Source of the DNA: Nostoc sp. ATCC 53789
Lineage (GTDB): Bacteria > Cyanobacteriota > Cyanobacteriia > Cyanobacteriales > Nostocaceae
Direction: 5' to 3'
Length of the DNA stretch: 64,000 nt
NCBI RefSeq assembly: GCF_009873495.1
Contig: NZ_CP046705.1
Location: 62,001 to 126,000, forward strand
Shown: piece after piece, positions 1 through 64,000 of the stretch
Position numbering within the stretch: the stretch's first letter is position 1
How the letters are laid out: each line of letters opens with the position of its first letter
Translations under genes and position numbers: made by a program
The notes under the pieces: model-generated
Seen by the model: the letters and a program-made list of their open reading frames with translations, nothing else
Told to the model about the DNA's origin: nothing
Database searches by the model: none

Positions 1-1666
1 TTTCCAAAAGTTGGGGATCAACTGCGTAGCTGTCTGTTAGATTCAGAAGGGCGCAAAAAAGTTCTCGACTGCTAGTATTTTTGAGTTTGACTTTAAAAGT
101 CGGACTTTTCAACTTACCATTTTGCTGTTGGTATTGGAAACTAATCTGAGCATCTTTAATCTCTTCCCCTTCTTGATAAATGACCATTTGCACTGCCGAA
201 GCTTGAATGCTACTGGTCGCTGGGCTGGAGAGTTCAGCAATATTTGTCCAACGGGCAATATGCTCCAATCGCTCAATCGCTTGTAAGGCATTTTCTTCTG
301 TATAACCTTGAATGGGAGCAACTATTGAATGGTCATCGGCTGGGCGAGTAATCAGATATTGCCCATTACAAGCAAGTAACTTCAATTCGGCATCTTCAGG
401 CTTTGCAACTTCCTTAAGGTATAATGATGACGGTTTTTCTGTCCCTATCGCCAGCAGCGCGGCACAAGCTAATTTCACTCCTGCTGATTCACCTGTAATC
501 AAAACACCTTTAGGCGGTAGGGGTAGACTAGTGACAACTGCTTTAAAAGTCATATCTGGTTCTAAAGTCTCAATACCGCTAATCTGCACTAGACTCAGCT
601 GCGGCATAACCGCAATGACTTTAGCTTCACATATCGCTGCTGACAATTCCTGCATTTGTTCGGGGGAACTGTCAAATGGGAATAATGCCAGTAAGGTTGT
701 TTCATCGCCAGAAGGTTGAGGAATTCCATGAACCGTACCCCCATCAACTACCCACTCATGATCTTTGTGATAACTGACAGTCAAATAGGGTTTGCGTCCG
801 GCGATTGCTCCTCCCAAAAACGGTTGTTCTAAATCATTTAGTACTGTTGCTTCTAATTGGGGGGATTGATTTGCAACTTTACTGCGAACTAAAGCATTAG
901 TGCGTTTGAATAAATCTCTATAAGTTAAACTGCCATTGGCTTTTTTTAAGGTATCGAGTAAGAAATAAGAAAATGCTCCCCGACGTTGGCCATCAGCATT
1001 GTATTCTTTCGCTGTTTCGTGATCGCGGCAAGCTGCTAGAAAAATATGTTTTGCTCGTGGTAAAGTCCAGCCAGTGGAATTATTTGCCAGACTCCGCTCT
1101 GTTGATAGTTGCTCGGCATCTTTATTGGACAAGATAAAGCTTTCTAACGGGCGTTTTCTTCTATCAATAGGAGCTTTCCGCTCTGCGGTATCCGCTTCGA
1201 TATCACCACGGGTGCCAGAGCTTGAGTGACAACAGTCCATAATGATCGTAATGCAAGGGTTTTTCTGGGCTATCTCTGCAATCAGCTTTGCCATTTCCTT
1301 ATCTGCCAAGTCCCAGCCCCCCGGACTCCGACTGTCGTAACAAACTAGGGTTTCATTGAGTCGATCTGGTTCTATAGTCCAAAACTCTTCCGAGGCTTCT
1401 TCTTGAGAACCATGCCCTGCGTAGTAGAAAAATGCCATATCTTCACTTCCCGCTTGGCACAGATGTTGACGAAAGCAATCAATAATTCTCTGCCGGGTAG
1501 CATCTTTGTTCAATAATGTGCGTAGATGTACTTGGTATCTATCAGTATTTACCCGCCCTTCTAAGTACTCTTTGATTGCAGTTATATCATTTACACAGCC
1601 CTGCAATGGAGAAACATTTAAATACTCATCAATCCCAACTAGTAATGCGTAGATATTCCCACCCAT
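1..1666 (-). CDS. Caspase-family (peptidase C14, p20) protein, partial
   Basis: The reading frame runs from an ATG at 1666 to the window edge without a stop, giving at least 555 residues and no C-terminus. The N-terminus (MGGNIYALLVGIDEYLNVS) is typical of prokaryotic caspase-like p20 domains. The catalytic histidine is in YYAGHGSQ (His85) and the catalytic cysteine in MDCCHSSSG (Cys146), so the His-Cys dyad is intact. Family members cut after basic or acidic residues and act in stress or conflict signalling. About 300 residues follow the p20 domain; I cannot assign them. A CHAT protein lies elsewhere in the window, so two caspase-fold peptidases share this replicon. The domain call is firm; the biological role is unknown. 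Confidence 0.9.
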   Translation of the reverse strand, partial: MGGNIYALLVGIDEYLNVSPLQGCVNDITAIKEYLEGRVNTDRYQVHLRTLLNKDATRQRIIDCFRQHLCQAGSEDMAFFYYAGHGSQEEASEEFWTIEPDRLNETLVCYDSRSPGGWDLADKEMAKLIAEIAQKNPCITIIMDCCHSSSGTRGDIEADTAERKAPIDRRKRPLESFILSNKDAEQLSTERSLANNSTGWTLPRAKHIFLAACRDHETAKEYNADGQRRGAFSYFLLDTLKKANGSLTYRDLFKRTNALVRSKVANQSPQLEATVLNDLEQPFLGGAIAGRKPYLTVSYHKDHEWVVDGGTVHGIPQPSGDETTLLALFPFDSSPEQMQELSAAICEAKVIAVMPQLSLVQISGIETLEPDMTFKAVVTSLPLPPKGVLITGESAGVKLACAALLAIGTEKPSSLYLKEVAKPEDAELKLLACNGQYLITRPADDHSIVAPIQGYTEENALQAIERLEHIARWTNIAELSSPATSSIQASAVQMVIYQEGEEIKDAQISFQYQQQNGKLKSPTFKVKLKNTSSRELFCALLNLTDSYAVDPQLLE

Positions 1667-2310
1667 ATAGCAACCCTAATTTTTGACAAAACATCGCAAA
1701 TCTACGTTGACCTGCCGAACTACAACAATAAATCACTAATTTCCGAATAATTCTCAAAAATCTTTCCTCAAGACAAACAATACGACGAAAGATGCAGCAA
1801 TTCTTATTTTGGAAACAAAAGAAGATAAAGTCCTCCTGTTTACAAAAGAACAATTTCTCCAAGCTGACGCTGATGCCAAACGTAAAAAGTTAGGGTTTTG
1901 GAATTAATCGCAGCCAGTGATGCCTTGGGATTTTAGGGGAGGTAAAAAAAATACTCAGCCTACGACGAAGTGATCGCCAGTGCAACAATGCGGGGTAAAA
2001 CCTGAAATTCTTGATTAGTACACCGTATGACTTCAACATGAACTCTTAACCATCCATTATCTGCTTATTAGGAGTCAAAACCACAAAACAATCTTGAAGT
2101 ACAGCCATGATGAAGAAGCGATCGCTTGATACTTGCATCTGTGCAACAGATTATGCTGGTGCATCTGCACAAAAAAGAAATTTGTACACAATTAATAAAT
2201 TCTTACAATTTGGGACTCGTATTTCCCATACATTTGGTGTACCTTGTTAATTCTGTGCAAATTATTTATACCTAACTTCTCCCAAATTTACTCATCAAAA
2301 TTTTAAGCCA
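1667..2310. other. Intergenic stretch with a possible gene remnant
   Basis: No complete gene is visible. On the plus strand, 1740-1907 is open for 55 codons ending in TAA and reads like a protein tail (…LLFTKEQFLQADADAKRKK…), but it has no start codon and a stop lies just upstream, so it looks like the 3' end of a decayed gene. A HIP1 octamer (GCGATCGC) lies near 2118. The rest is AT-rich and featureless. Confidence 0.4.
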
Positions 2311-2625
2311 ATGCCTTCGAGAGAACAGCCAATGAAAACTTCTAATGAGATACACACTAAGAAAATCATCAAAAAATCCGACAAGCTCACGCTGAGACAG
2401 ATGAAATTAATTGAAGAAGCAGAAGACCAACTTCTTCAAGCTAATACTGCCAATTCTCCAGCCCCTGTGGTTGAGGTTGAGGAGAAACCAGTAGCGATTT
2501 CAGAGCCTAGAGTTCCTGACTATATTCCATTGCTTGACAATCCTCCAGTACAATCTGTGGGTAATTCCGGCTGGCAGGTTTCTGATGTCTGGCGGGATAT
2601 TCGGGTAGATGATTTCTGTGGGTAG
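2311..2625 (+). CDS. Hypothetical protein, 104 aa
   Basis: I do not recognise this protein. It has a basic N-terminal third (TKKIIKKSDKLTLRQMKLIEEAEDQ), then a proline- and valine-rich stretch and a C-terminal tail ending DVWRDIRVDDFCG. A second ATG at 2332 (MKTSNEIH) is an equally possible start; neither has a strong ribosome binding site. There is no signal peptide or membrane segment. It stands alone, convergent with the downstream channel gene. Coding status is only moderately likely. Confidence 0.45.
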   Translation: MPSREQPMKTSNEIHTKKIIKKSDKLTLRQMKLIEEAEDQLLQANTANSPAPVVEVEEKPVAISEPRVPDYIPLLDNPPVQSVGNSGWQVSDVWRDIRVDDFCG

Positions 2626-2645
2626 ACCCCCATGATTACGAGCGC

Positions 2646-4292
2646 TCATGCATCTATACCCTCTGTACCCTTTTCAATTGGATTGGTTGAATCTATGTCT
2701 GACTCCTGATTTGATAATCCTTCAACCATCTGTATTAAAGCTAACTGCATTTCTGGCGTAAATTCCAACTTACCAGACCGCAGATGTAAATCTAACTGAG
2801 CAAAAGGAATTTCAATTTTTCGTTGCTGTAATACTTCGTAAATAATGTAATATAAATCACTTTTGAGCAAAAATTGTTTATTAGGTTCCGCAGTCCAGAC
2901 TAATAACTCAAAATTTAAGGTATTCTTGGCAAACTCTTTAAACAGTACTAGAGGCAAAGGAGTCTGCAATACATTGGGATGCTTAGAGGCAGCCTCTAAC
3001 AGAGCAGATTGCACTGCTTTGGGATCTGAGCTATAGGCAACGCCAACGGGAAGATGAAGGCGAGAAATCGGGTTGCGATGGCTCCAGTTGATTACTTCTT
3101 TTTCCAAGAAGCGAGAGTTGGGTACAATAATTGAAACGTGGTCAAGGGTACGAATCTCAGTACTTCTGGCACCGATTCGTTCGACAATACCTGTATATTC
3201 CCCAACTTCCACAAAATCTCCAACCTGAATGGGACGCTCAAATACTAGTACTAAACCACTGCCAAAATTCTTAGCAATATCCTGTAAACCAAAGCCAATT
3301 CCAACGCTTAAAGCACTTGCTAAAATTGTCAAAGAGCTAATGTCAAGTCCCCAGATTTGTAGCAGTACCAGTGTGCCAATAAAAATTAGACCATATTTTA
3401 AAAGTATTATAATCGCTTCTTGAGCGCCACGATTGATGACAGTAAAAGAGAGAATCCGAGAACGTAAAAAATTTGTTAACGTTCCAGCAAAGATAACTAA
3501 GCCAAACAACAAACCAACCAAAACTATTAATTCAGTAAGAGAATAAGGATTCTTTCCTAATGTTAGAATAGGTGAGGTAAAACTGGTAATCAGGATATTT
3601 GAAATTTGATAGCTCCATTGACGAGTGAAAGGAAAGAGATTAGTGATATAAAGAATCGCACTCATCCAAAGTGCGAGCCGCATACTTGCCAACACTAATT
3701 TGAAAAATAATTCTAATACTTTAAGTGTTTCCGAATTAGGTATGGCATTGCTAGTTGTTAAGCGAAGTGAAGCTACTCGGATAAATTGATGCTTAATCCA
3801 TCCCAATAGCCAACTAAATCCCACAGTTATGAGTAAAATTACTGCTGCGATAAAAGTTGTTTGTTGAAGATAAGTTCTAGTTCGCTCTAAATGAGCTTGC
3901 TGTAAGGCTTCTTTGATTTGCCGCGCCCAAATGTTAGCCTGCTCATCAAGTGTACTACCTGGTAAAGTATCTTGTTGTGTAACTGTTAACAGATAGCGGT
4001 CATTTAGCAAAATAGTAGGTAGCTGGTTGCGTTTTTCAATTTTAACTTGAATAGGCTCAGAAGCGGAAATCACATTTTTTAGTTGTGAGTTGATTAAATT
4101 TGTCCGTTCTTGAGCGCTATACTGACCAGAATCGCTGATCTGAAAAAGCTGTTGTCCATCCAAAATAACTGGAGCTTTAGTTAATGCTTGAGAAACGACA
4201 GGAGTGAACCAGAAAAATAAAACAAAAGTTAGTACTGTAATGAGAATATTTAAATATTTTAATGGCAGTCGCAAACGATGAAAATCAAACAT
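2646..4292 (-). CDS. MscS-family mechanosensitive ion channel, 548 aa
   Basis: An inner-membrane small-conductance mechanosensitive channel, expected to open on hypo-osmotic shock. The protein begins with a hydrophobic segment (about residues 13-35, possibly a signal anchor), then a periplasmic stretch of about 100 residues, then four or five membrane segments from about residue 144 on. The MscS pore helix and beta domain are clear: SVGIGFGLQDIAKNFGSG, followed by RPIQVGDFVEVG, IVERIGARSTEIRT and IIVPNS. The length is longer than E. coli MscS (286 aa) but usual for cyanobacterial MscS-like proteins with an N-terminal extension. It is a single gene, convergent with the small gene on its left and divergent from the hypothetical gene on its right. 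Confidence 0.92.
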   Translation of the reverse strand: MFDFHRLRLPLKYLNILITVLTFVLFFWFTPVVSQALTKAPVILDGQQLFQISDSGQYSAQERTNLINSQLKNVISASEPIQVKIEKRNQLPTILLNDRYLLTVTQQDTLPGSTLDEQANIWARQIKEALQQAHLERTRTYLQQTTFIAAVILLITVGFSWLLGWIKHQFIRVASLRLTTSNAIPNSETLKVLELFFKLVLASMRLALWMSAILYITNLFPFTRQWSYQISNILITSFTSPILTLGKNPYSLTELIVLVGLLFGLVIFAGTLTNFLRSRILSFTVINRGAQEAIIILLKYGLIFIGTLVLLQIWGLDISSLTILASALSVGIGFGLQDIAKNFGSGLVLVFERPIQVGDFVEVGEYTGIVERIGARSTEIRTLDHVSIIVPNSRFLEKEVINWSHRNPISRLHLPVGVAYSSDPKAVQSALLEAASKHPNVLQTPLPLVLFKEFAKNTLNFELLVWTAEPNKQFLLKSDLYYIIYEVLQQRKIEIPFAQLDLHLRSGKLEFTPEMQLALIQMVEGLSNQESDIDSTNPIEKGTEGIDA

Positions 4293-4467
4293 AAAGACTC
4301 TAACAAAATTTTTGTACTTCCGCTAATTAATATTAACTAGATTTTATCAAAATAAAATTATTTTTGTAATGGTTTCTATGAGCATCGCTTTTCATGGAAT
4401 AGAGACACTCAATTTGTCAGGTAGGATAGGAGACAGGATAATAAGAGTGATCCTTTATAGCAGTTCA

Positions 4468-5106
4468 ATGGGTAAACGAAAGAGAAAAAATCACAATCCA
4501 CCCTTCCCTTGGATGGTAGAAGAAGACAATCTCTTCATTGCTCCTACTGGTAATGAAATAGTTACAGATGCTGGATGGGAGAAAATTTCATTTGAAGAAG
4601 CCAGAAAACTATTTAGTCCCGAAACTTTTCAAGAGTGGTACGAACTATTCTTAGAAAATACAGATATCTCGGAAATACTTTCAGAATCTAACATCGATAT
4701 AGATTTAGATGATGAATCAGTAATAGATAACTTTTTACAAAGGAGTAACTGGGCACCAAAACAAGTCAATTTAGTTGTAGCGAAGGCTATCTATAAAAAT
4801 TATGCCTGGGTAAGAGGATTAATGATTTCTACACCTGATGTTGAAGAACCCTACTTCCACAATTATGAAATGGAGGCAATTCGTTTAGGAGTCAAATTGC
4901 GGAAATACATCAAAGAAGATATTCCAGTAATTAATGACTGCAAAGATGCTGTCAGACATTTGCATGGGAGATACACCCTTATTGGCTGGCAACCAAGAAA
5001 TTGTGTGACAGCAGCTCACAACCTAAAAATATCTAAAGCTACTAAGGTTTACAGTCAACTTCTCTGGGATGAAGATTGGGTAGATGAAGAAGACGAAATT
5101 TATTAG
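4468..5106 (+). CDS. Hypothetical acidic protein, 212 aa
   Basis: I do not recognise a family. Translation can begin at 4369 (ATG), but the stretch before the ATG at 4468 looks non-coding, and MGKRKRKNHNPPFPW is a plausible N-terminus, so 4468 is preferred. The protein has a short basic start, then is strongly acidic (…SNIDIDLDDESVID…, tail WDEDWVDEEDEIY), with no signal peptide or membrane segment. Composition and frame continuity support a real cytoplasmic protein. Confidence 0.6.
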   Translation: MGKRKRKNHNPPFPWMVEEDNLFIAPTGNEIVTDAGWEKISFEEARKLFSPETFQEWYELFLENTDISEILSESNIDIDLDDESVIDNFLQRSNWAPKQVNLVVAKAIYKNYAWVRGLMISTPDVEEPYFHNYEMEAIRLGVKLRKYIKEDIPVINDCKDAVRHLHGRYTLIGWQPRNCVTAAHNLKISKATKVYSQLLWDEDWVDEEDEIY

Positions 5107-5810
5107 TCAAGAACAAGAAACTCTACAACACTGGAAAATATGCTCCTCATTACTGATGACTGGATAATAATAGAGTTACCGCCAAATAAGACCAGAAATC
5201 TTTGAAGAGCTTAAGAGCGATGGCGTAACCGTCATGAGCCAGTGGGGATCGCTCTAGTAATAACGTAGCGTGGGTGCAGCGTAGAGGCTCTTTCAAGCGA
5301 TTTATGGACGGATGCTTGGAGCGGGATAAAGCACTTAACAGAAATTGTTAAACTTTTTTATTCCCCTAGACTAAGGCAACCGCCTGAGCAATTTTTATGA
5401 GAAAGAGGGGGAAGGGGGAAAGGGTAAGGGGAAAGGGAACCCACATTTAAAAACAGGGGTTTCAAGAAATAGACCCTGCTAAGTTATCGCACTACGTCTC
5501 TCAAAAATCTTCTTTTTTGTTCTCCATATTTAAAATAGGGGCTTTATACCTTGTGGGGAAAAGTTTCTTCTTCCCTTGCCCCTTGCCCCTTACCCTTTTC
5601 CCCTTCTTTGTAAACTATCTTTGCACCAAGTCAAAGTTATAGTTGCATTGTGCCTATAATAAGTTACGGCTAACTATAACTGGAAGTTAGCACCCTGTAA
5701 ATGGTTATCGCTTGGATTACGCATCAAAGGCGATACCAAAGACAAGCAAAATTTATCAGCAGCGTAATAGTTTCTATTCCGTTGCCACCATGCACCCTCC
5801 GCGATCGCAT
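5107..5810. repeat. Repeat-rich intergenic region with G-run/C-run palindrome
   Basis: No gene is seen. Between about 5400 and 5613 a purine arm (runs of AAGGGG) is followed by a complementary pyrimidine arm (CCCCTTACCCTTTTCCCC), so the stretch can fold into a long imperfect hairpin. The same type of arm recurs inside the replication gene at 46832-46924 and 48721-48807. A dispersed cyanobacterial repeat (GCGATGGCGTAACCG type) is at about 5217-5290 and a HIP1 octamer abuts the next element at 5801. Confidence 0.6.
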
Positions 5811-6127
5811 TGTGGGTTTGCAGACTAAGTGAAATTTTTTTAACGCAGTAATAAGGGTTTGGGCAACCTTTGTTGCAGACTAAATGAAATTTTTTTGCAG
5901 ACTAAGTGAAATTTTCCTCCTAAATTCGCAGACTAAATGAAATTTTCCACCAAATGGACATAAAACGTTCCAATTCATTACAACACAAGGGTTTGGAGCA
6001 AAAATTTCGTAAGTGGCGATCGCTCTGTGGCTACGAGAGAATCAGGGTTCCACAAGTAGAATTTCAATTAGTCTGCAACAGAATTTCACTTAGTCCGCAC
6101 GAATTTCATTTAGTCTGCAAACCGACA
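5811..6127. mobile_element. 317-bp non-autonomous mini-transposon
   Basis: Both ends begin with TGT and share a terminal inverted repeat: the left end reads TGTGGGTTTGCAGACTAA and the right end, on the other strand, TGTCGGTTTGCAGACTAA. Inside are four left and three right copies of an about 19-bp motif (GCAGACTAARTGAAATTTT), inverted between ends. This is the layout of transposase-binding sites in Tn7/Tn5053/Mu-type elements. A four-base GCAT repeat (5807-5810 and 6128-6131) may be a short or eroded target duplication. The 61-codon reading frame at 5954-6139 overruns the end and is not a gene. The motif differs from those of Tn-1, Tn-2 and Tn-3, so the mobilising transposase is not in this window. 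Confidence 0.75.
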
Positions 6128-6232
6128 GCATGTTGGTGAAAGTGTTGTATATCAAGGAAAGTGATTTTTATCGTAGATTATATCGGATAAAAGATAAGGG
6201 TATCTTATTTTGTCTTCAACGTGGTATATTAT

Positions 6233-6320
6233 TGTCACTGTAAGCATAAAATGAGCAAGTTGCTCACTTTATGGTTTCAAAACAGGTCGCTCATCTTATG
6301 CTTACGGAAAAGGAAGCACC
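6233..6320. repeat. Tn-1 left end: terminal repeat and three TnsB-type sites
   Basis: Three copies of an about 18-bp motif (TTGCTCAWYTTATGCTTAC or its complement) lie at 6240-6255, 6255-6272 and 6288-6306. The first is in the terminal repeat and the second is inverted relative to it. These are the expected TnsB binding sites. Confidence 0.75.
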
Positions 6321-6342
6321 GTCCAGTAGCTCTGGTCTGGGT

Positions 6343-7260
6343 TCAACTGACTACACTCGGTATAATCGAGAGAATTTCCAAACCCTCAACAGGATTAATT
6401 CCAAGTTTGTAACACCACCTTAAAAATTTAGTGAGAGTAGGTTTTCGCCGGTATTTAGCTGGCGGGGTAACTTGGGAAAAAGAAGTCAAACTAAGTGTTG
6501 GCATAGCGCCGAAAATCTGGCCAACAGATTGAGCAGCCCACTTTTCCCAATCAAACCGAGACCCTTGAGAAAAAGAAGTATTGTCTACAAACCGACCCAG
6601 CCATGCATTACACACACAACAATAACCAAGAGAATTGCAGTCCAGATTGAGAAACTGTTGAAAACAACCACAGTACAAGCACCGTAGTTGTAGGTAACGT
6701 TGGTGAACTGGACAAACACTGACAGGTTCTATTGTCCACAACAAAGGGTTATAAATAGGTTTTCCAGCTTCACGCCAGTCTTGATAGCAGCCAGAACACC
6801 AACGTTGTTCAGTATGGAAAATATGACTGAAGTTAAGCCGCCAGGAGTGCCATTGAAGTAAAGTCAGAAAACTCAGATCAAGCCTAGCAGTTAATTTCTC
6901 AACGATGGCAACCAGCTTTTCAACATGTTGCGTTCGGTCTAACCAAAATTTAGCAGACTGCTGTTGTAAAAGTGCAGGCTCTCGATGCCAAGCATTGATG
7001 AGCATTTTGATAGCATCATCAGCTTTCAAGAAATCGGGTGGTTGGTTGCTCTGAATAAATAACGGCGTAATTTTATAGCGAATTAAACTAGCAATCGAGA
7101 CACCATGTGCAGCAGCCAAGCGCTGTAAGTAACTAGTAAAACTTTCAACTGTGGGTGTACCAAAACCTATTGGTTTAAGAGAATAAAGATGGCTGCGTTT
7201 TGGAAGTTGGTTCATCGTTAAGTCCCACGACTCATAATTAGCCAAACTTTCAACCGACAT
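6343..7260 (-). CDS. tniQ: TniQ-family protein of Tn-1, 305 aa
   Basis: TniQ links the target complex to the TnsC ATPase in Tn7-like systems. The start is set at the ATG at 7260 (MSVESLANYESWDL); an upstream extension to 7374 is only the antisense tail of the tnsC frame. The ATG overlaps the tnsC stop (…AAAATGTCGGTTGA), implying translational coupling, and Tn-2 has the same arrangement. The N-terminal TniQ domain (GTPTVESFTSYLQRLAAAHG) is followed by paired cysteine/histidine motifs (CSGCYQDW, CPVHQRYLQLRC, CLYCGC, CCVCNAW) that should bind zinc. At about 300 aa it is much shorter than TnsD (about 500) and resembles the small TniQ of CRISPR-associated or Tn5053-like systems, but no cas genes are present. 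Confidence 0.9.
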   Translation of the reverse strand: MSVESLANYESWDLTMNQLPKRSHLYSLKPIGFGTPTVESFTSYLQRLAAAHGVSIASLIRYKITPLFIQSNQPPDFLKADDAIKMLINAWHREPALLQQQSAKFWLDRTQHVEKLVAIVEKLTARLDLSFLTLLQWHSWRLNFSHIFHTEQRWCSGCYQDWREAGKPIYNPLLWTIEPVSVCPVHQRYLQLRCLYCGCFQQFLNLDCNSLGYCCVCNAWLGRFVDNTSFSQGSRFDWEKWAAQSVGQIFGAMPTLSLTSFSQVTPPAKYRRKPTLTKFLRWCYKLGINPVEGLEILSIIPSVVS

Positions 7261-8365
7261 TTTCACCACCTCCAACAGGACGACGTTGAGGTTTAGTATT
7301 ACCAGTAGTAGAGCGACGAGATTTAGTATTGGTTGTATTGGTTGTCTGGGACGTGCTATGTGTAGCTGACCCATGATGAGATTCTAAACCTAAAGCAATT
7401 CTCAAAGCCGAACTATCTGGGGTAAACTCAAGTTGCTTTTCTCCTAATCGTGTTTCGTTGAAGATAATCATGCATTGTTCATGAGAGTAAGCAGAAGATT
7501 TTAAATGCGACAGAGTGAGAGTTTTAGCTCCATCCAGTAACGCTGTTGCCAATGCTTGAGATAACCAATCTTTGAGAATACCAACACAACCGAAACTGCG
7601 TTCGTAGCAAAAATCCCAGTATTTAAGTAAATCAGGCTCTTCTTCAAAAGGTAAATGACGTTGAAAAGTTTGAACAACACCTCTGAAAGCTTTTAAATCT
7701 TCTTCATTCTCGACTTTGTATCGCTCAAAATGAATATCCAGGCTGCGCCTACACAACTGGGCACTCAAGTTACGAAGTATCAACAAGTCATAAGTACCTG
7801 CCAGTACGAATTTGACTTGAGTAAGGTTTGCTAGCGACTTAATACAGTCTGTCTGGTCGCGTAATTTTCGACCACTGGCAACTTTACTGAGATTTTGTGC
7901 TTCATCAAGGCAAAAAACTTTCAGACGACGATGTTTAAGAGCAGCTTCTAAGGATGTTTTCAACTTCAAATTAGTAATTCGACCATAACTAGGTAACTGA
8001 ATGCAAGGGTCTTGGAGAACGCCCAAAGCACGTAGATAAAAATCTTTCCAATCAAAATTACTAAATTCCGGGGTAGCAACTTCGATATTAGCAATAGGAA
8101 TAAAACCTTTATCTAGTTCCATTTCTTTGTGAAAAGAAGCTAGTAACCTTTGTGTGATGCGACGTAATAAGGTGGTTTTACCTACACCTGTTGGCCCAAA
8201 TAAAAAGATTAAAGAAAAGAATCCTGGGTTATCAATTGCATTTTTGAGTTTCTCTGCTGCTATTAATAATTTGGGGTGCGCCATTGTATATTGCTGGAAA
8301 TAAGAAATTCTGTCAGCAATAGGTAGAGTTAGTAATTCTTGAGGAAAGCTATAATCATGTGCCAT
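7250..8365 (-). CDS. tnsC: TnsC-type AAA+ ATPase of Tn-1, 371 aa
   Basis: This is the regulator ATPase that assembles on target DNA and activates the TnsAB transposase. Walker A is GPTGVGKT (residues 57-64) and Walker B is FCLDEAQ (about 151-157); sensor-like NLTQVKFVLAGTYDL follows. The start ATG overlaps the tnsAB stop (TAATG), so the two are translationally coupled. It is about 70 percent identical by eye to the interrupted TnsC of Tn-2. The C-terminal tail (TTNTTNTKSRRSTTGNTKPQ) is basic and low-complexity. The gene is intact. Confidence 0.92.
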   Translation of the reverse strand: MAHDYSFPQELLTLPIADRISYFQQYTMAHPKLLIAAEKLKNAIDNPGFFSLIFLFGPTGVGKTTLLRRITQRLLASFHKEMELDKGFIPIANIEVATPEFSNFDWKDFYLRALGVLQDPCIQLPSYGRITNLKLKTSLEAALKHRRLKVFCLDEAQNLSKVASGRKLRDQTDCIKSLANLTQVKFVLAGTYDLLILRNLSAQLCRRSLDIHFERYKVENEEDLKAFRGVVQTFQRHLPFEEEPDLLKYWDFCYERSFGCVGILKDWLSQALATALLDGAKTLTLSHLKSSAYSHEQCMIIFNETRLGEKQLEFTPDSSALRIALGLESHHGSATHSTSQTTNTTNTKSRRSTTGNTKPQRRPVGGGENVG

Positions 8366-10146
8366 TAGAACTCTCCATAATATTCAAGGGTTTCCGTGAT
8401 ATATGCAGTCAAATTGCTGATAGTTTCACAATTTTTACCTTCATTGGTCGAGTCATCTCCTAGACAATCATTATTTTCCTCTGCCGCAAATTCTGCCAAA
8501 TTTAACTTTGGTTCCGTGATCAAATTATTTTGAATAATTTTGTGAACTTTGTCATGTTCAGTATCGCGCAAGCGTTGTTTGAGGATAGCACCTTCTTGAG
8601 CAAATTTTGAGTTTAAAAATTCTACTAATTCCCGATCATTTATTGTTAACTTACGTCCGTAATTGCGTTGGCGCTGATTAAGTTCTGCACTCGCCAGCCG
8701 AATTTCTTTTTCGGAACGTCCTTGGAAGTATTGATAGTAAGAAGAAATGCATTTTACCCACTGTCCTTGTGCTAGTGCATAAGCAATTCCTGCATTCCAA
8801 GGGTCGTAACGAACCCACAGCATTGATTTTTCGATTTCTGGATCACGGAATACATCTGCCCAGTAATAAATATTGTGTATTTTGACACCCTTTCCTGGTT
8901 GAACTTTACGCTTTCGTTGATCTGGTGCTGGTAGAGTCAGAATCTGGAATAATTCGTCATATGCTACTCTTCGGTGTAAGCGACTTCCACCTGTTGCTAA
9001 TCCGGTGACAAAAGCATCGCACGGACTAGTACCTAATGCCGGATGCAATCGTTGGTCATAAACCGAATATGCCCATTCACAAAAAGCAGAGTACAGTTCT
9101 TCTAGTGTCCAAATTGCTAATCTTTCTGGACTGACAGATTTGGTGACTTTACGGTGAAGGCGTTTGATTTGGGTGTTACCTTGCAACTCATGAATAAACT
9201 GCGTGTTGGCAGTCCCAAATAGTCTTTCAACAATTGAACCAAACCGAGCATGTGCTGGCGGTCGATACTTCAGCGTGCAAGTATAAGATGCCAATAATTG
9301 TTCAAAATAGTGACTGTGAAACTCTTTTCCGTTATCGACAACAATATTTTGCGGAAACCGCCCAAATCTAGCAACGCATATGCGAATTACCATCATACAA
9401 TCACGGTAGCTTGGCTCATCGAAGGTCAGATAAACTGATAAAATTCTTCGACTATATGCATCAACCATGAAGGTTGCCCAAGGACGACCTAAATTCTGAT
9501 GAATTGAGTTATTTGTAGCAATATGACAATTAGTTAGAGATTCGAGTGAACTGACTAATTCAATGTCAATTTGAGTATGGTCAATGTGAACAATCTCAAA
9601 AGGGCGACTGCCATGCCGTGGAGTAGTTTGCTTTAATTCCCAATAAAATGGTTCTTCGGAAATAGCCGCTCGATTACCAAGACGTTTTCTGGTTTGATGA
9701 TGTCCGCTTCGCTGTTTGATAGCATGGCAAAATGTGATTCTCGATGGTGGTTTGAATGGGGGGTCATGGGTTTGGCAAGCTAAAACAAATGATTCATAAA
9801 CCCGTATTTTTCTGCGTTGTTTGGGTGTTTCATAATGCTCTTTGATAAAATCGAGCATAAATTCTTGGGTTTGAGAATCAATTTTTGGAGTCCGATTGCC
9901 TTTATTGTTATGTTTAGGCAGTAATCCCAGGTATCCCTGTCCATAAATGAGTAAAGCTTTTTGGTACTGAGTGCGCCAACGACGGATTGTGCTGCTTGGA
10001 TATGCTTTCAGAGCATCTTCTAAGTATGGTTGTATTAAATTGTAGCGACGGTTGGCTTCTATAATATCTTCACAAGTTGCGTGTTTAATAATTTCTGCTG
10101 CTGCTAAGTAGCTAGGCACAATTAAATATAAGACGCTCAAGGGCAT
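8365..10146 (-). CDS. tnsB: TnsB half of a split TnsAB transposase, Tn-1, 593 aa
   Basis: DDE (retroviral integrase fold) transposase that joins transposon 3' ends to target DNA. The integrase core is intact: FEIVHIDHTQIDIE and NIVVDNGKEFHSHYFEQLL give the two aspartates and SIVERLFGTANTQF the glutamate. In Tn-2 the homologous protein is one TnsA-TnsB fusion; here IS630 has cut it just before TnsB residues PSYLAAAEIIKHAT. The ATG at 10146 lies inside the IS, 5 nt after an AAGGGGG Shine-Dalgarno, and its frame enters tnsB after about 10 IS-encoded residues, so a separate TnsB could be made. Removing the IS with its 2-bp duplication restores the fused frame. It is followed directly by tnsC. Confidence 0.9.
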   Translation of the reverse strand: MPLSVLYLIVPSYLAAAEIIKHATCEDIIEANRRYNLIQPYLEDALKAYPSSTIRRWRTQYQKALLIYGQGYLGLLPKHNNKGNRTPKIDSQTQEFMLDFIKEHYETPKQRRKIRVYESFVLACQTHDPPFKPPSRITFCHAIKQRSGHHQTRKRLGNRAAISEEPFYWELKQTTPRHGSRPFEIVHIDHTQIDIELVSSLESLTNCHIATNNSIHQNLGRPWATFMVDAYSRRILSVYLTFDEPSYRDCMMVIRICVARFGRFPQNIVVDNGKEFHSHYFEQLLASYTCTLKYRPPAHARFGSIVERLFGTANTQFIHELQGNTQIKRLHRKVTKSVSPERLAIWTLEELYSAFCEWAYSVYDQRLHPALGTSPCDAFVTGLATGGSRLHRRVAYDELFQILTLPAPDQRKRKVQPGKGVKIHNIYYWADVFRDPEIEKSMLWVRYDPWNAGIAYALAQGQWVKCISSYYQYFQGRSEKEIRLASAELNQRQRNYGRKLTINDRELVEFLNSKFAQEGAILKQRLRDTEHDKVHKIIQNNLITEPKLNLAEFAAEENNDCLGDDSTNEGKNCETISNLTAYITETLEYYGEF

Positions 10147-11170
10147 ATTCCCCCTTTACGCTTCTAGCTTCCATGCCATCAATAATTGCCATAGCCAAAT
10201 CGTAGTTATTGTCAAACATTTGTCCAGCAATTTCATGAGTTTTTAGTTGATGCCACTCTTCCTCTATCCGATTCATTTCGGAACAATAAGGTGGTAAAAA
10301 GAAAACGAATAATCCTTTTTCCTGCCACTCAAGCCATTTTTGTTTTGCTTTCTTACTGGTATGTAAGGAACCATTATCGTGAACAATAACACTGATGCGA
10401 CCAGTTTCAACTAAAGTGTTTTGTGCCTTAGCTGCAACCCAATCCATAACCTCGATGTAGCGTTTTGTTTTGAACCCACCTTGAACCAAGGCATATTCAA
10501 AACTGACTTGGGGTTGCCATAAACCCAAAATACTAATGCGACCACCACGGCTACCAACTTGTGCCATTTGTTTTTGGCTACCGATACGACTGTAACTATA
10601 GCTAACGGGACTCCAACGACAACACCCAGACTCATCAAGATACTTAAGCTCGACATAACCCTCTACTGCCGCTTGCTTTAAGGTATCTAGGTCTGCTTGC
10701 TTAATTCGTCGTTTTTCTGGGTCTTGTTTTCTCTTATGAGTATGGCGGGTGCGTTTCCATTTCCACTTTTTTTTGAGCAAACGTCGCAAACGAGACGGAC
10801 TCAATTGCACATTTCTATCTTGAGCCAATTTTTCTGATAACTGCAAACTGTTATAAGTACGGGGCTCTACCTCTAAGCAATCCTCTAAATATGCTAAGTC
10901 TGCCTCAAGCCATTTGCACTTTGCTCCTCGCCCGGAAGTTTCCCACAGTCCTCCCAAACCCTTATTTTCCCAACGCCTCAGTGTTGCTCGTACCGTATGT
11001 TCGTGACACTCAAAAATTTTAGCTATCGCTGGTACATTCCATCCTTGGGCATTTAATCGAATTATGTGGGCACGCTCTCGTGTCCGTTGAGGAACTGTTG
11101 TCGCTGACCGTAACTCCAAAAGCGTCAAATCTTCTAAATCTGTTAATCTAACTCGCAATGGAGCAGACAT
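10112..11170 (-). CDS. IS630-family transposase, 352 aa
   Basis: Cut-and-paste DDE transposase. The N-terminus has paired helix-turn-helix regions (QGWNVPAIAKIFECHEHTVRATLRRW). The catalytic core has YLDESG, VIVHDNGSLHTS and LPPYCSEMNRIEEEWHQLK, giving D, D and E. The length is usual for the family. The frame runs through the left inverted repeat and uses a TAG stop 7 bp outside the element, supplied by tnsB sequence, so its last two codons are foreign. A homologous N-terminal fragment is fused to the RecD-like gene at 52112-54238. Confidence 0.92.
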   Translation of the reverse strand: MSAPLRVRLTDLEDLTLLELRSATTVPQRTRERAHIIRLNAQGWNVPAIAKIFECHEHTVRATLRRWENKGLGGLWETSGRGAKCKWLEADLAYLEDCLEVEPRTYNSLQLSEKLAQDRNVQLSPSRLRRLLKKKWKWKRTRHTHKRKQDPEKRRIKQADLDTLKQAAVEGYVELKYLDESGCCRWSPVSYSYSRIGSQKQMAQVGSRGGRISILGLWQPQVSFEYALVQGGFKTKRYIEVMDWVAAKAQNTLVETGRISVIVHDNGSLHTSKKAKQKWLEWQEKGLFVFFLPPYCSEMNRIEEEWHQLKTHEIAGQMFDNNYDLAMAIIDGMEARSVKGEYALERLIFNCA

Positions 11171-11216
11171 CTCGTAGAACCTATTTTTTAGACCTTCTCT
11201 ATCTTATATTTAATTG
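10119..11216 (-). mobile_element. IS630-family insertion sequence inside tnsAB of Tn-1
   Basis: The ends match as an inverted repeat: CAATTAAATATAAGA at 10119 and its complement ending at 11216 (1098 bp, normal for IS630). The flanking dinucleotides are TA at 11217-11218 and CA at 10117-10118, so the expected TA duplication has probably mutated on one side. Deleting the IS plus one dinucleotide rejoins tnsAB in frame (…SRWL|PSYLAAAEII…). Confidence 0.88.
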
Positions 11217-12257
11217 TAACCACCTACTTATTTTAATATTTGAGGTTTGTGTTGTCTTATCTCCCACAATTTTCCCTGTATCAATCAATGCTGTAAATGC
11301 TAAATTTGGTAGTTCTATAAGTTTGCCATCTGCACGTAATAATCCAGTAGTGGTCGTCCCAGTATTTACTATCTCCCATGACTCTCCATCCCAATAAATA
11401 TTAGTACCTACTGCTATTTGGAGTAATATTTGATTACTCGTTTGGGTTGTAGATTCTATTGAGTTAAGATGCTCATAAGATAAAGCAACATTTTGGTTAA
11501 TAAATACGAATACTGTTTCCGGTTGCGAAAGTTTAACTTTATTAAGTTCTACGTAAAGTTTATCTGTAGCAATTAACCAATAAAGTACATCAGGGTTTAT
11601 TTCTTCATTTTTTAACAGTTCTGTCAGGGTCATTCCTAGATGATTGTTTACTGTGTTTACAATCAAACTTTGCTCGGTTTCGTCTATAATTTCTGATGAG
11701 TATCCGAAATAATCTAACAGCCAAATTAGATTTTGTTGGAAGTTCCAATTAATTAGAGCATCTGACCATACATGAAAGTCCAAACCATGACCATGAGCGT
11801 ATTCTTCACCTGGGGGACAATGCCATTTGCCATCTGAGTTTTTGCAATAGCGATTTGGATTCAATTCGTTCAGCTTGTTAAGTTCAAGTTCTGTTTTGCA
11901 TTCCTCCCAAAAAGCTGAATCTGTCCGAATTATAAAGAAATCGGGTGTATACTGGTGTCTATTTTTTCGCCCGCTTTTGCTTTGATAGACTAATTCTATT
12001 GCTGGCGGTTGGTCGTAATATTCGAGTACGCATGGGTCATGTTCTAGTTCATAAATACGTGCTAATTCGTTATGATGGCTCTCGAATTGAATAGTACATC
12101 CCATTTTTCGACTGGGGTAACTGCCACAAACGTTTTTCCTTGCCCCTGTTACTCGACGAGATGGATTGCTGCTGCGAATCTCCTCAATGATTGCCTGCCC
12201 TGCTTGACTGAGGTCTTGTTGACGGCACCAGTTGTTAAACTCAAGGTTGTCAAGCAT
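11199..12257 (-). CDS. tnsA: TnsA endonuclease half of split TnsAB, Tn-1, 352 aa
   Basis: TnsA cuts the 5' ends of the transposon so that it moves by cut-and-paste. The restriction-enzyme-like core is visible: ELARIYELEHDPCVLEYYDQPPAIEL, YTPDFFII (Asp) and FWEECKTE (Glu-x-Lys). After the nuclease, a TnsB-type N-terminal segment (YWDGESWEIVNTGTTTTGLL) is present, followed by nine codons into the IS630 end before a stop. The protein is thus the N-terminal third of a TnsAB fusion. It begins at the ATG matching the start of the Tn-2 homologue. It may work as a separate TnsA; that is inference. Confidence 0.88.
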   Translation of the reverse strand: MLDNLEFNNWCRQQDLSQAGQAIIEEIRSSNPSRRVTGARKNVCGSYPSRKMGCTIQFESHHNELARIYELEHDPCVLEYYDQPPAIELVYQSKSGRKNRHQYTPDFFIIRTDSAFWEECKTELELNKLNELNPNRYCKNSDGKWHCPPGEEYAHGHGLDFHVWSDALINWNFQQNLIWLLDYFGYSSEIIDETEQSLIVNTVNNHLGMTLTELLKNEEINPDVLYWLIATDKLYVELNKVKLSQPETVFVFINQNVALSYEHLNSIESTTQTSNQILLQIAVGTNIYWDGESWEIVNTGTTTTGLLRADGKLIELPNLAFTALIDTGKIVGDKTTQTSNIKISRWLQLNIR

Positions 12258-12352
12258 AATTCTTGGTTAGGAGAGAGTGTTGCGATCATTAATCTCTCCT
12301 ACTCTTTATCTCAGCACAAGGCTGTATATTTATGAACAAAGTGTTGAAAATG

Positions 12353-12510
12353 TTTGCTCAACTTATACTTTCTCAATCATATTTTTGCTCAACTTATGCT
12401 TTCAAAACTCCTATATTTATTTTTTCCTTCTAACATGGTTAATACGGTTTCAAGCAATCTGTTGCTCAACTTATGCTTTCAAAGTTGCTCATTTTATCCT
12501 TACAGTGACA
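12353..12510. repeat. Tn-1 right end: four TnsB-type sites
   Basis: Four direct copies of TTGCTCAACTTATGCTTTC occur at 12353-12372, 12384-12405, 12462-12480 and 12485-12510; the outermost (TTGCTCATTTTATCCTTAC) runs into the terminal TGACA. With three sites at the left end, the 3+4 asymmetry matches the classical Tn7 layout. The short reading frames here are not genes. Confidence 0.78.
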
Positions 12511-12517
12511 ATTATTT

Positions 12518-12600
12518 TGTGACTTTAGCCATAAGTTGTCAAAATCAGACAAATTATGCCTTGTAATCAAGTCGGACAACTTATGCTTGGATTTTTGGGT
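12518..12600. repeat. Tn-2 left-end transposase sites
   Basis: Three copies of a GACAACTTATGC-type motif occur, the first inverted in the terminal repeat (CATAAGTTGTC), then GACAAATTATGCC at about 12550 and GGACAACTTATGCTTGG at about 12573. Confidence 0.7.
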
Positions 12601-12643
12601 TGAAGGAAAATAAAGTAGAGCTGTTGTTATCTTGTTGCTTGCC

Positions 12644-13546
12644 TTACTGAATTTCGAGCAAGTTTAAACCCTCGACAGGAGATAAACTAAGCTTGTAACA
12701 CCATCTCAAAAACTTGTATAAAGTAGGCAATGTTCGTTTAGGGGTAACTTTTGTTTCTCTGATGAGGGGATTTGTGTGGAGTGAGGGAGTAGCAGCAAGC
12801 AGATTTCCAAGAGCTTGAGCAATCCACAAATCCCGATCAAATTTGCGCCCTTTGCTTCGGCTATGACTCGGTAGGTCAAGATTGCGCCCAAGCCAAGCAT
12901 CACACTCGTGACAGTAGCCGTTTAGTTTCTGAGGTTGGAAAAAAGGTTGGGTATGACCGTAGCACAAACAGTATATTTGTAAATAGCGTTGATGGTATGG
13001 GCAGACAGTTACAGGCTCTAACGCCCATAACAGAGGTTGATATACAGGGGTATTAGCATCACGCCAATCTTGGTAACAACCTGCACACCAACGCTGCTGT
13101 GTATGGAAGATGTGGTTAAATGAAAGTCGCCAAGTTTTCCAAGGCAACAAAGTTAAATAGCTGATATCTTTGCGACCAGTTAAGATTTCTAGTACATTAA
13201 CAACCTTAGAAACATGCTGTGTTTGGGAAAGCCAAAATTGGGCAGTTGGTTGCTGCAAAATGGCTAGTTCTTTTCGCAATCTAACTACAACTAGCTCGAT
13301 AGCATCTTTTTTGGATAATCCTGGAGGCTGCTCGTTAAGAAAAAATAAAGGAGCAATGTAATAGCGAATCAAGCCCCCAACTGTAATTCCATGTGCATCA
13401 GCCAAGCGAATTAAGTAGCTACTCAAGCTCTCGACAATTGCTGTGCCGACACCAACTGGTGGTAGAGAGAAAAGACGGCTACGCTCAGGTAGTATGGGTT
13501 GCTCTAATTCCCATGATTGATACAATTTCAAGTTCTCAACAGGCAT
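12644..13546 (-). CDS. tniQ: TniQ-family protein of Tn-2, 300 aa
   Basis: Homologue of the Tn-1 TniQ, with the same blocks: GTAIVESLSSYLIRLADAHG, FNHIFHTQQRWCAGCYQDWR, CPYHQRYLQIYCLC, CHECDAWLG and a C-terminal KFLRWCYKLSLSPVEGL. The Cys/His pairs should bind zinc; a CLCYGH sequence replaces CLYCGC, so one ligand has shifted. The start at 13546 (MPVENLKLYQSWEL) overlaps the tnsC stop in a GGTGGTGGACACAATG context, mirroring Tn-1. The gene is intact although its tnsC partner is interrupted. Confidence 0.88.
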   Translation of the reverse strand: MPVENLKLYQSWELEQPILPERSRLFSLPPVGVGTAIVESLSSYLIRLADAHGITVGGLIRYYIAPLFFLNEQPPGLSKKDAIELVVVRLRKELAILQQPTAQFWLSQTQHVSKVVNVLEILTGRKDISYLTLLPWKTWRLSFNHIFHTQQRWCAGCYQDWRDANTPVYQPLLWALEPVTVCPYHQRYLQIYCLCYGHTQPFFQPQKLNGYCHECDAWLGRNLDLPSHSRSKGRKFDRDLWIAQALGNLLAATPSLHTNPLIRETKVTPKRTLPTLYKFLRWCYKLSLSPVEGLNLLEIQ

Positions 13547-13999
13547 TGTGTCCACCACCGACAGGACGACGCTGTGGCAGAGGCTGACCGACCGCAGCGT
13601 GACGACGAGTTTGTTTAGCAGATGTCTGCAATGTTTTTGGAGTCACATCAGTTGCGACTTCTAATCCCAAAGCAGCCCGCAGAGCGTTGGTATCCCTACG
13701 GCTATTAAGTTGTTCCTCCCCATGAAGAGCTTCGTTAAGCAGAATTATGCACTGCTCAGTTTTGAGAGCATGTGACTCAAGATCGGAAAAAGTTAAAGTT
13801 TTGTCACCTTTGAGCAAAGCACTAAATAAAGCACGAGATAACCAATCTTTGAGAATGCCGATACAACCAACACAGCGCTCATAGCAGAAGTCCCAATGTT
13901 TGAGCAAATCAGGTTCAATTTGCAATGGTAAATGTCGTTGGAATGTTTGTACTATACCTTGAAAAGCTCTTAAATCTTCTGAATTGTCTGCTTTATAGC
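13536..13999 (-). pseudogene. tnsC: 3' part of tnsC of Tn-2, cut off by Tn-3
   Basis: The sequence from …KADNSEDLRAFQGIVQTFQRHLP to the stop matches the C-terminal 150 residues of the Tn-1 TnsC. It joins the 5' part (18229-18871) exactly once Tn-3 and one TATAGC copy are removed: the junction then reads DIHLERY|KADNSED, in frame, giving a 368-aa protein versus 371 in Tn-1. As it stands, an open frame starts 58 nt inside Tn-3, but this fragment lacks Walker A and B and cannot be an active ATPase. Confidence 0.9.
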
Positions 14000-14170
14000 T
14001 GTTGCGGCTCGCAAACATAAACGCTCCGGCTTGCAAACAAGAAAATTCTTGGCTCACATTAGTTGCAAATCAGATTGGACTTCGGCTCACATTAATTGCA
14101 AACAGACTCATTATTATTTGCAATGGGCTTGCAATCATCCGACTTGGCTCACATTAATTGCAAATAAGCC
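14000..14170. repeat. Tn-3 left inverted repeat with transposase sites
   Basis: Contains the terminal TGTTGCGGCTCGCAAAC block, then three copies of GGCTCACATTARTTGCAAA (about 14052, 14085 and 14144) and a divergent ATTATTTGCAATGGG copy. The right repeat at 18052-18222 mirrors it. Confidence 0.88.
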
Positions 14171-14235
14171 GAATGCCTGCTCAGCAACTGTTGGATAGAG
14201 CAATATAAAATCCTTTGGGCGTTGCTATCTCTCCT

Positions 14236-15168
14236 TTATCCCTTGAGTAATGCAAGCTTGTCTTTCACTTGCTGTCGGCTACTTTGAGTGTACCGAACCG
14301 TGGTTTGAATAGCTGGAGTTCCCTTTTTGGTGATATGACCAAGATAATAAGCAACCTCCTCCAAAGTCCATCCTGCTTCACGCGCTCGGTGAGCGAAATC
14401 ATGACGCAGATCATGAAAAGTTACATCATGGATGAGTTCCCACTCAGAAACAGTTGCTTGTGCTTTAATGTTTTTCCACCAGCGATGAATGCCGGCTTCG
14501 GTCAGCCTCTCATTGCGCTGAGAGGTAAAAGTGTAATCACTCTCAGTATCTCGCCCGCCGTGATGAATATATTCATACATTGGTTTTCGGACAGCGTTAA
14601 TTAGATCAATATCTCGCGCCTTACCACCCTTGTAACCAACGTGCAACCAGCCAACTTTGGGGCCAATATGGGTATGCTCTATCCGTAGCCAGGAAACATC
14701 ACTCACGCGACAACCAGCCCAGTACCCCAATGCAAACACAGCCATGCTACGTGGATGACCATCTTTTTCGATCAGGTTGCGTAAAATATAACGTTGGTCA
14801 GGAGTCAATTGTCTGGGGGCTAAAAGTGGCTGGGCTGGAATGTTTAATCCTCTGGTGGGGTTGCGACGTAAAATTCCCTTCTCCTCAATGAGCCAACGGG
14901 CAAAACCACTGACAGCAGATTTAACCCGTGCTTGGTGAGCAATGCTGTAACCTGACGTATCTAGATAGGCGAGATAAATTTCCATCGCCGTTTTGGTCAA
15001 CTGTTCGGGTTGAAAATCTCCTCCACTCCCAGGATGTTCTACAATCCAAAGAAGAAGCTGCCTAATGATACGCATATAGGCATCAATAGTGCTATGCGTT
15101 TTACCTTTTAGGAACGCCTCATACTCTATGAGTAGTGCTTCGGCTTCAGATAAGTAAAGTGTATCCAC
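14236..15168 (-). CDS. Tyrosine recombinase of Tn-3, 310 aa
   Basis: A tyrosine-type site-specific recombinase with all catalytic residues: Arg154 (GCRVSDVSW), Lys183 (GGKARD), His252 and Arg255 (FHDLRHDF), His278 (YLGHITK) and Tyr293 (VRYTQ). An N-terminal SAM-like core-binding domain covers residues 5-110. It lies inside Tn-3 and is divergent from the transposase. In replicative transposons such as Tn4430 a tyrosine recombinase resolves cointegrates; by position this protein could do the same here, since Tn-3 lacks a second-strand nuclease. That role is inferred. Confidence 0.9.
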   Translation of the reverse strand: MDTLYLSEAEALLIEYEAFLKGKTHSTIDAYMRIIRQLLLWIVEHPGSGGDFQPEQLTKTAMEIYLAYLDTSGYSIAHQARVKSAVSGFARWLIEEKGILRRNPTRGLNIPAQPLLAPRQLTPDQRYILRNLIEKDGHPRSMAVFALGYWAGCRVSDVSWLRIEHTHIGPKVGWLHVGYKGGKARDIDLINAVRKPMYEYIHHGGRDTESDYTFTSQRNERLTEAGIHRWWKNIKAQATVSEWELIHDVTFHDLRHDFAHRAREAGWTLEEVAYYLGHITKKGTPAIQTTVRYTQSSRQQVKDKLALLKG

Positions 15169-15188
15169 AGCACCAAACTTCCTTCAAA

Positions 15189-15294
15189 AATTTCTGTGGT
15201 GAGTTTTCAAGCCTCATTTGAAGCTAATCTATCTCAAATTGTTATACTTTTTCACCTAACTGGCAACAGAATGTAATTTCTGTGGTCAGTTTTC
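15189..15294. promoter_or_regulatory. Paired direct repeat between recombinase and transposase (candidate resolution/control site)
   Basis: AATTTCTGTGGTGAGTTTTC at 15189-15208 and AATTTCTGTGGTCAGTTTTC at 15275-15294 are 19/20 identical and directly repeated 86 bp apart. They lie in the only non-coding gap between the divergent genes, where a recombinase binding (res-like) site or shared operator is expected. Confidence 0.6.
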
Positions 15295-15346
15295 TGCTAC
15301 AAACTTAAAGATAAGGACAGTACATGAGGCGAACATACAGGCGAGC

Positions 15347-17008
15347 ATGATCCGCAAGAAAATTCCAGCAGAAGCTTTAACCAACTTGCGTCATCGACTT
15401 GATATGTTACCAAGCCGTTGCCAAGAACGTCGGCAACTCATGGAAGAAACAGCTTCATTGTATGGAGTGTCTATTGATACTCTATATCGTGCTTTGCGTA
15501 ACTCATCACGCCCCAAATCGATCAACCGTTCAGATAGCGGGACACCTCGAAAGCTATCACAGGCGGAAATGGAACTTTACTGTGAAGTCATTGCAGCAAC
15601 GAAAATCCGCACTTGCAACAAGAAAGGGCGGCACGTCTCCACTGCACGGGCGATTGAACTTTTAGAAGATTTCGGGATGAACACCCCACAAGGTTTTATC
15701 AAACCACCCAAGGGGTTGTTAACTAAAGCCACTGTCAACCGTTATTTGAAAACATGGGGCTACGACCATCTCACAATGACTCGTCAACCGCCTGCGGTAC
15801 GTTTTCAAGCAACTCACAGTAATGAATGTTGGCATTTCGACCTTAGCCCGTCCGATTTAAAACACGTAAAGCAGCCCTTATGGGTGGAAACGGGTAAAGG
15901 GAATCCGCTATTGATGCTTTATAGTGTCGTTGATGACCGCAGTGGTGTGTGTTACCAGGAATACCATTGTGTTTATGGAGAGGATGTAACAGCAGCGTTG
16001 CGCTTCCTATTTAATGCAATGACGGCTTCCACCTCGGATGGATGCCCCTTCCAGGGAATTCCTGAGATGATCTATACGGACAACGGGCCAATTGCCAAAA
16101 GCCATGTATTTCAAAATGTGATGGACTGCCTGGGAATCAAGCTTGCTAGCCATCTGCCTGCGGGTAAAGATGGGAGAAGGGTAACGGCTCGCTCCAAAGG
16201 AAAAGTGGAAAGACCGTTCCGGACAGTCAAAGAAGCCCATGAGACTCTGTATCATTTTCACGAACCAGAAAACGAAGTTGAGGCTAACCTATGGCTACGG
16301 CAGTATCTGCTAAATTATAACGACCAAAAACACCGTACAGAAGCGCACTCACGCTTAGAGGATTGGTTGCGAAATCTGCCAAAAAGCGGAATCAGGCAGA
16401 TGTGTAGTTGGGAACGATTTTGTACTTTTGCCCGCGAACCGCAACGAAGGAAAGTGGATGCAACAGCCAGAGTATCAGTTGAGGGCGTGGCTTATGAAGT
16501 AAACCCAGACTTAGCAGGCGAAACTGTGGTGCTGTGGTGGGGTCTTTTTGATAACGAATTATATGTAGAGAAAGGCGACCAACGCTATGGCCCATTTTAC
16601 CCAGTTGATGGGCCTATCCCCTTGCATCGCTATCGCAAACACAAGAAAACTAAAACCGAAGAACGGGCAGACCGGATTGCAGATTTAGCTCTTAAGCTGG
16701 GCTTGCCACGAACTGCCTTGGATAAAAACGCGGATCTGCAATTTTTGGTGGATAAGTACAAGGAAATTGAGCCAACTGTCACACCTTTTAAAGACCCAGA
16801 CCCGTTCCAAGAATTTACTTATCCCACTGTATTATTCGCTAAACTGGCGATTTCAGATTATCTCGCTAAACCTTTGGCGAAATTATCCACTGAACAAATT
16901 GCCTTTATTGATGGGCTGCTAGCTGAGACTTTGAATAAAAAAGTGATTATTGAACGAGTACGGCAGTATTTCCACTCGAACAAAGGAGGGCAGCAAAATG
17001 CTCACTGA
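15347..17008 (+). CDS. DDE transposase of Tn-3 (TnsB/TniA/MuA-like), 553 aa
   Basis: Retroviral-integrase-fold transposase. An N-terminal helix-turn-helix region (MEETASLYGVSIDTLYRALR) is followed by a second DNA-binding region, then the catalytic core with Asp165 (WHFDLSPSD), Asp245 (IYTDNGP) and Glu288 (SKGKVERPF), and a Mu-transposase C-terminal beta barrel (RVSVEGVAYEVNPDLAGE). The size matches TniA and Tn552-type transposases (about 480-560 aa). The 3' end overlaps the ATPase gene by 11 bp. Sequence motifs differ from both TnsAB proteins in the window, so this is a separate lineage. Confidence 0.9.
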   Translation: MIRKKIPAEALTNLRHRLDMLPSRCQERRQLMEETASLYGVSIDTLYRALRNSSRPKSINRSDSGTPRKLSQAEMELYCEVIAATKIRTCNKKGRHVSTARAIELLEDFGMNTPQGFIKPPKGLLTKATVNRYLKTWGYDHLTMTRQPPAVRFQATHSNECWHFDLSPSDLKHVKQPLWVETGKGNPLLMLYSVVDDRSGVCYQEYHCVYGEDVTAALRFLFNAMTASTSDGCPFQGIPEMIYTDNGPIAKSHVFQNVMDCLGIKLASHLPAGKDGRRVTARSKGKVERPFRTVKEAHETLYHFHEPENEVEANLWLRQYLLNYNDQKHRTEAHSRLEDWLRNLPKSGIRQMCSWERFCTFAREPQRRKVDATARVSVEGVAYEVNPDLAGETVVLWWGLFDNELYVEKGDQRYGPFYPVDGPIPLHRYRKHKKTKTEERADRIADLALKLGLPRTALDKNADLQFLVDKYKEIEPTVTPFKDPDPFQEFTYPTVLFAKLAISDYLAKPLAKLSTEQIAFIDGLLAETLNKKVIIERVRQYFHSNKGGQQNAH

Positions 17009-17969
17009 AGTAATGGAACACTTTCGTTTGGTCAAGGAATTTCCCAAGGCTGGTTACTACGAAACAGACCATCAAAAGCAAATGTTCAAAGACATTAAAG
17101 CTGCCATCCATTCAGGGAAACTGATTGCCATAACGGGAATTATTGGGTGTGGCAAGACGACTACTTTACGACGCTTGTTTGATGTTTTGGAGAAAGAAGG
17201 TAAGATTCTAGTCTCGAAGTCCCTTTCTGTAGATAAAGAACGGGCGACACTGCCAACACTTATTGCTGCTTTATTCTACGATTTATCCACAGATAAGGAA
17301 ATTAAAATCCCTAAAGACGGTGAAAAACGGGAACGGGAACTACGCGACCTGATTAGAAAAGGTAAAAAGTCAGTAGCACTGTTTGTTGATGAGGCTCATG
17401 ACCTTCATTACAGTACCCTGACGGGACTCAAACGTTTAATCGAAGTAGTTGAAGACGGTGGTGGCACACTTTCAGTGGTGCTGGCTGGTCATCCCAAACT
17501 GAAAAATGATCTGCGCCGTCCGACTATGGAAGAAATCGGTTATCGAGCAACAGTCTTCTCCTTGGAAGGCATTGTTGGCAATCAGCGAGAATATATTGAA
17601 TGGCTAGTATCTGAATGCACTATCTCTGATACTCCAATTGGTGAAATATTGGAGGCGGAAGCTATTGAATTACTTGCCACGCGGCTCTTGACACCACTAC
17701 AAATTGAGCAACATTTGACACTAGCTTTGGAGGCGGCGTACCGAGTCGCGGTCAAACCTGTGACTACGGTGATTGTGGAGTCAGTTCTGTCAAAGCAAAT
17801 TGACGATTTGGAACCCACTCTCACAAGGCATGGCTATGACGTGAGGGGCTTGGCGGAACAGTTCAATGCCAAGCCGGCTGAAATTAAATCGCTGTTTCGC
17901 GGACAACTTGATCCCACTCGTGCGCGTGAATTACAAGAGCAAATGCTAGCTGCGGGGTTGCCACTTTAA
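16998..17969 (+). CDS. AAA+ ATPase of Tn-3 (TniB/MuB/ExeA-like), 323 aa
   Basis: ATPase partner of the transposase, likely the target-DNA-binding factor. The start is the ATG at 16998 because an AAAGGAGGG Shine-Dalgarno lies 7 nt upstream; the frame is open further 5' but overlaps the transposase. Walker A is GIIGCGKT (47-54) and Walker B ALFVDEAHD (127-135). The layout resembles ExeA-type AAA_22 ATPases and TniB rather than the TnsC of Tn-1 and Tn-2. No TniQ-type gene follows; the right inverted repeat starts 83 bp later. Confidence 0.9.
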   Translation: MLTEVMEHFRLVKEFPKAGYYETDHQKQMFKDIKAAIHSGKLIAITGIIGCGKTTTLRRLFDVLEKEGKILVSKSLSVDKERATLPTLIAALFYDLSTDKEIKIPKDGEKRERELRDLIRKGKKSVALFVDEAHDLHYSTLTGLKRLIEVVEDGGGTLSVVLAGHPKLKNDLRRPTMEEIGYRATVFSLEGIVGNQREYIEWLVSECTISDTPIGEILEAEAIELLATRLLTPLQIEQHLTLALEAAYRVAVKPVTTVIVESVLSKQIDDLEPTLTRHGYDVRGLAEQFNAKPAEIKSLFRGQLDPTRARELQEQMLAAGLPL

Positions 17970-18051
17970 TTATTGGTCATATTTAGTACATTAAATCTTT
18001 TTCATCTCGATACTCTTGCAGACAAGCATACCCACCGCTTTATCTGCATCT

Positions 18052-18222
18052 GGCTTATTTGCAATTAATTTGAGCCAAGTCGGATGATTGCAAGCCCGTT
18101 GCAAATAATAATGAGTCTGTTTGCAATTAATGTGAGCCGAAGTGTAATCTTATTTGCAATTAATGTGAGCCAACAATTTTCTTGTTTGCAAGCCGGAGCG
18201 TTTATGTTTGCGAGCCGCAACA
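18052..18222. repeat. Tn-3 right inverted repeat
   Basis: Complement of the left repeat with seven mismatches over 171 bp; contains the GGCTCACATTAATTGCAAA copies and the terminal CCGCAACA. It contributes the aberrant last 53 codons of the truncated tnsC frame. Confidence 0.88.
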
Positions 18223-18228
18223 TATAGC

Positions 18229-18871
18229 GTTCCAAATGAATATCTTGGCTGCGTCGGCATAGTTGAGCGCTGAGATTACGAAGTATTAATAATTCATAAG
18301 TACCTGCAAGTATAAACTGTACGCGAGTAATATTAGCTAGCGATTTAATACAGTCAGTTTGGTCGCGTAATTTCCGCCCACTAGCAACCTTGCTCAAGTT
18401 TTGTGCCTCATCAATATAAAAAACTTTGAGTCTGCGGTGACGTAATGCACTTTCAACAGACATCCTCAACTTTAAATTGGTCATTCTCTGAGAAATTGGT
18501 AATTCAATACATGGGTCTTTTAATACAGTTAAAGCACGTAAATAAAAATCTTTCCAATCAAAATTGCTGAACTCAGGTGTAACTGTTTCGACACCAGCAA
18601 TCGGGATAAAACCTTTATCTCGTTCCATATCTGGTCGCGTTGCTTCTAGCAACTTTTGAGTCATACGACGTAGTAAGGTAGTTTTACCAACACCTGTTGG
18701 CCCGAACAAAAACATGAGTGAAGTTGCAGCAGGCTCTTCAACAGTGAGCATGAGCTTTTGCGAGGCTGACAGCAATTTCGGATGCGCCATTGTGTAATTT
18801 TTAAAGTAAGCAATCCTTTCAGGAATAGATTGCTCAAGTAGTTGCTTAGGAAAGCCTTCTTCGTCACTCAT
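18229..18871 (-). pseudogene. tnsC: 5' part of tnsC of Tn-2, interrupted by Tn-3
   Basis: Encodes the first 214 residues of TnsC with Walker A GPTGVGKT and Walker B YIDEAQ intact. The frame then enters Tn-3 and ends at 18065 after about 54 foreign residues, so a 268-aa truncated ATPase core could be made. The missing C-terminal 150 residues normally carry the arginine-finger side and TniQ/TnsAB contacts. The start overlaps the tnsAB stop (TGATG), as in Tn-1. Confidence 0.9.
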
Positions 18872-21645
18872 CAGAACTCTCCATAGTATTCTAGGGATAC
18901 TAATTTAGTATCTTTTATGTCCATTAATTGGTCGGTTTCTAAATAATTATTTTCCGATTCAAGCAAATTAACTTCAGATGAATTATTCTCAAAATCTGAG
19001 TGAAGCTGATCAGAAACACATCTAACTTTAGACGGGTCTTCAATCAGTTGTAAAACGCTTTTATTCTCAGCATTTTTTAGACGCTGTAATAGGAATTTTT
19101 CTTCTGTTAACTCAACAGAGTTAAGGAACTGAACTAACTCTCGGTCTGAGTTAATAAAATTATGCCCTTGTAGTCGTTTGCGAGCTAACAGTTCTGCACT
19201 AACTAATTGAATTTCCTTTTCTGAGCGTCCTTTAAAGTATTGGTAGTACTTTGAGATACACTCTACCCATTGTCCCTGAACTAAGGCATAAGCAATTCCA
19301 GCATCCCAGGGGTCATATCTAACATCAACTGATGTGAATTCAATTTCCGGATTGCGGAATTCATTATTCCAGTAGTAAATGTTATGAATTTTCACTCCCT
19401 GACCTGGTTGGACTTTGCGTTTACTTTGTTGGGGCGCGGGTAAAGTGAGAATACGAAAGATGTTGTCATATTCTACTCGTCTGTGCAGTCTGCTACCACC
19501 AAATGCAATTCCGACATTGAAGGCATCACTAGGTGTTTGTCCTAGTGCTGGAGGTTCGCGTTGGTCATATACCTCGTAACCCCACGATAAAAGAGCCGAA
19601 TATAAGTCAATTAGCGTCCACACTGCCTGTTTTGAGGGACTAACAGATTTAGTCACACATCGGTGTTTTTTTGTAAGTTGGGTATTGCCAAGCAATTCAT
19701 AAATCAGTTGGGTATTGGCAGTTCCAAATAGTCTTTCCACGACTGAGCCGAATCGAGGATAAGCAGGTGGGCGATGTTTTTTGGTACAAGCATAAGTTGC
19801 CAAAAGTTGCTCAAAATAATGGCTGTGGAACTCGGCACCATTATCTACAACTATTGTTTGTGGAAATCTCTTGAACCTCATCACGCAAATGCGGATGACC
19901 ATCAATATTGAACGGTAACTTGGCTCTTCAAAGGTGAGATATATCGCTAATAATCGTCGGCTATAGGCATCTACCATGAAGGTGGCCCACGGACGACCTA
20001 AATTTTTATACTTAGTATCGCCAATATCTAAATGGCAATTGCTCAAGTTTTGCAATGAACTTACTAATTCAATGTCAAGTTGAGTATGGTCAATGTGAAC
20101 TATTTCAAAAGGACGTTCTCCGTGAGTTGGAGTTGTTAACTCTAACTGCCAATCGAAGTCTAATTTTTGTATTGCTGCTCGTCTTCCCTGACGTTTTAAT
20201 GTCTGCTCATAACCCGAACGACGTTGAATTTCCAAACAAAATCGATTAAAACTAGGTGGGTTAATTTTCGGAGATTGGGATTCACAGGCAATTCGGAAAG
20301 ATTCATAGACCCTGAGTCGCCCTCGTTGTTTAAGGGTTTCGTAGTTCTCACTAATAAATGTAGTCATGAATTCCTGTACCCGCAGGTCTAGTCTTGGCTT
20401 GTAATTACCTTTGTTAGTGTTTTTGGGCAATAATCCTACAAAACCATTGCCATAAATTTCAGTTGCTTGTTGATAAGCTTTACGCCAGCGCCGAATTGTG
20501 CGGGTAATTCCCACTGGAGGATGGCTAGAAAGGTAAGGCGATAATTGAGTGTAGCGGTGATTAGCTTCTACAATATCTTGCGGTTTCGCGTGACGCAGTA
20601 ATTCCTCTAGCTGCTGTTGTTTTGCTGTACTTTGAATAGGTGCAACAGTTATTTTACCGTCTTGGATCAGTTGAAAAACTGTAGCATTTGGCAGTTCTAC
20701 AAACTTCCCATCTGTCCTGAGTAATCCTGTTGTTGTTGTTCCTGTGTTTACAACATCCCAGGATTCACCATCCCAAGACAGAGATTTACCAACCGCAATT
20801 TCAACGGATTGAAGGTTGCTAGGTATACTACTTGGCTTGACGGATGTTATTCGTTCGTAAGCGAGTGCTATTTCCCGGTTGGCAAAAACTTTTACTTGTT
20901 CAGGTTCGGATAATCTAGCTGTATTTAAGTTGACATAGATTTGCTCAGTTGCAATTAAAGTATAAATGTCATCTAAGCTGGCTTTTTGGTATGCGATTTT
21001 AATCAAATCCGCTAACAGTATGCCTGGATTTGTTTTTACTATCGCTAATACTTTTCTGATTACTTGATTATCTACTGCAACTGGTTCTAGATTCAAGTAA
21101 TCTTCCAACCAGATAAAGTTCTGCTGAAATATCCAGCAAATTAAAGCGCTCGACCACACCCGGAACTCAAGACCAAATTTCTGTGCATAATTTTCTCCTG
21201 GTGGACATCGCCAAATACCATTTTCGTCTTGTTGATAGCGGTTTGGGCTTGCAGCAGAAAGTTTTACTAATTCTTGTTCTGATTTACATTCTTCCCAAAA
21301 CGCTGAGTTATTACTGATAATAAAGAAATCAGGTGTGTATAGATGGCGGTTGTTTCTACCACTTAAAGATTGATAACAAAGTTCAATAGCTGGTGGTTGG
21401 TCGTAATATTCCAGAACATCTGGGTTATGTTCAAGTTCGTATATCCTAGCTAATTCGTGCCGATGAGACTCAAAACTTATTGTTACCCCCATTTTTCTGC
21501 TAGGGTAGAAACCAGATACATTTCCTCTGCCACCTTGGACTCGCCGTGATGGTTTTTCTGCACGGATTTGTCTGATTACCTCACTTGCCGATTGACTTAA
21601 GTTGAGGCTTTTACACCAGTCGCCAAATTCTTGAGAGTTCATCAT
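18871..21645 (-). CDS. tnsAB: TnsA-TnsB fusion transposase of Tn-2, 924 aa
   Basis: One protein carries both cutting activities. The TnsA part has YTPDFFII (Asp106) and WEECKSE (Glu119-x-Lys121). The TnsB part has an N-terminal segment (WDGESWDVVNTGTTTTGLL), a helix-turn-helix region (AKPQDIVEANHRYTQL) and a DDE core with Asp519 (VHIDHTQLD), Asp601 (VVDNGAEF) and Glu637 (SVVERLFG), with the usual 35-residue spacing. The start at 21645 (MMNSQEFGDWCK) matches the Tn-1 homologue and has GAGG 11 nt upstream; the frame is open to 21780 but that part is not conserved. Fused TnsAB proteins are known from cyanobacterial type I-B2 CRISPR transposons; here no cas genes accompany it. Confidence 0.93.
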   Translation of the reverse strand: MMNSQEFGDWCKSLNLSQSASEVIRQIRAEKPSRRVQGGRGNVSGFYPSRKMGVTISFESHRHELARIYELEHNPDVLEYYDQPPAIELCYQSLSGRNNRHLYTPDFFIISNNSAFWEECKSEQELVKLSAASPNRYQQDENGIWRCPPGENYAQKFGLEFRVWSSALICWIFQQNFIWLEDYLNLEPVAVDNQVIRKVLAIVKTNPGILLADLIKIAYQKASLDDIYTLIATEQIYVNLNTARLSEPEQVKVFANREIALAYERITSVKPSSIPSNLQSVEIAVGKSLSWDGESWDVVNTGTTTTGLLRTDGKFVELPNATVFQLIQDGKITVAPIQSTAKQQQLEELLRHAKPQDIVEANHRYTQLSPYLSSHPPVGITRTIRRWRKAYQQATEIYGNGFVGLLPKNTNKGNYKPRLDLRVQEFMTTFISENYETLKQRGRLRVYESFRIACESQSPKINPPSFNRFCLEIQRRSGYEQTLKRQGRRAAIQKLDFDWQLELTTPTHGERPFEIVHIDHTQLDIELVSSLQNLSNCHLDIGDTKYKNLGRPWATFMVDAYSRRLLAIYLTFEEPSYRSILMVIRICVMRFKRFPQTIVVDNGAEFHSHYFEQLLATYACTKKHRPPAYPRFGSVVERLFGTANTQLIYELLGNTQLTKKHRCVTKSVSPSKQAVWTLIDLYSALLSWGYEVYDQREPPALGQTPSDAFNVGIAFGGSRLHRRVEYDNIFRILTLPAPQQSKRKVQPGQGVKIHNIYYWNNEFRNPEIEFTSVDVRYDPWDAGIAYALVQGQWVECISKYYQYFKGRSEKEIQLVSAELLARKRLQGHNFINSDRELVQFLNSVELTEEKFLLQRLKNAENKSVLQLIEDPSKVRCVSDQLHSDFENNSSEVNLLESENNYLETDQLMDIKDTKLVSLEYYGEF

Positions 21646-21779
21646 GAATTCGACCTCAACTTTCAAATGAGTCAGTTGCTTAATTCTGATTCTAAATTTA
21701 TCTAAACACAGGTGGTGATTTGCTAATATATATTGATTTAAAACTTTAAGATTGCTTATGTAAGTACAACTAGTGGACA

Positions 21780-21957
21780 ACTTTCAGCTGATTTTTCAAC
21801 TTGGTGACAATTTATGCTTTGATTTTTGACTTTGAGACAATTTTTGGCTGTATTCGTCTTATGGCATCAGAAATTTTCCTACGATAGTATCAGTGTTTCG
21901 CCTTCGATGCGGACAACTTATGCCTTGTCTATTGGACATATTGTGCTTAAAGTTACA
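21780..21957. repeat. Tn-2 right end with transposase sites
   Basis: Several GACAACTTATGC-like copies: GGACAACTTTCAG (about 21774), GACAATTTATGC (about 21805), GACAATTTTTGGC (about 21836), GGACAACTTATGCC (about 21911) and the terminal repeat ending AAGTTACA at 21957. Confidence 0.7.
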
Positions 21958-21962
21958 TATTT

Positions 21963-22003
21963 TCAAGTCGCAAGTCGGAGGTCGCAAGTCGCAAGTAAGA
22001 ATG
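21963..22003 (-). repeat. Short heptamer array (CGCAAGT units), inverted relative to 22558-22822
   Basis: Five degenerate units of CAAGTCG/GAGGTCG directly beside the Tn-2 target duplication. The units are the complement of the ACTTGCG units on the other side of the four-helix-bundle gene. Confidence 0.8.
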
Positions 22004-22100
22004 AAGAGTGCTGAGTTGAAAGACTGCCCACAAGGGACGGGGCATTTACCGAGTGTGGAAGTACCGAGTATGGTAAACAGAAGTAAAAAAGGTAAAAGCA

Positions 22101-22520
22101 GTGAGTGAAAATGGAGACAAAAGCATTAGTATCACTGACAGAACAAAAGCTTTTGCAATTAGAATTATCAAAGCTTGTAGCTTTCTTGATGAAAAACCGG
22201 GTGTTTGCCGTACCCTTTCTAAGCAAATGTTACGTTCTGGTACCAGTATTGGTGCTAATGTACACGAATCTCGTTCGGCTCAGTCTGATAAAGACTTCTT
22301 GCACAAAATGGAAATAGCTCTTAAGGAAGCGCGCGAAACTGAGTACTGGTTGGAAATTTTAATTGAATCTGAAGTTGTTGAAAAAGGTAAATTTGATTCG
22401 TTGCTTCAAGAAACTAAGGAAATAGTGAGGATACTCATTGCTTCAACTCGTAAAATTAAAGAGAGATTGAATGGCAGCAAATCCAACGGCAGAAGGATGG
22501 AGATGGCAAGCGAGAATTAA
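22101..22520 (+). CDS. Four-helix-bundle protein (23S rRNA intervening-sequence type), 139 aa
   Basis: Matches the family first seen encoded in 23S rRNA intervening sequences: SKQMLRSGTSIGANVHESRSAQSDKDFLHKMEIALKEARETEYWLEIL is the diagnostic core. The start is a GTG at 22101. The C-terminal tail (GSKSNGRRMEMASEN) is probably disordered. The molecular role of this family is not established; the protein forms pentameric helical bundles and may bind nucleic acid. It lies between two heptamer arrays of opposite orientation, which suggests that gene plus repeats form a unit. Confidence 0.9.
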   Translation: MSENGDKSISITDRTKAFAIRIIKACSFLDEKPGVCRTLSKQMLRSGTSIGANVHESRSAQSDKDFLHKMEIALKEARETEYWLEILIESEVVEKGKFDSLLQETKEIVRILIASTRKIKERLNGSKSNGRRMEMASEN

Positions 22521-22557
22521 TAATTTAACTCTGAATAGAGAATAAATATATTTTCAT

Positions 22558-22822
22558 TACTTGCGACCTGCGACTTACGACTTACGACTTGCGACTTGCG
22601 ACTTGCGACTTGCGACTTGCGACTTGCGACTTACGACTTACGACTTGCGACTTGCGACTTGCGACTTGCGACTTGCGACTTGCGACTTGCGACTTACGAC
22701 TTGCGACTTGCGACTTGCGACTTGCGACTTGCGACTTGCGACTTGCGACTTACGACTTGCGACTTGCGACTTGCGACTTGCGACTTGCGACTTACGACTT
22801 GCGACTTGCGACTTGCGACTTC
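22558..22822 (+). repeat. Heptamer tandem array, about 38 ACTTGCG/ACTTACG units
   Basis: A 265-bp run of 7-bp units, with ACTTGCG and the variant ACTTACG interspersed and one ACCTGCG near the start. Seven is not a multiple of three and no stop arises, so all three plus-strand frames are open and code a repeating RLATCDL peptide. This is the short tandemly repeated repetitive type known from heterocystous cyanobacteria. It is not a CRISPR array: there are no spacers. Confidence 0.95.
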
Positions 22823-22831
22823 CTTAAAACT

Positions 22832-23245
22832 ATGGCTCGTGATTTATTCCACAATATTGTGAGGTCTGCACTGGAAAAAGATGGTTGGTTAGTTACAGAT
22901 GACCCACTAAATATTCGGTGTGGTGGAGTTGATGTTCAGATTGATTTAGGTGCAGAACACCTAGTTGCTGCCCAAAAAGCTGGAGAAAAAATAGCAGTTG
23001 AAATCAAAAATTTTGTTAGTGCATCGAAGATTTCAGAATTTCACATGGCACTAGGACAATTTATTAATTATCGGACTGCATTACGTGCAGAAGAACCTTC
23101 GAGAAATTTATATTTAGCTGTACCATTGGTCACTTATAATGATTTTTTTAATTTGCCTTTTATTCAAACTGTAGTCAACGAAAACAAATTGAAGTTAATT
23201 ATTTATAACCTTGAAACTGAGGAAATAGATCAATGGATAAGTTAA
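22832..23245 (+). CDS. xisH: XisH-family protein, 137 aa
   Basis: Matches XisH, one of the factors needed with XisF for excision of the fdxN element in Anabaena; the fold is of the PD-(D/E)xK nuclease type (VDVQIDLGAEHL…KIAVEIKNF fits the motif). The start is the ATG at 22832 (MARDLFHN), the usual N-terminus. The heptamer array just upstream is open in the same frame back to 22589, so a 218-aa form is formally possible; no clear Shine-Dalgarno marks either start. It overlaps xisI by 13 bp. Many cyanobacteria carry XisH/XisI pairs away from any fdxN element, so the name does not prove an excision role. Confidence 0.88.
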   Translation: MARDLFHNIVRSALEKDGWLVTDDPLNIRCGGVDVQIDLGAEHLVAAQKAGEKIAVEIKNFVSASKISEFHMALGQFINYRTALRAEEPSRNLYLAVPLVTYNDFFNLPFIQTVVNENKLKLIIYNLETEEIDQWIS

Positions 23246-23568
23246 ATGAATACCGCACAAAAGTTAAGCAATTATTAACTAAGTATATCGAGTACAAGCC
23301 TAGTTATGGAGATGTAGAAGTCGAACAGATTTTTGACGTAGAGTATGACCATTATCAAATTATTAGCATTGGATGGAACAATCAAAAACGGATCTATGGC
23401 CCAATAATGCACCTAGATATCAAAAATAATAAAATTTGGATTCAACAAAATACAACGGAAGTAGATATTGCTTTAGAATTGATAGGAATGGGTGTACCTA
23501 AACAAGATATTGTTATCGGTTTTCATACTCCTAAAATGCGCCAACTATCGGAATTTGCTGTGGAATAA
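23233..23568 (+). CDS. xisI: XisI-family protein, 111 aa
   Basis: Matches XisI: MDKLNEYRTKVKQLLTKYIEYKPSYGDVEVEQIFD, then HYQIISIGWNNQKRIYGPIMHLDIKNNKIWIQQNTTE and a C-terminal IGFHTPKMRQLSEFAVE. The start ATG lies within the xisH 3' end (13-bp overlap), so the two are translationally coupled and probably form a complex. No XisF-type serine recombinase is seen in the window; the recombinases here are tyrosine type. Confidence 0.9.
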   Translation: MDKLNEYRTKVKQLLTKYIEYKPSYGDVEVEQIFDVEYDHYQIISIGWNNQKRIYGPIMHLDIKNNKIWIQQNTTEVDIALELIGMGVPKQDIVIGFHTPKMRQLSEFAVE

Positions 23569-23711
23569 ACATGATGCAAAATGCAGAATCTTTGCCACTA
23601 TTTCGATTGAGCATATATTAGTCAATAGAGAGCTATGAGGTAGCAAAAGGATTACTTTACGTTGTATAAAATCGTGTAAAATTTTGTTGTGATAGCCACA
23701 AGTTGTCAATC

Positions 23712-24026
23712 ATGCTTTATTACAAACTAGTAGGACATACCCCTGTTGCTGTTAATTCGTTGTCAGAGTGGCAAAATTATTTACACTCAGTACAAGATTC
23801 ACTCAAACATCTAGTTGCCGAAACTATAGTTGGGGATGCCAAAGTATCAACTAGTTTTTCGGGATTCGATCTCACTTTTGGAGATCCCCCGTTGCTTTTT
23901 GAAACGATGGTTTTAGGCGGGCCTCATCACGGGAGAATGCAGCGTTATTCTACATGGGAGCAGGCACTAACCGGTCATAATCGTACCGTCGTAGAAGTTA
24001 TGACTACCTCACCACCAGATGAGTAG
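23712..24026 (+). CDS. Hypothetical protein, 104 aa
   Basis: I do not recognise the family. The ATG at 23712 (MLYYKLVGHTPVAV) is preferred over a TTG at 23703. The sequence has a compact, single-domain look (GFDLTFGDPPLLFETMVLGGPHHGRMQRYSTWEQALTGH) with no membrane segment. It precedes the integrase cassette by 55 bp on the same strand. Confidence 0.65.
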   Translation: MLYYKLVGHTPVAVNSLSEWQNYLHSVQDSLKHLVAETIVGDAKVSTSFSGFDLTFGDPPLLFETMVLGGPHHGRMQRYSTWEQALTGHNRTVVEVMTTSPPDE

Positions 24027-24081
24027 TCTCAAATCAATACAATATTTAATACTTAATACTTAATAATTTACACAAAACTGG

Positions 24082-25092
24082 ATGAACTACAGCGCAGATT
24101 CTTTACCTGAGATCAAACTCATTCCCCTTGATCGTGAAGCTCTACATTTCACACAGCTAGGAGAAACTAGAAGACCACCAACCGATATCCGGTGGGTAAA
24201 AGTACTGGAATTTTTACGCAGCAATAATCTCGCACCCAACAGCCGCAAACTCTACGAACGCGAACTCAAAAGGTTTTTGGCTTGGAGTGAGCTACATTAT
24301 CATGAACTGCATCCACGTCATCTTGCGCTATATAAAGAATATCTCCGTGATGAAATACGGACTGATGCAGGTAAAGCGCTTTCAAAAAGCAGCATCAATG
24401 CGGGAATTGCGGCACTCAAAAGCTTTTTCAAATGGATGTGTTACACGTATCCTGAAATTATTGCTACTAATCCTACACTAGGGATAAAACTGGAAAAAGT
24501 ACCACTGCCACCAGCCCAGAGTTTAACCCCAGAACAGATGGAACAGGTTTGGTCAGCGTTGGAATTGCTGGGAGAAACAAAGCAACGGGATACAGCACTG
24601 GTTCACATTCTCAGTCATGGACTCCGGGCAGGGGAAGTTGTACAGCTAAATGTTGGGTCATTTGATGGCAAGCTGCTATTTTTACCAGACACCAAAACCA
24701 ATGAACCACGCTTAGTTCCACTGCGAAAAGAGAGCCGGGAAGTTTTAGCAGAGTATTTGCTTACGCGCGAACAGCAGGGAGAGATTTTGACCAGTCTTAG
24801 TCCATTGATGATTTCACACCATGCTTCATACAAAGGTGAACGCTTGAGTTATCACGGGATTTATTTCGCTGTAGAAAAAATTGGTGAAATAGCTCATATT
24901 GAGGATTTGCACCCTCACTCCTTTCGACATACTTACGCTACTGACTTATTGCTATTGGGAGTTGACCCCAGCCATGCACGAAAATTAACAGGACATCAAA
25001 GCGAGAAAGCGTTTCGGCGCTATACGCTTCGCAGCGAACAAGAAGCAGCGATCGCTGCTTACTATCGTGCAATCGGAGAGGAAGTGGAGTAA
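24082..25092 (+). CDS. Tyrosine recombinase/integrase, 336 aa
   Basis: XerC/D-like recombinase with a SAM-like N-terminal domain (about 36-125) and a catalytic domain with Arg182 (SHGLRAGE), His279 and Arg282 (PHSFRHTYA), His305 (LTGHQS) and Tyr314 (FRRYTL). It is followed by two genes at gaps of 3 and 8 bp, forming an apparent operon. It differs from the Tn-3 recombinase and from the one at 50552-51481. It might resolve plasmid multimers or belong to a mobile cassette; the sequence does not decide. Confidence 0.9.
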   Translation: MNYSADSLPEIKLIPLDREALHFTQLGETRRPPTDIRWVKVLEFLRSNNLAPNSRKLYERELKRFLAWSELHYHELHPRHLALYKEYLRDEIRTDAGKALSKSSINAGIAALKSFFKWMCYTYPEIIATNPTLGIKLEKVPLPPAQSLTPEQMEQVWSALELLGETKQRDTALVHILSHGLRAGEVVQLNVGSFDGKLLFLPDTKTNEPRLVPLRKESREVLAEYLLTREQQGEILTSLSPLMISHHASYKGERLSYHGIYFAVEKIGEIAHIEDLHPHSFRHTYATDLLLLGVDPSHARKLTGHQSEKAFRRYTLRSEQEAAIAAYYRAIGEEVE

Positions 25093-25095
25093 GGT

Positions 25096-25557
25096 ATGCC
25101 CAAGCCACTTGATCCCAAGTGTCAGTTATGCGCCAAGTTACCAACAACCCAAGCTAAAGTGCTGCATGGAACAGCAGGGGACGGGTGTTGGAATCCCAAA
25201 GTCTGTCATAATCGCCGTTCGTTTTACCGCCACCGTTCGCAGAATAATTCAGCAGAAATTGATTCAGTAACAGTCGAACCACCAGCAACATATTTTGCAG
25301 TGCTGTATTTGTATAAAGAACCAGGGGATAAACCATTACACGCGATGTCGGCAGAACTCTGGCTGGGGCAAAAGCCTATTTGTCGCCTGGAACCAATTCA
25401 CTGCTTTGGGCTAACGGCTGGCAAGATCCGCGCCTATACAGATCAGGTGTTGCAGGCTTTTGCTAAACAATACAGTGTTTCACTATATCAATATAAGGAT
25501 ATGTTTGAAATTACCTCAAGCTACTGCCCAGTGCGGCCTTGCCCCTTGCATCCATAA
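25096..25557 (+). CDS. Hypothetical cysteine-rich protein beside integrase, 153 aa
   Basis: Begins 3 bp after the integrase stop. The N-terminus has CQLC…CWNPKVCHNRRSFYRHR, a likely zinc-binding site next to a basic patch suited to DNA binding. The rest (PATYFAVLYLYKEPGDKPLHAMSAELWLGQKPIC) has no recognised domain; it ends in CPVRPCPLHP. By position it could be an accessory DNA-binding factor of the recombinase, which is inference. Confidence 0.7.
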   Translation: MPKPLDPKCQLCAKLPTTQAKVLHGTAGDGCWNPKVCHNRRSFYRHRSQNNSAEIDSVTVEPPATYFAVLYLYKEPGDKPLHAMSAELWLGQKPICRLEPIHCFGLTAGKIRAYTDQVLQAFAKQYSVSLYQYKDMFEITSSYCPVRPCPLHP

Positions 25558-25565
25558 TCTTAGAG

Positions 25566-26270
25566 ATGACTACATATCGTCAATTAACAATCTGGGATGT
25601 GCTTGATGAGTTGTCCGAATCTCCACCAACTTCTTCCCTTGATGCTATGTGGGATTGTTTGGATGCGGAGCTTGAAAAATTACCCTTGGAGGCACAGTTA
25701 TTAACCGCAGCGCTTGCCTTCAGTCAAGTTGCGGATATTCTCAAGTCTCGTGCGGAAATGCTGTTGCAAGATACCCACGATCGCAATAGTCTTTTGGGGC
25801 CTGTTGTTAGCACCGATCTCTTTGCTGGTCTAGTGCGGACAACAATGCACCTAGATTTAGATGATTTGATTGAACCGCAAACACCACAAATCTTTAAACC
25901 ACATGGCCCACACCAATTTTCACATTCTACTGAAGAGGGTGATTCTGTAGCAGCACCCGTTGAAAAAGCAAATGTTTTGGCAATGCTTGATGAGGTGACA
26001 ACTTTAGAAGATGTCCGCAATTTGGCATCAGATGAGGATGTCCAAAAATGGCAAAGTGCGATCGCTAACCATCTGATAAATGTCAAAGATGAGATTTCTT
26101 TAGTTAAACTGCAACGTGTGTTGCAAATGCCGATGGTGGAGGTGTGGTTGGGATTATTGCTGGGTGGGTTTACATTAGAGCAGCGTGGTGATTTTTATCA
26201 CAACCAAAATGTCTGGGTGAAAAGCTCTCTAACTTCGGCCATCTTCAATGGCATTGTAAAGCATTCATAA
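25566..26270 (+). CDS. Hypothetical protein, third gene of integrase cassette, 234 aa
   Basis: The ATG at 25566 (MTTYRQLTIWDVLDELSE) has AGAG upstream and follows the previous stop by 8 bp. The protein is acidic and mostly helical, with no membrane segment and no recognised motif. The C-terminal part (LVKLQRVLQMPMVEVWLGLLLGGFTLEQRGDFYHNQNVWVK) reads like a winged-helix-type segment, suggesting a regulator; this is weak. Confidence 0.65.
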   Translation: MTTYRQLTIWDVLDELSESPPTSSLDAMWDCLDAELEKLPLEAQLLTAALAFSQVADILKSRAEMLLQDTHDRNSLLGPVVSTDLFAGLVRTTMHLDLDDLIEPQTPQIFKPHGPHQFSHSTEEGDSVAAPVEKANVLAMLDEVTTLEDVRNLASDEDVQKWQSAIANHLINVKDEISLVKLQRVLQMPMVEVWLGLLLGGFTLEQRGDFYHNQNVWVKSSLTSAIFNGIVKHS

Positions 26271-26292
26271 GTCGGAAGTTGGAGGTAATTGG

Positions 26293-26399
26293 CAATACGG
26301 TTCGGTTAACAAAGTTATCTGTTGAGGCGAGCAGTTCTTGAGCAGGGGGAGAAGAGAAATTTTAATAACTTTCCTCCCCTGCTTATGCGAACCGTATTG
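26293..26399. repeat. 107-bp inverted-repeat element
   Basis: CAATACGGTTCG at 26293-26304 is mirrored by CGAACCGTATTG at 26388-26399, with an inner GCAGGGGGAG/CTCCCCTGC pair. Looks like a small palindromic MITE-type repeat downstream of the integrase cassette. The rest of the 314-bp gap holds only AT-rich sequence leading to the acyl carrier protein gene. Confidence 0.65.
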
Positions 26400-26584
26400 G
26401 ACACATAGAAACTCATCTTTAGTATAAATACGCAGCTTAAATTTTATTAAGTGTGCTAATTTGAGCTTACTGTATGTAATCGACAGCATATAAAACAACG
26501 TCAAATTTTCTATTAATGTTAAGTAAAACTTGTAACTAACAGCATTTAACTTACTGTAATACCGCAACAAAGGAGTTTCAAATC

Positions 26585-26860
26585 TTGAAAGACTATATCT
26601 GTGAGATTTTTGCCCAAAATGTTGGTTTATCTATTGCAGAAATTTTTGAAAATGACTTGACGCTATCGGCGATTATTGCTCGTTCCGATCATCTACATAA
26701 CAGCATCGATCTGATGGAGGTTTTCGCCAAAACTGCAAATATGCTGAAAAAGCAGTATGGAGTCCAAATACGTTTGCCAGCTTTCTCTCTTGATACACCT
26801 ATTTCAGATGTATTAGAAGCATTTTTAAATGAAGCTGATACAGTTAATACTTTGACCTAA
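26585..26860 (+). CDS. Acyl carrier protein, 91 aa
   Basis: A small acidic helical-bundle carrier protein. The attachment serine is Ser40 in HLHNSIDLMEVF, where most ACPs have DSL; the surroundings fit the family. The start is a TTG at 26585 preceded by AAAGGAG at a 10-nt distance. It lies at the head of a same-strand set with an acyl-ACP desaturase, a phosphopantetheinyl transferase, a thioesterase and a fatty acyl-AMP ligase, so it is probably a dedicated carrier rather than the housekeeping ACP. Confidence 0.82.
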   Translation: MKDYICEIFAQNVGLSIAEIFENDLTLSAIIARSDHLHNSIDLMEVFAKTANMLKKQYGVQIRLPAFSLDTPISDVLEAFLNEADTVNTLT

Positions 26861-27146
26861 AAATGATAAATTTTAAATCTAATTTGGAGAATAGAGTCTA
26901 GAGAATAAAGGGTAGTAGTAAAAATTTCATTTTTAGTTTTACAACCAGCTTTTTAACCCACGTTCGCCCTTGGCATTACCGTACTCCTTCTCCTAACGGA
27001 GACGCTAACGCGAACGGAGAAAAAGCTATGCGTCAGCGTCTCGAAGAGAAAGGTAGATGGGTTTTGTTTATGTAGCCGCGACTTCCAGTCACCAAGGCTT
27101 TTCAAAAACCTCTAAAACTTAAAAATTAAATTCAAATATCTTCACT
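26861..27146. other. Gap with dispersed repeat
   Basis: Contains a cyanobacterial dispersed repeat (GGAGACGCTAACGCGAACGG, about 26997-27020), matching in style the repeat at about 28495-28600. No gene is seen. Confidence 0.5.
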
Positions 27147-28043
27147 ATGGTAAATACAATTTCTCGATCTGATATTGTCAGTAACTTATATGCAATTGTT
27201 GCCGAGCAACGAAGCTCTTTAGTTGATTTAATATGGGAACAACACTATTTTCATGAAAAGCGCCGATGGAGTGCAGTGGAAATGATTGGTGCAATTAACC
27301 TGGAGGCTGTGAATAAATTTGACAAAGCTAATCTCTGGAATGCTGGACGTGCAGAATTGACTACCAAGCCAGGAGCCGATCGCTTGGCTAGATTGGCTGA
27401 TGCTGAGTGTCGTCGTTGGCAAGATCGCAATCCAGTTTTAGCAAGCATTATGCAAGCTTGTAGTACTTGGAGTCGTTACTGGAATGAGGAAGAAAGCTTT
27501 CACGAAACCACACTTAATCGCTTATCGACTCTACTCAGTCTAGAACCTGTCAGTGACGAGACTCTCATTGAGTTTCGGAAGATTTTTCCCGACGATGACA
27601 TGCTCAGAACACTAGTATTATTAGCGATTTCAGAGATTACAGCCACGGTTAACTACTCTTGGTGTGCTAGTGTTGCTCAAGACCCTGGATTGAAAAAGCT
27701 ATTTAAGCAAATTGCTGCTGATGAATCGCAGCATATGACATACTTCATAAGTTTTGCCAAAGCTTTAGTTGATAGTAAAGAGTACTCACCCAAAGGTGCA
27801 TTTGCTGTTGCACACTTGTTTGTGCGAGAAGGGGGCGAACTTTATGGTAGTAACCGCCAACATCTTGAGCAGCGGGATTCTCACATCAACTGGTGGGATT
27901 CCATCAAGTATGAGATGGTTCTGCCAGACAATATTGAGCGCAAACAAAGTCTGATATTTTTTGCTCTCAGACAAATTACAGGAATTCAGGTAAACTCTGC
28001 GGCTGAAGTTGAACAAAAGTGGCTGGATCTGGTGGGATGTTAA
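27147..28043 (+). CDS. Soluble diiron acyl-ACP desaturase-like protein, 298 aa
   Basis: Ferritin-like diiron enzyme of the acyl-ACP desaturase/FA_desaturase_2 type. The ligand motifs are NEEESFHE (Glu116, His119), a central SEITATVNY (Glu163) and ADESQHM (Glu193, His196). These soluble enzymes insert a double bond into an ACP-bound acyl chain; related diiron proteins hydroxylate, N-oxygenate or halogenate, so the exact chemistry is open. The next gene starts within its last codons. Position next to an ACP and FAAL supports an ACP-bound substrate. Length is near that of bacterial desaturase-like proteins and shorter than the plant enzymes (about 360). Confidence 0.82.
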   Translation: MVNTISRSDIVSNLYAIVAEQRSSLVDLIWEQHYFHEKRRWSAVEMIGAINLEAVNKFDKANLWNAGRAELTTKPGADRLARLADAECRRWQDRNPVLASIMQACSTWSRYWNEEESFHETTLNRLSTLLSLEPVSDETLIEFRKIFPDDDMLRTLVLLAISEITATVNYSWCASVAQDPGLKKLFKQIAADESQHMTYFISFAKALVDSKEYSPKGAFAVAHLFVREGGELYGSNRQHLEQRDSHINWWDSIKYEMVLPDNIERKQSLIFFALRQITGIQVNSAAEVEQKWLDLVGC

Positions 28044-28402
28044 TTGGACTGGGGCACGATATTCAACTGATTGCAGAACTAACAACAGTTGAAGCTTTGA
28101 AAGTTCCAGGCATTTTCTTTACAAACACTGAGTGCCTTTACTTCAGCCAAAGTAAAAACCCTCTCCAAAGTATGGCAGGTACTTTTTCAGCTAAAGAAGC
28201 CTTGTTTAAGGCTTTGGCAATGGCCACTAATTTCTACTGGACAGATGTAGAAGTGCGACATAATTCCCGTTACGCGCCTTACTTTGAATTTTACGGCTCA
28301 CTGGCAGAGCATTTTCAGCTTCAAGGTTGGACTGTTCACCTTTCCATATCTCACAGTGGGGATTATGTGTCTACTGTTGTGGCTATCTCTCCCCAGCCAT
28401 GA
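28037..28402 (+). CDS. AcpS-type 4'-phosphopantetheinyl transferase, 121 aa
   Basis: Transfers phosphopantetheine from CoA to a carrier protein serine. Motifs are GLGHDIQLI (Asp8), FSAKEALFKAL (Glu and Lys of the Mg/CoA site) and LSISHSGDYV. The ATG at 28037 overlaps the desaturase stop (ATGTTAA), so the two are coupled. A dedicated AcpS beside an ACP suggests the cluster activates its own carrier. Filamentous cyanobacteria usually rely on a Sfp-type enzyme, which makes this copy notable. Confidence 0.88.
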   Translation: MLIGLGHDIQLIAELTTVEALKVPGIFFTNTECLYFSQSKNPLQSMAGTFSAKEALFKALAMATNFYWTDVEVRHNSRYAPYFEFYGSLAEHFQLQGWTVHLSISHSGDYVSTVVAISPQP

Positions 28403-28706
28403 TTGCAGCGACTTGGCAGTAGAAAGGTGCAAATAAACAGCAGTGTGTAACAAAAAGTAAAGTTAACTAAAACCCTCTTCCCCTTCGGGTTCGTCACTTT
28501 GCCAGACGCTCGTTCGCGTAGCGTCTCCCCTTCTCCCAAAGGGAGAGGCTAGCACCAAGGGAGAAGACTCGCTAACGACGCAAAGCGCCAAGACGGCAAA
28601 TGACTCTCCTTCTGCCACGCCACTTGCTCGGAGGAAACCTCTGCAACGTAGTGGCTCCTCTACCTTCTACCTTGCCTTGATAATAAATATTCACGCCAAC
28701 CCACTT
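28403..28706. other. Gap with dispersed repeats
   Basis: Holds several copies of repeat fragments such as CGTTCGCGTAGCGTCTCC and a CTTCTCCC/GGGAGAAG hairpin. No gene is seen; it separates the first three cluster genes from the last two. Confidence 0.5.
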
Positions 28707-29120
28707 ATGAACTTTGAAGCTGTTAACCTAAAACTTCAGGTACGCCCAAATGACCTTGACAGTTTGGGTCACGTCAATAATGCCACTGTTCTCGAATACC
28801 TAGAAGCAGGGCGATGGTCATGGCTTGAGCATCACAACTTATTTCACGGACAGAGGATTATTCCTGTAGTTGCTCGTATTGAAGTCAACTATAGCCATGA
28901 AATATTACCTGGAGAGGTCAAGATTATTACGAAACTCAAAGACACGGAGGAAAATTACTATTATCAAGTAATTTTTCACCAAATTATTGAGATTTTCAAA
29001 AACGGAACTGCAAAGGTTGCTGCCGATGCTCTTGTGAAAGTAGCATTCATTGATTCAATTGAACGATCACTTAGAACTCTCCAGGATTTTCTCGATGAAA
29101 ATAAGCAACAAGATGGTTGA
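28707..29120 (+). CDS. Hotdog-fold acyl-CoA/acyl-ACP thioesterase, 137 aa
   Basis: 4-hydroxybenzoyl-CoA thioesterase family: RPNDLDSLGHVNNATVLEYLEAGRWSWLE is the diagnostic hotdog start with the catalytic Asp. The ATG at 28707 (MNFEAVNLKLQ) is preferred over a TTG at 28677. The stop overlaps the FAAL start (ATGGTTGA), so the two are coupled. It may release the finished acyl chain from the carrier, or hydrolyse misloaded chains. Confidence 0.85.
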   Translation: MNFEAVNLKLQVRPNDLDSLGHVNNATVLEYLEAGRWSWLEHHNLFHGQRIIPVVARIEVNYSHEILPGEVKIITKLKDTEENYYYQVIFHQIIEIFKNGTAKVAADALVKVAFIDSIERSLRTLQDFLDENKQQDG

Positions 29121-30774
29121 GGTCAAAACAATGCAAGGCTTACAACCCAGAACTAAGCTGTCGATGACCGCGATCGCAATGATTCAGGCTCTCAAGAATA
29201 CTGACTCACACTTGGGCTTGTTCTTAAGACAGGATCGTGCTGCTGAGTCTAAGTTTCTCGCCTATTGTGAGATGTACCAGAAGATTGCAGCCTATATGGA
29301 GTACTTTCGGGCTGCGGGTGTGGCAGCTGGCTCAAGAGTTCTGTTTCCTTTTGAAACAACCGAAGGTGTGATTATTGCATTCTTTGCTTTAGTTGGACTG
29401 GGAGCAATTCCACTGTCAGTCAAACCCTACAGCATGGGTGTTGTTAAAGAGAGCTACCTGGAATTTTTGACGAAGGTTACAACCCAATATCAAGCTGAAT
29501 TTGTGTTGGAAGCACCTAGTATTAGAAGTTTAGAATTGAGCCTCCAGCGTCTACAGTTACCAGACACAGATATTCAGCCCCAAGAATCAGCAAATTTTGC
29601 AACAATTACAGATACTGATATTGCTTTTGTGCAGTTTTCTTTTGGCTCAACTTCTTTCCCCAAAGGCATTCCAGTCACTCATGGGAAAATTGTGGCACAA
29701 ATGCAGGCGATCGCTAACCATGCTCAAAATAGACCTAGTGATGCAACTGCAAGTTGGCTGCCACTTTATCATGATATGGGATTAGTCGGTGGTTTGCTCA
29801 CAACGCTATACCTGAGGCATAACTTGCACCTAAGTACTCCAATGCATTTTTTGATGAATCCTGTGGAGTGGTTGAGCGAACTGTCAGAAAAAAAGATTGC
29901 GATCGCAGTTATTCCAGATTTTGCCATTAGCTACTGTCTCCGTCGCTTGGCAATTACCGATCCAGAAGAAATTGCCAACTTAAACTTGACCCAGCTACGA
30001 ATGGTTTTCAATGGCAGTGAGCCAATTAATATAGACAAACTACATCAGTTCTTGGAAGTGCTTGCACCCTATGGATTGCAAGCTACAGCAATTAAGCCTT
30101 GCTATGGCATGGCGGAGGCAGTCCTGATGATTTCCTGCTGTAAGTTAGAAGAGGTTCCCCGGATTGTGACTTTGGCAAATGGCTGCAAAGCTATTTCCGT
30201 AGGTCAAGCGTTGAGTACATTTGATATCCGTTTAAGAACTGAAGATGGTCTTTTATGCCATGAGGGTGAAGTTGGTGAAGTTGAACTCAGAGGCGGGACT
30301 TTGGTCGATAATTATTTTGAAAGCGAACGCCCTTTTTACAATTGTGATGGTTTTTTCCCTACTGGTGATTTGGGTGTAATTAGCGAGGGTGAGTTGTTCG
30401 TCACAGGTCGGCTGAACGATCGCTTCAAAATTAATGGTCAAAGTTATTTTGCGAGTGATTTTGAACATGCCATAGAATCGCTACCGTTTGTACAACCGAG
30501 CAAAGTTGCGACAATTCAGGCTGATGACCGCATTATCATCTTGATAGAAACCAAACAGGCCAGTGTTCTTCAGCAATTAATTGACCATCAGCGCCAAGTC
30601 AGCGAGATTGTTCTCAACCAGCTGGGTATTAAAATCCCTGTGGACAATATACTCTTCATTCGCCCAGGACAACTAGAAAAAACTAGCAGTGGCAAGTTAC
30701 GGCGAATAGCGATCGCTCAAGCCTACATCACAGGGAAAATTATGCTTGCTAAAAACGCTAGAAATGGGTGTTAA
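29113..30774 (+). CDS. Fatty acyl-AMP ligase (FAAL), 553 aa
   Basis: Adenylate-forming enzyme that activates a free fatty acid as acyl-AMP and loads it on an ACP. Motifs: FSFGSTSFPKGIPVTH (P-loop), ASWLPLYHDMGL (a FAAL/ACS signature), VFNGSEPIN, CYGMAEA and the hinge/C-terminal FFPTGDLGV…GRLNDRFKINGQ and SSGKLRR. The YHDMGL and NGSEPI blocks are typical of FAALs rather than acyl-CoA synthetases. The start at 29113 overlaps the thioesterase stop; the frame is open further upstream. No polyketide synthase or peptide synthetase module follows, unlike most FAAL gene clusters. Confidence 0.9.
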   Translation: MVEVKTMQGLQPRTKLSMTAIAMIQALKNTDSHLGLFLRQDRAAESKFLAYCEMYQKIAAYMEYFRAAGVAAGSRVLFPFETTEGVIIAFFALVGLGAIPLSVKPYSMGVVKESYLEFLTKVTTQYQAEFVLEAPSIRSLELSLQRLQLPDTDIQPQESANFATITDTDIAFVQFSFGSTSFPKGIPVTHGKIVAQMQAIANHAQNRPSDATASWLPLYHDMGLVGGLLTTLYLRHNLHLSTPMHFLMNPVEWLSELSEKKIAIAVIPDFAISYCLRRLAITDPEEIANLNLTQLRMVFNGSEPINIDKLHQFLEVLAPYGLQATAIKPCYGMAEAVLMISCCKLEEVPRIVTLANGCKAISVGQALSTFDIRLRTEDGLLCHEGEVGEVELRGGTLVDNYFESERPFYNCDGFFPTGDLGVISEGELFVTGRLNDRFKINGQSYFASDFEHAIESLPFVQPSKVATIQADDRIIILIETKQASVLQQLIDHQRQVSEIVLNQLGIKIPVDNILFIRPGQLEKTSSGKLRRIAIAQAYITGKIMLAKNARNGC

Positions 30775-31040
30775 TTCTCTACTAAGCTTCCACACAAGGT
30801 TGTACTCTCTCTCAACAGCCGCCAGCAGCAAAGCGTGCAAGGATGACAGATAAGGTTTGGCAAAATCCCCAATTCTTGCAACTGCAAAATACTTGAAACC
30901 CTTGATTTATCGTTACAATAGTATTAGTAGTTAATAACCCCCAGAGGGTTACTCTGAGCGCTATTGAGCTTACTCGTCGTCAGGAGATTCCTTATCTTCT
31001 TCGTCATCCTTGTCAAAATTTGTATTGCTGAGGGGGGCTT

Positions 31041-31412
31041 ATGGGTGAATCGAAACGCCGAAAGGCAATATTAGGCAATCACTATGGTTTGCCTAATATT
31101 TTCAATGAAGTCCAATCAATGTGGACGCAGATTAATTTCTCGATCAAGCGAGTCAAAGATTCTGATAATGGATGTTTACTTGTTCAGTGTTCCAACAACG
31201 ACCGAGGGTTCCATCAAGACACTATTGCCCAACTTCAAAAAGAAATAGAAAATTGGAAATGTGATTTGGATATTCCTATCTTGATCCAAGTTCTTCCAAG
31301 GGGAGCTGGAAATTCAGAAACTAAACTTTTTGATGGGTTCGTTACCCTTTGGTGCAATTGTCCTGAATTTGAATTGTGGCGAGAAATATTTGAAACTAAA
31401 CTCGTTAAGTAA
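31041..31412 (+). CDS. Hypothetical protein, 123 aa
   Basis: The MGESKRRKAILGNHYG N-terminus is shared by several short cyanobacterial proteins of unknown function. The rest (FNEVQSMWTQINFSIKRVKDSDNGCLLVQCSNNDRGFHQDT) shows no membrane segment and no known motif. The ATG follows a GGGGGG stretch. Not part of the lipid cluster on present evidence. Confidence 0.65.
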   Translation: MGESKRRKAILGNHYGLPNIFNEVQSMWTQINFSIKRVKDSDNGCLLVQCSNNDRGFHQDTIAQLQKEIENWKCDLDIPILIQVLPRGAGNSETKLFDGFVTLWCNCPEFELWREIFETKLVK

Positions 31413-31438
31413 ACTTTGTTGCATTAAATTATTGTTTC

Positions 31439-32421
31439 CTAGCTGCACCATGATTTCTGTTGCCTCCACTCGATTTTGTACTCCCGTTCCACAGCCGCCA
31501 GCAATTTTGCCTGCAACGAAGATAAATAAGGTTTAGCTTGTTTCCCCAAACCCTGCAACAGCCAATCCACAGAAGAGTCACGGGTCGCCACTTGATGCAA
31601 CTGCCGTAACCTTACACATAACTGCTGCATAAAAAAGCAATCTTCATCAAGTAATTCCAGTGATTTCAGGTGTTCGATTTTTACGGTATAGTCACCGTCC
31701 CATATCTGGAGTGTACAACTGTATTCTCCAACATGGCTGACTACGCCCCAATAACCCGCTTTACCTCTCAAGTCTGGATTATCTTTGGGCAGAAGAACGC
31801 ATATCTCCCCAACGTGGTAAGGATTGGGTACTTTCCTTTCGGACTTTCGCGTATCCTATCTACAACATCTTTCACTATGCGACCAGATGGAATCTTATTG
31901 CCAGCTTGCTCTACTGCCTGCTGCCAAACATCCGCTTGCACAGCAGGTTCCAACTCGGCTTTCGCCAAAAAGCGCAATTGTCGTTCATTGGTCGGCATTG
32001 GAATTTGCCGACCAATGGTCGGCAAAAACTTTTGAAGATTCTCATAAACGACAGTAGCCGAAATCTTTAAGTACGCTGCATCACGACTATAATTGAAGCG
32101 ATGGCTTCGCCAACGCCAAGGGCGAACGCGACAGTATTCTTCAAAAGTCTGGTGCGTGGAACGGTATAGCCGTCTGTCTCTCAACTCCATCAGCGCCTGA
32201 CCTGCCTCTAAAAATGCTCTCTCCACACGGTGTTCTAAATGCAGGCGTAAGCTTTGTTCTTCCTGGGTCAACTCTGTTACTTCAACAGCCGTCACCGTAA
32301 TCGTTGCTGAGGCTGGGTTATCTTGCTCAGAAGTATTTTCGGCAGCAGAGTCGGTTGCTAGCTTTGGTTCCTCAGATGCCCCAGGGATAACTCTCTTACG
32401 TCTGGATAGTGGTTTGTTCAT
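31439..32421 (-). pseudogene. Plasmid-type helix-turn-helix protein, frameshifted
   Basis: Two overlapping frames (31768-32421 and 31439-31771) belong to one gene. The first frame reads …RESPKGKYP and then gibberish; the second continues logically as NPYHVGEICVLLPKDNPDLRGKAGYWGVV. One base appears lost in the CCC run at about 31826. The middle (TNERQLRFLAKAELEPAVQADVWQQAV…GRIVKDVVDRI) resembles ParB-like/KorB-like regions of cyanobacterial plasmid proteins. A stretch RPWRWRSHRFNY, coded by a dispersed repeat at about 32096-32130, seems to be inserted in frame. The restored protein would be about 327 aa. Sequencing error cannot be excluded. Confidence 0.72.
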
Positions 32422-32498
32422 TATTCCACCTCCAGTACCAATTGGCTCGTAGCAATATTGAGTTGTGTCATCATGGAAATATAGAGTTTTTATTTATG

Positions 32499-32528
32499 CC
32501 CCCATCCTTTAAACAGGTTGGGGTTTTT
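32499..32528 (+). terminator. Hairpin with T-tail
   Basis: CCCCCATCC pairs with GGTTGGGG across an 8-nt loop, followed by TTTTT. It resembles an intrinsic terminator for plus-strand transcription, but no plus-strand gene ends nearby; the start of the frameshifted gene is 80 bp to the left. The remaining sequence of 32422-32892 shows no convincing gene. Confidence 0.5.
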
Positions 32529-32892
32529 CATTGCTTTTTATATTTTGCACCGATGAAAGAATACTTTAACGAAAATCAGCCGAATACCACAGTTAATAAG
32601 AAAAACTTCAGTTGTCAAAAGCCTGAATTCAATTCTGACAACTGAATTAAATTTCAGCTTATTCTAGAAATACCCTCTTCAACACACGGGTAAAACAACG
32701 GCTAATGCTTGATTATTTGACCGTGAGTATTGCATTTTGGATAACTTTATTTGGAGTACAAGAGTCGTTGTTAGAATTTCGCCTGGGTTATCTTGACACT
32801 GAGAATCTTTGCACTGATCAATATACGACCCCTTGCAGATATCTTGAAGCGATCGCCCATATTCAAGTTAATAGTTATTGGTTGCTCCTTTG

Positions 32893-34269
32893 TTACATAT
32901 TGGGACAGGTTGGCATATCATCTCCAACGAGTAGCCTTGCGAGACTGGGCAATGCCTCACCGTAAGTTGGGTGAATGTGAACCGATTGTTCAAGTACCTG
33001 CCACGTTGCTTTAGCTTCCATAAGTGACAAAAAGACATGCACCAGTTCAGCCGTTTCGTAACCAACCAGCGTTGCTCCTAAAATCAAATTCGTCTGGGTG
33101 TCGATGACCATGCGGTAGAAACCCAGATCGTGCCCCCACTCAATGCTACGGGCAATGTGAGCCATTGGCAGGGTGACTTCGCGGGCAGTAATGCCCTGTT
33201 TGTGAGCCTGCTCTAGCGTCATACCCACTCGACCCACTTGTGGCTCAGTGTAGACGGCATAGCCTAACACCCGATCGTTGCGTGTCCGGTGTTCGCCACA
33301 CAGAATAGCTTTCAAGCGACGATAGTCTTCCCAAGAAACATGCGTAAAAGCAGGCTGCTTGGCAGCGTCTCCGATCGCATAAATCCCAGCGCAAGTCGTT
33401 TGAAATTGCTCGTCGATTTTAATAAAACCCTGTGCATCTAATTCAACACCTGTCACCGCAGAATTTAATGCCTGAGTATTCGGTTTGCGCCCAGTCGCAA
33501 TCAGCAATGCTTCTCCATCCAGTACCTCACCATTGTTCAGCGTTAGGGTAAACACACGATTGGTATAATCAATCTGCTGAACCGTCACATTGAAATGCAG
33601 TCCAATTCCGTCTTGCTCAAAGGCATCAGCAAGCACAGCACTGACATCGGATTCTTCTTGAGCCAGCAAGCGATCGCCCCGCACAATCAATTCGGTTTGG
33701 CTCCCTAAACGTGCCATTCCCTGCCCTAACTCCAGGGCAATATAGCCACCGCCGACCACGAGCAACCGGGGCGGAATCTGCTGCAAATCAAAGAAATTTC
33801 GGTTGGTCAGATAAGGCGTTCCAGCTAAACCCGGAAAGTCAGGAATGGTGGAGGATGTCCCTGTATTGATGACGATGATCGGAGCCTGCACAGTCATACC
33901 TCCTCCACTTACAATTCTCTCTCCGGTAAAAGCAGCTTCAGCGCAGACGACTCTAACCCCTGCACTGTCTAGTCGCCGTTTGACACCCTGGTTAAACTGG
34001 CTGCGAATACTACGTACACGCTCCATCACCGCAGAAAAATCGACCTCGACCTGCGCGTGTATGCCTAACTTTGCCGCTTGCCCTGCGCGACCTGCGGCAT
34101 GGGCAGAGGCTAGAAAGGCTTTAGAAGGTGTGCAACCATAGTTTATGCAACTGCCTCCCAATGCATCGCGCTCAAATAGAACGACGTTTCGACCTGATGA
34201 TGCAAAGTCAGCTGCAAGTGGAATTCCGCCCTGACCGCTTCCAATCACAATTACATCTGCTGTTTCCAT
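32893..34269 (-). CDS. FAD-dependent pyridine nucleotide-disulfide oxidoreductase (mercuric reductase-like), 458 aa
   Basis: N-terminal FAD-binding motif VIVIGSGQGGIPLA, redox-active cysteines Cys41 and Cys46 (GGSCINYGCTPSK), NAD(P)H-binding VVGGGYIALELG and C-terminal dimerisation domain with HIHPTYGEALP, where the His-x-x-x-Thr/Glu base is expected. It belongs to the MerA/dihydrolipoamide dehydrogenase group, but lacks the N-terminal heavy-metal domain and the C-terminal vicinal cysteines of true MerA; CTPSK replaces the usual CVPSK. The ATG at 34269 (METADVIV) is preferred over a TTG at 34317. Substrate unknown. Confidence 0.88.
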   Translation of the reverse strand: METADVIVIGSGQGGIPLAADFASSGRNVVLFERDALGGSCINYGCTPSKAFLASAHAAGRAGQAAKLGIHAQVEVDFSAVMERVRSIRSQFNQGVKRRLDSAGVRVVCAEAAFTGERIVSGGGMTVQAPIIVINTGTSSTIPDFPGLAGTPYLTNRNFFDLQQIPPRLLVVGGGYIALELGQGMARLGSQTELIVRGDRLLAQEESDVSAVLADAFEQDGIGLHFNVTVQQIDYTNRVFTLTLNNGEVLDGEALLIATGRKPNTQALNSAVTGVELDAQGFIKIDEQFQTTCAGIYAIGDAAKQPAFTHVSWEDYRRLKAILCGEHRTRNDRVLGYAVYTEPQVGRVGMTLEQAHKQGITAREVTLPMAHIARSIEWGHDLGFYRMVIDTQTNLILGATLVGYETAELVHVFLSLMEAKATWQVLEQSVHIHPTYGEALPSLARLLVGDDMPTCPNM

Positions 34270-35314
34270 ATCTATATACGTTGAAGACGATAGCCCATAA
34301 TTCAAGGCAAGGCTCAAATGTTCTATCTACAGAATAGTACAGGCTGCGATCGCCTCTGGCGGGATACTGTTAGCGAAAGTATTACAAACGCAGAAACAAA
34401 AGTGTTACAACTAAAAGTCGCAACGACAGATTGAAGGTTTGAGCTTAAGTGATACTTGAAAACACAACTATGTATTATATTCGCCAACAGTATCCGGCGG
34501 GGCGTAAGCCCATCACAGCCCCTCGCGCAACTACTTCAAAGCCTTCCACCTTCCTAAAATGCTTGTTCTCCTTCTGTTCCAGCCGTAAGCGGTAAGCGTA
34601 GCTATACCGTCAGACTTATCGCTCTCCTCGTTGGTCAAATACCTGTTTTGCGATCGCCTCTGGCGGGCGGTTACGCCATCGCACCCTTGCAAAGCACAAA
34701 AATGCTCTCAAAGGGGCCACTTGTGAGAGCTTAGATTGATTGCACAAGTGTCTGCACCTTTGCAGTCCAAGGTAATAAATCCAACTTAGTAGCTGGCTTT
34801 CGGAGATATTTAACCACGCCTAAGTCTGACACTCGCCTCCTTCCCCCACCCAGCTACTATTGTCATTATTGCTAAAATATCTTGAGTATTTTAGCTGATT
34901 GACAAAATGCACTTTTTTTAGGCTTTTTTCACAGATGCCCTACACCTTAAGTTCAATATTATCATCCCGATCTTCACTGGAAAAAAGCTTTTCTCTCATG
35001 AGAGTTTATATGTAATTATTTATTCCCTCACTGCGAAATAGTCAAAACCCTTGATTTTTCGTTTTGAAGAAGGAATAGTATCAAATATTACTTTTTCCTG
35101 AGAGATAGAATCAATTCTCAGCTTGCTAAAAAATGAAAAGTACACTAGTAAAGCAAACAAAGCTCCGCAGCTTGGTATGAGAATCATTTAAAATATTTTT
35201 CTAACATGATACGCCTGCTCTGCTATCACCAATAATAAGCAATCTATAAAAATAAGTTTTTTTATACAATGTAACAGATGCCAAAATACAGATTCATAGT
35301 AAAGGGGAAAAGTT
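34270..35314. other. Intergenic region, about 1 kb, no gene
   Basis: Holds HIP1 octamers at about 34346 and 34651, dispersed repeats of the CTCTGGCGGGCGGTTACGCC type, and a GCTCTCA…TGAGAGC hairpin at about 34702-34730. The last 300 bp are AT-rich and probably contain the promoter of the methyltransferase gene. Confidence 0.5.
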
Positions 35315-36175
35315 TTGAGTCCCGACATTAGTAATTATTCAATTAGCCTGCCTTATTTTGATAGTTTGACACAAAAGTTTTCTGAAGGGGATGCTGATGC
35401 ATTATTAGCTTTTGGTCGGCATTTACATTGGGGTTATTGGTCTGATCCAACTAAAGCTGATGGTTCAATTGCAGATTTTGCTATAGCAGCAGAGAACTTA
35501 TCTCATCTTATTACTGACGTTGCACAAATACAACATGGTTTAAGCATTCTTGATGTAGGCTGTGGATTTGGAGGAACAATTGCTAGTCTCAATGAGCGTT
35601 TTTCCAATATGAATTTAGTTGGAATAAATATTAACAATGAACAGCTTCTTAGAGCCGAGAGAACAGTACACGCGCTACCGAATAATCATATAAAATTTCT
35701 TAAGGCTGATGCTTGCCAATTACCATTTTCCGATGATTCTTTTGATGTAGTTTTGGCAGTTGAGTCTATTTTTGCATTCTCTAGCCGTGAGCATTTCTTT
35801 AGGGAAGCAAGGCGAATTTTACATCTAGGAGGAAGATTAACTATTTGTGATTTTATTCCTATCCAGGCTTTTTACCGAACCTGGAAATTAATAGAGAAAG
35901 CTACTAAAACTCTTGTTATTCGTACTTATGGCTCTCGTCCAGTTAATTTTTGTCCTCTTATTGAATACAAAGAATTAGCTAAAGCTACAGGTTTTGAGCT
36001 AGTTCAAACAGAGAATATTACTCGTAATACTCTACCAACTTACCCAGTAGTTAACTCATTAATGCGGGGAGAAGGAGATGAGGAAACTTACCGAGCAACT
36101 AAAGGATTAGAAAGGCTTAGTCGTCGTGGATTACTACAATACATGATCTTATCTTTCCAAGTATCTTCTCCATAG
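35315..36175 (+). CDS. SAM-dependent methyltransferase, 286 aa
   Basis: Class I methyltransferase of the Methyltransf_11/UbiE-like type: motif I LDVGCGFGGTIA (about residue 80), then ADACQLPFSDDSFDVVLAVESIF and RRILHLGGRLTICDFIPI. The start is a TTG at 35315 with AAAGGGG 9 nt upstream. An N-terminal region (FGRHLHWGYWSDPTKADGS) resembles sterol/tocopherol and small-molecule methyltransferases that act on hydrophobic substrates. It precedes the exoprotein gene on the same strand by 33 bp; a functional link is not evident. Confidence 0.85.
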   Translation: MSPDISNYSISLPYFDSLTQKFSEGDADALLAFGRHLHWGYWSDPTKADGSIADFAIAAENLSHLITDVAQIQHGLSILDVGCGFGGTIASLNERFSNMNLVGININNEQLLRAERTVHALPNNHIKFLKADACQLPFSDDSFDVVLAVESIFAFSSREHFFREARRILHLGGRLTICDFIPIQAFYRTWKLIEKATKTLVIRTYGSRPVNFCPLIEYKELAKATGFELVQTENITRNTLPTYPVVNSLMRGEGDEETYRATKGLERLSRRGLLQYMILSFQVSSP

Positions 36176-36208
36176 TTTGAAATTACAACATAAAATCTAT
36201 CTAATTTC

Positions 36209-38799
36209 ATGAAAATATACAGCTTCACTAAACTTATACAAGTAAGTACAATGGCTTGCTTGTTGACTTCTGAAGTAGTAAAAGCACAAATTATCCCAGA
36301 CTCAACTCTACCCATCAATTCCAGGATTATTATTGATGGTGATATTAGTATTATCAATGGAGGAACTAAAGCAGGTAGCAATCTCTTCCATAGCTTTGAC
36401 CAGTTTTCTATTCCCACTGGGAGCGCAGCTTACTTCAACAATGGGGGAGACATTCAAAACATTGTTAGTCGAGTAACAGTAAGTCTGTTTCTAACATTGA
36501 TGGATTACTTCGAGCTAATGGTGCAGCTAATTTTTTTCTGATTAATCCCAATGGTATTATTTTTGGTTCCAATGCCAGCTTGAACATTGGTGGTTCTTTT
36601 TTAGCAAGTACAGCGAGTAGCTTGAAATTTGCTAATGAAACGGAGTTTAGTACGATTGAGACTCAAACTACTCCTCTTTTAACTGTAAGCGCACCCATAG
36701 GTTTGAACTTAGAAAGCAATAGTGGTGAGATCCGTGTACAAGGTTCAGGTCATACTTTGGGTCTTTCTTCCTTGTTTTCACCCATTTCAAAGGCAGGTGC
36801 TAGCGACAATGGTCTGCGGGTTTTACCGCAGAAAACCTTAGCCTTGATAGGGGGTAACATTGCTTTAGAAGGAGGCAATTTGACAGCACCAGGAGGGCGG
36901 GTAGAACTTGGTAGCGTTGGTAATGGAATAGTTACCTTAAATCCGACAACTTCTGGTTGGGTATTCGGATATGCAGGATTAGAAAACTTTCAAAATATCG
37001 AATTGTCTAAACGAGCATTGGTAGATGCTAGCGGCTCTGGGAATAGTGCCGTTCAACTAGTAGGAAAACAAATTTTTCTGACTGAAGGATCGGTTGCGTT
37101 GATTCAAAATCAAGACACTCAAGCCGGAAGTGGTATAAGTATACAGGCTTCAAATTTACTTCAATTAAGCGGTACCTCTACGGATGGAATGATCCCTAGT
37201 GGAATTGAAATAGAAACTTTGGGAGAAAGTGTAGGTGATGTTGTAGTTTCAACTAAGCGTTTGAGCTTTGAAGATGGAGCAGCTATAAATAGCAAGACGT
37301 TTACACAAGCAAGCGCTAGCAACATACTTCTTAATGCTTCTGAATCTATAGAAATCAAAGGATTTTCCTTTATTAACCCTACCACTGCTAGCATTGCTAG
37401 TGGCGTTGGTTCATATACTTTTAGTGCTGGTACAAGTGGAAATATCACAATTAATACAGGTCAATTAACTGCTTTAAATGGAGGTACTATAACGTCTGGA
37501 ACTTTTGGTACTGGTACAGGTGGGGAATTGCTCATTAATGCAGCTCGTGGTGTTGAATTGAGTGGGTTTAATCCTATTCTTTCTTCCCCAAGTCAAGTAG
37601 CTGTAGGAGCTTATAAAACTGGAAATTCCGGGAATTTGAAAATTATCTCGCCTGAAATTATATTAGACAACGGAGGTATTATTGCTTCTTATACTTTTTC
37701 TAGCGGTAATGCTGGAGATATCACAATTGAAGCCCCTAATTTGATCAGTATTACAACACCTGTCAATACAAAAGATTTCTCTTATGAATTTCTATCTGGA
37801 ATATCGTCATACGCAGTATCTCCCCCTGTTTTAATACAACAGGTTTTAGGACTATCTTCAAAGGTAAGTGGAGCAGCTAGAAGTATAAAAATAAAAACTG
37901 AACGATTATCTCTATCTAAAGGTTCAATTACCGTAAGTAATTTAGGTACTGGTACGGCAGGTAAGGTAGATATTGATGCAAATATAGTTTCTATGAAGAA
38001 TAATTCTTCCATTAGTGCTGCAACCGCATTGGCAGACGGAGGAAATATTTTTATACAGGCAAGTCAAGTGCAATTAGTTGACAGCATTATCAGTGCTAGT
38101 GCCAGTAATTCGCAGGTGGCTTATCGTCTTTTAGGTATCGACTTTCCCTACAGCTTTGTCCCAACTGGTAGTGGCAACGGCGGCAATATTAATATAAACA
38201 CAATTTTCCTAATTGGTTCAGAGAATAGCAGCATCTCAGCGAATGCATTTGAGGGGCGTGGTGGTAATATTAACATTGATACTCTTGGATTCTTTTTCTC
38301 TCCCAATAGCTTTATCACCGCAACTTCGCAATTGGGAATTGATGGTACAGTTCAAATTGATTTGACGAATAGAGATCCTATCGGTGGTACTATAGCAATT
38401 CCAAAAATCATTCAAGAATCTCATAAAATAGCATCAGGCTGTGCTGCACAATCAGCACAGTCAAGTTTAGTAAAAAATATATTAACTATACGTAGTAGTA
38501 ATAGTCCACCGCCTGACTCTGATGAGCAGCTATATAGCCAGCCTTTTTTAGAAAGCGATTCTGTCTCATTTGAACTTGATAAACTTCCGCATGAATCACA
38601 GTCGTCCATAACAAAAGAAACTGCAAAAATTGTGGAAGCTGAGGGTTGGATAATAGATTCTAAAGGCAACATCGAATTAGTCGCAACAATACCTAATCAA
38701 CTACGCCATAATAGCTTTTTGGCTACTAACCCTTGTTCTTCAGTTGGTTCTGCAACAAGAATATTCCCATCAGTAAAAGTGCAGCAAAGCAGTGATTAA
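36209..38799 (+). pseudogene. Haemagglutinin-type two-partner secretion exoprotein (TpsA), frameshifted
   Basis: A signal peptide (MACLLTSEVVKAQ) is followed by the filamentous haemagglutinin N-terminal secretion domain (GTKAGSNLFHSFDQFSIPTGSAAYFNN…NIVSRVT). At about 36478-36481 the frame breaks; reading one base over gives KSVSNIDGLLRANGAANFF, the expected continuation with the conserved FLINPNGIIFG block. The second frame then runs 739 codons of beta-helix repeat (…GGNLTAPGGRVELGSVG…) to 38799. A single-base deletion best explains it. Total length about 863 aa. No TpsB/ShlB transporter lies in the window. The CHAT gene overlaps its stop. Confidence 0.88.
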
Positions 38800-41281
38800 A
38801 TGGAAATATTGTATAAAATATGCTCTTTTGGGCATTATAGCTTTTTCAATAATTCTGAGCCAATCATCTCTGTCATTAGCTCAATCCACTAGTAAAGAAA
38901 TACATCTACAACAAGCTGAAGTACTAATCCAAAGAGGTAAAAAACAATTACATCAAGATAAGCCAACAGAAGCTCTGAAAAGTTGGCGAGAAGCAGTGAA
39001 ACTTTACCGCCAACAAAACAACTTTGAGGGCATTACAAAAAGCTTAGTTTATCAAAATTTTGCTCTAAATAAATTAGGTTTGTACTCTCAAGCTTGTACA
39101 ACCCTTTTGGAAGCTTTGAAGTTGGACGCTTGGATCTGTAACCCAACAATATTAGAATCATCTGAATCAATAAATAAACAGATAAAAACACTAATTCATC
39201 AGATAAATCCAACGCCAGTAAATCTCATTGGATTACAGAGTTTAGGAGAAGTATTGCGCCTGACTGAAAAATTAAGCGAATCTGAAGCAGTTCTAGAAGA
39301 GTTGTTATTACTCGTTCAGCAAATACCTTCAAATAACGATAGCGATATCATATTATCTTTAGGTAATACGAAACAGTCTATCTATAAACGAGCCCGAAGT
39401 GAGTATAAGTGGATAGAGGAACCAGTTTTTAGAGACACAATCATAAATCTTATTCCTCAGAAGGCACAAGAATCATTTAAAACATATCAATTACTGGAGA
39501 GCAAGGAAAACTCTTCATTAGGTATAAAACTTCAAGCTCAGTTAAACCACTTAAGCTTATTGTTGGACTTTGACGAATGGCTAAAAGATAAATCTAAGCT
39601 AGGAGATCCCTACACAAAAGTTGATCAGGATATCCAACCTTTAGTAAAGCTAATACTACAAAATCCCTCAGCATTTTCTCAATTATCAGATGAGCAATCT
39701 ATTCAAGCTAGATTAAAACTTGCTAATAGCCTCAGCAAGATTCCAGACAAATTGTTGCATTCAATAGCTATTCAGTATACACTATCTGCCTTAGAAATAG
39801 CTAAAAATATTAGCAGTAAACGATTACAATCTAAAAGTTTAGGAACTTTGGGTAAGCTAAATCCAGAGGAATCACAAACATATTTTAAAAAAGCTTTGGG
39901 TTTAGCTCAGTCAATTAATGATGTGGATGTTCTCTATGAATGGCAACAGCAATTAGGGGATTTATATCAGAAAAAAGGTAAAACTGAAGCAGCTATCCAA
40001 GCTTATGGTGCGGCTATTGACAGTATTACGCAAATTCGCAGCAATCTCTTGTCTAGCAATTTAGATTCACAGTTTTTCTTTTACGAAAAAGTAGAGCCTG
40101 TATATCGCAATTACATGCGACTACTAGCAGCAAGTCCTTCTCCTAATTTAGAGTTAATACGCCAAACTTACGAACAACTTCAAGTAGTAGAGTTAGAGGA
40201 TTATCTCAAATGCGGTAAACTCGACCTTGTTGCTTTAAATAAAATTCAAAACTTGAATGACACCCCAGCAATAATTCACATTATTGATTTGAACGATAGC
40301 ATAGAAGTAATTGTTCAATCTCCAAGCGGCTCCCCTCATCACCACTCCGTTGATTCAAAATTAGTTAAACCTCATGTCAACACCTTGTTAGAAATTCTAC
40401 AAGATGAAAAACTCCTTTATACTAAGCAAAATATAATTACTTCACATTATCAAGTGCTATATAAAGAGTTAATTGAACCTTTAAAAAAATATTTGCCTGA
40501 CTCCGGTACATTAATATTTATTTTAGATAAAACTTTTCAAAGTCTGCCCATGAACTTGCTACATGACGGGAAAGATTATTTGGTGAAGCGTTATAGCTTT
40601 TCAGAAACTTTGGGTTCTAGAGTCCGAATTCCTAAGCCTTTACGACAAGATCAGATGAAAGCTTTCATCGCTGCTCTGTCTATACCCAGTCCCAGCTTGA
40701 CAGATTCAAATGCTCCTCCAGGAGCAGAAGCTTTGCCCCAAGCAAAACAAGAAGCAGAAGATGTCAGAAAACTAACCAATTCTTCACTTATTTTATTAGA
40801 TAAAGAATTTACTAGTTCTCACTTTAGGCAAAGAATAAGTGAAGAAAATTTTCCTATTGTTCACATTAGTACTCATGGACAATTTAGCTCTAAACTTATA
40901 CGTACAGGATTTTTAGCTTATGATCGACAAATTAATATTAGAGAGTTTGACAGCTTATTAAGAAATAAAACTCAAACTAGCTCCGATATAATTGAGTTGC
41001 TAGTTTTAAGCGCCTGTCAAACCGCTAAGGGTAATAAAAGATCAGCTTTAGGAATTGCTGGAGTTGCAGTACAAGCAGGAGCAAGAAGTACAGTAGCAAC
41101 CTTATGGTTAGTAGAAGCAAACTCCACTGTTGAACTGATGGAAGAATTTTACAAAGGATTAAGAAAAGGTTTAACTAAAGCAGAGGCGTTAAGACAGGCG
41201 CAATTAGCATTAATGAAAAATCCTAAATATGCTCATCCTTACTACTGGGCACCCTTTTTAATCGTTGGTAGCTGGTTATAA
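38792..41281 (+). CDS. Secreted TPR-CHAT domain protein, 829 aa
   Basis: GTG start at 38792 overlapping the exoprotein stop. N-terminal signal peptide or anchor (YALLGIIAFSIILSQSSLSLAQ), TPR-like helices from about residue 40 to 480 (EALKSWREAVKLYRQ, AAIQAYGAAIDSI) and a C-terminal CHAT caspase-like peptidase with His695 (HISTHGQF) and Cys742 (LSACQTAKG), ending PYYWAPFLIVGSW. The dyad is intact. In cyanobacteria such proteins commonly adjoin haemagglutinin-type exoproteins; a role in processing or sensing the exoprotein in the periplasm is inferred. Its 3' end overlaps the convergent 41242-42246 gene by 40 bp. Confidence 0.92.
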   Translation: MIKWKYCIKYALLGIIAFSIILSQSSLSLAQSTSKEIHLQQAEVLIQRGKKQLHQDKPTEALKSWREAVKLYRQQNNFEGITKSLVYQNFALNKLGLYSQACTTLLEALKLDAWICNPTILESSESINKQIKTLIHQINPTPVNLIGLQSLGEVLRLTEKLSESEAVLEELLLLVQQIPSNNDSDIILSLGNTKQSIYKRARSEYKWIEEPVFRDTIINLIPQKAQESFKTYQLLESKENSSLGIKLQAQLNHLSLLLDFDEWLKDKSKLGDPYTKVDQDIQPLVKLILQNPSAFSQLSDEQSIQARLKLANSLSKIPDKLLHSIAIQYTLSALEIAKNISSKRLQSKSLGTLGKLNPEESQTYFKKALGLAQSINDVDVLYEWQQQLGDLYQKKGKTEAAIQAYGAAIDSITQIRSNLLSSNLDSQFFFYEKVEPVYRNYMRLLAASPSPNLELIRQTYEQLQVVELEDYLKCGKLDLVALNKIQNLNDTPAIIHIIDLNDSIEVIVQSPSGSPHHHSVDSKLVKPHVNTLLEILQDEKLLYTKQNIITSHYQVLYKELIEPLKKYLPDSGTLIFILDKTFQSLPMNLLHDGKDYLVKRYSFSETLGSRVRIPKPLRQDQMKAFIAALSIPSPSLTDSNAPPGAEALPQAKQEAEDVRKLTNSSLILLDKEFTSSHFRQRISEENFPIVHISTHGQFSSKLIRTGFLAYDRQINIREFDSLLRNKTQTSSDIIELLVLSACQTAKGNKRSALGIAGVAVQAGARSTVATLWLVEANSTVELMEEFYKGLRKGLTKAEALRQAQLALMKNPKYAHPYYWAPFLIVGSWL

Positions 41282-42246
41282 AAATCTATTATTTTTAACC
41301 CCTCTTCTACTTTTTTAAACTCAGATGAATTGTTACTTTTTTTCGCTAATTCAGATGCTGTCAAATATTGGCGTTTAGCTTCGTCTGGTAAACCTGCTTC
41401 AAAATAGCGCTCACCTAATACCCTATAAATGGTCGGATTTTTACTACCTGCCGTGACTGCCTTATTTAATATTTCAAGGCTTTCATCCAATAAACCTCTA
41501 AATGCATATACAGCATCTATGTCAAGAACAGCTTCATCTTCAGGTAAATCTAGAGAATTGATTTGCTTTACTATATCTAAAACCAGTTTAATTTCTTGCT
41601 CAGAAAATAAGTTTACTACAAACGAATCCGCAGTGGGAGCAGAATCTTTTCTATAAGCAATAATAGAGATATTGAATGCTTGATCAAATACTAATTCTTT
41701 TTCTTTTGGAGGGTAAGTAATTCTATTTTCATCTACAGTTTTTTCCCATTCAAACTCATACCCTTTTACTCTCACTTTATAAGAAGTAGCACCTGGAACA
41801 GAACGCCAAGCTATGTCTGGTCGAGTTTTCATTAATGAACTGGTATAAGGATAAATAATTGTAGGCTTATCCTCTTCTCCTGTTCCACCTTTTCGAATTA
41901 AGCACACATGTATGTTACTTGGATTGCAACTAGAGCTAGACGTATCAGTTATTGTACATTTATCAGAAGGAATAGCTCCACTTGATAAATCTAAAATATT
42001 TCCTGAACTCAGGCATAAGAATTTTACATAACCACCATTCAAAACTTCTAATCGCTCTCCTTGACAAACCAAACTTCCTGGCTCAAAATGTTTGTCTCCT
42101 TTATTCATTACTCTTCCGAGTGCCGGGTTACAGCGAACCTGATTTCTTCTTACTCTTGTAAGAGGTACACTGCCCAGAAGTGGCACATCTTTAATCAGAA
42201 GGATACTTAAGCAGGACAATACAATAATTTTTGTACTAATTCTCAC
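41242..42246 (-). CDS. Secreted protein with TPR-like repeats, 334 aa
   Basis: Signal peptide (IIVLSCLSILLIKDVPLLG), an SH3-like or FecR-like beta region (LVCQGERLEVLNGGYVKFLCLSSG) and then a fibronectin-like segment (PDIAWRSVPGATSYKVRVKG), ending in two TPR units (AFRGLLDESLEILNKAVTAG, YFEAGLPDEAKRQYLTASEL). This layout recurs in cyanobacterial kinase/CHAT loci. It is the last gene of the minus-strand operon with the kinase and NB-ARC genes (36 bp behind the kinase). The function is not known; a ligand-binding periplasmic partner is a reasonable guess. Confidence 0.75.
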   Translation of the reverse strand: MRISTKIIVLSCLSILLIKDVPLLGSVPLTRVRRNQVRCNPALGRVMNKGDKHFEPGSLVCQGERLEVLNGGYVKFLCLSSGNILDLSSGAIPSDKCTITDTSSSSCNPSNIHVCLIRKGGTGEEDKPTIIYPYTSSLMKTRPDIAWRSVPGATSYKVRVKGYEFEWEKTVDENRITYPPKEKELVFDQAFNISIIAYRKDSAPTADSFVVNLFSEQEIKLVLDIVKQINSLDLPEDEAVLDIDAVYAFRGLLDESLEILNKAVTAGSKNPTIYRVLGERYFEAGLPDEAKRQYLTASELAKKSNNSSEFKKVEEGLKIIDFYNQLPTIKKGAQ

Positions 42247-42282
42247 TTTCTCTTGCTATTTATATCACTTGTTAGCAGATTA

Positions 42283-44208
42283 TCACTTTTTTAGAATACG
42301 ATCTAGTAAATCTTCTCTCCACATAATAACTTCGGGCAGACCAGATTTGCCTAAAATACACGCTGCTATAGAAATTCTAGCATCATCATTTTTACCTAAA
42401 GCTTCTTGTATTTGAGATAATAGGCAGTAAGCATCTATTCTTTGACCATCTAAATCAATCGCTTTTTCCAAATATTTTTGGGACTCGCTCAATCTATTTT
42501 GCATTAATCTTGCCCAGCCCAAATCTTTGTAGAACGAAGCTTGTAACTCCCTATTCTCAGTTTTAGTTAAACCTTGTAAAGCTAAAGTAACAGCAGTATT
42601 ATAATCACCACTTTTATTCTTCAATCTTGATAAAGCTGCAACAGCAAATACAGCTTCACTACTACTTTTAATAGCTAGTTTATATTGCTTCTCAGCTAAA
42701 TCATATTTACCTTGTCCATCATAAAAAAAACCTAACCCGTAGTGTGATTCCCATTTATTTGGCTTTAACCTAAAAATCGTTTCATAAGTATTACTCACGC
42801 AATTATAGTCTTGCAATTGCTGACACACTACTGCTAAATTGCTATAGGCAACATCATCTTTAGGATTATATTTAATGGCTAGCTCATAGTTATTCCTAGC
42901 AAGATAAGGATCGTCCTTGTTGCGAAATCCTAGATCAGTATAGAAACTGGAGATTGAATAAGTCAAATTAGCTTGGTATTTAATTGCTATCTTAAAATTA
43001 TTTTCAGCATCAAGCAATTTGTTTTCTTTGTGAGCTTTCTTACCTTGTTCTAAAAAATAATCTGCTACTATAGGGGATAGTTGAGAATTTAAGTTAATCG
43101 CTGTTTGAAAATTTTCTTTAGCATCTATAAAACGATTTTCTTTTTGAGCTTTTTTAGCTTGATTTAGATAATAATTAGCTATAAAAGGGAGTGATACATA
43201 GAACAACCCAGTAAAAGTTAAAGCCGCTAAAACAACTGCACCCAACTGAAATGATCTCGATGTGATTACACGATGAAGTTTTGATTTAAATGGTAATTCC
43301 TCCAAACGCTGCAAAAGAGCTTGTGTAGATAGTGGACGCTTCGCTGGTGCCGGAGACATCAAATCATCTAGCAAATCTGCAAAGGGTTTTTCAATGTGTC
43401 GTGCTTTGTTTCTCCAGATAAGTCTTGTTGTATTTGGGTCTGTTGGCAGGTCGAGTACATGAATTCCAGTTACTAAATATGCTAGCGTTCGCCCTAAGGC
43501 ATAGAAATCTGATTGTGGTACTGCTTGCCCGTTGATTTGTTCTAGGGGAGTAAAGCCAGCCGTTACAAGTACTGTAACTTCATGCTGACCAAGCCCCATA
43601 TCATTTCCCCCACTCCCACTAACTTTCGCTAGATATGTACGAGTTACTTCTCGAACTGCACCAAAATCAATTAAACCTAACTGTCCATCAGGTTGAATAA
43701 TTATATTAGAAGGTTTAATGTCTCTATGAAAAAAACCACTCCGGTGTACTTCATCAAGAATTTTTACTATTTGTGTAAGCCAATCCACAGCTAAAGCTTG
43801 AGATATCATTCCGTTAGCTTCCACCCATTGTTCTAAATTCAGTCCATCAAATTTCTGCATCACCAAGCAATGCAAATCTATATAACTATTGTTTGGTGTA
43901 ACAGTGAATAAATCGTCTATAACTCTAGGAATACCAGGATGATCAAATAACTGCAATGTCAGTGTTTCTCGCTCCAGCAAGCTGATTTCCTTAGGTCTTT
44001 GCGATCGTAACACCTTCATAACTTTACGAGTGCCTTTATCATCCACTACTTCAAAAATTTCTGTCCTGTAACGGAAGTCTAAAGGGCGTAATGGCTTAAT
44101 TAACCGAAACCTCTGGTCAATTAGCAGTTCGGTTCCGCAATTAAGGCATCTTTCACTATCGTCAGGATTCTGCCGCTGTTTACACTTAGGATTGATACAA
44201 TAACTCAC
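42283..44208 (-). CDS. Zinc-ribbon Ser/Thr protein kinase with TPR repeats, 641 aa
   Basis: Zinc ribbon at residues 4-24 (CINPKCK…CLNCG), kinase domain about 32-305 with the ATP-site lysine near 62-65 (RKVMKVL), catalytic loop HRDIKPSN (161-168) and DFGA (181-184), then a membrane segment (about 321-345) and at least seven TPR units facing the other side. The intact catalytic residues imply activity. The topology is a cytoplasmic kinase tethered to the membrane with an extracytoplasmic TPR sensor. It is 22 bp behind the NB-ARC gene on the same strand. Confidence 0.92.
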   Translation of the reverse strand: MSYCINPKCKQRQNPDDSERCLNCGTELLIDQRFRLIKPLRPLDFRYRTEIFEVVDDKGTRKVMKVLRSQRPKEISLLERETLTLQLFDHPGIPRVIDDLFTVTPNNSYIDLHCLVMQKFDGLNLEQWVEANGMISQALAVDWLTQIVKILDEVHRSGFFHRDIKPSNIIIQPDGQLGLIDFGAVREVTRTYLAKVSGSGGNDMGLGQHEVTVLVTAGFTPLEQINGQAVPQSDFYALGRTLAYLVTGIHVLDLPTDPNTTRLIWRNKARHIEKPFADLLDDLMSPAPAKRPLSTQALLQRLEELPFKSKLHRVITSRSFQLGAVVLAALTFTGLFYVSLPFIANYYLNQAKKAQKENRFIDAKENFQTAINLNSQLSPIVADYFLEQGKKAHKENKLLDAENNFKIAIKYQANLTYSISSFYTDLGFRNKDDPYLARNNYELAIKYNPKDDVAYSNLAVVCQQLQDYNCVSNTYETIFRLKPNKWESHYGLGFFYDGQGKYDLAEKQYKLAIKSSSEAVFAVAALSRLKNKSGDYNTAVTLALQGLTKTENRELQASFYKDLGWARLMQNRLSESQKYLEKAIDLDGQRIDAYCLLSQIQEALGKNDDARISIAACILGKSGLPEVIMWREDLLDRILKK

Positions 44209-44230
44209 ACGTTTAAGTTATTAGAAATGA

Positions 44231-45643
44231 TTAAGCTGATTTAAAATCATAAACTACATTTTGAACTAATTTTAAAGCATAGGTGCAAACATACTTTACA
44301 ACTTGAGGCTCTAAACTCAATAGTACTTCTTTACTATCATTTCTTTCTTGCTCAATTAAAGAACGTTCATATAAAGCCTCTATAGCTTCAAGTACTTCTG
44401 AGGTCGTTACCTCACATTTTTGTCTATTTTTAAAATTTTTAAGCAATTCGCTTAGTGTAATTGAATTTACAGACTCTTGAGCTAGCTCTTCTGTTAAATA
44501 GAACATGATCCGTTTCTCTAAAATAGTTAAACGACCTTTCTCTTCAAATAATTCATCTAAGCTCTCTTGGAGTATATCTGTCATCAATACAGTTTGAAAA
44601 TCTAAAAAATCCTTTACACTTCCACAAAAAAATCTTTGAATCTTTTCAGCTAGCATTTTTAAAGATAAAGGATTTCCACGATAAGTTTGAATTAAATCTC
44701 CCCATTTATCCTCATTAGTCAACCCGTACAAACGAAAAATCTCTAAAGCTTCCTTTCCCAACCCTTCAAGTTTTACCGTCCTAACTGGTTGTCCTTTTTT
44801 TTGTAGACGATTAAAATCAATAAATGGTTCACGACTGGTTAGCAGTAAACAACTTTGATGCTGTTCCTCTATGATTCTATTAAAGAACGTGCCATACTCT
44901 GCATACTGCCTGCCGTAGGCATTGGAATCGGTATTTCTGTCTCCCTGTAATAACGACTCTGCTGAGTCGAGAATCACTAAACAACGATGTGAACGCAGGT
45001 AGTCAAACAATTTAGATGTCCTAGCTTGGATGGATTCTGGTAAATTTAGCTCCTGATTTTCTGAATAAGCCAAAATTCTAAGCAGGTCAGCAACTAAATC
45101 TGTAAGTAACGGACTATATGAAACTGACTTCCAAATAAAATTATTAAATTCATACGACCCCATACGCAAAGTTTGAACCAATTTAGCAACTAAAGCACTT
45201 TTACCGACTCCTGCCGTCCCTACAATTGCTACACAACGTTCCTGAGCTATCAATTCTTTTAACATCGCTAGTTCAGGAGTTCGTCCATAAAAATTAGATG
45301 TGTCAGGCAAATTTCCTGAAAGTATAGGTACACCAGCAGCAGCTTCATTCCATTTTGCTGGTTCCTTGTCAGCTAGTAATATTTGTTTTTCTACAATGCC
45401 CCGCAGTCGTTTCTTGGTGACTTTTTCTCCACTCCCTAATATCCCTGTTAATAGTACCCACAATTTAGGTGCTACACGCCTCTGCAAAAGATTAATATCA
45501 TAGAGACTGTTCTCTGCTATGTCCTTATAATCCAGATCAAGCCAAGCTGATCTAAGCACAATTTTTTCTGGTTCCTCTAGCCACCTCCCTTGTTTCGCAA
45601 ACACTAAGTCATCTATGGCTTGGATAGCTTCTTTAGCATTCAC
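44231..45643 (-). CDS. NB-ARC (STAND) ATPase with vMAP-type N-terminus, 470 aa
   Basis: N-terminal region (MNAKEAIQAIDDLVFAKQGRWLEEPEKIVLRSAWLD) is of the type found at the start of vWA-MoxR-associated conflict proteins in cyanobacteria. The NB-ARC part follows: FYGRTPEL (118-125), Walker A GTAGVGKS (142-149), Walker B CLVILDSAES (221-230), TSREPF (sensor) and GNPLSLKML (GLPL-like). A winged-helix region closes the protein (EALYERSLIE). There is no C-terminal WD40 or TPR sensor, so sensing may come from the partner genes. It starts the three-gene operon that runs towards the CHAT gene. A signalling or conflict role is inferred from known STAND families. Confidence 0.88.
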   Translation of the reverse strand: MNAKEAIQAIDDLVFAKQGRWLEEPEKIVLRSAWLDLDYKDIAENSLYDINLLQRRVAPKLWVLLTGILGSGEKVTKKRLRGIVEKQILLADKEPAKWNEAAAGVPILSGNLPDTSNFYGRTPELAMLKELIAQERCVAIVGTAGVGKSALVAKLVQTLRMGSYEFNNFIWKSVSYSPLLTDLVADLLRILAYSENQELNLPESIQARTSKLFDYLRSHRCLVILDSAESLLQGDRNTDSNAYGRQYAEYGTFFNRIIEEQHQSCLLLTSREPFIDFNRLQKKGQPVRTVKLEGLGKEALEIFRLYGLTNEDKWGDLIQTYRGNPLSLKMLAEKIQRFFCGSVKDFLDFQTVLMTDILQESLDELFEEKGRLTILEKRIMFYLTEELAQESVNSITLSELLKNFKNRQKCEVTTSEVLEAIEALYERSLIEQERNDSKEVLLSLEPQVVKYVCTYALKLVQNVVYDFKSA

Positions 45644-46806
45644 CTTTTATTAAGCTCCTTTGAGTCCTGTTTTATCTTAATTTCACTAAAAAAAGTACAT
45701 ACTTTTTAGCAGACGCTCCTCTAAAAAGCTTACATAGTCTACTATCTCCTACTTACATATTTTAGTCTTCACAAGTCTTAACAATTAGAGTTGTTATTGT
45801 ATCGTGATACTGCTATTCTAATTCAAGTACGTACTCTATTAAGAAAAGTTCTAGTAGATTACTAAAGCTAATATAATTAGCGGAGGATTAAAAACAACAC
45901 TTAAAGCCAAAAACAACTTTAAGTAGTCTAAGTAAGCGATGCTTAAGATATCAGATCACTTTTCAGTTTTCTTAAAGTGTAAAAGCTTTGAGAGCTAGGA
46001 TAAACAAGCTAATGAAATGAAGGGAAATATGAAAGTGAAAGCGTCAAAAAATCTAAAGGACAAAGCGCCACTAAGGAGTAGGCGCTTTGTCTGTTCGTAA
46101 AATCCATCGTTTTTCTTAGAGCGGGGTTGATCTCGAAGGAACAAAAAAAGTTTTCGTTGAAGTTTGCCGACCGAGACGACTACTAAATTTGTCCGAGAGT
46201 ATAATCCGCGCTGCCAGATCCATTATAGGGTCTACCGCTTGGAAAGTCCATTCCTTGTGGTCTATTTTGGTTGTCGAAATTCATAAGTTTTTGTAAAGTT
46301 AAGTTCGATGAAGAAAAATTGCGAATTTTGTAGCTAAAAGATGTAGCAGCGCGAATAACAGTTATCAGTTACCAGTTATCAATTGGAATTTACAGTCCTT
46401 GATAACTGTTGACTGTTGACTGATAACTGATGCAACCCCCTCTGAACTTGTAAACCGAGTTATCAGGGGAAAATATAGTGATAAATAAAGAACGCCCCAA
46501 GAGCGCAGTAGTAGAGCGCATGGGGTCGAGTGCAGCTTTCGCATGGCAATTTTGTGCTGTGACGAAGGGAAATTTTCGGCATATCCAGGCTAGTAGTCTG
46601 GCAAGTCAACTTTGCATGGTGGTTAGCAGAGGGGCAGAGGGGCTCTTGGGCAGAGGGGAAAGAACTTATATAAGCCTCTCCTCTGCTCCCCTGCTCCTCT
46701 GCACAAGCGCCGACCTCCACCCAGCAATTTTGGGTTGGCGAACTGCTAGACCTTGGGTTTCGCAGCTTGAAAGAGTTCTCTCCAAGGAATTCCGAGGGGA
46801 GAACCG
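45644..46806. other. Intergenic region upstream of the replication gene (candidate origin/control region)
   Basis: No gene is seen over about 1.1 kb. It contains an 11-bp perfect hairpin (46059-46091), a TTATCAGTTACCAGTTATC repeat group (46353-46432) and a GCAGAGGGGCAGAGGGG/CCCCTGCTCCTCTGC palindrome at about 46624-46704. Lying just upstream of CyRepA1 it is the likeliest place for the origin and copy control, but no iterons were identified. Confidence 0.45.
46059..46091 (+). promoter_or_regulatory. Perfect 11-bp hairpin with AAGGAG in the loop
   Basis: GACAAAGCGCC (46059-46069) and GGCGCTTTGTC (46081-46091) pair without mismatch around an 11-nt loop ACTAAGGAGTA. There is no T-run, so it is not a clear terminator. 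Position upstream of the replication gene suggests copy-control RNA or an origin element. Confidence 0.55.
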
Positions 46807-49800
46807 ATGAACCATACCCCGAATATTACGGGGTCAAGGTTAAAGGGAAAAGGGAAAAGGGATGGGGAAGAGTTAACAAATTCTTCCTCCCCTTCCCCTT
46901 TGCCCCTTACCCTTGACCCAGGCGCAGCCTCTCCAACTGAATACCCAAACAACCTCACGGCTGCGGAGTACCATGAGTTGTTAGCTGGTAGCGCCATTCA
47001 TCCGGCGTTGATTAAGCGCAACTTTTTCCATGTAGAGGGAGAATCAGTTTATGATTACCTGTTCATATCTGATAAAATCCCACGCAAGAATGCAGGGCGA
47101 GTCACCGATGGATACTTAAAGCTGTATCAGCACCTATTACTGGGTGGGACGTGGATTCAGTCACTTGACCCATTCAAGAACTGGCAACCGATGGAGTGGG
47201 GAAGGATCAAGCCCAACTTTCCTCGCATTGATTGGCAAAAAGGGAAACCCGTCAAATACGAGTCACCCCCCAAAACTCCCAACCGTGTTACCTACTTCGA
47301 TGTCGCTAACCCCATCTGGGACAAAGTTGCAAAACGCTATTTAATTAAGCGCTATCATTCACTTTTAGCATTGCGCTTGCTGGATCAACTCAATCCATTA
47401 ATATTTTGGGAGTGGATAAAGCAGCACCCAGAGATTCCGATTATCTTATGCGAGGGTGAGAAGAAAGCCGCTTGCTTGCTTAGTTTAGGGTTTGTAGCGA
47501 TCGCACTCCCTGGAATTTGGAACGGGCGCGTGGGCAAACAAGATTTTGATGAACGGTTGCATCCTGACTTAGTACCAATGGCTCAGGCGGGGCGCAAGTT
47601 CATAATTCTTTTTGACTACGAAACTTCTTCTAAAACCAGGTGGTCGGTGTTTCAAGCCACTGTTCGCACTGCAAAAGCAATCGAATCGGCAGGTTGCTTT
47701 TGTGAAGTTGCATTACTGCCGGGGCCAGAAAAAGGTGTTGATGATTTCGTGGTTGGTCGCGGTGAAGATGCTAACGCTCTACTGACCGCAATCATCGATG
47801 ATGCCAAATCACTTGCTGATTACAAGCGCTCGTATCGGGCTAAAAAATGGGGACTAAGTAAGTACAAACCAGATGTCACTATTAATGTCAAGTATCTCTC
47901 TGAAGCTTTGTGCATTCCTGAACTTGAAGAAAAATGCTTGAGAGTACCTGAGCTTTATGAGCTTGAAAAGGAACAACTTTTCACGTCATCTATAAAAGGA
48001 CATCCTCCAAACAAGGAGTCTACGGATTCTAGCGGAGTTGATTCATCCAAATCGAAGAAATCCCCTAGCTTCAATTTCCCAAAATCAGGACTAGTCGTAC
48101 TCTGGAGCGACATGGGCACTGGTAAAACTGAACTTATGCGCTGGTGGCGTGACCAAAACCCCGACGCGCGGTTCCTCAACAATGGACATCGGGTTAACTT
48201 GTTGAAAAATCTTGCCGAACGCTTGCGGACGGCGATGTATTCAGACTTGGGTTACACAGGTTTAGCCCAGGCCCAAGCCCTTAGTATTACTATTGACAGC
48301 TTGCATAAGCTGAATACCCAGTCTCTCACCTACGGTTGCATATTTATAGATGAAGCCTGCCAATACCTTACCCACCTGCTGCACAGTAATACTTGCAAAC
48401 AACATCGCGCCGCCATTTTGGAGGTACTGGAATATATAGTATACAATGCGCCACTGGTCGTCATCGCTGATGCACACATGGACGATTTAACGGTAAACTT
48501 CTTCCGCTCCATGCGACCACTCGGTGAAGTACCTTACATCATTAAAAACGAGTGGCGAAACGGTTCACGCACAATTTATTGGTACGAGGGGGATAATTCT
48601 AGCGCTCTAGTCGCCCAAATCTCGGCAGCGCTGATGCTTGGAGAAAAAGTTATGGTTGCCAGCGACAGTAAGCGTTTTATCAAAAAACTCGACAAATCCT
48701 TTACTATCAAATACGAAAAGATGGGGGAAAAGGTTAAAGGGGAAGGGGAAAAGGAAGAATTAACAGATTCCTCCACCCTTTCCCCCTTACCCCTTACCCC
48801 TTGCCCGGCCCGTAGGGCTTCATGGCGTATCTGGTCTGTTCACTCTGACAATTCTGGCAGCGATGAAAATGTTGCTTTCATCAAAGATATCACCAACGCC
48901 GTCAAAAACTTTGATGCCTTATTCGCCTCTCCCAGTCTCGGTACTGGTGTCGATATTTCTGAGTATCATTTTGATTTAGTGTTCGGTGTGTTTCACGGCG
49001 TAAGCCAGACAGCTACTGAGTGTGCCCAGCAACTGTACCGTTATCGTCCAAAAGTCCCGTTTCATATTTGGGTGGCCCCGCGTCCTCCCTTTGGTTACAA
49101 GGATACAAACGCATCCAAGATTAAAGAGCGCTTGCTCCAAACCAATGAAATGACAGCTTTTCTGTTGCGGATTGACCGTCAAACAGGCTTAAGGGGCGCA
49201 GAGAAAGATTGGGCCTTAGATGCCTATTGTCAAATTATGGCCAACCGCCACTATTCTCTAAATAATCTGCGCGATGATTTGCGATCGCTCCTCACCGAAA
49301 TGGGCAATACATTTATATGTGTGGGCAGTGATGATGACGACCAATCTCTTGAAAGTCTAAAAGCAGCAGCACAAGCTTTGGATAGTGCCCACAATTCGGC
49401 TGTTGCCAAGGCTAAGAATATTACTTTGAGCGAGTACCGTGCCCGTCAGAGCAAAGATTACCTTGACCCTAATGAAATTTTTGAATGCGAAAAGTTCCGC
49501 ATTTCTGATTCTTACGGCATCGAAGTAACCGAATCACTCGTAGAAATGGATAAAGGTGGTCGCTTAATTAGAGCAATTGCTGGACTTGAAGCAATTTTAG
49601 CCCCACCCGAAGAATCAATTGCTGACCCCAAAACTGGGCAAAGTTATCCTACGCCACCAACAATTGTCACCCAAAAAGACCGCACCGAACGTGACAATCT
49701 ACCTTTGTGCATCGACTGGGGTAATTACTCCGCACGGTGGCTTGCTAGATTTAACCTGGGATTGCATCAAATTCTCACTTCTTTAATGAAGGGTGATGAA

Positions 49801-50445
49801 GTTACTGCCGACGATTCCACCTTACTCAAGATGACGGCGATCGCTAAAAACTGCGCTGCTCACGTCAAAGCAATTCTTGGGTTTATTATTCCCAGTGACT
49901 GTAAACCTATTTGGTTGCTGGCCACAATGCTAGAGCAGCTGGGGCTAAAGTTGACTTTCCGCAAGCAAGGTAAACGGGGTCAACAGGTGAAACTTTTCTC
50001 TTTATCTAAAGAGGAATTAGAATTTGCAATGCATGTAATTGCTCATCGCGTGGAAAAGCGTAATCAAAAAGAAAATCGAACCTATTATCTTCCCCAAACC
50101 CCTGCGGCGTATAGTGTAAACCCCAATCAGCAGCCCGTATCCACCCCCCCCCTTGATGCTATAGGGAACTCCCATTGCCAAGGGGAGGATACTACCGAAT
50201 TTGAGTCGCCTCCGACAGATCGGATTACGCTACTCCACTGCGTAGAAATACTTCGCTCTGGTATTAAGCAAGGGGTTGACGTGATTAAAGGCATCCTTAA
50301 GCGATGGGTTGAGGATTTGCGCTGGGATACGGTGCTGGAACTTGAAGCGATCGCTCCTGATGAATTGCGACTTGTCGAGGCAGCAGTACCGGAATTTTAT
50401 GAATGGCTCTCCGAAGAAGTGTTGCCTATGGAGGGGGCTGGCTAG
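46807..50445 (+). CDS. Plasmid replication protein, CyRepA1-like primase-helicase, 1212 aa
   Basis: Large replication initiator of cyanobacterial plasmids. The N-terminal half (HPALIKRNFFHVEGESVYDYLF, then IILCEGEKKAACLLSLGF and FIILFDYE) is a DUF3854/Toprim-type region expected of a primase. The C-terminal half is a helicase-like ATPase: Walker A WSDMGTGKTEL (437-442), Walker B IFIDEACQ (about 513) and LFASPSLGTGVDIS. Two in-frame repeat insertions lie at residues 9-40 and about 639-668. The start ATG is in a weak context (GAACCGATGAAC); the next in-frame start is far away. This is the best sign that the window is plasmid DNA. Confidence 0.88.
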   Translation: MNHTPNITGSRLKGKGKRDGEELTNSSSPSPLPLTLDPGAASPTEYPNNLTAAEYHELLAGSAIHPALIKRNFFHVEGESVYDYLFISDKIPRKNAGRVTDGYLKLYQHLLLGGTWIQSLDPFKNWQPMEWGRIKPNFPRIDWQKGKPVKYESPPKTPNRVTYFDVANPIWDKVAKRYLIKRYHSLLALRLLDQLNPLIFWEWIKQHPEIPIILCEGEKKAACLLSLGFVAIALPGIWNGRVGKQDFDERLHPDLVPMAQAGRKFIILFDYETSSKTRWSVFQATVRTAKAIESAGCFCEVALLPGPEKGVDDFVVGRGEDANALLTAIIDDAKSLADYKRSYRAKKWGLSKYKPDVTINVKYLSEALCIPELEEKCLRVPELYELEKEQLFTSSIKGHPPNKESTDSSGVDSSKSKKSPSFNFPKSGLVVLWSDMGTGKTELMRWWRDQNPDARFLNNGHRVNLLKNLAERLRTAMYSDLGYTGLAQAQALSITIDSLHKLNTQSLTYGCIFIDEACQYLTHLLHSNTCKQHRAAILEVLEYIVYNAPLVVIADAHMDDLTVNFFRSMRPLGEVPYIIKNEWRNGSRTIYWYEGDNSSALVAQISAALMLGEKVMVASDSKRFIKKLDKSFTIKYEKMGEKVKGEGEKEELTDSSTLSPLPLTPCPARRASWRIWSVHSDNSGSDENVAFIKDITNAVKNFDALFASPSLGTGVDISEYHFDLVFGVFHGVSQTATECAQQLYRYRPKVPFHIWVAPRPPFGYKDTNASKIKERLLQTNEMTAFLLRIDRQTGLRGAEKDWALDAYCQIMANRHYSLNNLRDDLRSLLTEMGNTFICVGSDDDDQSLESLKAAAQALDSAHNSAVAKAKNITLSEYRARQSKDYLDPNEIFECEKFRISDSYGIEVTESLVEMDKGGRLIRAIAGLEAILAPPEESIADPKTGQSYPTPPTIVTQKDRTERDNLPLCIDWGNYSARWLARFNLGLHQILTSLMKGDEVTADDSTLLKMTAIAKNCAAHVKAILGFIIPSDCKPIWLLATMLEQLGLKLTFRKQGKRGQQVKLFSLSKEELEFAMHVIAHRVEKRNQKENRTYYLPQTPAAYSVNPNQQPVSTPPLDAIGNSHCQGEDTTEFESPPTDRITLLHCVEILRSGIKQGVDVIKGILKRWVEDLRWDTVLELEAIAPDELRLVEAAVPEFYEWLSEEVLPMEGAG
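46832..46924 (+). repeat. Palindromic repeat inserted in frame in the replication gene (copy 1)
   Basis: A purine arm (AAGGTTAAAGGGAAAAGGG) and its pyrimidine complement (CCCCTTACCCTTGACC) surround a TTAACAAATTCTTCC centre. Codes SRLKGKGKRDGEELTNSSS and PSPLPLTLDP near the protein N-terminus. Confidence 0.8.
48721..48807 (+). repeat. Palindromic repeat inserted in frame in the replication gene (copy 2)
   Basis: Same type as copy 1, in the same reading frame and coding the related peptide EKVKGEGEKEELTDSST and LSPLPLTPCP. It separates two helicase motifs without breaking the frame. Confidence 0.8.
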
Positions 50446-50551
50446 AGAAAAATCCCTTTGGCACTTGAAAGCTGTTTTTTGTTTCGTTTCCGGTAGCAAT
50501 TGATGCCACTGGTTCCAATTTGGGCTGCATTTTCACAAGTCATGCAAAATG

Positions 50552-51481
50552 TTAAAGATCCATCAAGTTTAAAGCGCTACTGTCATTGGGTCTAGCTTTG
50601 AGATAGCGATCGGTGATGGCTAAATTGGCATGACCCAAAGTTTCTTTCACCAATACAGGATTAGTCCCGCGCTCAATGGCGTGAGAACCGTGAGCATGAC
50701 GTAACCAGTGAGCAGAAACTAGTTCGCTTAATCCAGCTTCTTGTGCAATTGCTTTGACAATCGGGTGCAAGTTTTGACGGTCTAAATGTCCCCCTTTTTG
50801 ACTTGGAAACACTGCTTGATTGGAGTGAGCCGAAGCTTTGAACTCCATTAATTCCGCCCAAAGCTTTGGCTTGATGAGAATTGTCCGATTTTTGCTGCCC
50901 TTGGCTTTTCGCACGTAAACTTGACCACTCTCACCACGGGGTGTCAAATCTCCCCAAGTCAGATCACAGATTTCACTTGCCCGTAACCCTGCCTGATACA
51001 GGAGTTTGATAATTAACAAATTTCTTTTGGCTGTGTACTGGCGCTTAGGAGTTTTAGCATCAGTTAAATGCTTAGAAGCTGCTCTTACCAACAATTTAAT
51101 ATCAGCTTCGTCTAAATAGCGTTCGTTGATTACATCCGGCAGTTCACCGAGTTTTAGCGCCATACCCACATTAAAAGGGAGATATCCAATTTTATGACCG
51201 AAACTAATTAAGCTTTTAGCTGCGGCAATATATATCCGCTTTGTACTTTCAGCATTGCCCCCAAAACAACTGGCGTATTCTACCAAGTCTTCATAAGTCA
51301 CTTTTTTGAGAGGTTTGTCCAAAAATTCCAGAAATCGCCTAATGTAGCGTCGGTAAGAGATGATAGATGACTCTGCTTTTCCTTCCAACCACAGCGCAAT
51401 CAACTTCGCCTCCGCCTGCGCTACTGGCAAGGAAGCGATCGCCTTTCTATGCGCTGTTATGTGGACAAGAGAGAGCGTCAT
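50552..51481 (-). CDS. Tyrosine recombinase (XerC/D-like), 309 aa
   Basis: Site-specific recombinase with Arg167 (AGLRASE), His258 and Arg261 (AHWLRHAHG), His284 (LGHANLA) and Tyr293 (DRYLK). The start is the ATG at 51481 because AAGGGAG lies 9 nt upstream; the frame is open to 51511. It is convergent with the replication gene (106-bp gap). By analogy with plasmid-encoded XerC-like proteins it may resolve multimers, which is inference. Confidence 0.9.
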   Translation of the reverse strand: MTLSLVHITAHRKAIASLPVAQAEAKLIALWLEGKAESSIISYRRYIRRFLEFLDKPLKKVTYEDLVEYASCFGGNAESTKRIYIAAAKSLISFGHKIGYLPFNVGMALKLGELPDVINERYLDEADIKLLVRAASKHLTDAKTPKRQYTAKRNLLIIKLLYQAGLRASEICDLTWGDLTPRGESGQVYVRKAKGSKNRTILIKPKLWAELMEFKASAHSNQAVFPSQKGGHLDRQNLHPIVKAIAQEAGLSELVSAHWLRHAHGSHAIERGTNPVLVKETLGHANLAITDRYLKARPNDSSALNLMDL

Positions 51482-52111
51482 TTTTATTACTCCCTTAATA
51501 ATCAGACACAAGTGTAGTTTCGTCTGGTTTTATAGTGTCTGATTTTTATTGTCCTTTAAAATGGGCGTTTCAACTCACTCTCAAGCGAATGAAAATTTCT
51601 CGATTTTTGCGTATAGTACACCTCTAATACTGAGGAGCGTGACAAACACAATACTGTTATGCAATTGTTCAGCAGGGTATTTATTTTGAAAAGCCTAAAA
51701 TTAGGTGAAAAAAATAAACTAAAAATGACTTTATAGTTAATAAATGATATAAGAGGTCAAAGAGCGTCCTCCAAAGTTTATTTACGCCGCAGTGTACTGC
51801 TTTTTCAGCGCTATCACGCCATAAAACTATAGAGTCATTTTTAGTTTATTTTTTGAGAGTGGTTTGATTGCTTTGCTTTGTGTTTAAGACACTTTTTTTA
51901 TAGAACCGCAAACGGGAGCTAGAGAAGTAGTTTCTCAAGAATTGCCAAGGCACTTACCAGTAATGAAATGCCCCGCCGTCGATTACGAGGCAGCAGGAAA
52001 AGGTACAAACCGAGTGGAATTGTGGGCGAAAGCACAGCTAGCTACCAGATTTCTCACTCTTGATTGAGAGCAACAACCGCAAGGCGGGTGAAATTGTTAA
52101 GTTGAACATTT
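51482..52111. other. Intergenic region without genes
   Basis: Contains the inverted-repeat element at 51709-51854. Otherwise AT-rich sequence at left and a short degenerate coding-like stretch (about 51960-52060); nothing convincing. Confidence 0.45.
51709..51854. repeat. MITE-like element, 146 bp
   Basis: AAAAAATAAACTAAAAATGA at 51709 onward is repeated in inverted orientation ending at 51854; the arms are 30 bp with one mismatch (ACTTTATAG versus ACTCTATAG). No coding capacity. Probably a miniature inverted-repeat element, or a strong hairpin. Confidence 0.68.
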
Positions 52112-54238
52112 CTAAATTGCAATCGTCGGGTGCAAAAAAGCGCTTTCCAACCGCTGCTGTAATCGCGTATATCGCAGTTGGCCGTCACTAGAACGCAAAG
52201 CCTTGGATATCGCTTTCTTGGAACCAACGACAATCGCTAACTGCTTGGCACAAGTTAATGCTGTGTACAACTGTTTACGAGACAACATCATATAAGGCTG
52301 CGTATAAATTGGCAGAATTACTACCGGATATTCTGAAACCTGGCTTTGATGAATGGTGAGGGACCAGGCGAGGGCAATTTGATTTAAGTCTGCTCTGGTT
52401 CTAACGACAGTATGCTTACGATACTGTACAGTAACTTCCATCTCTTCAAGATCAATGGCCTTGATAATTCCGAAGTCGCCATTAAAAATTTCGTGATTAT
52501 AATCATTAGTCAGTTGAATGATCCGATCGCCTTCTCGTAATAAATTCCCACCTCTGGTAATCTCTACTTTGTCGGGACTGGGCGGATTAATCAACTGCTG
52601 CAATACGGTATTGAGGTTACGAGTCCCAAGCAAACCCCGCGACATGGGGCAAAGCACTTGCACATCAGTAGCTAGATTGTAACCCAGGCGGGGAATCAAG
52701 TCTGTAATGATTCCGGATATTGCTTTAACACCATGTTTGGGGTGATGACCGCCGCCATGCCACAGACACTCAGACACGGGATTATCGGAAATCGGTTCAA
52801 TAGTGGGAAACTGGCTTCGGTTAATTTGGTGAGCAGCGGTGATAATTGCGCTCTGTTGGGCTTGCCTAAATACCTTGGTCAACCGCACCACCGGAACGTG
52901 ACCAGAATTAATCAAGTCAGCAAGGAATTGACCGGGACCGACAGAGGGTAACTGGTCAACGTCACCCACTAGCAGTAGTTGGGAACCGTATTGTATCGCC
53001 TTTACCAAAGAAGATGCCAGAAACAAATCAAGCATACTAGCTTCTAGCGCGACAATTGCGGTATGGGGTAAAGGGTTTTGATTATCGCGTAAGAAGCCCA
53101 TTGTCTTTGGGTCAAATTCCAACAAGCAGTGTATCGTCTTGGCTTCGAGTTGTGTGATTTCACTCAGGCGTTGAGCAGCGCGTCCAGTTGGTGCAGCTAA
53201 GGCGATAGATTTGCCCATTGCTTTCCACAGAGAGACTATGGTGTGGGTGGTGAAAGTTTTACCGCAACCGGGGCCACCAGTAAGAATCATTACCCTTGAA
53301 TATGCAGCCATTTCTACCGCTAGCCGTTGCTGTGGTGAAAGTTTGATTTTATGACTCTTGGTGAAGCGCTCAATCCAGGCGCGAACACGAGGCATATCTT
53401 GTGCAACTGGTTGGCAAAATCTAGATTGTATTAATTGAGCAAGGTTCTGTTCGGTGTGAAAGTAGGTTGGTAGATAACATAGCAGCGTTTGGTCTTCGCT
53501 TTTCTCGCGGATTAAGTCATCCTTGAGTGCCATGTCTTTGATAATATCAGCGAGGGCATCTTCTTCGGGTGTGTGATCTGCTGTAGTCAGCAGTTTGATA
53601 ACATTCTCAATTAGTAGAGACTGGGGTAAATAGCAATGCCCATCGGCAGCAGCTTCGTTCAAAACATGAATTAAACCAGCACGGTAACGGAACTGACTAT
53701 CAGGTGCAACTCCTAAATTAAAGGCAATTTTATCAGTTCTCAGAAAACCAATACCGTAGATGTCAGCAGCTAACTGGTAGGGATTGCTGGTGAGAGTAGC
53801 GAGTGCTTCATCCAAGTAATGCCTGTAAATTTTGACTGCATAAGTAGTAGAAACGCCATGACTGTGGAAAAATAGCATTAAATAGATGTAAGAGATGTAA
53901 GAAAATAAAATAAAAATAAGTTGATAGCTAAATAAAGATATTTTGAATTGAAGCAGAGACTTGATATTTGGGTTATGCCATCGGCGACGGCGACCCGGAC
54001 GCGAACAATCCCACAAACTATCGAGTTTGCCCCAGTACCAGCGATGAATTGTGTCGCGTACAGTCTGTGGATGCCATTTTAAGTATTGTGCGATCTTTAG
54101 CACTGTCCATCCAGCGGCTGATAAGCGTAGTACAGTGGCACGACTTTGAGTTCTTGGTGGTATACCTTTTGCTTGAGTGAGTGCTAGTAGGGCTTGATCT
54201 TCTATTGGTGACAGGTCAACTTTTAAAGGCGCTGGCAT
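52112..54238 (-). CDS. Chimeric frame: IS630 transposase N-terminus joined to truncated RecD2-like helicase, 708 aa
   Basis: Residues 1-91 (MPAPLKVDLSPIEDQALLAL…) are the helix-turn-helix part of an IS630 transposase, similar to the copy at 10112-11170. About 28 hydrophobic residues of translated junction follow, then from HSHGVSTTYAVKIY onward a RecD2-type SF1B helicase: GGPGCGKTFTTH (Walker A), VGDVDQLPSVGPG (motif II), KVFRQAQQS (motif III), then a C-terminal UvrD-like part. The N-terminal OB/helical domain of about 180 residues is missing. Motif V/VI reads TIHQSQVSEYPV, where the family has a glycine after SQ. The helicase core may still fold, but the gene looks inactivated or repurposed. 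Confidence 0.8.
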   Translation of the reverse strand: MPAPLKVDLSPIEDQALLALTQAKGIPPRTQSRATVLRLSAAGWTVLKIAQYLKWHPQTVRDTIHRWYWGKLDSLWDCSRPGRRRRWHNPNIKSLLQFKISLFSYQLIFILFSYISYIYLMLFFHSHGVSTTYAVKIYRHYLDEALATLTSNPYQLAADIYGIGFLRTDKIAFNLGVAPDSQFRYRAGLIHVLNEAAADGHCYLPQSLLIENVIKLLTTADHTPEEDALADIIKDMALKDDLIREKSEDQTLLCYLPTYFHTEQNLAQLIQSRFCQPVAQDMPRVRAWIERFTKSHKIKLSPQQRLAVEMAAYSRVMILTGGPGCGKTFTTHTIVSLWKAMGKSIALAAPTGRAAQRLSEITQLEAKTIHCLLEFDPKTMGFLRDNQNPLPHTAIVALEASMLDLFLASSLVKAIQYGSQLLLVGDVDQLPSVGPGQFLADLINSGHVPVVRLTKVFRQAQQSAIITAAHQINRSQFPTIEPISDNPVSECLWHGGGHHPKHGVKAISGIITDLIPRLGYNLATDVQVLCPMSRGLLGTRNLNTVLQQLINPPSPDKVEITRGGNLLREGDRIIQLTNDYNHEIFNGDFGIIKAIDLEEMEVTVQYRKHTVVRTRADLNQIALAWSLTIHQSQVSEYPVVILPIYTQPYMMLSRKQLYTALTCAKQLAIVVGSKKAISKALRSSDGQLRYTRLQQRLESAFLHPTIAI

Positions 54239-54707
54239 CTTGGTCAGGGGTAAAAATATTTACGACTAAAAGAGATTATCCCAATTTGATGTGCCATTTT
54301 ACTTTAATGAATTCTATTTACGAACGCCAAGATGCTCACTGATGACCGAAGGGACTTTAGCGAATGCAAATTAGTTTTTGATGTCAGAAATTACACATAT
54401 TAATTTTACTTATAAAATAGGTAGCCTATAGCACTTTAGGTTACGTAGCTGCAATTAGCGATCGCTCTTTGAGGAAAACTTTTTGGTTTACTGATAACTA
54501 TTTTATTGTGTACTTCAAGAGTAGCCTGGTTGGATGCGACCGTAGTTAGATATGAGTAATGGAAAAATCACATATTCAATACAAGTACGTCGGAAAAAGC
54601 GAATTGCGTTAGCGACGAACGCGAGTGCGTCTCGCAGAAAAGGAGCGTCACTGTGTTAGCGGAGCGGGGCGTTAGCAAGAGTGCGAATTGTTCGGTCATC
54701 CGGCAAG
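54239..54707. other. Intergenic region without genes
   Basis: Contains a HIP1 octamer at about 54459 and a run of GCGTTAGCG-type dispersed repeats at about 54600-54690. The other end of the IS630 fragment could not be placed. Confidence 0.45.
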
Positions 54708-55100
54708 TTAGTCAGAAGCATCCAAATGGTTTTTCAAAGTGTAGGGGCAATCAGGAGTTTTGATTCCACTGGCGTAAGGTAATTTATAGGATGCCCAAAG
54801 CTGCCAGCGCAAAACATCAACTCCAATAGTTGAACTACCGAATTGTACTCGAGAGTCTTTATCTGGATTTTGTATAACATTTTTGATGATGGTATTTATC
54901 GCTTCTATCTTGAGATTATTCGGTATGCCCATTAGTAGTTTTGTAAGCCACTGTTTGATTTGTGGTGACTGTAGCCAGTCTTTGATTTGGTCATCAGTGG
55001 GAGTTAGGCGATTGACTAATAGCTTGGGATTTTCGTTATCTTTATTAACTTGATTTTTGGATTGAAAGAGTTTCTGAAAATTAGCATCTGTGTTGGACAT
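54708..55100 (-). CDS. Hypothetical protein, 130 aa
   Basis: Unrecognised. Polar N-terminus (SNTDANFQKLFQSKNQVNKDNEN) followed by a helical middle (QIKDWLQSPQIKQWLTKLLMG, EAINTIIKNVIQNPDKD). No membrane segment. Divergent from the transfer gene block. Confidence 0.6.
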   Translation of the reverse strand: MSNTDANFQKLFQSKNQVNKDNENPKLLVNRLTPTDDQIKDWLQSPQIKQWLTKLLMGIPNNLKIEAINTIIKNVIQNPDKDSRVQFGSSTIGVDVLRWQLWASYKLPYASGIKTPDCPYTLKNHLDASD

Positions 55101-55298
55101 AAAAATAATTGATTAAAAGAGAATATCTCTATTATAGATAAATTGGATAAACCCGATAATAGCTAATATATTTTATAAAAAAATAAGATGAGCAAATATA
55201 AAAAATTGATTTACAATGTTAAAATAAATTATGAATATTTGATTAAGTAAGTGTCTTATAATTAAATAAGTTCCTTATGCAAGTATCAAATAAATACT

Positions 55299-55508
55299 AT
55301 GCACCCAATAGAGTTTAAGAAGAAGTGGAAATTAACTTATCAAGAGATGGCGTTCGTATTAGGATACGAAAGTTACGATACTGTCCGAAGCTGGTTCAGG
55401 TGTGGAAAGAAGCATCGAAATCCAATGAAGGTTGTTCATATAACTTGCTGGCTTTTGAATGAGAAGTGGGAACGCGAAGGAAAAAAAATAGTTGCTTTTT
55501 ACCTATAA
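55299..55508 (+). CDS. Small helix-turn-helix-like protein, 69 aa
   Basis: The stretch LTYQEMAFVLGYESYDTVRSWFRCGKKHRNP is a plausible helix-turn-helix followed by a basic patch, suggesting a DNA-binding regulator. A terminator follows 31 bp after the stop, marking it as its own transcript. It is the first gene in the direction of the conjugation operon. Confidence 0.65.
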   Translation: MHPIEFKKKWKLTYQEMAFVLGYESYDTVRSWFRCGKKHRNPMKVVHITCWLLNEKWEREGKKIVAFYL

Positions 55509-55538
55509 ATGTTTCCTAACTGGGTAAAATGTCCCCTT

Positions 55539-55566
55539 CCCCGCCACGAAAAAGGCGGGTATTTTT
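55539..55566 (+). terminator. Intrinsic terminator
   Basis: CCCGCC (55540-55545) pairs with GGCGGG (55554-55559) and is followed by TATTTTTAT. It lies downstream of the 69-aa gene and would separate it from the transfer operon. Confidence 0.78.
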
Positions 55567-55602
55567 ATATGTAGTTAGAAGTTCCAAGAAGTTCTCAGAA
55601 TC

Positions 55603-55914
55603 ATGGGGATAGGGGGGTTTACCTGGCAAAATGAAGAACTAACAAGACCAGAAGTTGCGGCGATGTTAAAGCCAAAGGTTTCTGCAAGACAACTACAAGC
55701 ATATTTGAACATAGCTCGGAAGTACTTGCCGGAGTTCCAGAAATTCACCAACAAAAAAACAGGTGGTCTAGATGGCTATGCAAAACTATACGAGTGTCAC
55801 ATTACAGTACTTCAGGAAATTCGCTCACTAGCTAGGGAACATACTTTAGCTGACATAGAAAGTGAATTTCAACAAAGAGCATTAAACAAGTCAGAAGTGG
55901 GAAGTGGGAAGTAG
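55603..55914 (+). CDS. Hypothetical MerR/helix-turn-helix-like protein, 103 aa
   Basis: Residues ELTRPEVAAMLKPKVSARQLQAYLNIARKYLPEF look like a winged-helix start of the MerR type. The rest is helical, ending LADIESEFQQRALNKSEVGSG. It is 57 bp ahead of the VirB2-like gene and may regulate the transfer operon; that is inference. Confidence 0.6.
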   Translation: MGIGGFTWQNEELTRPEVAAMLKPKVSARQLQAYLNIARKYLPEFQKFTNKKTGGLDGYAKLYECHITVLQEIRSLAREHTLADIESEFQQRALNKSEVGSGK

Positions 55915-55971
55915 ATTTTTTGTTACTTCCAACTTCGATAATAAGGTGATTTTTAGATTTTTCCTAGAACA

Positions 55972-56442
55972 ATGAAAAAAGGAGTAATTGCCTTGGCATC
56001 TAATAATTCTGTGCGAAGAACACAAACTCAAGTTCTAGCTAAGGCGCTTGCGGCGATTGGGCGCAAGTATCAGCATCAAATTTACGCGGCAGGTACGGCG
56101 ACAATCATTGTCATGCAGTCGATGCCCTCTTATGGGTGGGGCTTATTCGATTCGGCTCAGGTGGCAATGACTTGTATGTTCGGCGGCGCTGGTGGTATTG
56201 GTGGGGGTGGTGCGGCGGCGGCAACTACGGCGATTAAAGCACTTCCCGCAGTGATCAATGCAACCATCACAGTGCTTTTGTTTGTATACTTTGTAGCTTC
56301 TGGGCTTAAGGTTGCTAACGGCATTGGTGAAGGGCAGGAAGTAACGCAGATGGTTCAACAGCCCGTAGGCGTGTTTTTCATAATCCTGGTGCTTTGGATT
56401 GCTCAAAGTATCTTATTTAACGGCGTTACAGCCGCTTGTTAG
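55972..56442 (+). CDS. virB2: VirB2-like pilin subunit, 156 aa
   Basis: TrbC/VirB2-type pilin: a positively charged leader of about 35 residues, a hydrophobic segment (IYAAGTATIIVMQSMPSYGWG) with a possible cleavage site, a glycine/alanine-rich stretch and a second long hydrophobic segment (AVINATITVLLFVYFVASGL), then a third (VGVFFIILVLWIAQSILF). Position immediately before VirB3- and VirB4-like genes supports the assignment. Sequence identity to known VirB2 is low, as is normal. Confidence 0.72.
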   Translation: MKKGVIALASNNSVRRTQTQVLAKALAAIGRKYQHQIYAAGTATIIVMQSMPSYGWGLFDSAQVAMTCMFGGAGGIGGGGAAAATTAIKALPAVINATITVLLFVYFVASGLKVANGIGEGQEVTQMVQQPVGVFFIILVLWIAQSILFNGVTAAC

Positions 56443-56444
56443 TG

Positions 56445-56783
56445 ATGAGCGAGTACAATAAATCGCCCATGAAACGGGTGAATCAGTCACTTGGTCAAAA
56501 TGCAACAATAAGTATTTTTACTGGCTTTCAGTTTGCAGTCGCGTTATTTATGTTTGGCGTGGGCTTCATCATAGCGATTATGTTTGGGGCAGGAATAGTT
56601 TGGGGACTGCTGGCTGGTGTTTGGTTGAGTGCTACGGTAATAGTTTTATCTGGCAAACGTCCTTACTTGTTCTGGTCAAGAGTGTTCCCAAGCGTTCCAG
56701 TTTTCACTCGTGGCTATGTCAGATATTCTTCGCCCCAAAACAAAAAAAGGGCGGGTTCAAAGGGGATGCCTAAGCTATGGTAA
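56445..56783 (+). CDS. virB3: VirB3-like inner-membrane protein, 112 aa
   Basis: Start at the ATG at 56445 (MSEYNKSPMKRVNQSLGQ) in preference to a TTG at 56436. Two adjacent membrane segments (FAVALFMFGVGFIIAIMFGAG, VWGLLAGVWLSATVIVL) and a basic tail are the VirB3 pattern. It begins 3 bp after the VirB2 stop and overlaps the VirB4-like gene by 7 bp. Confidence 0.72.
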   Translation: MSEYNKSPMKRVNQSLGQNATISIFTGFQFAVALFMFGVGFIIAIMFGAGIVWGLLAGVWLSATVIVLSGKRPYLFWSRVFPSVPVFTRGYVRYSSPQNKKRAGSKGMPKLW

Positions 56784-59515
56784 AAAGCAGTATTCGTAAT
56801 CAAAAAATAGTACCCTTTGAAGACTTTTTAGACTTAGCAACTTTAGTAAAACTAAAAAAGGGGAGCTATCAAATCGGAGCTTACTTGTTGAGCAAAAAAC
56901 AAGTAAGCGACACTAACAACACGCTGCAATTAGTATTCGGATATGAATGCACTGGCTTTCACCCACTGTTTAATTCATCAGAGAGACTAGAGGCGATCGC
57001 CAAGGCTTTTGAGAACGGCTGTAAAGAGTTTTCGGAGGGTGAGAAATTCACCTTTCGTTGGTCTTCGTTTTGCGACGAAGACAAAGTAATTGAAGACTAT
57101 CGTCAAAGGCTAGCTAGCCCTGTATCTCTTGAGAGTGAGTTTCTTGATTGGGGGCAAGTTGCGCGGATGCAAGAACTGACGCGTAATCATCAGCGTAAGG
57201 ATATCAAGCTCAGTATTTACACGACTTTTACTGTCCGCCCAGGAGGAACGGAAGGTGGTGACGCGGTAGATAGAGCAATAGTTAAGCTGGCGAACTTTTT
57301 ACAGCGCAAATTCACGCCAACAGGCGCGACCGAACTCACTCTTCAAAACTTAATTCAAGTTCTTGAAAAAGCGATAATAGTCTCTTTGCGCCATCAACAA
57401 ATACTGTCTGAAATGGGTTTATTTCCCTCGCCAAAATCAGACAAGCAATTGTGGGGCGACCTAGTTGATAGAATGGGTGCGAAGGCTGTAAAAGTGCCCC
57501 ATACCTTGGTTTATGATACTGGTGAATTAAGGGAGGAGATTAACGAAGCCACGCCCAACCCATCGCGGTATAACGACCAATTACACGCGACATCGGTACT
57601 TCTGAATAACGGCATACCTCATGCTGATAGACGATGGGTATGTTTGCCCTACCAGAGTACTGACAAAAAGAAGTATATCGGCGTAATGACGCTTGCCCAA
57701 AAACCAGAGGTGTTTGCTTCAACCTATCAGCAAATACGCTTTTTATGGGATGTATTCTCACGCGAGGTTATTTATGATGTCGAGATAATAACGGAGATTA
57801 ACCCAGCCGATCAAAAAATGATTAGGCTTACCCAACAATTGATTACGAGGCGGTCAATAAATGCCTCCGCTAGCGCCAGTAAAAAGACTATTGACGTAGG
57901 AGCGCAAATTAATACGGAGCGGTCAGTCGATGCTCAGAAGCAGCTTTACACGGGTGATGTCCCGGAAAATGTAGCTGTCATAATCCTTGTTTATCGTAAC
58001 TCTCCAGAAGAAATCGACGACGCTTGCAGGCTGATTTCAGGGTATATCAATCAGCCTGCCGAGTTGATTAGAGAAATGCAATATACATGGTCAATCTGGC
58101 TTGACACTTTGCTGTTGAGACAGCGACCGCAGCTGACTTTTCCTTTCAACAGACGCGCCACTTTCTTTGCTAGTGAAGTAATTGGTTTAACGCCAGTCGT
58201 TCAAACAGCGCACGGTGATAAACAAGGCTTTGAATTAGTAGCTGATGAGGGTCAATCGTCAGTCTATATCGATTTGTCAAAGCCGAAAAACATGATGGTA
58301 ATCGGCACTACCGGGAGTGGGAAATCGGTAATAATTGCCTCTATTATTTATCAATGCTTGGCGTTGGGAATGTCAGTATTAATGATTGACTTGCCCAATG
58401 ATGATGGTTCAGGAACCTTTGGAGACTTCACGCCCTACTTTAATGGATTTTACTTTGATATCTCAAAGGAATCAAACAATCTTGTACAACCGCTAGACCT
58501 ATCAAAGATTCCTGAGTCGCAGTGGGAGGAAAGGACAAAAGCCCATCGAAATGATATTAATTTAATCGTGCTTCAATTAGTTTTAGGAACGCAAAAGTTT
58601 GATGGCTTGCTATCACAAACTATAGAATCTGTAATCCCTTTGGGTACAAAAGCCTTTTACGAAGATGCTGACATCAAGGAGCGATTTGAATTAGCGCGAA
58701 AAGCAGGGATAAACACCCCAGAGTGGGCGAATACCCCGACATTGGCAGATATGGAGAAATTCTTCTCGCTTGCGTACATTTACTTAGGCTATCAGGACGA
58801 CAATGTAGAAAAAGCGTTAAATTACATCCGCTTGCGGTTACAGTACTGGCAGGCTAGTAGCATTGGTAGCGCTATCTGCAAGCCTTCAACCTTCCAGGCT
58901 GATAGCCAGTTGATTACCTTTGCACTGACTAATCTGCAATCAGGAAAAGATGCAGAAGTGTTCGGGATGAGTGCATATATCGCCGCGTCCCGTCAATCCC
59001 TCTCCTCGCCCAACAGCGTGTTCTTTATGGATGAGGCTAGCGTATTGCTAGGATTTTCCGCATTGTCGCGGCTTGCGGGTCGTAAATGCGCTACGGCTCG
59101 AAAGCAAGGCTGTCGGGTGTTTCTGGCGGCGCAGGACGTTATCTCTATCGCCAAATCGGAGGCGGGAGAACAAATATTACAAAATATGCCATTGCGATTG
59201 ATTGGGCGTATTGTTCCAGGCGCGGCTAATAGTTTTTCTGAGTTGCTGGGCATCCCTAGAGAAATTATCGATAAAAACGAAAGCTTTGTCCCGAACATTC
59301 AGCAATTATATACTTTGTGGCTGTTGGACTACAACAACAAATATGTGCGCTGTCGCTATTATCCCTCGTATCCCCTGCTGGCGTTGGTCGCTAATAGCAG
59401 AGAAGAACAAGCCACGCGAGATAAATTCAAGAAAATTCACAGTGACAAGTTCACCTGGGTGGCAGAATTTTCTAAATATTATGTCGAGTGTATCAAACAG
59501 GGAAAACCATTATGA
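56777..59515 (+). CDS. virB4: VirB4-like type IV secretion ATPase, 912 aa
   Basis: The largest T4SS ATPase, needed for pilus assembly and DNA transfer. Walker A is GTTGSGKS (510-517); Walker B is near residue 751 (NSVFFMDEASVLL), followed by CRVFLAAQDV, which fits the motif after Walker B in VirB4/TraG-type ATPases. The N-terminal half has no membrane segment. The gene overlaps both neighbours by a few bases, consistent with translational coupling. Confidence 0.88.
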   Translation: MVKSSIRNQKIVPFEDFLDLATLVKLKKGSYQIGAYLLSKKQVSDTNNTLQLVFGYECTGFHPLFNSSERLEAIAKAFENGCKEFSEGEKFTFRWSSFCDEDKVIEDYRQRLASPVSLESEFLDWGQVARMQELTRNHQRKDIKLSIYTTFTVRPGGTEGGDAVDRAIVKLANFLQRKFTPTGATELTLQNLIQVLEKAIIVSLRHQQILSEMGLFPSPKSDKQLWGDLVDRMGAKAVKVPHTLVYDTGELREEINEATPNPSRYNDQLHATSVLLNNGIPHADRRWVCLPYQSTDKKKYIGVMTLAQKPEVFASTYQQIRFLWDVFSREVIYDVEIITEINPADQKMIRLTQQLITRRSINASASASKKTIDVGAQINTERSVDAQKQLYTGDVPENVAVIILVYRNSPEEIDDACRLISGYINQPAELIREMQYTWSIWLDTLLLRQRPQLTFPFNRRATFFASEVIGLTPVVQTAHGDKQGFELVADEGQSSVYIDLSKPKNMMVIGTTGSGKSVIIASIIYQCLALGMSVLMIDLPNDDGSGTFGDFTPYFNGFYFDISKESNNLVQPLDLSKIPESQWEERTKAHRNDINLIVLQLVLGTQKFDGLLSQTIESVIPLGTKAFYEDADIKERFELARKAGINTPEWANTPTLADMEKFFSLAYIYLGYQDDNVEKALNYIRLRLQYWQASSIGSAICKPSTFQADSQLITFALTNLQSGKDAEVFGMSAYIAASRQSLSSPNSVFFMDEASVLLGFSALSRLAGRKCATARKQGCRVFLAAQDVISIAKSEAGEQILQNMPLRLIGRIVPGAANSFSELLGIPREIIDKNESFVPNIQQLYTLWLLDYNNKYVRCRYYPSYPLLALVANSREEQATRDKFKKIHSDKFTWVAEFSKYYVECIKQGKPL

Positions 59516-60054
59516 AGGTTCTATCATCAGTCATTGAAAATAAGCTGTTGCTGGCAATACTAGCAGGTGTCGTGTCAATAGTCGGCTTTCAAGTATGGCA
59601 ATACAACCAAGCTCAATACGAAAAGCTTATTAGCGAAGCGAAGAATGGCTGTGGCGTGTACATAGAATTGGGCGAGGATGCCATCAAGCGCTCCCCCAGC
59701 CTGAGAGCATTGAAATATCAAAATAAGCGATTGAGTGGATTAGAGCAACCGGGGATAAACTCTGAATCCGCCGACCCAGGTGCTTATATCATGCTTTTTC
59801 GATCCCCTGCTTCTACCCTTCCGCCTAATGCTTTGCCTTTCGATGATACCTTCTTCACCAGTTTATTAAATAAGGAAGAATCACCTAAAACATTAATGGT
59901 TCAAGCTGTTTCTTTTGATTTAGCAAAAAAGCAAGCGACCGTAAAATCTCTTTGTACCAAAAAACCTTTTGTAGTAGCCTTGGAGGACTTGTATCTTGAA
60001 TACCAACCGATTGATCGTAATCTCAGGCGTAGTGATTTTGACATCCTTTTCTAG
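59512..60054 (+). CDS. Small membrane-anchored protein of the transfer operon, 180 aa
   Basis: The ATG at 59512 overlaps the VirB4 stop (ATGA). An N-terminal membrane anchor (LLLAILAGVVSIVGFQVW) is followed by a periplasmic part with one cysteine pair (GCGVY…SLCTKK). No family recognised. Its 3' end overlaps the next gene by 59 bp. Position suggests a T4SS accessory protein. Confidence 0.68.
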   Translation: MKVLSSVIENKLLLAILAGVVSIVGFQVWQYNQAQYEKLISEAKNGCGVYIELGEDAIKRSPSLRALKYQNKRLSGLEQPGINSESADPGAYIMLFRSPASTLPPNALPFDDTFFTSLLNKEESPKTLMVQAVSFDLAKKQATVKSLCTKKPFVVALEDLYLEYQPIDRNLRRSDFDILF

Positions 60055-60724
60055 CCTCCCTGCCACCGCTCAAACTAATCAAAACCAATCTTTCTTAACT
60101 CAATTTCAACAAATTTATAGCAGCTTGCAGACTTACATTAGTAATTATCAGAAAGAATTTACTAAAAGTTTGGGCAAGTTAGAAGCTGAATTAACCCAGG
60201 CAATTGAATCTAGTGTTGGTGATTTGGGTATTCCTGATCCCCTAAAAGCTGGCAAGAATATCGAGAAAGTGATTCAGAAACAAGAAGGCGCGTTGCTGAT
60301 ATTAGACCCTCGCATTCAAGCCGGAAACGCTATTAAGGAATGGAACCAGCAATATACACGCGGTCAGTCAGAATCAGTACTAGGAGTTGAGGGTCAACGA
60401 GTGCAATCGCAAGAGGCAGCAATAACTAATGATGCCACTGCTCAATCAAGCGAAAATGCTGCCGCCGCCCAAGAGGATGTTATTACCCAAGACATTCTTA
60501 AAAAGGTCGCTATTCAAAACTTGCAAAATGTTGTGATTGCCAAGTCTATCCACTCAGAGGCACAAAAGCAATCCCGTTCCTTGGCTGTTGCAAATATTAA
60601 CCTTGCCGATATTTCAAACAGGCTTGATGAGCAAGCTGCGGCGAAGGATCAGGAATCTAACGCCGCTACTCGCCAGATAATTCAATCTGCTGCCGCTAAC
60701 GATTCATTCTGGAAGAATCAATAA
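59996..60724 (+). CDS. virB5: VirB5/TrbJ-like periplasmic protein, 242 aa
   Basis: TTG start at 59996, decided by GGAGG 9 nt upstream. The signal peptide is clear (LIVISGVVILTSFSSLPATAQ). The mature protein is helical with coiled-coil-like stretches and alanine/glutamine-rich segments (…SENAAAAQEDVITQDILKKVAIQNLQNVV…), typical of VirB5 and TrbJ minor pilus proteins. Starts within the preceding gene, as expected in a packed operon. Confidence 0.7.
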   Translation: MNTNRLIVISGVVILTSFSSLPATAQTNQNQSFLTQFQQIYSSLQTYISNYQKEFTKSLGKLEAELTQAIESSVGDLGIPDPLKAGKNIEKVIQKQEGALLILDPRIQAGNAIKEWNQQYTRGQSESVLGVEGQRVQSQEAAITNDATAQSSENAAAAQEDVITQDILKKVAIQNLQNVVIAKSIHSEAQKQSRSLAVANINLADISNRLDEQAAAKDQESNAATRQIIQSAAANDSFWKNQ

Positions 60725-60727
60725 TCG

Positions 60728-60751
60728 AGTCACAATAACGTTACGATAACT
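60728..60751 (+). promoter_or_regulatory. 24-bp repeated motif before the VirB6-like gene
   Basis: AGTCACAATAACGTTACGAT, extended by AACT, recurs with one change at 63946-63969, each time just before a start codon. Contains a near-palindrome GTTACGRTAAC. Confidence 0.65.
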
Positions 60752-60754
60752 CAA

Positions 60755-61813
60755 ATGATAACGTTCTTAGTTATTCTTTTTGCCCAAACGACAGGGCAAA
60801 AAGCTGGAGAAGATACGGGCACTACGAATTCAGGCGAAATAGTCGAAGGCGCTATCTCAGGCGCAGACCTAATCTATAAATCGTTTGAGAATGATTGGCT
60901 AGAATTAGCATCTGGAACAAGCCCAATTTATACGGCTGTCGTCGCTGTTTCTACCCTCGCGGCTGTTGTGATGATTGGCTTTGCATCATTTGGCTGGTAC
61001 AGGAAGTATGCAGAAGAAGGGTTTGGTTTTGATTTCATATCCGAGATGGTTTTGCCATTAGTAGTAATTGTAATGCTTAGTAATAATGGGTTCCTTCTCG
61101 CCAATACAACAGTCGCATTAAAAAACGTATCGACCGGACTAAACAGGAGCATTTTAAATATTACGAGAAATGGGGTAAACCTGAGAGATGCCATAAGGAA
61201 TGTTAATGCTGACCAAAGCTTTGTCTTAGCCGCACAGATAGCCTTAGCTAAGTGCGAAAAGCTCAACAACGAAAAGAAGGAAGGTGAAGAATTGAGCGAG
61301 AAACAAGCTTGTATCAAACAGGCTGTGGAGAATACACGAAAAGACGCGCAGAAAGCTAGAGAAAAGACTGGCGCGGGTTCTGGAGTCGGAAGTTGGAACC
61401 CATTAGACCTTAGTGGCGAACTAATCAATAGCGCAATCCAAGGTTTTGTTTACGTAATTCTCAGTGGACTATCAGCAGCTTTTCAATACATTGTCCAACT
61501 GTCATTCTTAATGATTGCATTCGCTGCCCCAATCTTCCTAGTTGTATCTTTGCTGCCTTTCCAAAGCAAGCCTATTTATGCTTGGTTGGCTGGCTGGTTA
61601 GGGCTAACACTGGTTCTAATTTCCTACTCCATAACTGTAGGTATTATTGCCAGCGCGATAGTCTCTAAGCCTTCCAGCAATCCTTTGCTATTGCAACTTT
61701 TACAAGCCATCTTTTCGCCATTACTCGCGGTAGCCATAGGTACTGGTGGCGGAATGGCTGTATTTTCAGCTTTCACTAGTGGGGTTAAATTCTCGGTGGG
61801 GTTAAGGAGATGA
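60755..61813 (+). CDS. virB6: VirB6/TrbL-like polytopic membrane protein, 352 aa
   Basis: Five or six membrane segments: YTAVVAVSTLAAVVMIGFASF, MVLPLVVIVMLSNNGFLL, FVYVILSGLSAAFQYIV, LSFLMIAFAAPIFLVVSL and LAGWLGLTLVLISYSITVGII, with a lysine/glutamate-rich loop in the middle. This is the pattern of the VirB6/TrbL channel component. Overlaps the VirB8-like gene by 4 bp. Confidence 0.75.
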   Translation: MITFLVILFAQTTGQKAGEDTGTTNSGEIVEGAISGADLIYKSFENDWLELASGTSPIYTAVVAVSTLAAVVMIGFASFGWYRKYAEEGFGFDFISEMVLPLVVIVMLSNNGFLLANTTVALKNVSTGLNRSILNITRNGVNLRDAIRNVNADQSFVLAAQIALAKCEKLNNEKKEGEELSEKQACIKQAVENTRKDAQKAREKTGAGSGVGSWNPLDLSGELINSAIQGFVYVILSGLSAAFQYIVQLSFLMIAFAAPIFLVVSLLPFQSKPIYAWLAGWLGLTLVLISYSITVGIIASAIVSKPSSNPLLLQLLQAIFSPLLAVAIGTGGGMAVFSAFTSGVKFSVGLRR

Positions 61814-62529
61814 AATTATTAGAGAGAAAAGAGCTAAACTTTACCCCAATTTTCTTAATAGTCAATGCTATTTTATTAACGCTCTTATTATTCATAGAAA
61901 TTGTCAATTTTGCTCGGATAGCAACGTTTTCTAAAACGAAAGCTTCGACCTTGGTAGAATTGTCTGACGGCGAATCTATCAGAGTTATTCCTATAGGTAG
62001 CCTTGAGCGATCACCGCAAGCTATTACGTATTTTGTCGGGCAGACAATGACCGGACTTTTAAGTTGGAATGCTCTACCAAAGCCAAGCGATGATTACAAG
62101 ATAGACCCCACCAAACAATTAAAATTAGATCCGGGGATATCGACATCAAAAGCCAAGATTACTACTAGTGCATGGGCTTCAGGTTTTGCGTTGTCAGAAG
62201 ATTTTCGCGCACCATTCCTTGAAGAGATAAGTAATCTTACGCCGCCCGATGTCTTTAATGGGTCTACGCAATCAATCCTAAAAGTCAGCCTAATCAGTCA
62301 GCCGACTCGGATTAAGGATGGGCAATGGAAAGTAGATATGGTTGCAGAGATTGTTGTTTTCCAAGGCAGCAATTTAGTTGGTAAGCCCATGGCTTTTAAC
62401 AAAACTGTATTTGTCAGGGCGATTGATACGGCTGCCCTGCCTAGATTTGCGTCCGATGTTCAAGAAACGGCCTCTCGTGTTCGCAAAGCGGGGTTGGAAA
62501 TTTACAAAATCCAAGATTTAGATTTATGA
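61810..62529 (+). CDS. virB8: VirB8-like inner-membrane protein, 239 aa
   Basis: One N-terminal membrane segment (FTPIFLIVNAILLTLLLFIE) and a periplasmic domain of about 200 residues, the VirB8 topology. The size (about 240) matches VirB8. The assignment rests on position between VirB6- and VirB10-like genes and on topology; the alignment is not evident by eye. Overlaps both neighbours by 4 bp. Confidence 0.65.
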   Translation: MKLLERKELNFTPIFLIVNAILLTLLLFIEIVNFARIATFSKTKASTLVELSDGESIRVIPIGSLERSPQAITYFVGQTMTGLLSWNALPKPSDDYKIDPTKQLKLDPGISTSKAKITTSAWASGFALSEDFRAPFLEEISNLTPPDVFNGSTQSILKVSLISQPTRIKDGQWKVDMVAEIVVFQGSNLVGKPMAFNKTVFVRAIDTAALPRFASDVQETASRVRKAGLEIYKIQDLDL

Positions 62530-63947
62530 AAAAGAACACCCAGTCAGCTTTGTCAGAGGCAACTATTGAGATAGAAGAGCAAGATTTTGCCGCCATGAAC
62601 GGCGCTAAAACTTCTCACGCTAATGATTCAATTCAACCCTCCGAGAACCCCGCCCCAGAAGAAATTGTTACTGCTCGAACAGTCTCGCAATCTCCACTCT
62701 TAAAAATGGGCGTTGTTGCCCTGATTTGCCTTCTCTTCGTGACGATTGTTGGGGCAATGCTAGGCAATTCAATGAATGTGCTGAAATTTTCCAAGGGCAT
62801 TGTGCAACCGCCCAAAGAAGAGCAAACGCCCCTAGCAGAGCCGGAAAATGAGACGGGCAAGGATAAAACAGCGCTTGCCCTGACTAGCCAAAATTACGAG
62901 TTAAAGCAGATTCGCGATCGCTTGCCTAGCCCAACGCCTACTCCTAGCGCAACCTTAGCCCCAGCCCCAATCGCACCCGTTACCCCTCCGATGCAACCAG
63001 TGCAGCGCCGACAACGTTCTTACCCAGTCGCCAGTCAGCCGACAGCGCCCTTCACTTTCCCCCAGGCTAGAGTATCGCAACCCCAGCCCCAGCCCAAAAT
63101 TGCCCAGCCGAGCAGACAATCTCCTTTGGCGTTCCCAACGGCTGCAACCAACGTCCCCACCAAAGACCCCACTCAGCAATGGCTTATCGCTGCAAACGTT
63201 GGCAGTTTCAGGAGTTCAGGAGATGAATCAGAAAGCGAGAAACCCATCAAGACTAATGGAATTGAAGGAGGTACGGGAGGAGCTACACAAGTGGCCCAGA
63301 ACACTACCATTAATTACAACGCAAAACGCGTAATTGTTGGCAGCACTGCAGAGGGGAGGCTAGAAACGCCGATCGCTTGGGGCACTGGTGACGCTGGCAA
63401 CCAGAATTACTTGGTGAAACTAACAAAACCCTTAAAAGCCTCAGATGGTAGGGACGTACTACCCGTGGGCGCTTATCTGGTTGTTCAACTAGCAGAGTCC
63501 AATGGTTCGGGTTTCGCCAAACTGCGCGGTGTTTCAGTGTTGGTCAATATAAACGGCGATACGCAAGAAAAGCAACTGCCAGAAAATGCCGTTCTGATAA
63601 TGGCCAAGGATGGTGGTTTCTTAAAAGCAGAGTCTCGCAGAGGCAGTAATCTGGGCAACAATTTCATCTCTGCTATTGTTGCGGGAGTCGCCAAAGCTGC
63701 CGAAGTACAGAATCGCCCCATAACTCAAGTCAGCAGTAACTCTAATGGCTTCTCTACTAGCTCCACTACCAACGATCAAAAAGACCTATCCGCCGCTTTT
63801 GGAGAGGGTGCATTTAATAGTGTTCTCGATAATATCAAAAGTTCAAATGTCGCCCGTTCTCAACAGTTAAGTGGTAGAGAAGAAGTATTTGTGATCGATG
63901 TTGGTAAGCCAGTGCAAATATTCGTTAATCAAACAATATCGCTCTAG
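62526..63947 (+). CDS. virB10: VirB10/TrbI-like protein, 473 aa
   Basis: A cytoplasmic acidic N-terminus, a membrane segment (LLKMGVVALICLLFVTIVGAM, about residues 58-79), then a proline-rich periplasmic linker (APAPIAPVTPPMQPVQRRQ…) and a C-terminal beta domain (IVGSTAEGRLETPIAWGTG, VKLTKPLKASDGRDVLPVGAYLV). This is the VirB10/TrbI layout. It bridges inner and outer membranes in the T4SS core. VirB9, VirB11 and VirD4 homologues are not in the window and may follow to the right. Confidence 0.82.
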   Translation: MKKNTQSALSEATIEIEEQDFAAMNGAKTSHANDSIQPSENPAPEEIVTARTVSQSPLLKMGVVALICLLFVTIVGAMLGNSMNVLKFSKGIVQPPKEEQTPLAEPENETGKDKTALALTSQNYELKQIRDRLPSPTPTPSATLAPAPIAPVTPPMQPVQRRQRSYPVASQPTAPFTFPQARVSQPQPQPKIAQPSRQSPLAFPTAATNVPTKDPTQQWLIAANVGSFRSSGDESESEKPIKTNGIEGGTGGATQVAQNTTINYNAKRVIVGSTAEGRLETPIAWGTGDAGNQNYLVKLTKPLKASDGRDVLPVGAYLVVQLAESNGSGFAKLRGVSVLVNINGDTQEKQLPENAVLIMAKDGGFLKAESRRGSNLGNNFISAIVAGVAKAAEVQNRPITQVSSNSNGFSTSSTTNDQKDLSAAFGEGAFNSVLDNIKSSNVARSQQLSGREEVFVIDVGKPVQIFVNQTISL

Positions 63948-63969
63948 TCACAATAACGTTACGGTAACT
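63946..63969 (+). promoter_or_regulatory. 24-bp repeated motif before the last gene
   Basis: AGTCACAATAACGTTACGGT, extended by AACT; matches 60728-60751 at 23 of 24 positions. Its first two bases overlap the VirB10-like stop codon. Confidence 0.65.
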
Positions 63970-63979
63970 GAGGATATAA

Positions 63980-64000
63980 ATGTTAAAGAAAACCACTATT
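63980..64000 (+). CDS. Start of next transfer-operon gene, partial
   Basis: ATG at 63980 with GAGG 8 nt upstream (MLKKTTI…); only seven codons are visible, so no function can be given. The spacing and repeat motif suggest it continues the operon. Confidence 0.6.

Follow-up and report, generated by a model that had tools for sequence, protein, structure and literature searches.

Classical IS481 elements consist of one short transposase gene, with no ATPase gene. Tn552 carries a transposase, an ATPase and a serine resolvase, without TniQ, and Mu/B3-like phages have, to our knowledge, no resolvase. Most IS481 elements are described as generating 6-bp target site duplications (TSDs) (PMC10045372), and 5 bp is the length given for Tn7 (PMC11406308). 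For Tn7-like elements that lack TnsA, Tn5053/Tn402 among them, a DDE transposase and an AAA+ protein are reported alongside a serine or a tyrosine resolvase, and transposition is predicted to be replicative (PMC8649781). Serine and tyrosine resolvases have also been described as alternatives within the Tn3 family, where the TnpI elements Tn4430 and Tn5401 carry a tyrosine resolvase and an irs site made of an inverted core and direct repeats upstream of the gene (PMC7157771). Here, we report a transposon of Nostoc sp. ATCC 53789, located at positions 14000 to 18222 of the 64,000-nucleotide stretch of DNA that was analysed (the window).

The original prediction took this element for a distinct family, but one relative is already named: the IS481-like ISAzs36 (IS481 family, Azospirillum B510). 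Its transposase is 62% identical, and the genes for transposase and AAA ATPase follow each other in the same order. The TGT...ACA ends and 6-bp TSD of the IS481 family are present. Shared with the ISAzs36 group are a transposase gene overlapping an AAA gene, complex inverted repeats and a 6-bp NNTANN target; the group's recombinase, however, is a serine enzyme encoded upstream and collinear, as at the Azospirillum locus, whereas that of the Nostoc element is a tyrosine recombinase encoded divergently. (The end search did not find the ends of the Azospirillum locus.) Transposable (Mu/B3-like) Pseudomonas phages share A- and B-type profiles with the element but are phage genomes rather than transposons. 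Tn552, likened by description and not by sequence, has the same layout without TniQ and differs by its serine resolvase. Tn5053/Tn402-like elements have TniQ, whereas our element has no TniQ/TnsD target selector, and its TSD is 6 bp with a central TA. The transposase of the Tn3-family TnpI elements is unrelated, and no Tn3-type TnpA is present; an irs-like arrangement does lie upstream of the recombinase gene, an inverted core with one clear direct repeat, not two (TnpI of Tn4430 is likened by description). Since Tn7-like elements without TnsA are already reported to use either resolvase type (PMC8649781), the tyrosine form found here is a variant, not a separate kind. In the texts available, mainly open literature and without ISfinder or TnPedia, we found no description of the transposase/AAA+/recombinase group or of its tyrosine variant, which is no proof of absence.

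Anatomy and copies of the element

Repeat and flank analysis of the window gave an element of 4,223 bp, an intact bacterial transposon that was apparently active recently. It carries no cargo genes. Its features are as follows.

13536 to 14057, minus strand: host ORF containing the 3' portion of the split tnsC, reaching into the element end
13994 to 13999: left copy of the TSD TATAGC, a direct repeat at both flanks
14000 to 14176: left complex inverted repeat, beginning TGTTGCGG, with seven site-like repeats
14236 to 15168, minus strand: tyrosine recombinase, 310 aa (PF00589, 2e-19)
15192 to 15205, minus strand: accessory half-site (direct repeat) belonging to the probable res/irs, at 86 bp from the first arm of the core
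15258 to 15291, minus strand: inverted core of the probable res/irs, with 14-bp arms and a 6-bp spacer (15272 to 15277)
15347 to 17008, plus strand: DDE transposase, 553 aa, IS481-like and Mu-like (profile and sequence matches)
16998 to 17969, plus strand: AAA+ ATPase, 323 aa, MuB/TnsC-like (AAA_22, 6e-13)
18046 to 18222: right complex inverted repeat, with seven site-like repeats
18065 to 18871, minus strand: host ORF containing the 5' portion of the split tnsC, reaching into the element end
18223 to 18228: right copy of the TSD TATAGC, a direct repeat at both flanks

The inverted repeats are 177 nt long and 95% complementary, with termini TGTTGCGG and CCGCAACA and TATAGC on either side; ungapped extension gives 171 nt at 96%, in agreement with the predicted length of about 171 bp. 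Four sites per end had been expected, but we counted seven in each, at the same seven positions in both ends. Flanks joined with one TSD form a single open tnsC frame of 379 codons from stop to stop. This frame, the TATAGC repeat and five more copies confirm the exact boundaries and the restoration of tnsC by excision that had been predicted. The host gene is assigned to tnsC of a Tn7-like element because its 5' part matches TniB/AAA models; the interrupted element also includes a TnsA-TnsB fusion (18871 to 21780) and a TniQ gene (12644 to 13558), the latter outside the transposon. Within the transposon, the only ORFs of at least 80 aa are the three genes, ORFs overlapping them and the two host ORFs running into the ends. 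This survey found no TniQ, as first proposed, and ORFs and profiles together upheld the trio of DDE transposase, AAA+ ATPase and tyrosine recombinase. A promoter scan of the intergenic region returned one weak site (0.4 expected). Elsewhere in the window (8365 to 12257), a second TnsB-like/TnsA-like pair is apparently split by an ORF (10112 to 11170) resembling an IS630-type transposase (names assigned by eye), and short tandem repeats with ATCDLRL-like units in several overlapping ORFs lie at 22561 to 22862.

Six full copies with 100% identical transposases are present in the host genome; the five outside the window match the window copy in everything but the number of 33-bp units. Three copies are identical at 4,223 bp, one is 4,256 bp and two are 4,289 bp long. 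In the longer ones (L027, L028 and L029, on contigs C7, C8 and C13), the right end contains one or two additional 33-bp units, and every such unit brings one end-site. The serine-type element L153 likewise has an extra unit in one end. A 6-bp TSD flanks five of the six copies: TATAGC, AATAGT, TCTATT, GGTAGG and, for the C13 copy, ATTAAG, the last presupposing circular closure of C13 across its contig ends, which matching bases suggest. Flanks of the C8 copy (L028, 7775 to 12030) are unequal (CTTAAG and AGTAAC); its site is a frame built of near-identical tandem repeats. All six copies lie on contigs of 35 to 325 kb (C3, C6, C7, C8 and C13) and none on the 7.34-Mb contig C1. Relatives in genomes G671 and G713, by contrast, sit on the largest contig. 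A paralogue of 65% identity that has a serine recombinase also occurs in the host genome, as does a fragment on C1.

Relatives of the transposase and the target rule

The best NCBIfam model for the transposase was IS481 (2.8e-20; 73 bits, below the cut-off of 224), which also matched all 13 transposase relatives compared. Among phage profiles, phrog_310 "transposase" (1e-33) and phrog_296 "DNA transposition protein" (7e-18), which we take to be the Mu-type A and B families, matched the transposase/ATPase pair, bearing out the Mu-like pair of the original prediction; as the two sets of profiles come from different libraries, their E values are not strictly comparable. Phage relatives were Pseudomonas phage transposases (24 to 28% identity over 68 to 88% among the 20 of 36 matches listed). 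Judged by such matches, the Mu-type and IS481 labels each appear to hold in part. A structural model of the ATPase (pLDDT 77) matched ORC/Cdc6 best and, further down, MuB (8xvc, rank 7) and TnsC (8fcu and 7plh, ranks 13 and 20); the transposase model (pLDDT 48) was too poor for structural comparison. A sequence search of the PDB with the transposase gave weak matches alone, mostly to retroviral integrases. Viral contigs yielded no relative with the recombinase or ATPase query and two with the transposase alignment, and PADLOC returned four weak matches, all to the ATPase.

Plasmid records gave 806 transposase matches, 610 with at least 80% cover; 745 were below 60% identity, 542 of these in Salmonella or Klebsiella. 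More distant kin occur on many enterobacterial and pseudomonad plasmids. Among nine relatives read with their neighbourhoods, an annotated gene for a recombinase/invertase lies upstream of and collinear with the transposase gene in eight; at that position the ninth (Methylobacter) encodes a serine recombinase that is not annotated. Of 217 genomes of the host's family, 38 match the transposase at 1e-80. The loci read for 24 of these (L119 to L142) comprise 15 with a type A serine recombinase, seven with type B (one a fragment), one with a tyrosine recombinase and one with none, at which another insertion lies upstream. When 12 loci were re-read, 10 showed a serine recombinase frame and two (L141 and L142) were disrupted. 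Wherever the upstream gene was readable (some fragment loci and the two disrupted ones were not, and are left out of the tally), it encodes a serine recombinase in every relative except the tyrosine-type ones, which were found solely in cyanobacteria, in several genera.

Both ends were found for 20 elements, the window's included; 18 have complex inverted repeats of 135 to 255 bp, L147 has 38 bp and the decayed L150 has 59 bp. For other loci, L063 to L066 and L145 to L146 among them, the end search found none. At L149 (G515), the inverted repeat extends outward past the expected end, which lacks its terminal TGT, and we found no TSD. At L181 (G671:C3:47646-48109), end-like sequences face each other within 464 bp, resembling a non-autonomous miniature derivative.

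Across all loci, TA occupies the centre of the last six bases in 117 of 118 distinct 14-base outer flanks, a set gathered by end motifs that includes related copies and both ends of single insertions, so that the independent events number fewer than 118. Merging targets by 6-bp sequence and strand leaves central TA in 64 of 65. The lone exception is the left flank of L157; without L157 and L092, the count is 110 of 110, with no other preference of near strength. Perfect 6-bp TSDs flank 13 of the 20 elements, and the NNTANN target is common to the tyrosine-type element and its serine-type relatives. For TnRErm46, a named IS481-family transposon, NCTAGN repeats and the end TGTTGCGG are reported (PMC6794481).

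The tyrosine recombinase and its probable site

The recombinase has the residues R-K-H-R-H-Y, presumably the catalytic motif of tyrosine recombinases, in conserved alignment columns. A scan of genome contigs gave 37 loci with 34 clear relatives. Three adjoin this transposase/ATPase pair, all in cyanobacteria; 10 directly adjoin a Tn3-family transposase (Rubrobacter, Chloroflexota and Ammoniphilus); the remaining 21 have neither in the stretch examined, in which some contigs end early (at one, L079, there is a Tn3 match at a distance of 3 kb). On plasmids, two of six loci have a Tn3 transposase beside the recombinase gene (one broken) and four do not. Order-wide, four of 388 genomes hold a relative at 1e-40, and a fifth genome came from the family-wide transposase search. 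In a tree of 37 of the 43 loci (six short ones omitted), the six recombinases linked to transposons group together in a single clade (100/99), in which L092 has a long branch.

In the sense of the recombinase gene, the site reads AAAACTGACCACAGAA-ATTACA-TTCTGTTGCCAGTTAG, followed by AAAACTCACCACAGAAAT 86 bp after the first arm. This inverted core with its 6-bp spacer and direct repeat is probably a res/irs site. The exact layout (core arms, 6-bp spacer, direct repeat at exactly +86) lies beside 15 of the 35 recombinase genes tested, the other eight of the 43 loci having matches that began after residue 30. Of these 15, five belong to tyrosine-type transposons; the other ten (two of them identical) come from Rubrobacter, Bacillota and further contexts. 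In Paenibacillus larvae the site is the same and its arms are perfect; Bacillus and Rubrobacter carry versions of their own, spaced at an equal distance. The other 20 genes, that of the decayed L092 included, show longer distances in some cases and nothing convincing in others. The window site scores 3 mismatches of 28, a value reached by none of 400 shuffles with free distance (best, 6) and none of 2,000 with the distance fixed at 86 (best, 9), all with the 6-bp spacer alone. No second direct repeat was found in the site, and ten serine-type loci had no match to the half-site closer than 3 to 4 mismatches of 16. Because it lies between the divergent recombinase and transposase genes, the site may also regulate both, as is reported for TnpI of Tn5401 (PMC7157771).

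Proposed cointegrates and the likely origin of the resolution cassette

We consider it likely (probability, roughly 0.8) that the element moves by replicative Mu/IS481-like transposition and that the tyrosine recombinase, part of a cassette that took over from a serine one, resolves its cointegrates. The scheme, in which we infer the catalytic roles, the replication and resolution steps and the direction of replacement, is as follows. The transposase would bind the site arrays in both ends of about 171 bp, and the AAA+ protein would load on target DNA and recruit and activate it. Strand transfer would be staggered by 6 bp around the central TA. As no second-strand nuclease is encoded in the element, replication should yield a cointegrate. 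The recombinase would then recombine the two copies of its site, which lies between the divergently oriented recombinase and transposase genes, and each of the separated replicons would keep one element copy. Its proposed role as cointegrate resolver is a probable one. Recombinase and site would form a cassette related to cassettes in Tn3-family transposons and on Bacillota plasmids, taking the place of the relatives' serine recombinase; the spread of serine types suggests that the replacement ran from serine to tyrosine.

The element is ordinary in its transposase group and unusual in its resolution cassette. We lean, by a narrow balance, to a broader picture in which it belongs to a little-described but widespread Mu-like group within or next to IS481 (transposase, AAA+ protein and resolvase, complex ends of about 165 bp, near-absolute NNTANN target) that moves by cointegrates and treats resolution as an exchangeable cassette. 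The serine cassettes would be of types A, B and others, to which cyanobacteria would add a tyrosine recombinase acquired, along with its res site, from a Tn3-like transposon or plasmid. An entire resolution cassette, the enzyme with its site of about 100 bp, would here clearly have crossed between unrelated transposon classes. Serine-type relatives at 84 to 86% transposase identity would serve as a comparison set for what a transposon needs from its resolvase, and the Mu-like transposase and AAA+ partner, with a central-TA target and no TniQ, offer a simple testable system for DNA choice by an ATPase and transposase.

That the recombinase is instead an integrase moving or targeting the element is very improbable: it is broadly akin to XerC/XerD/integrase profiles, but the flanks obey the 6-bp rule of the serine-type relatives, the recombinase-specific site is internal and beside its own gene, as described for Tn3-family TnpI elements (PMC7157771), and 10 of 34 genome relatives adjoin Tn3 transposases. 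We find it unlikely, though less so, that movement is mainly cut-and-paste or through a circle (copy-out), with the recombinase resolving only plasmid or transposon dimers. IS481 transposases are described as thought to act by copy-paste (PMC6794481), and the four plasmid relatives of the recombinase without an adjacent transposase suggest dimer resolution. The perfect TSDs at five of six host copies are compatible with such movement, being predicted alike by cut-and-paste and by resolved replication. Against it stand the Mu-like protein pair, a site-specific recombinase in nearly all intact readable relatives, and cointegrate-shaped flanks in a serine-type relative. Plasmid pANACY.03 of Anabaena cylindrica PCC 7122 carries two serine-type copies in direct orientation whose flanks are crossed (AGTAGT-Tn-CCTATA ... 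CCTATA-Tn-AGTAGT), and a ParA gene lies within the 32 kb that they enclose; this arrangement of a serine-type relative could be the structure of a cointegrate or, equally, two simple insertions that recombined. On the chromosome, two direct copies separated by 52 kb both have TATACT as the outer flank but different inner flanks (ACTAGA and GATACG), with a third, inverted copy between them. Plain direct TSDs occur at one of seven copies in the A. cylindrica genome, and elsewhere at three of five (G713), two of four with both ends found (G340) and two of three (G042).

The original prediction saw a distinct transposon family defined by the gene trio. Tyrosine-type elements do occur in several cyanobacterial genera with recombinases of one clade, but that claim is now hardly credible: the transposase is 84 to 86% identical to those of many serine-type elements, which have the same ATPase, ends and target. 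Close relatives lacking the recombinase had been named as counting against a family; the closest ones indeed have no tyrosine recombinase, but they carry a serine recombinase instead. The ends of about 171 bp and the missing TniQ were dropped as grounds for a new family, both being common to the relatives; complex ends, shared with serine-recombinase elements, are not peculiar to this one. In transposase trees (45 rows in one; 37 in the other, once near-duplicate, broken or long rows, nine of 46, had been removed), the tyrosine-type rows are nested among serine-type rows and do not form one clade, which contradicts the distinct family as a statement on transposase descent. Given a single recombinase clade, one capture is the simplest story, perhaps with one later exchange between elements. 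A single origin for the window, LEGE 11386 and G515 elements was not rejected (p-AU, 0.47); with the Scytonematopsis element (L092) added, it was (p-AU, 0.036).
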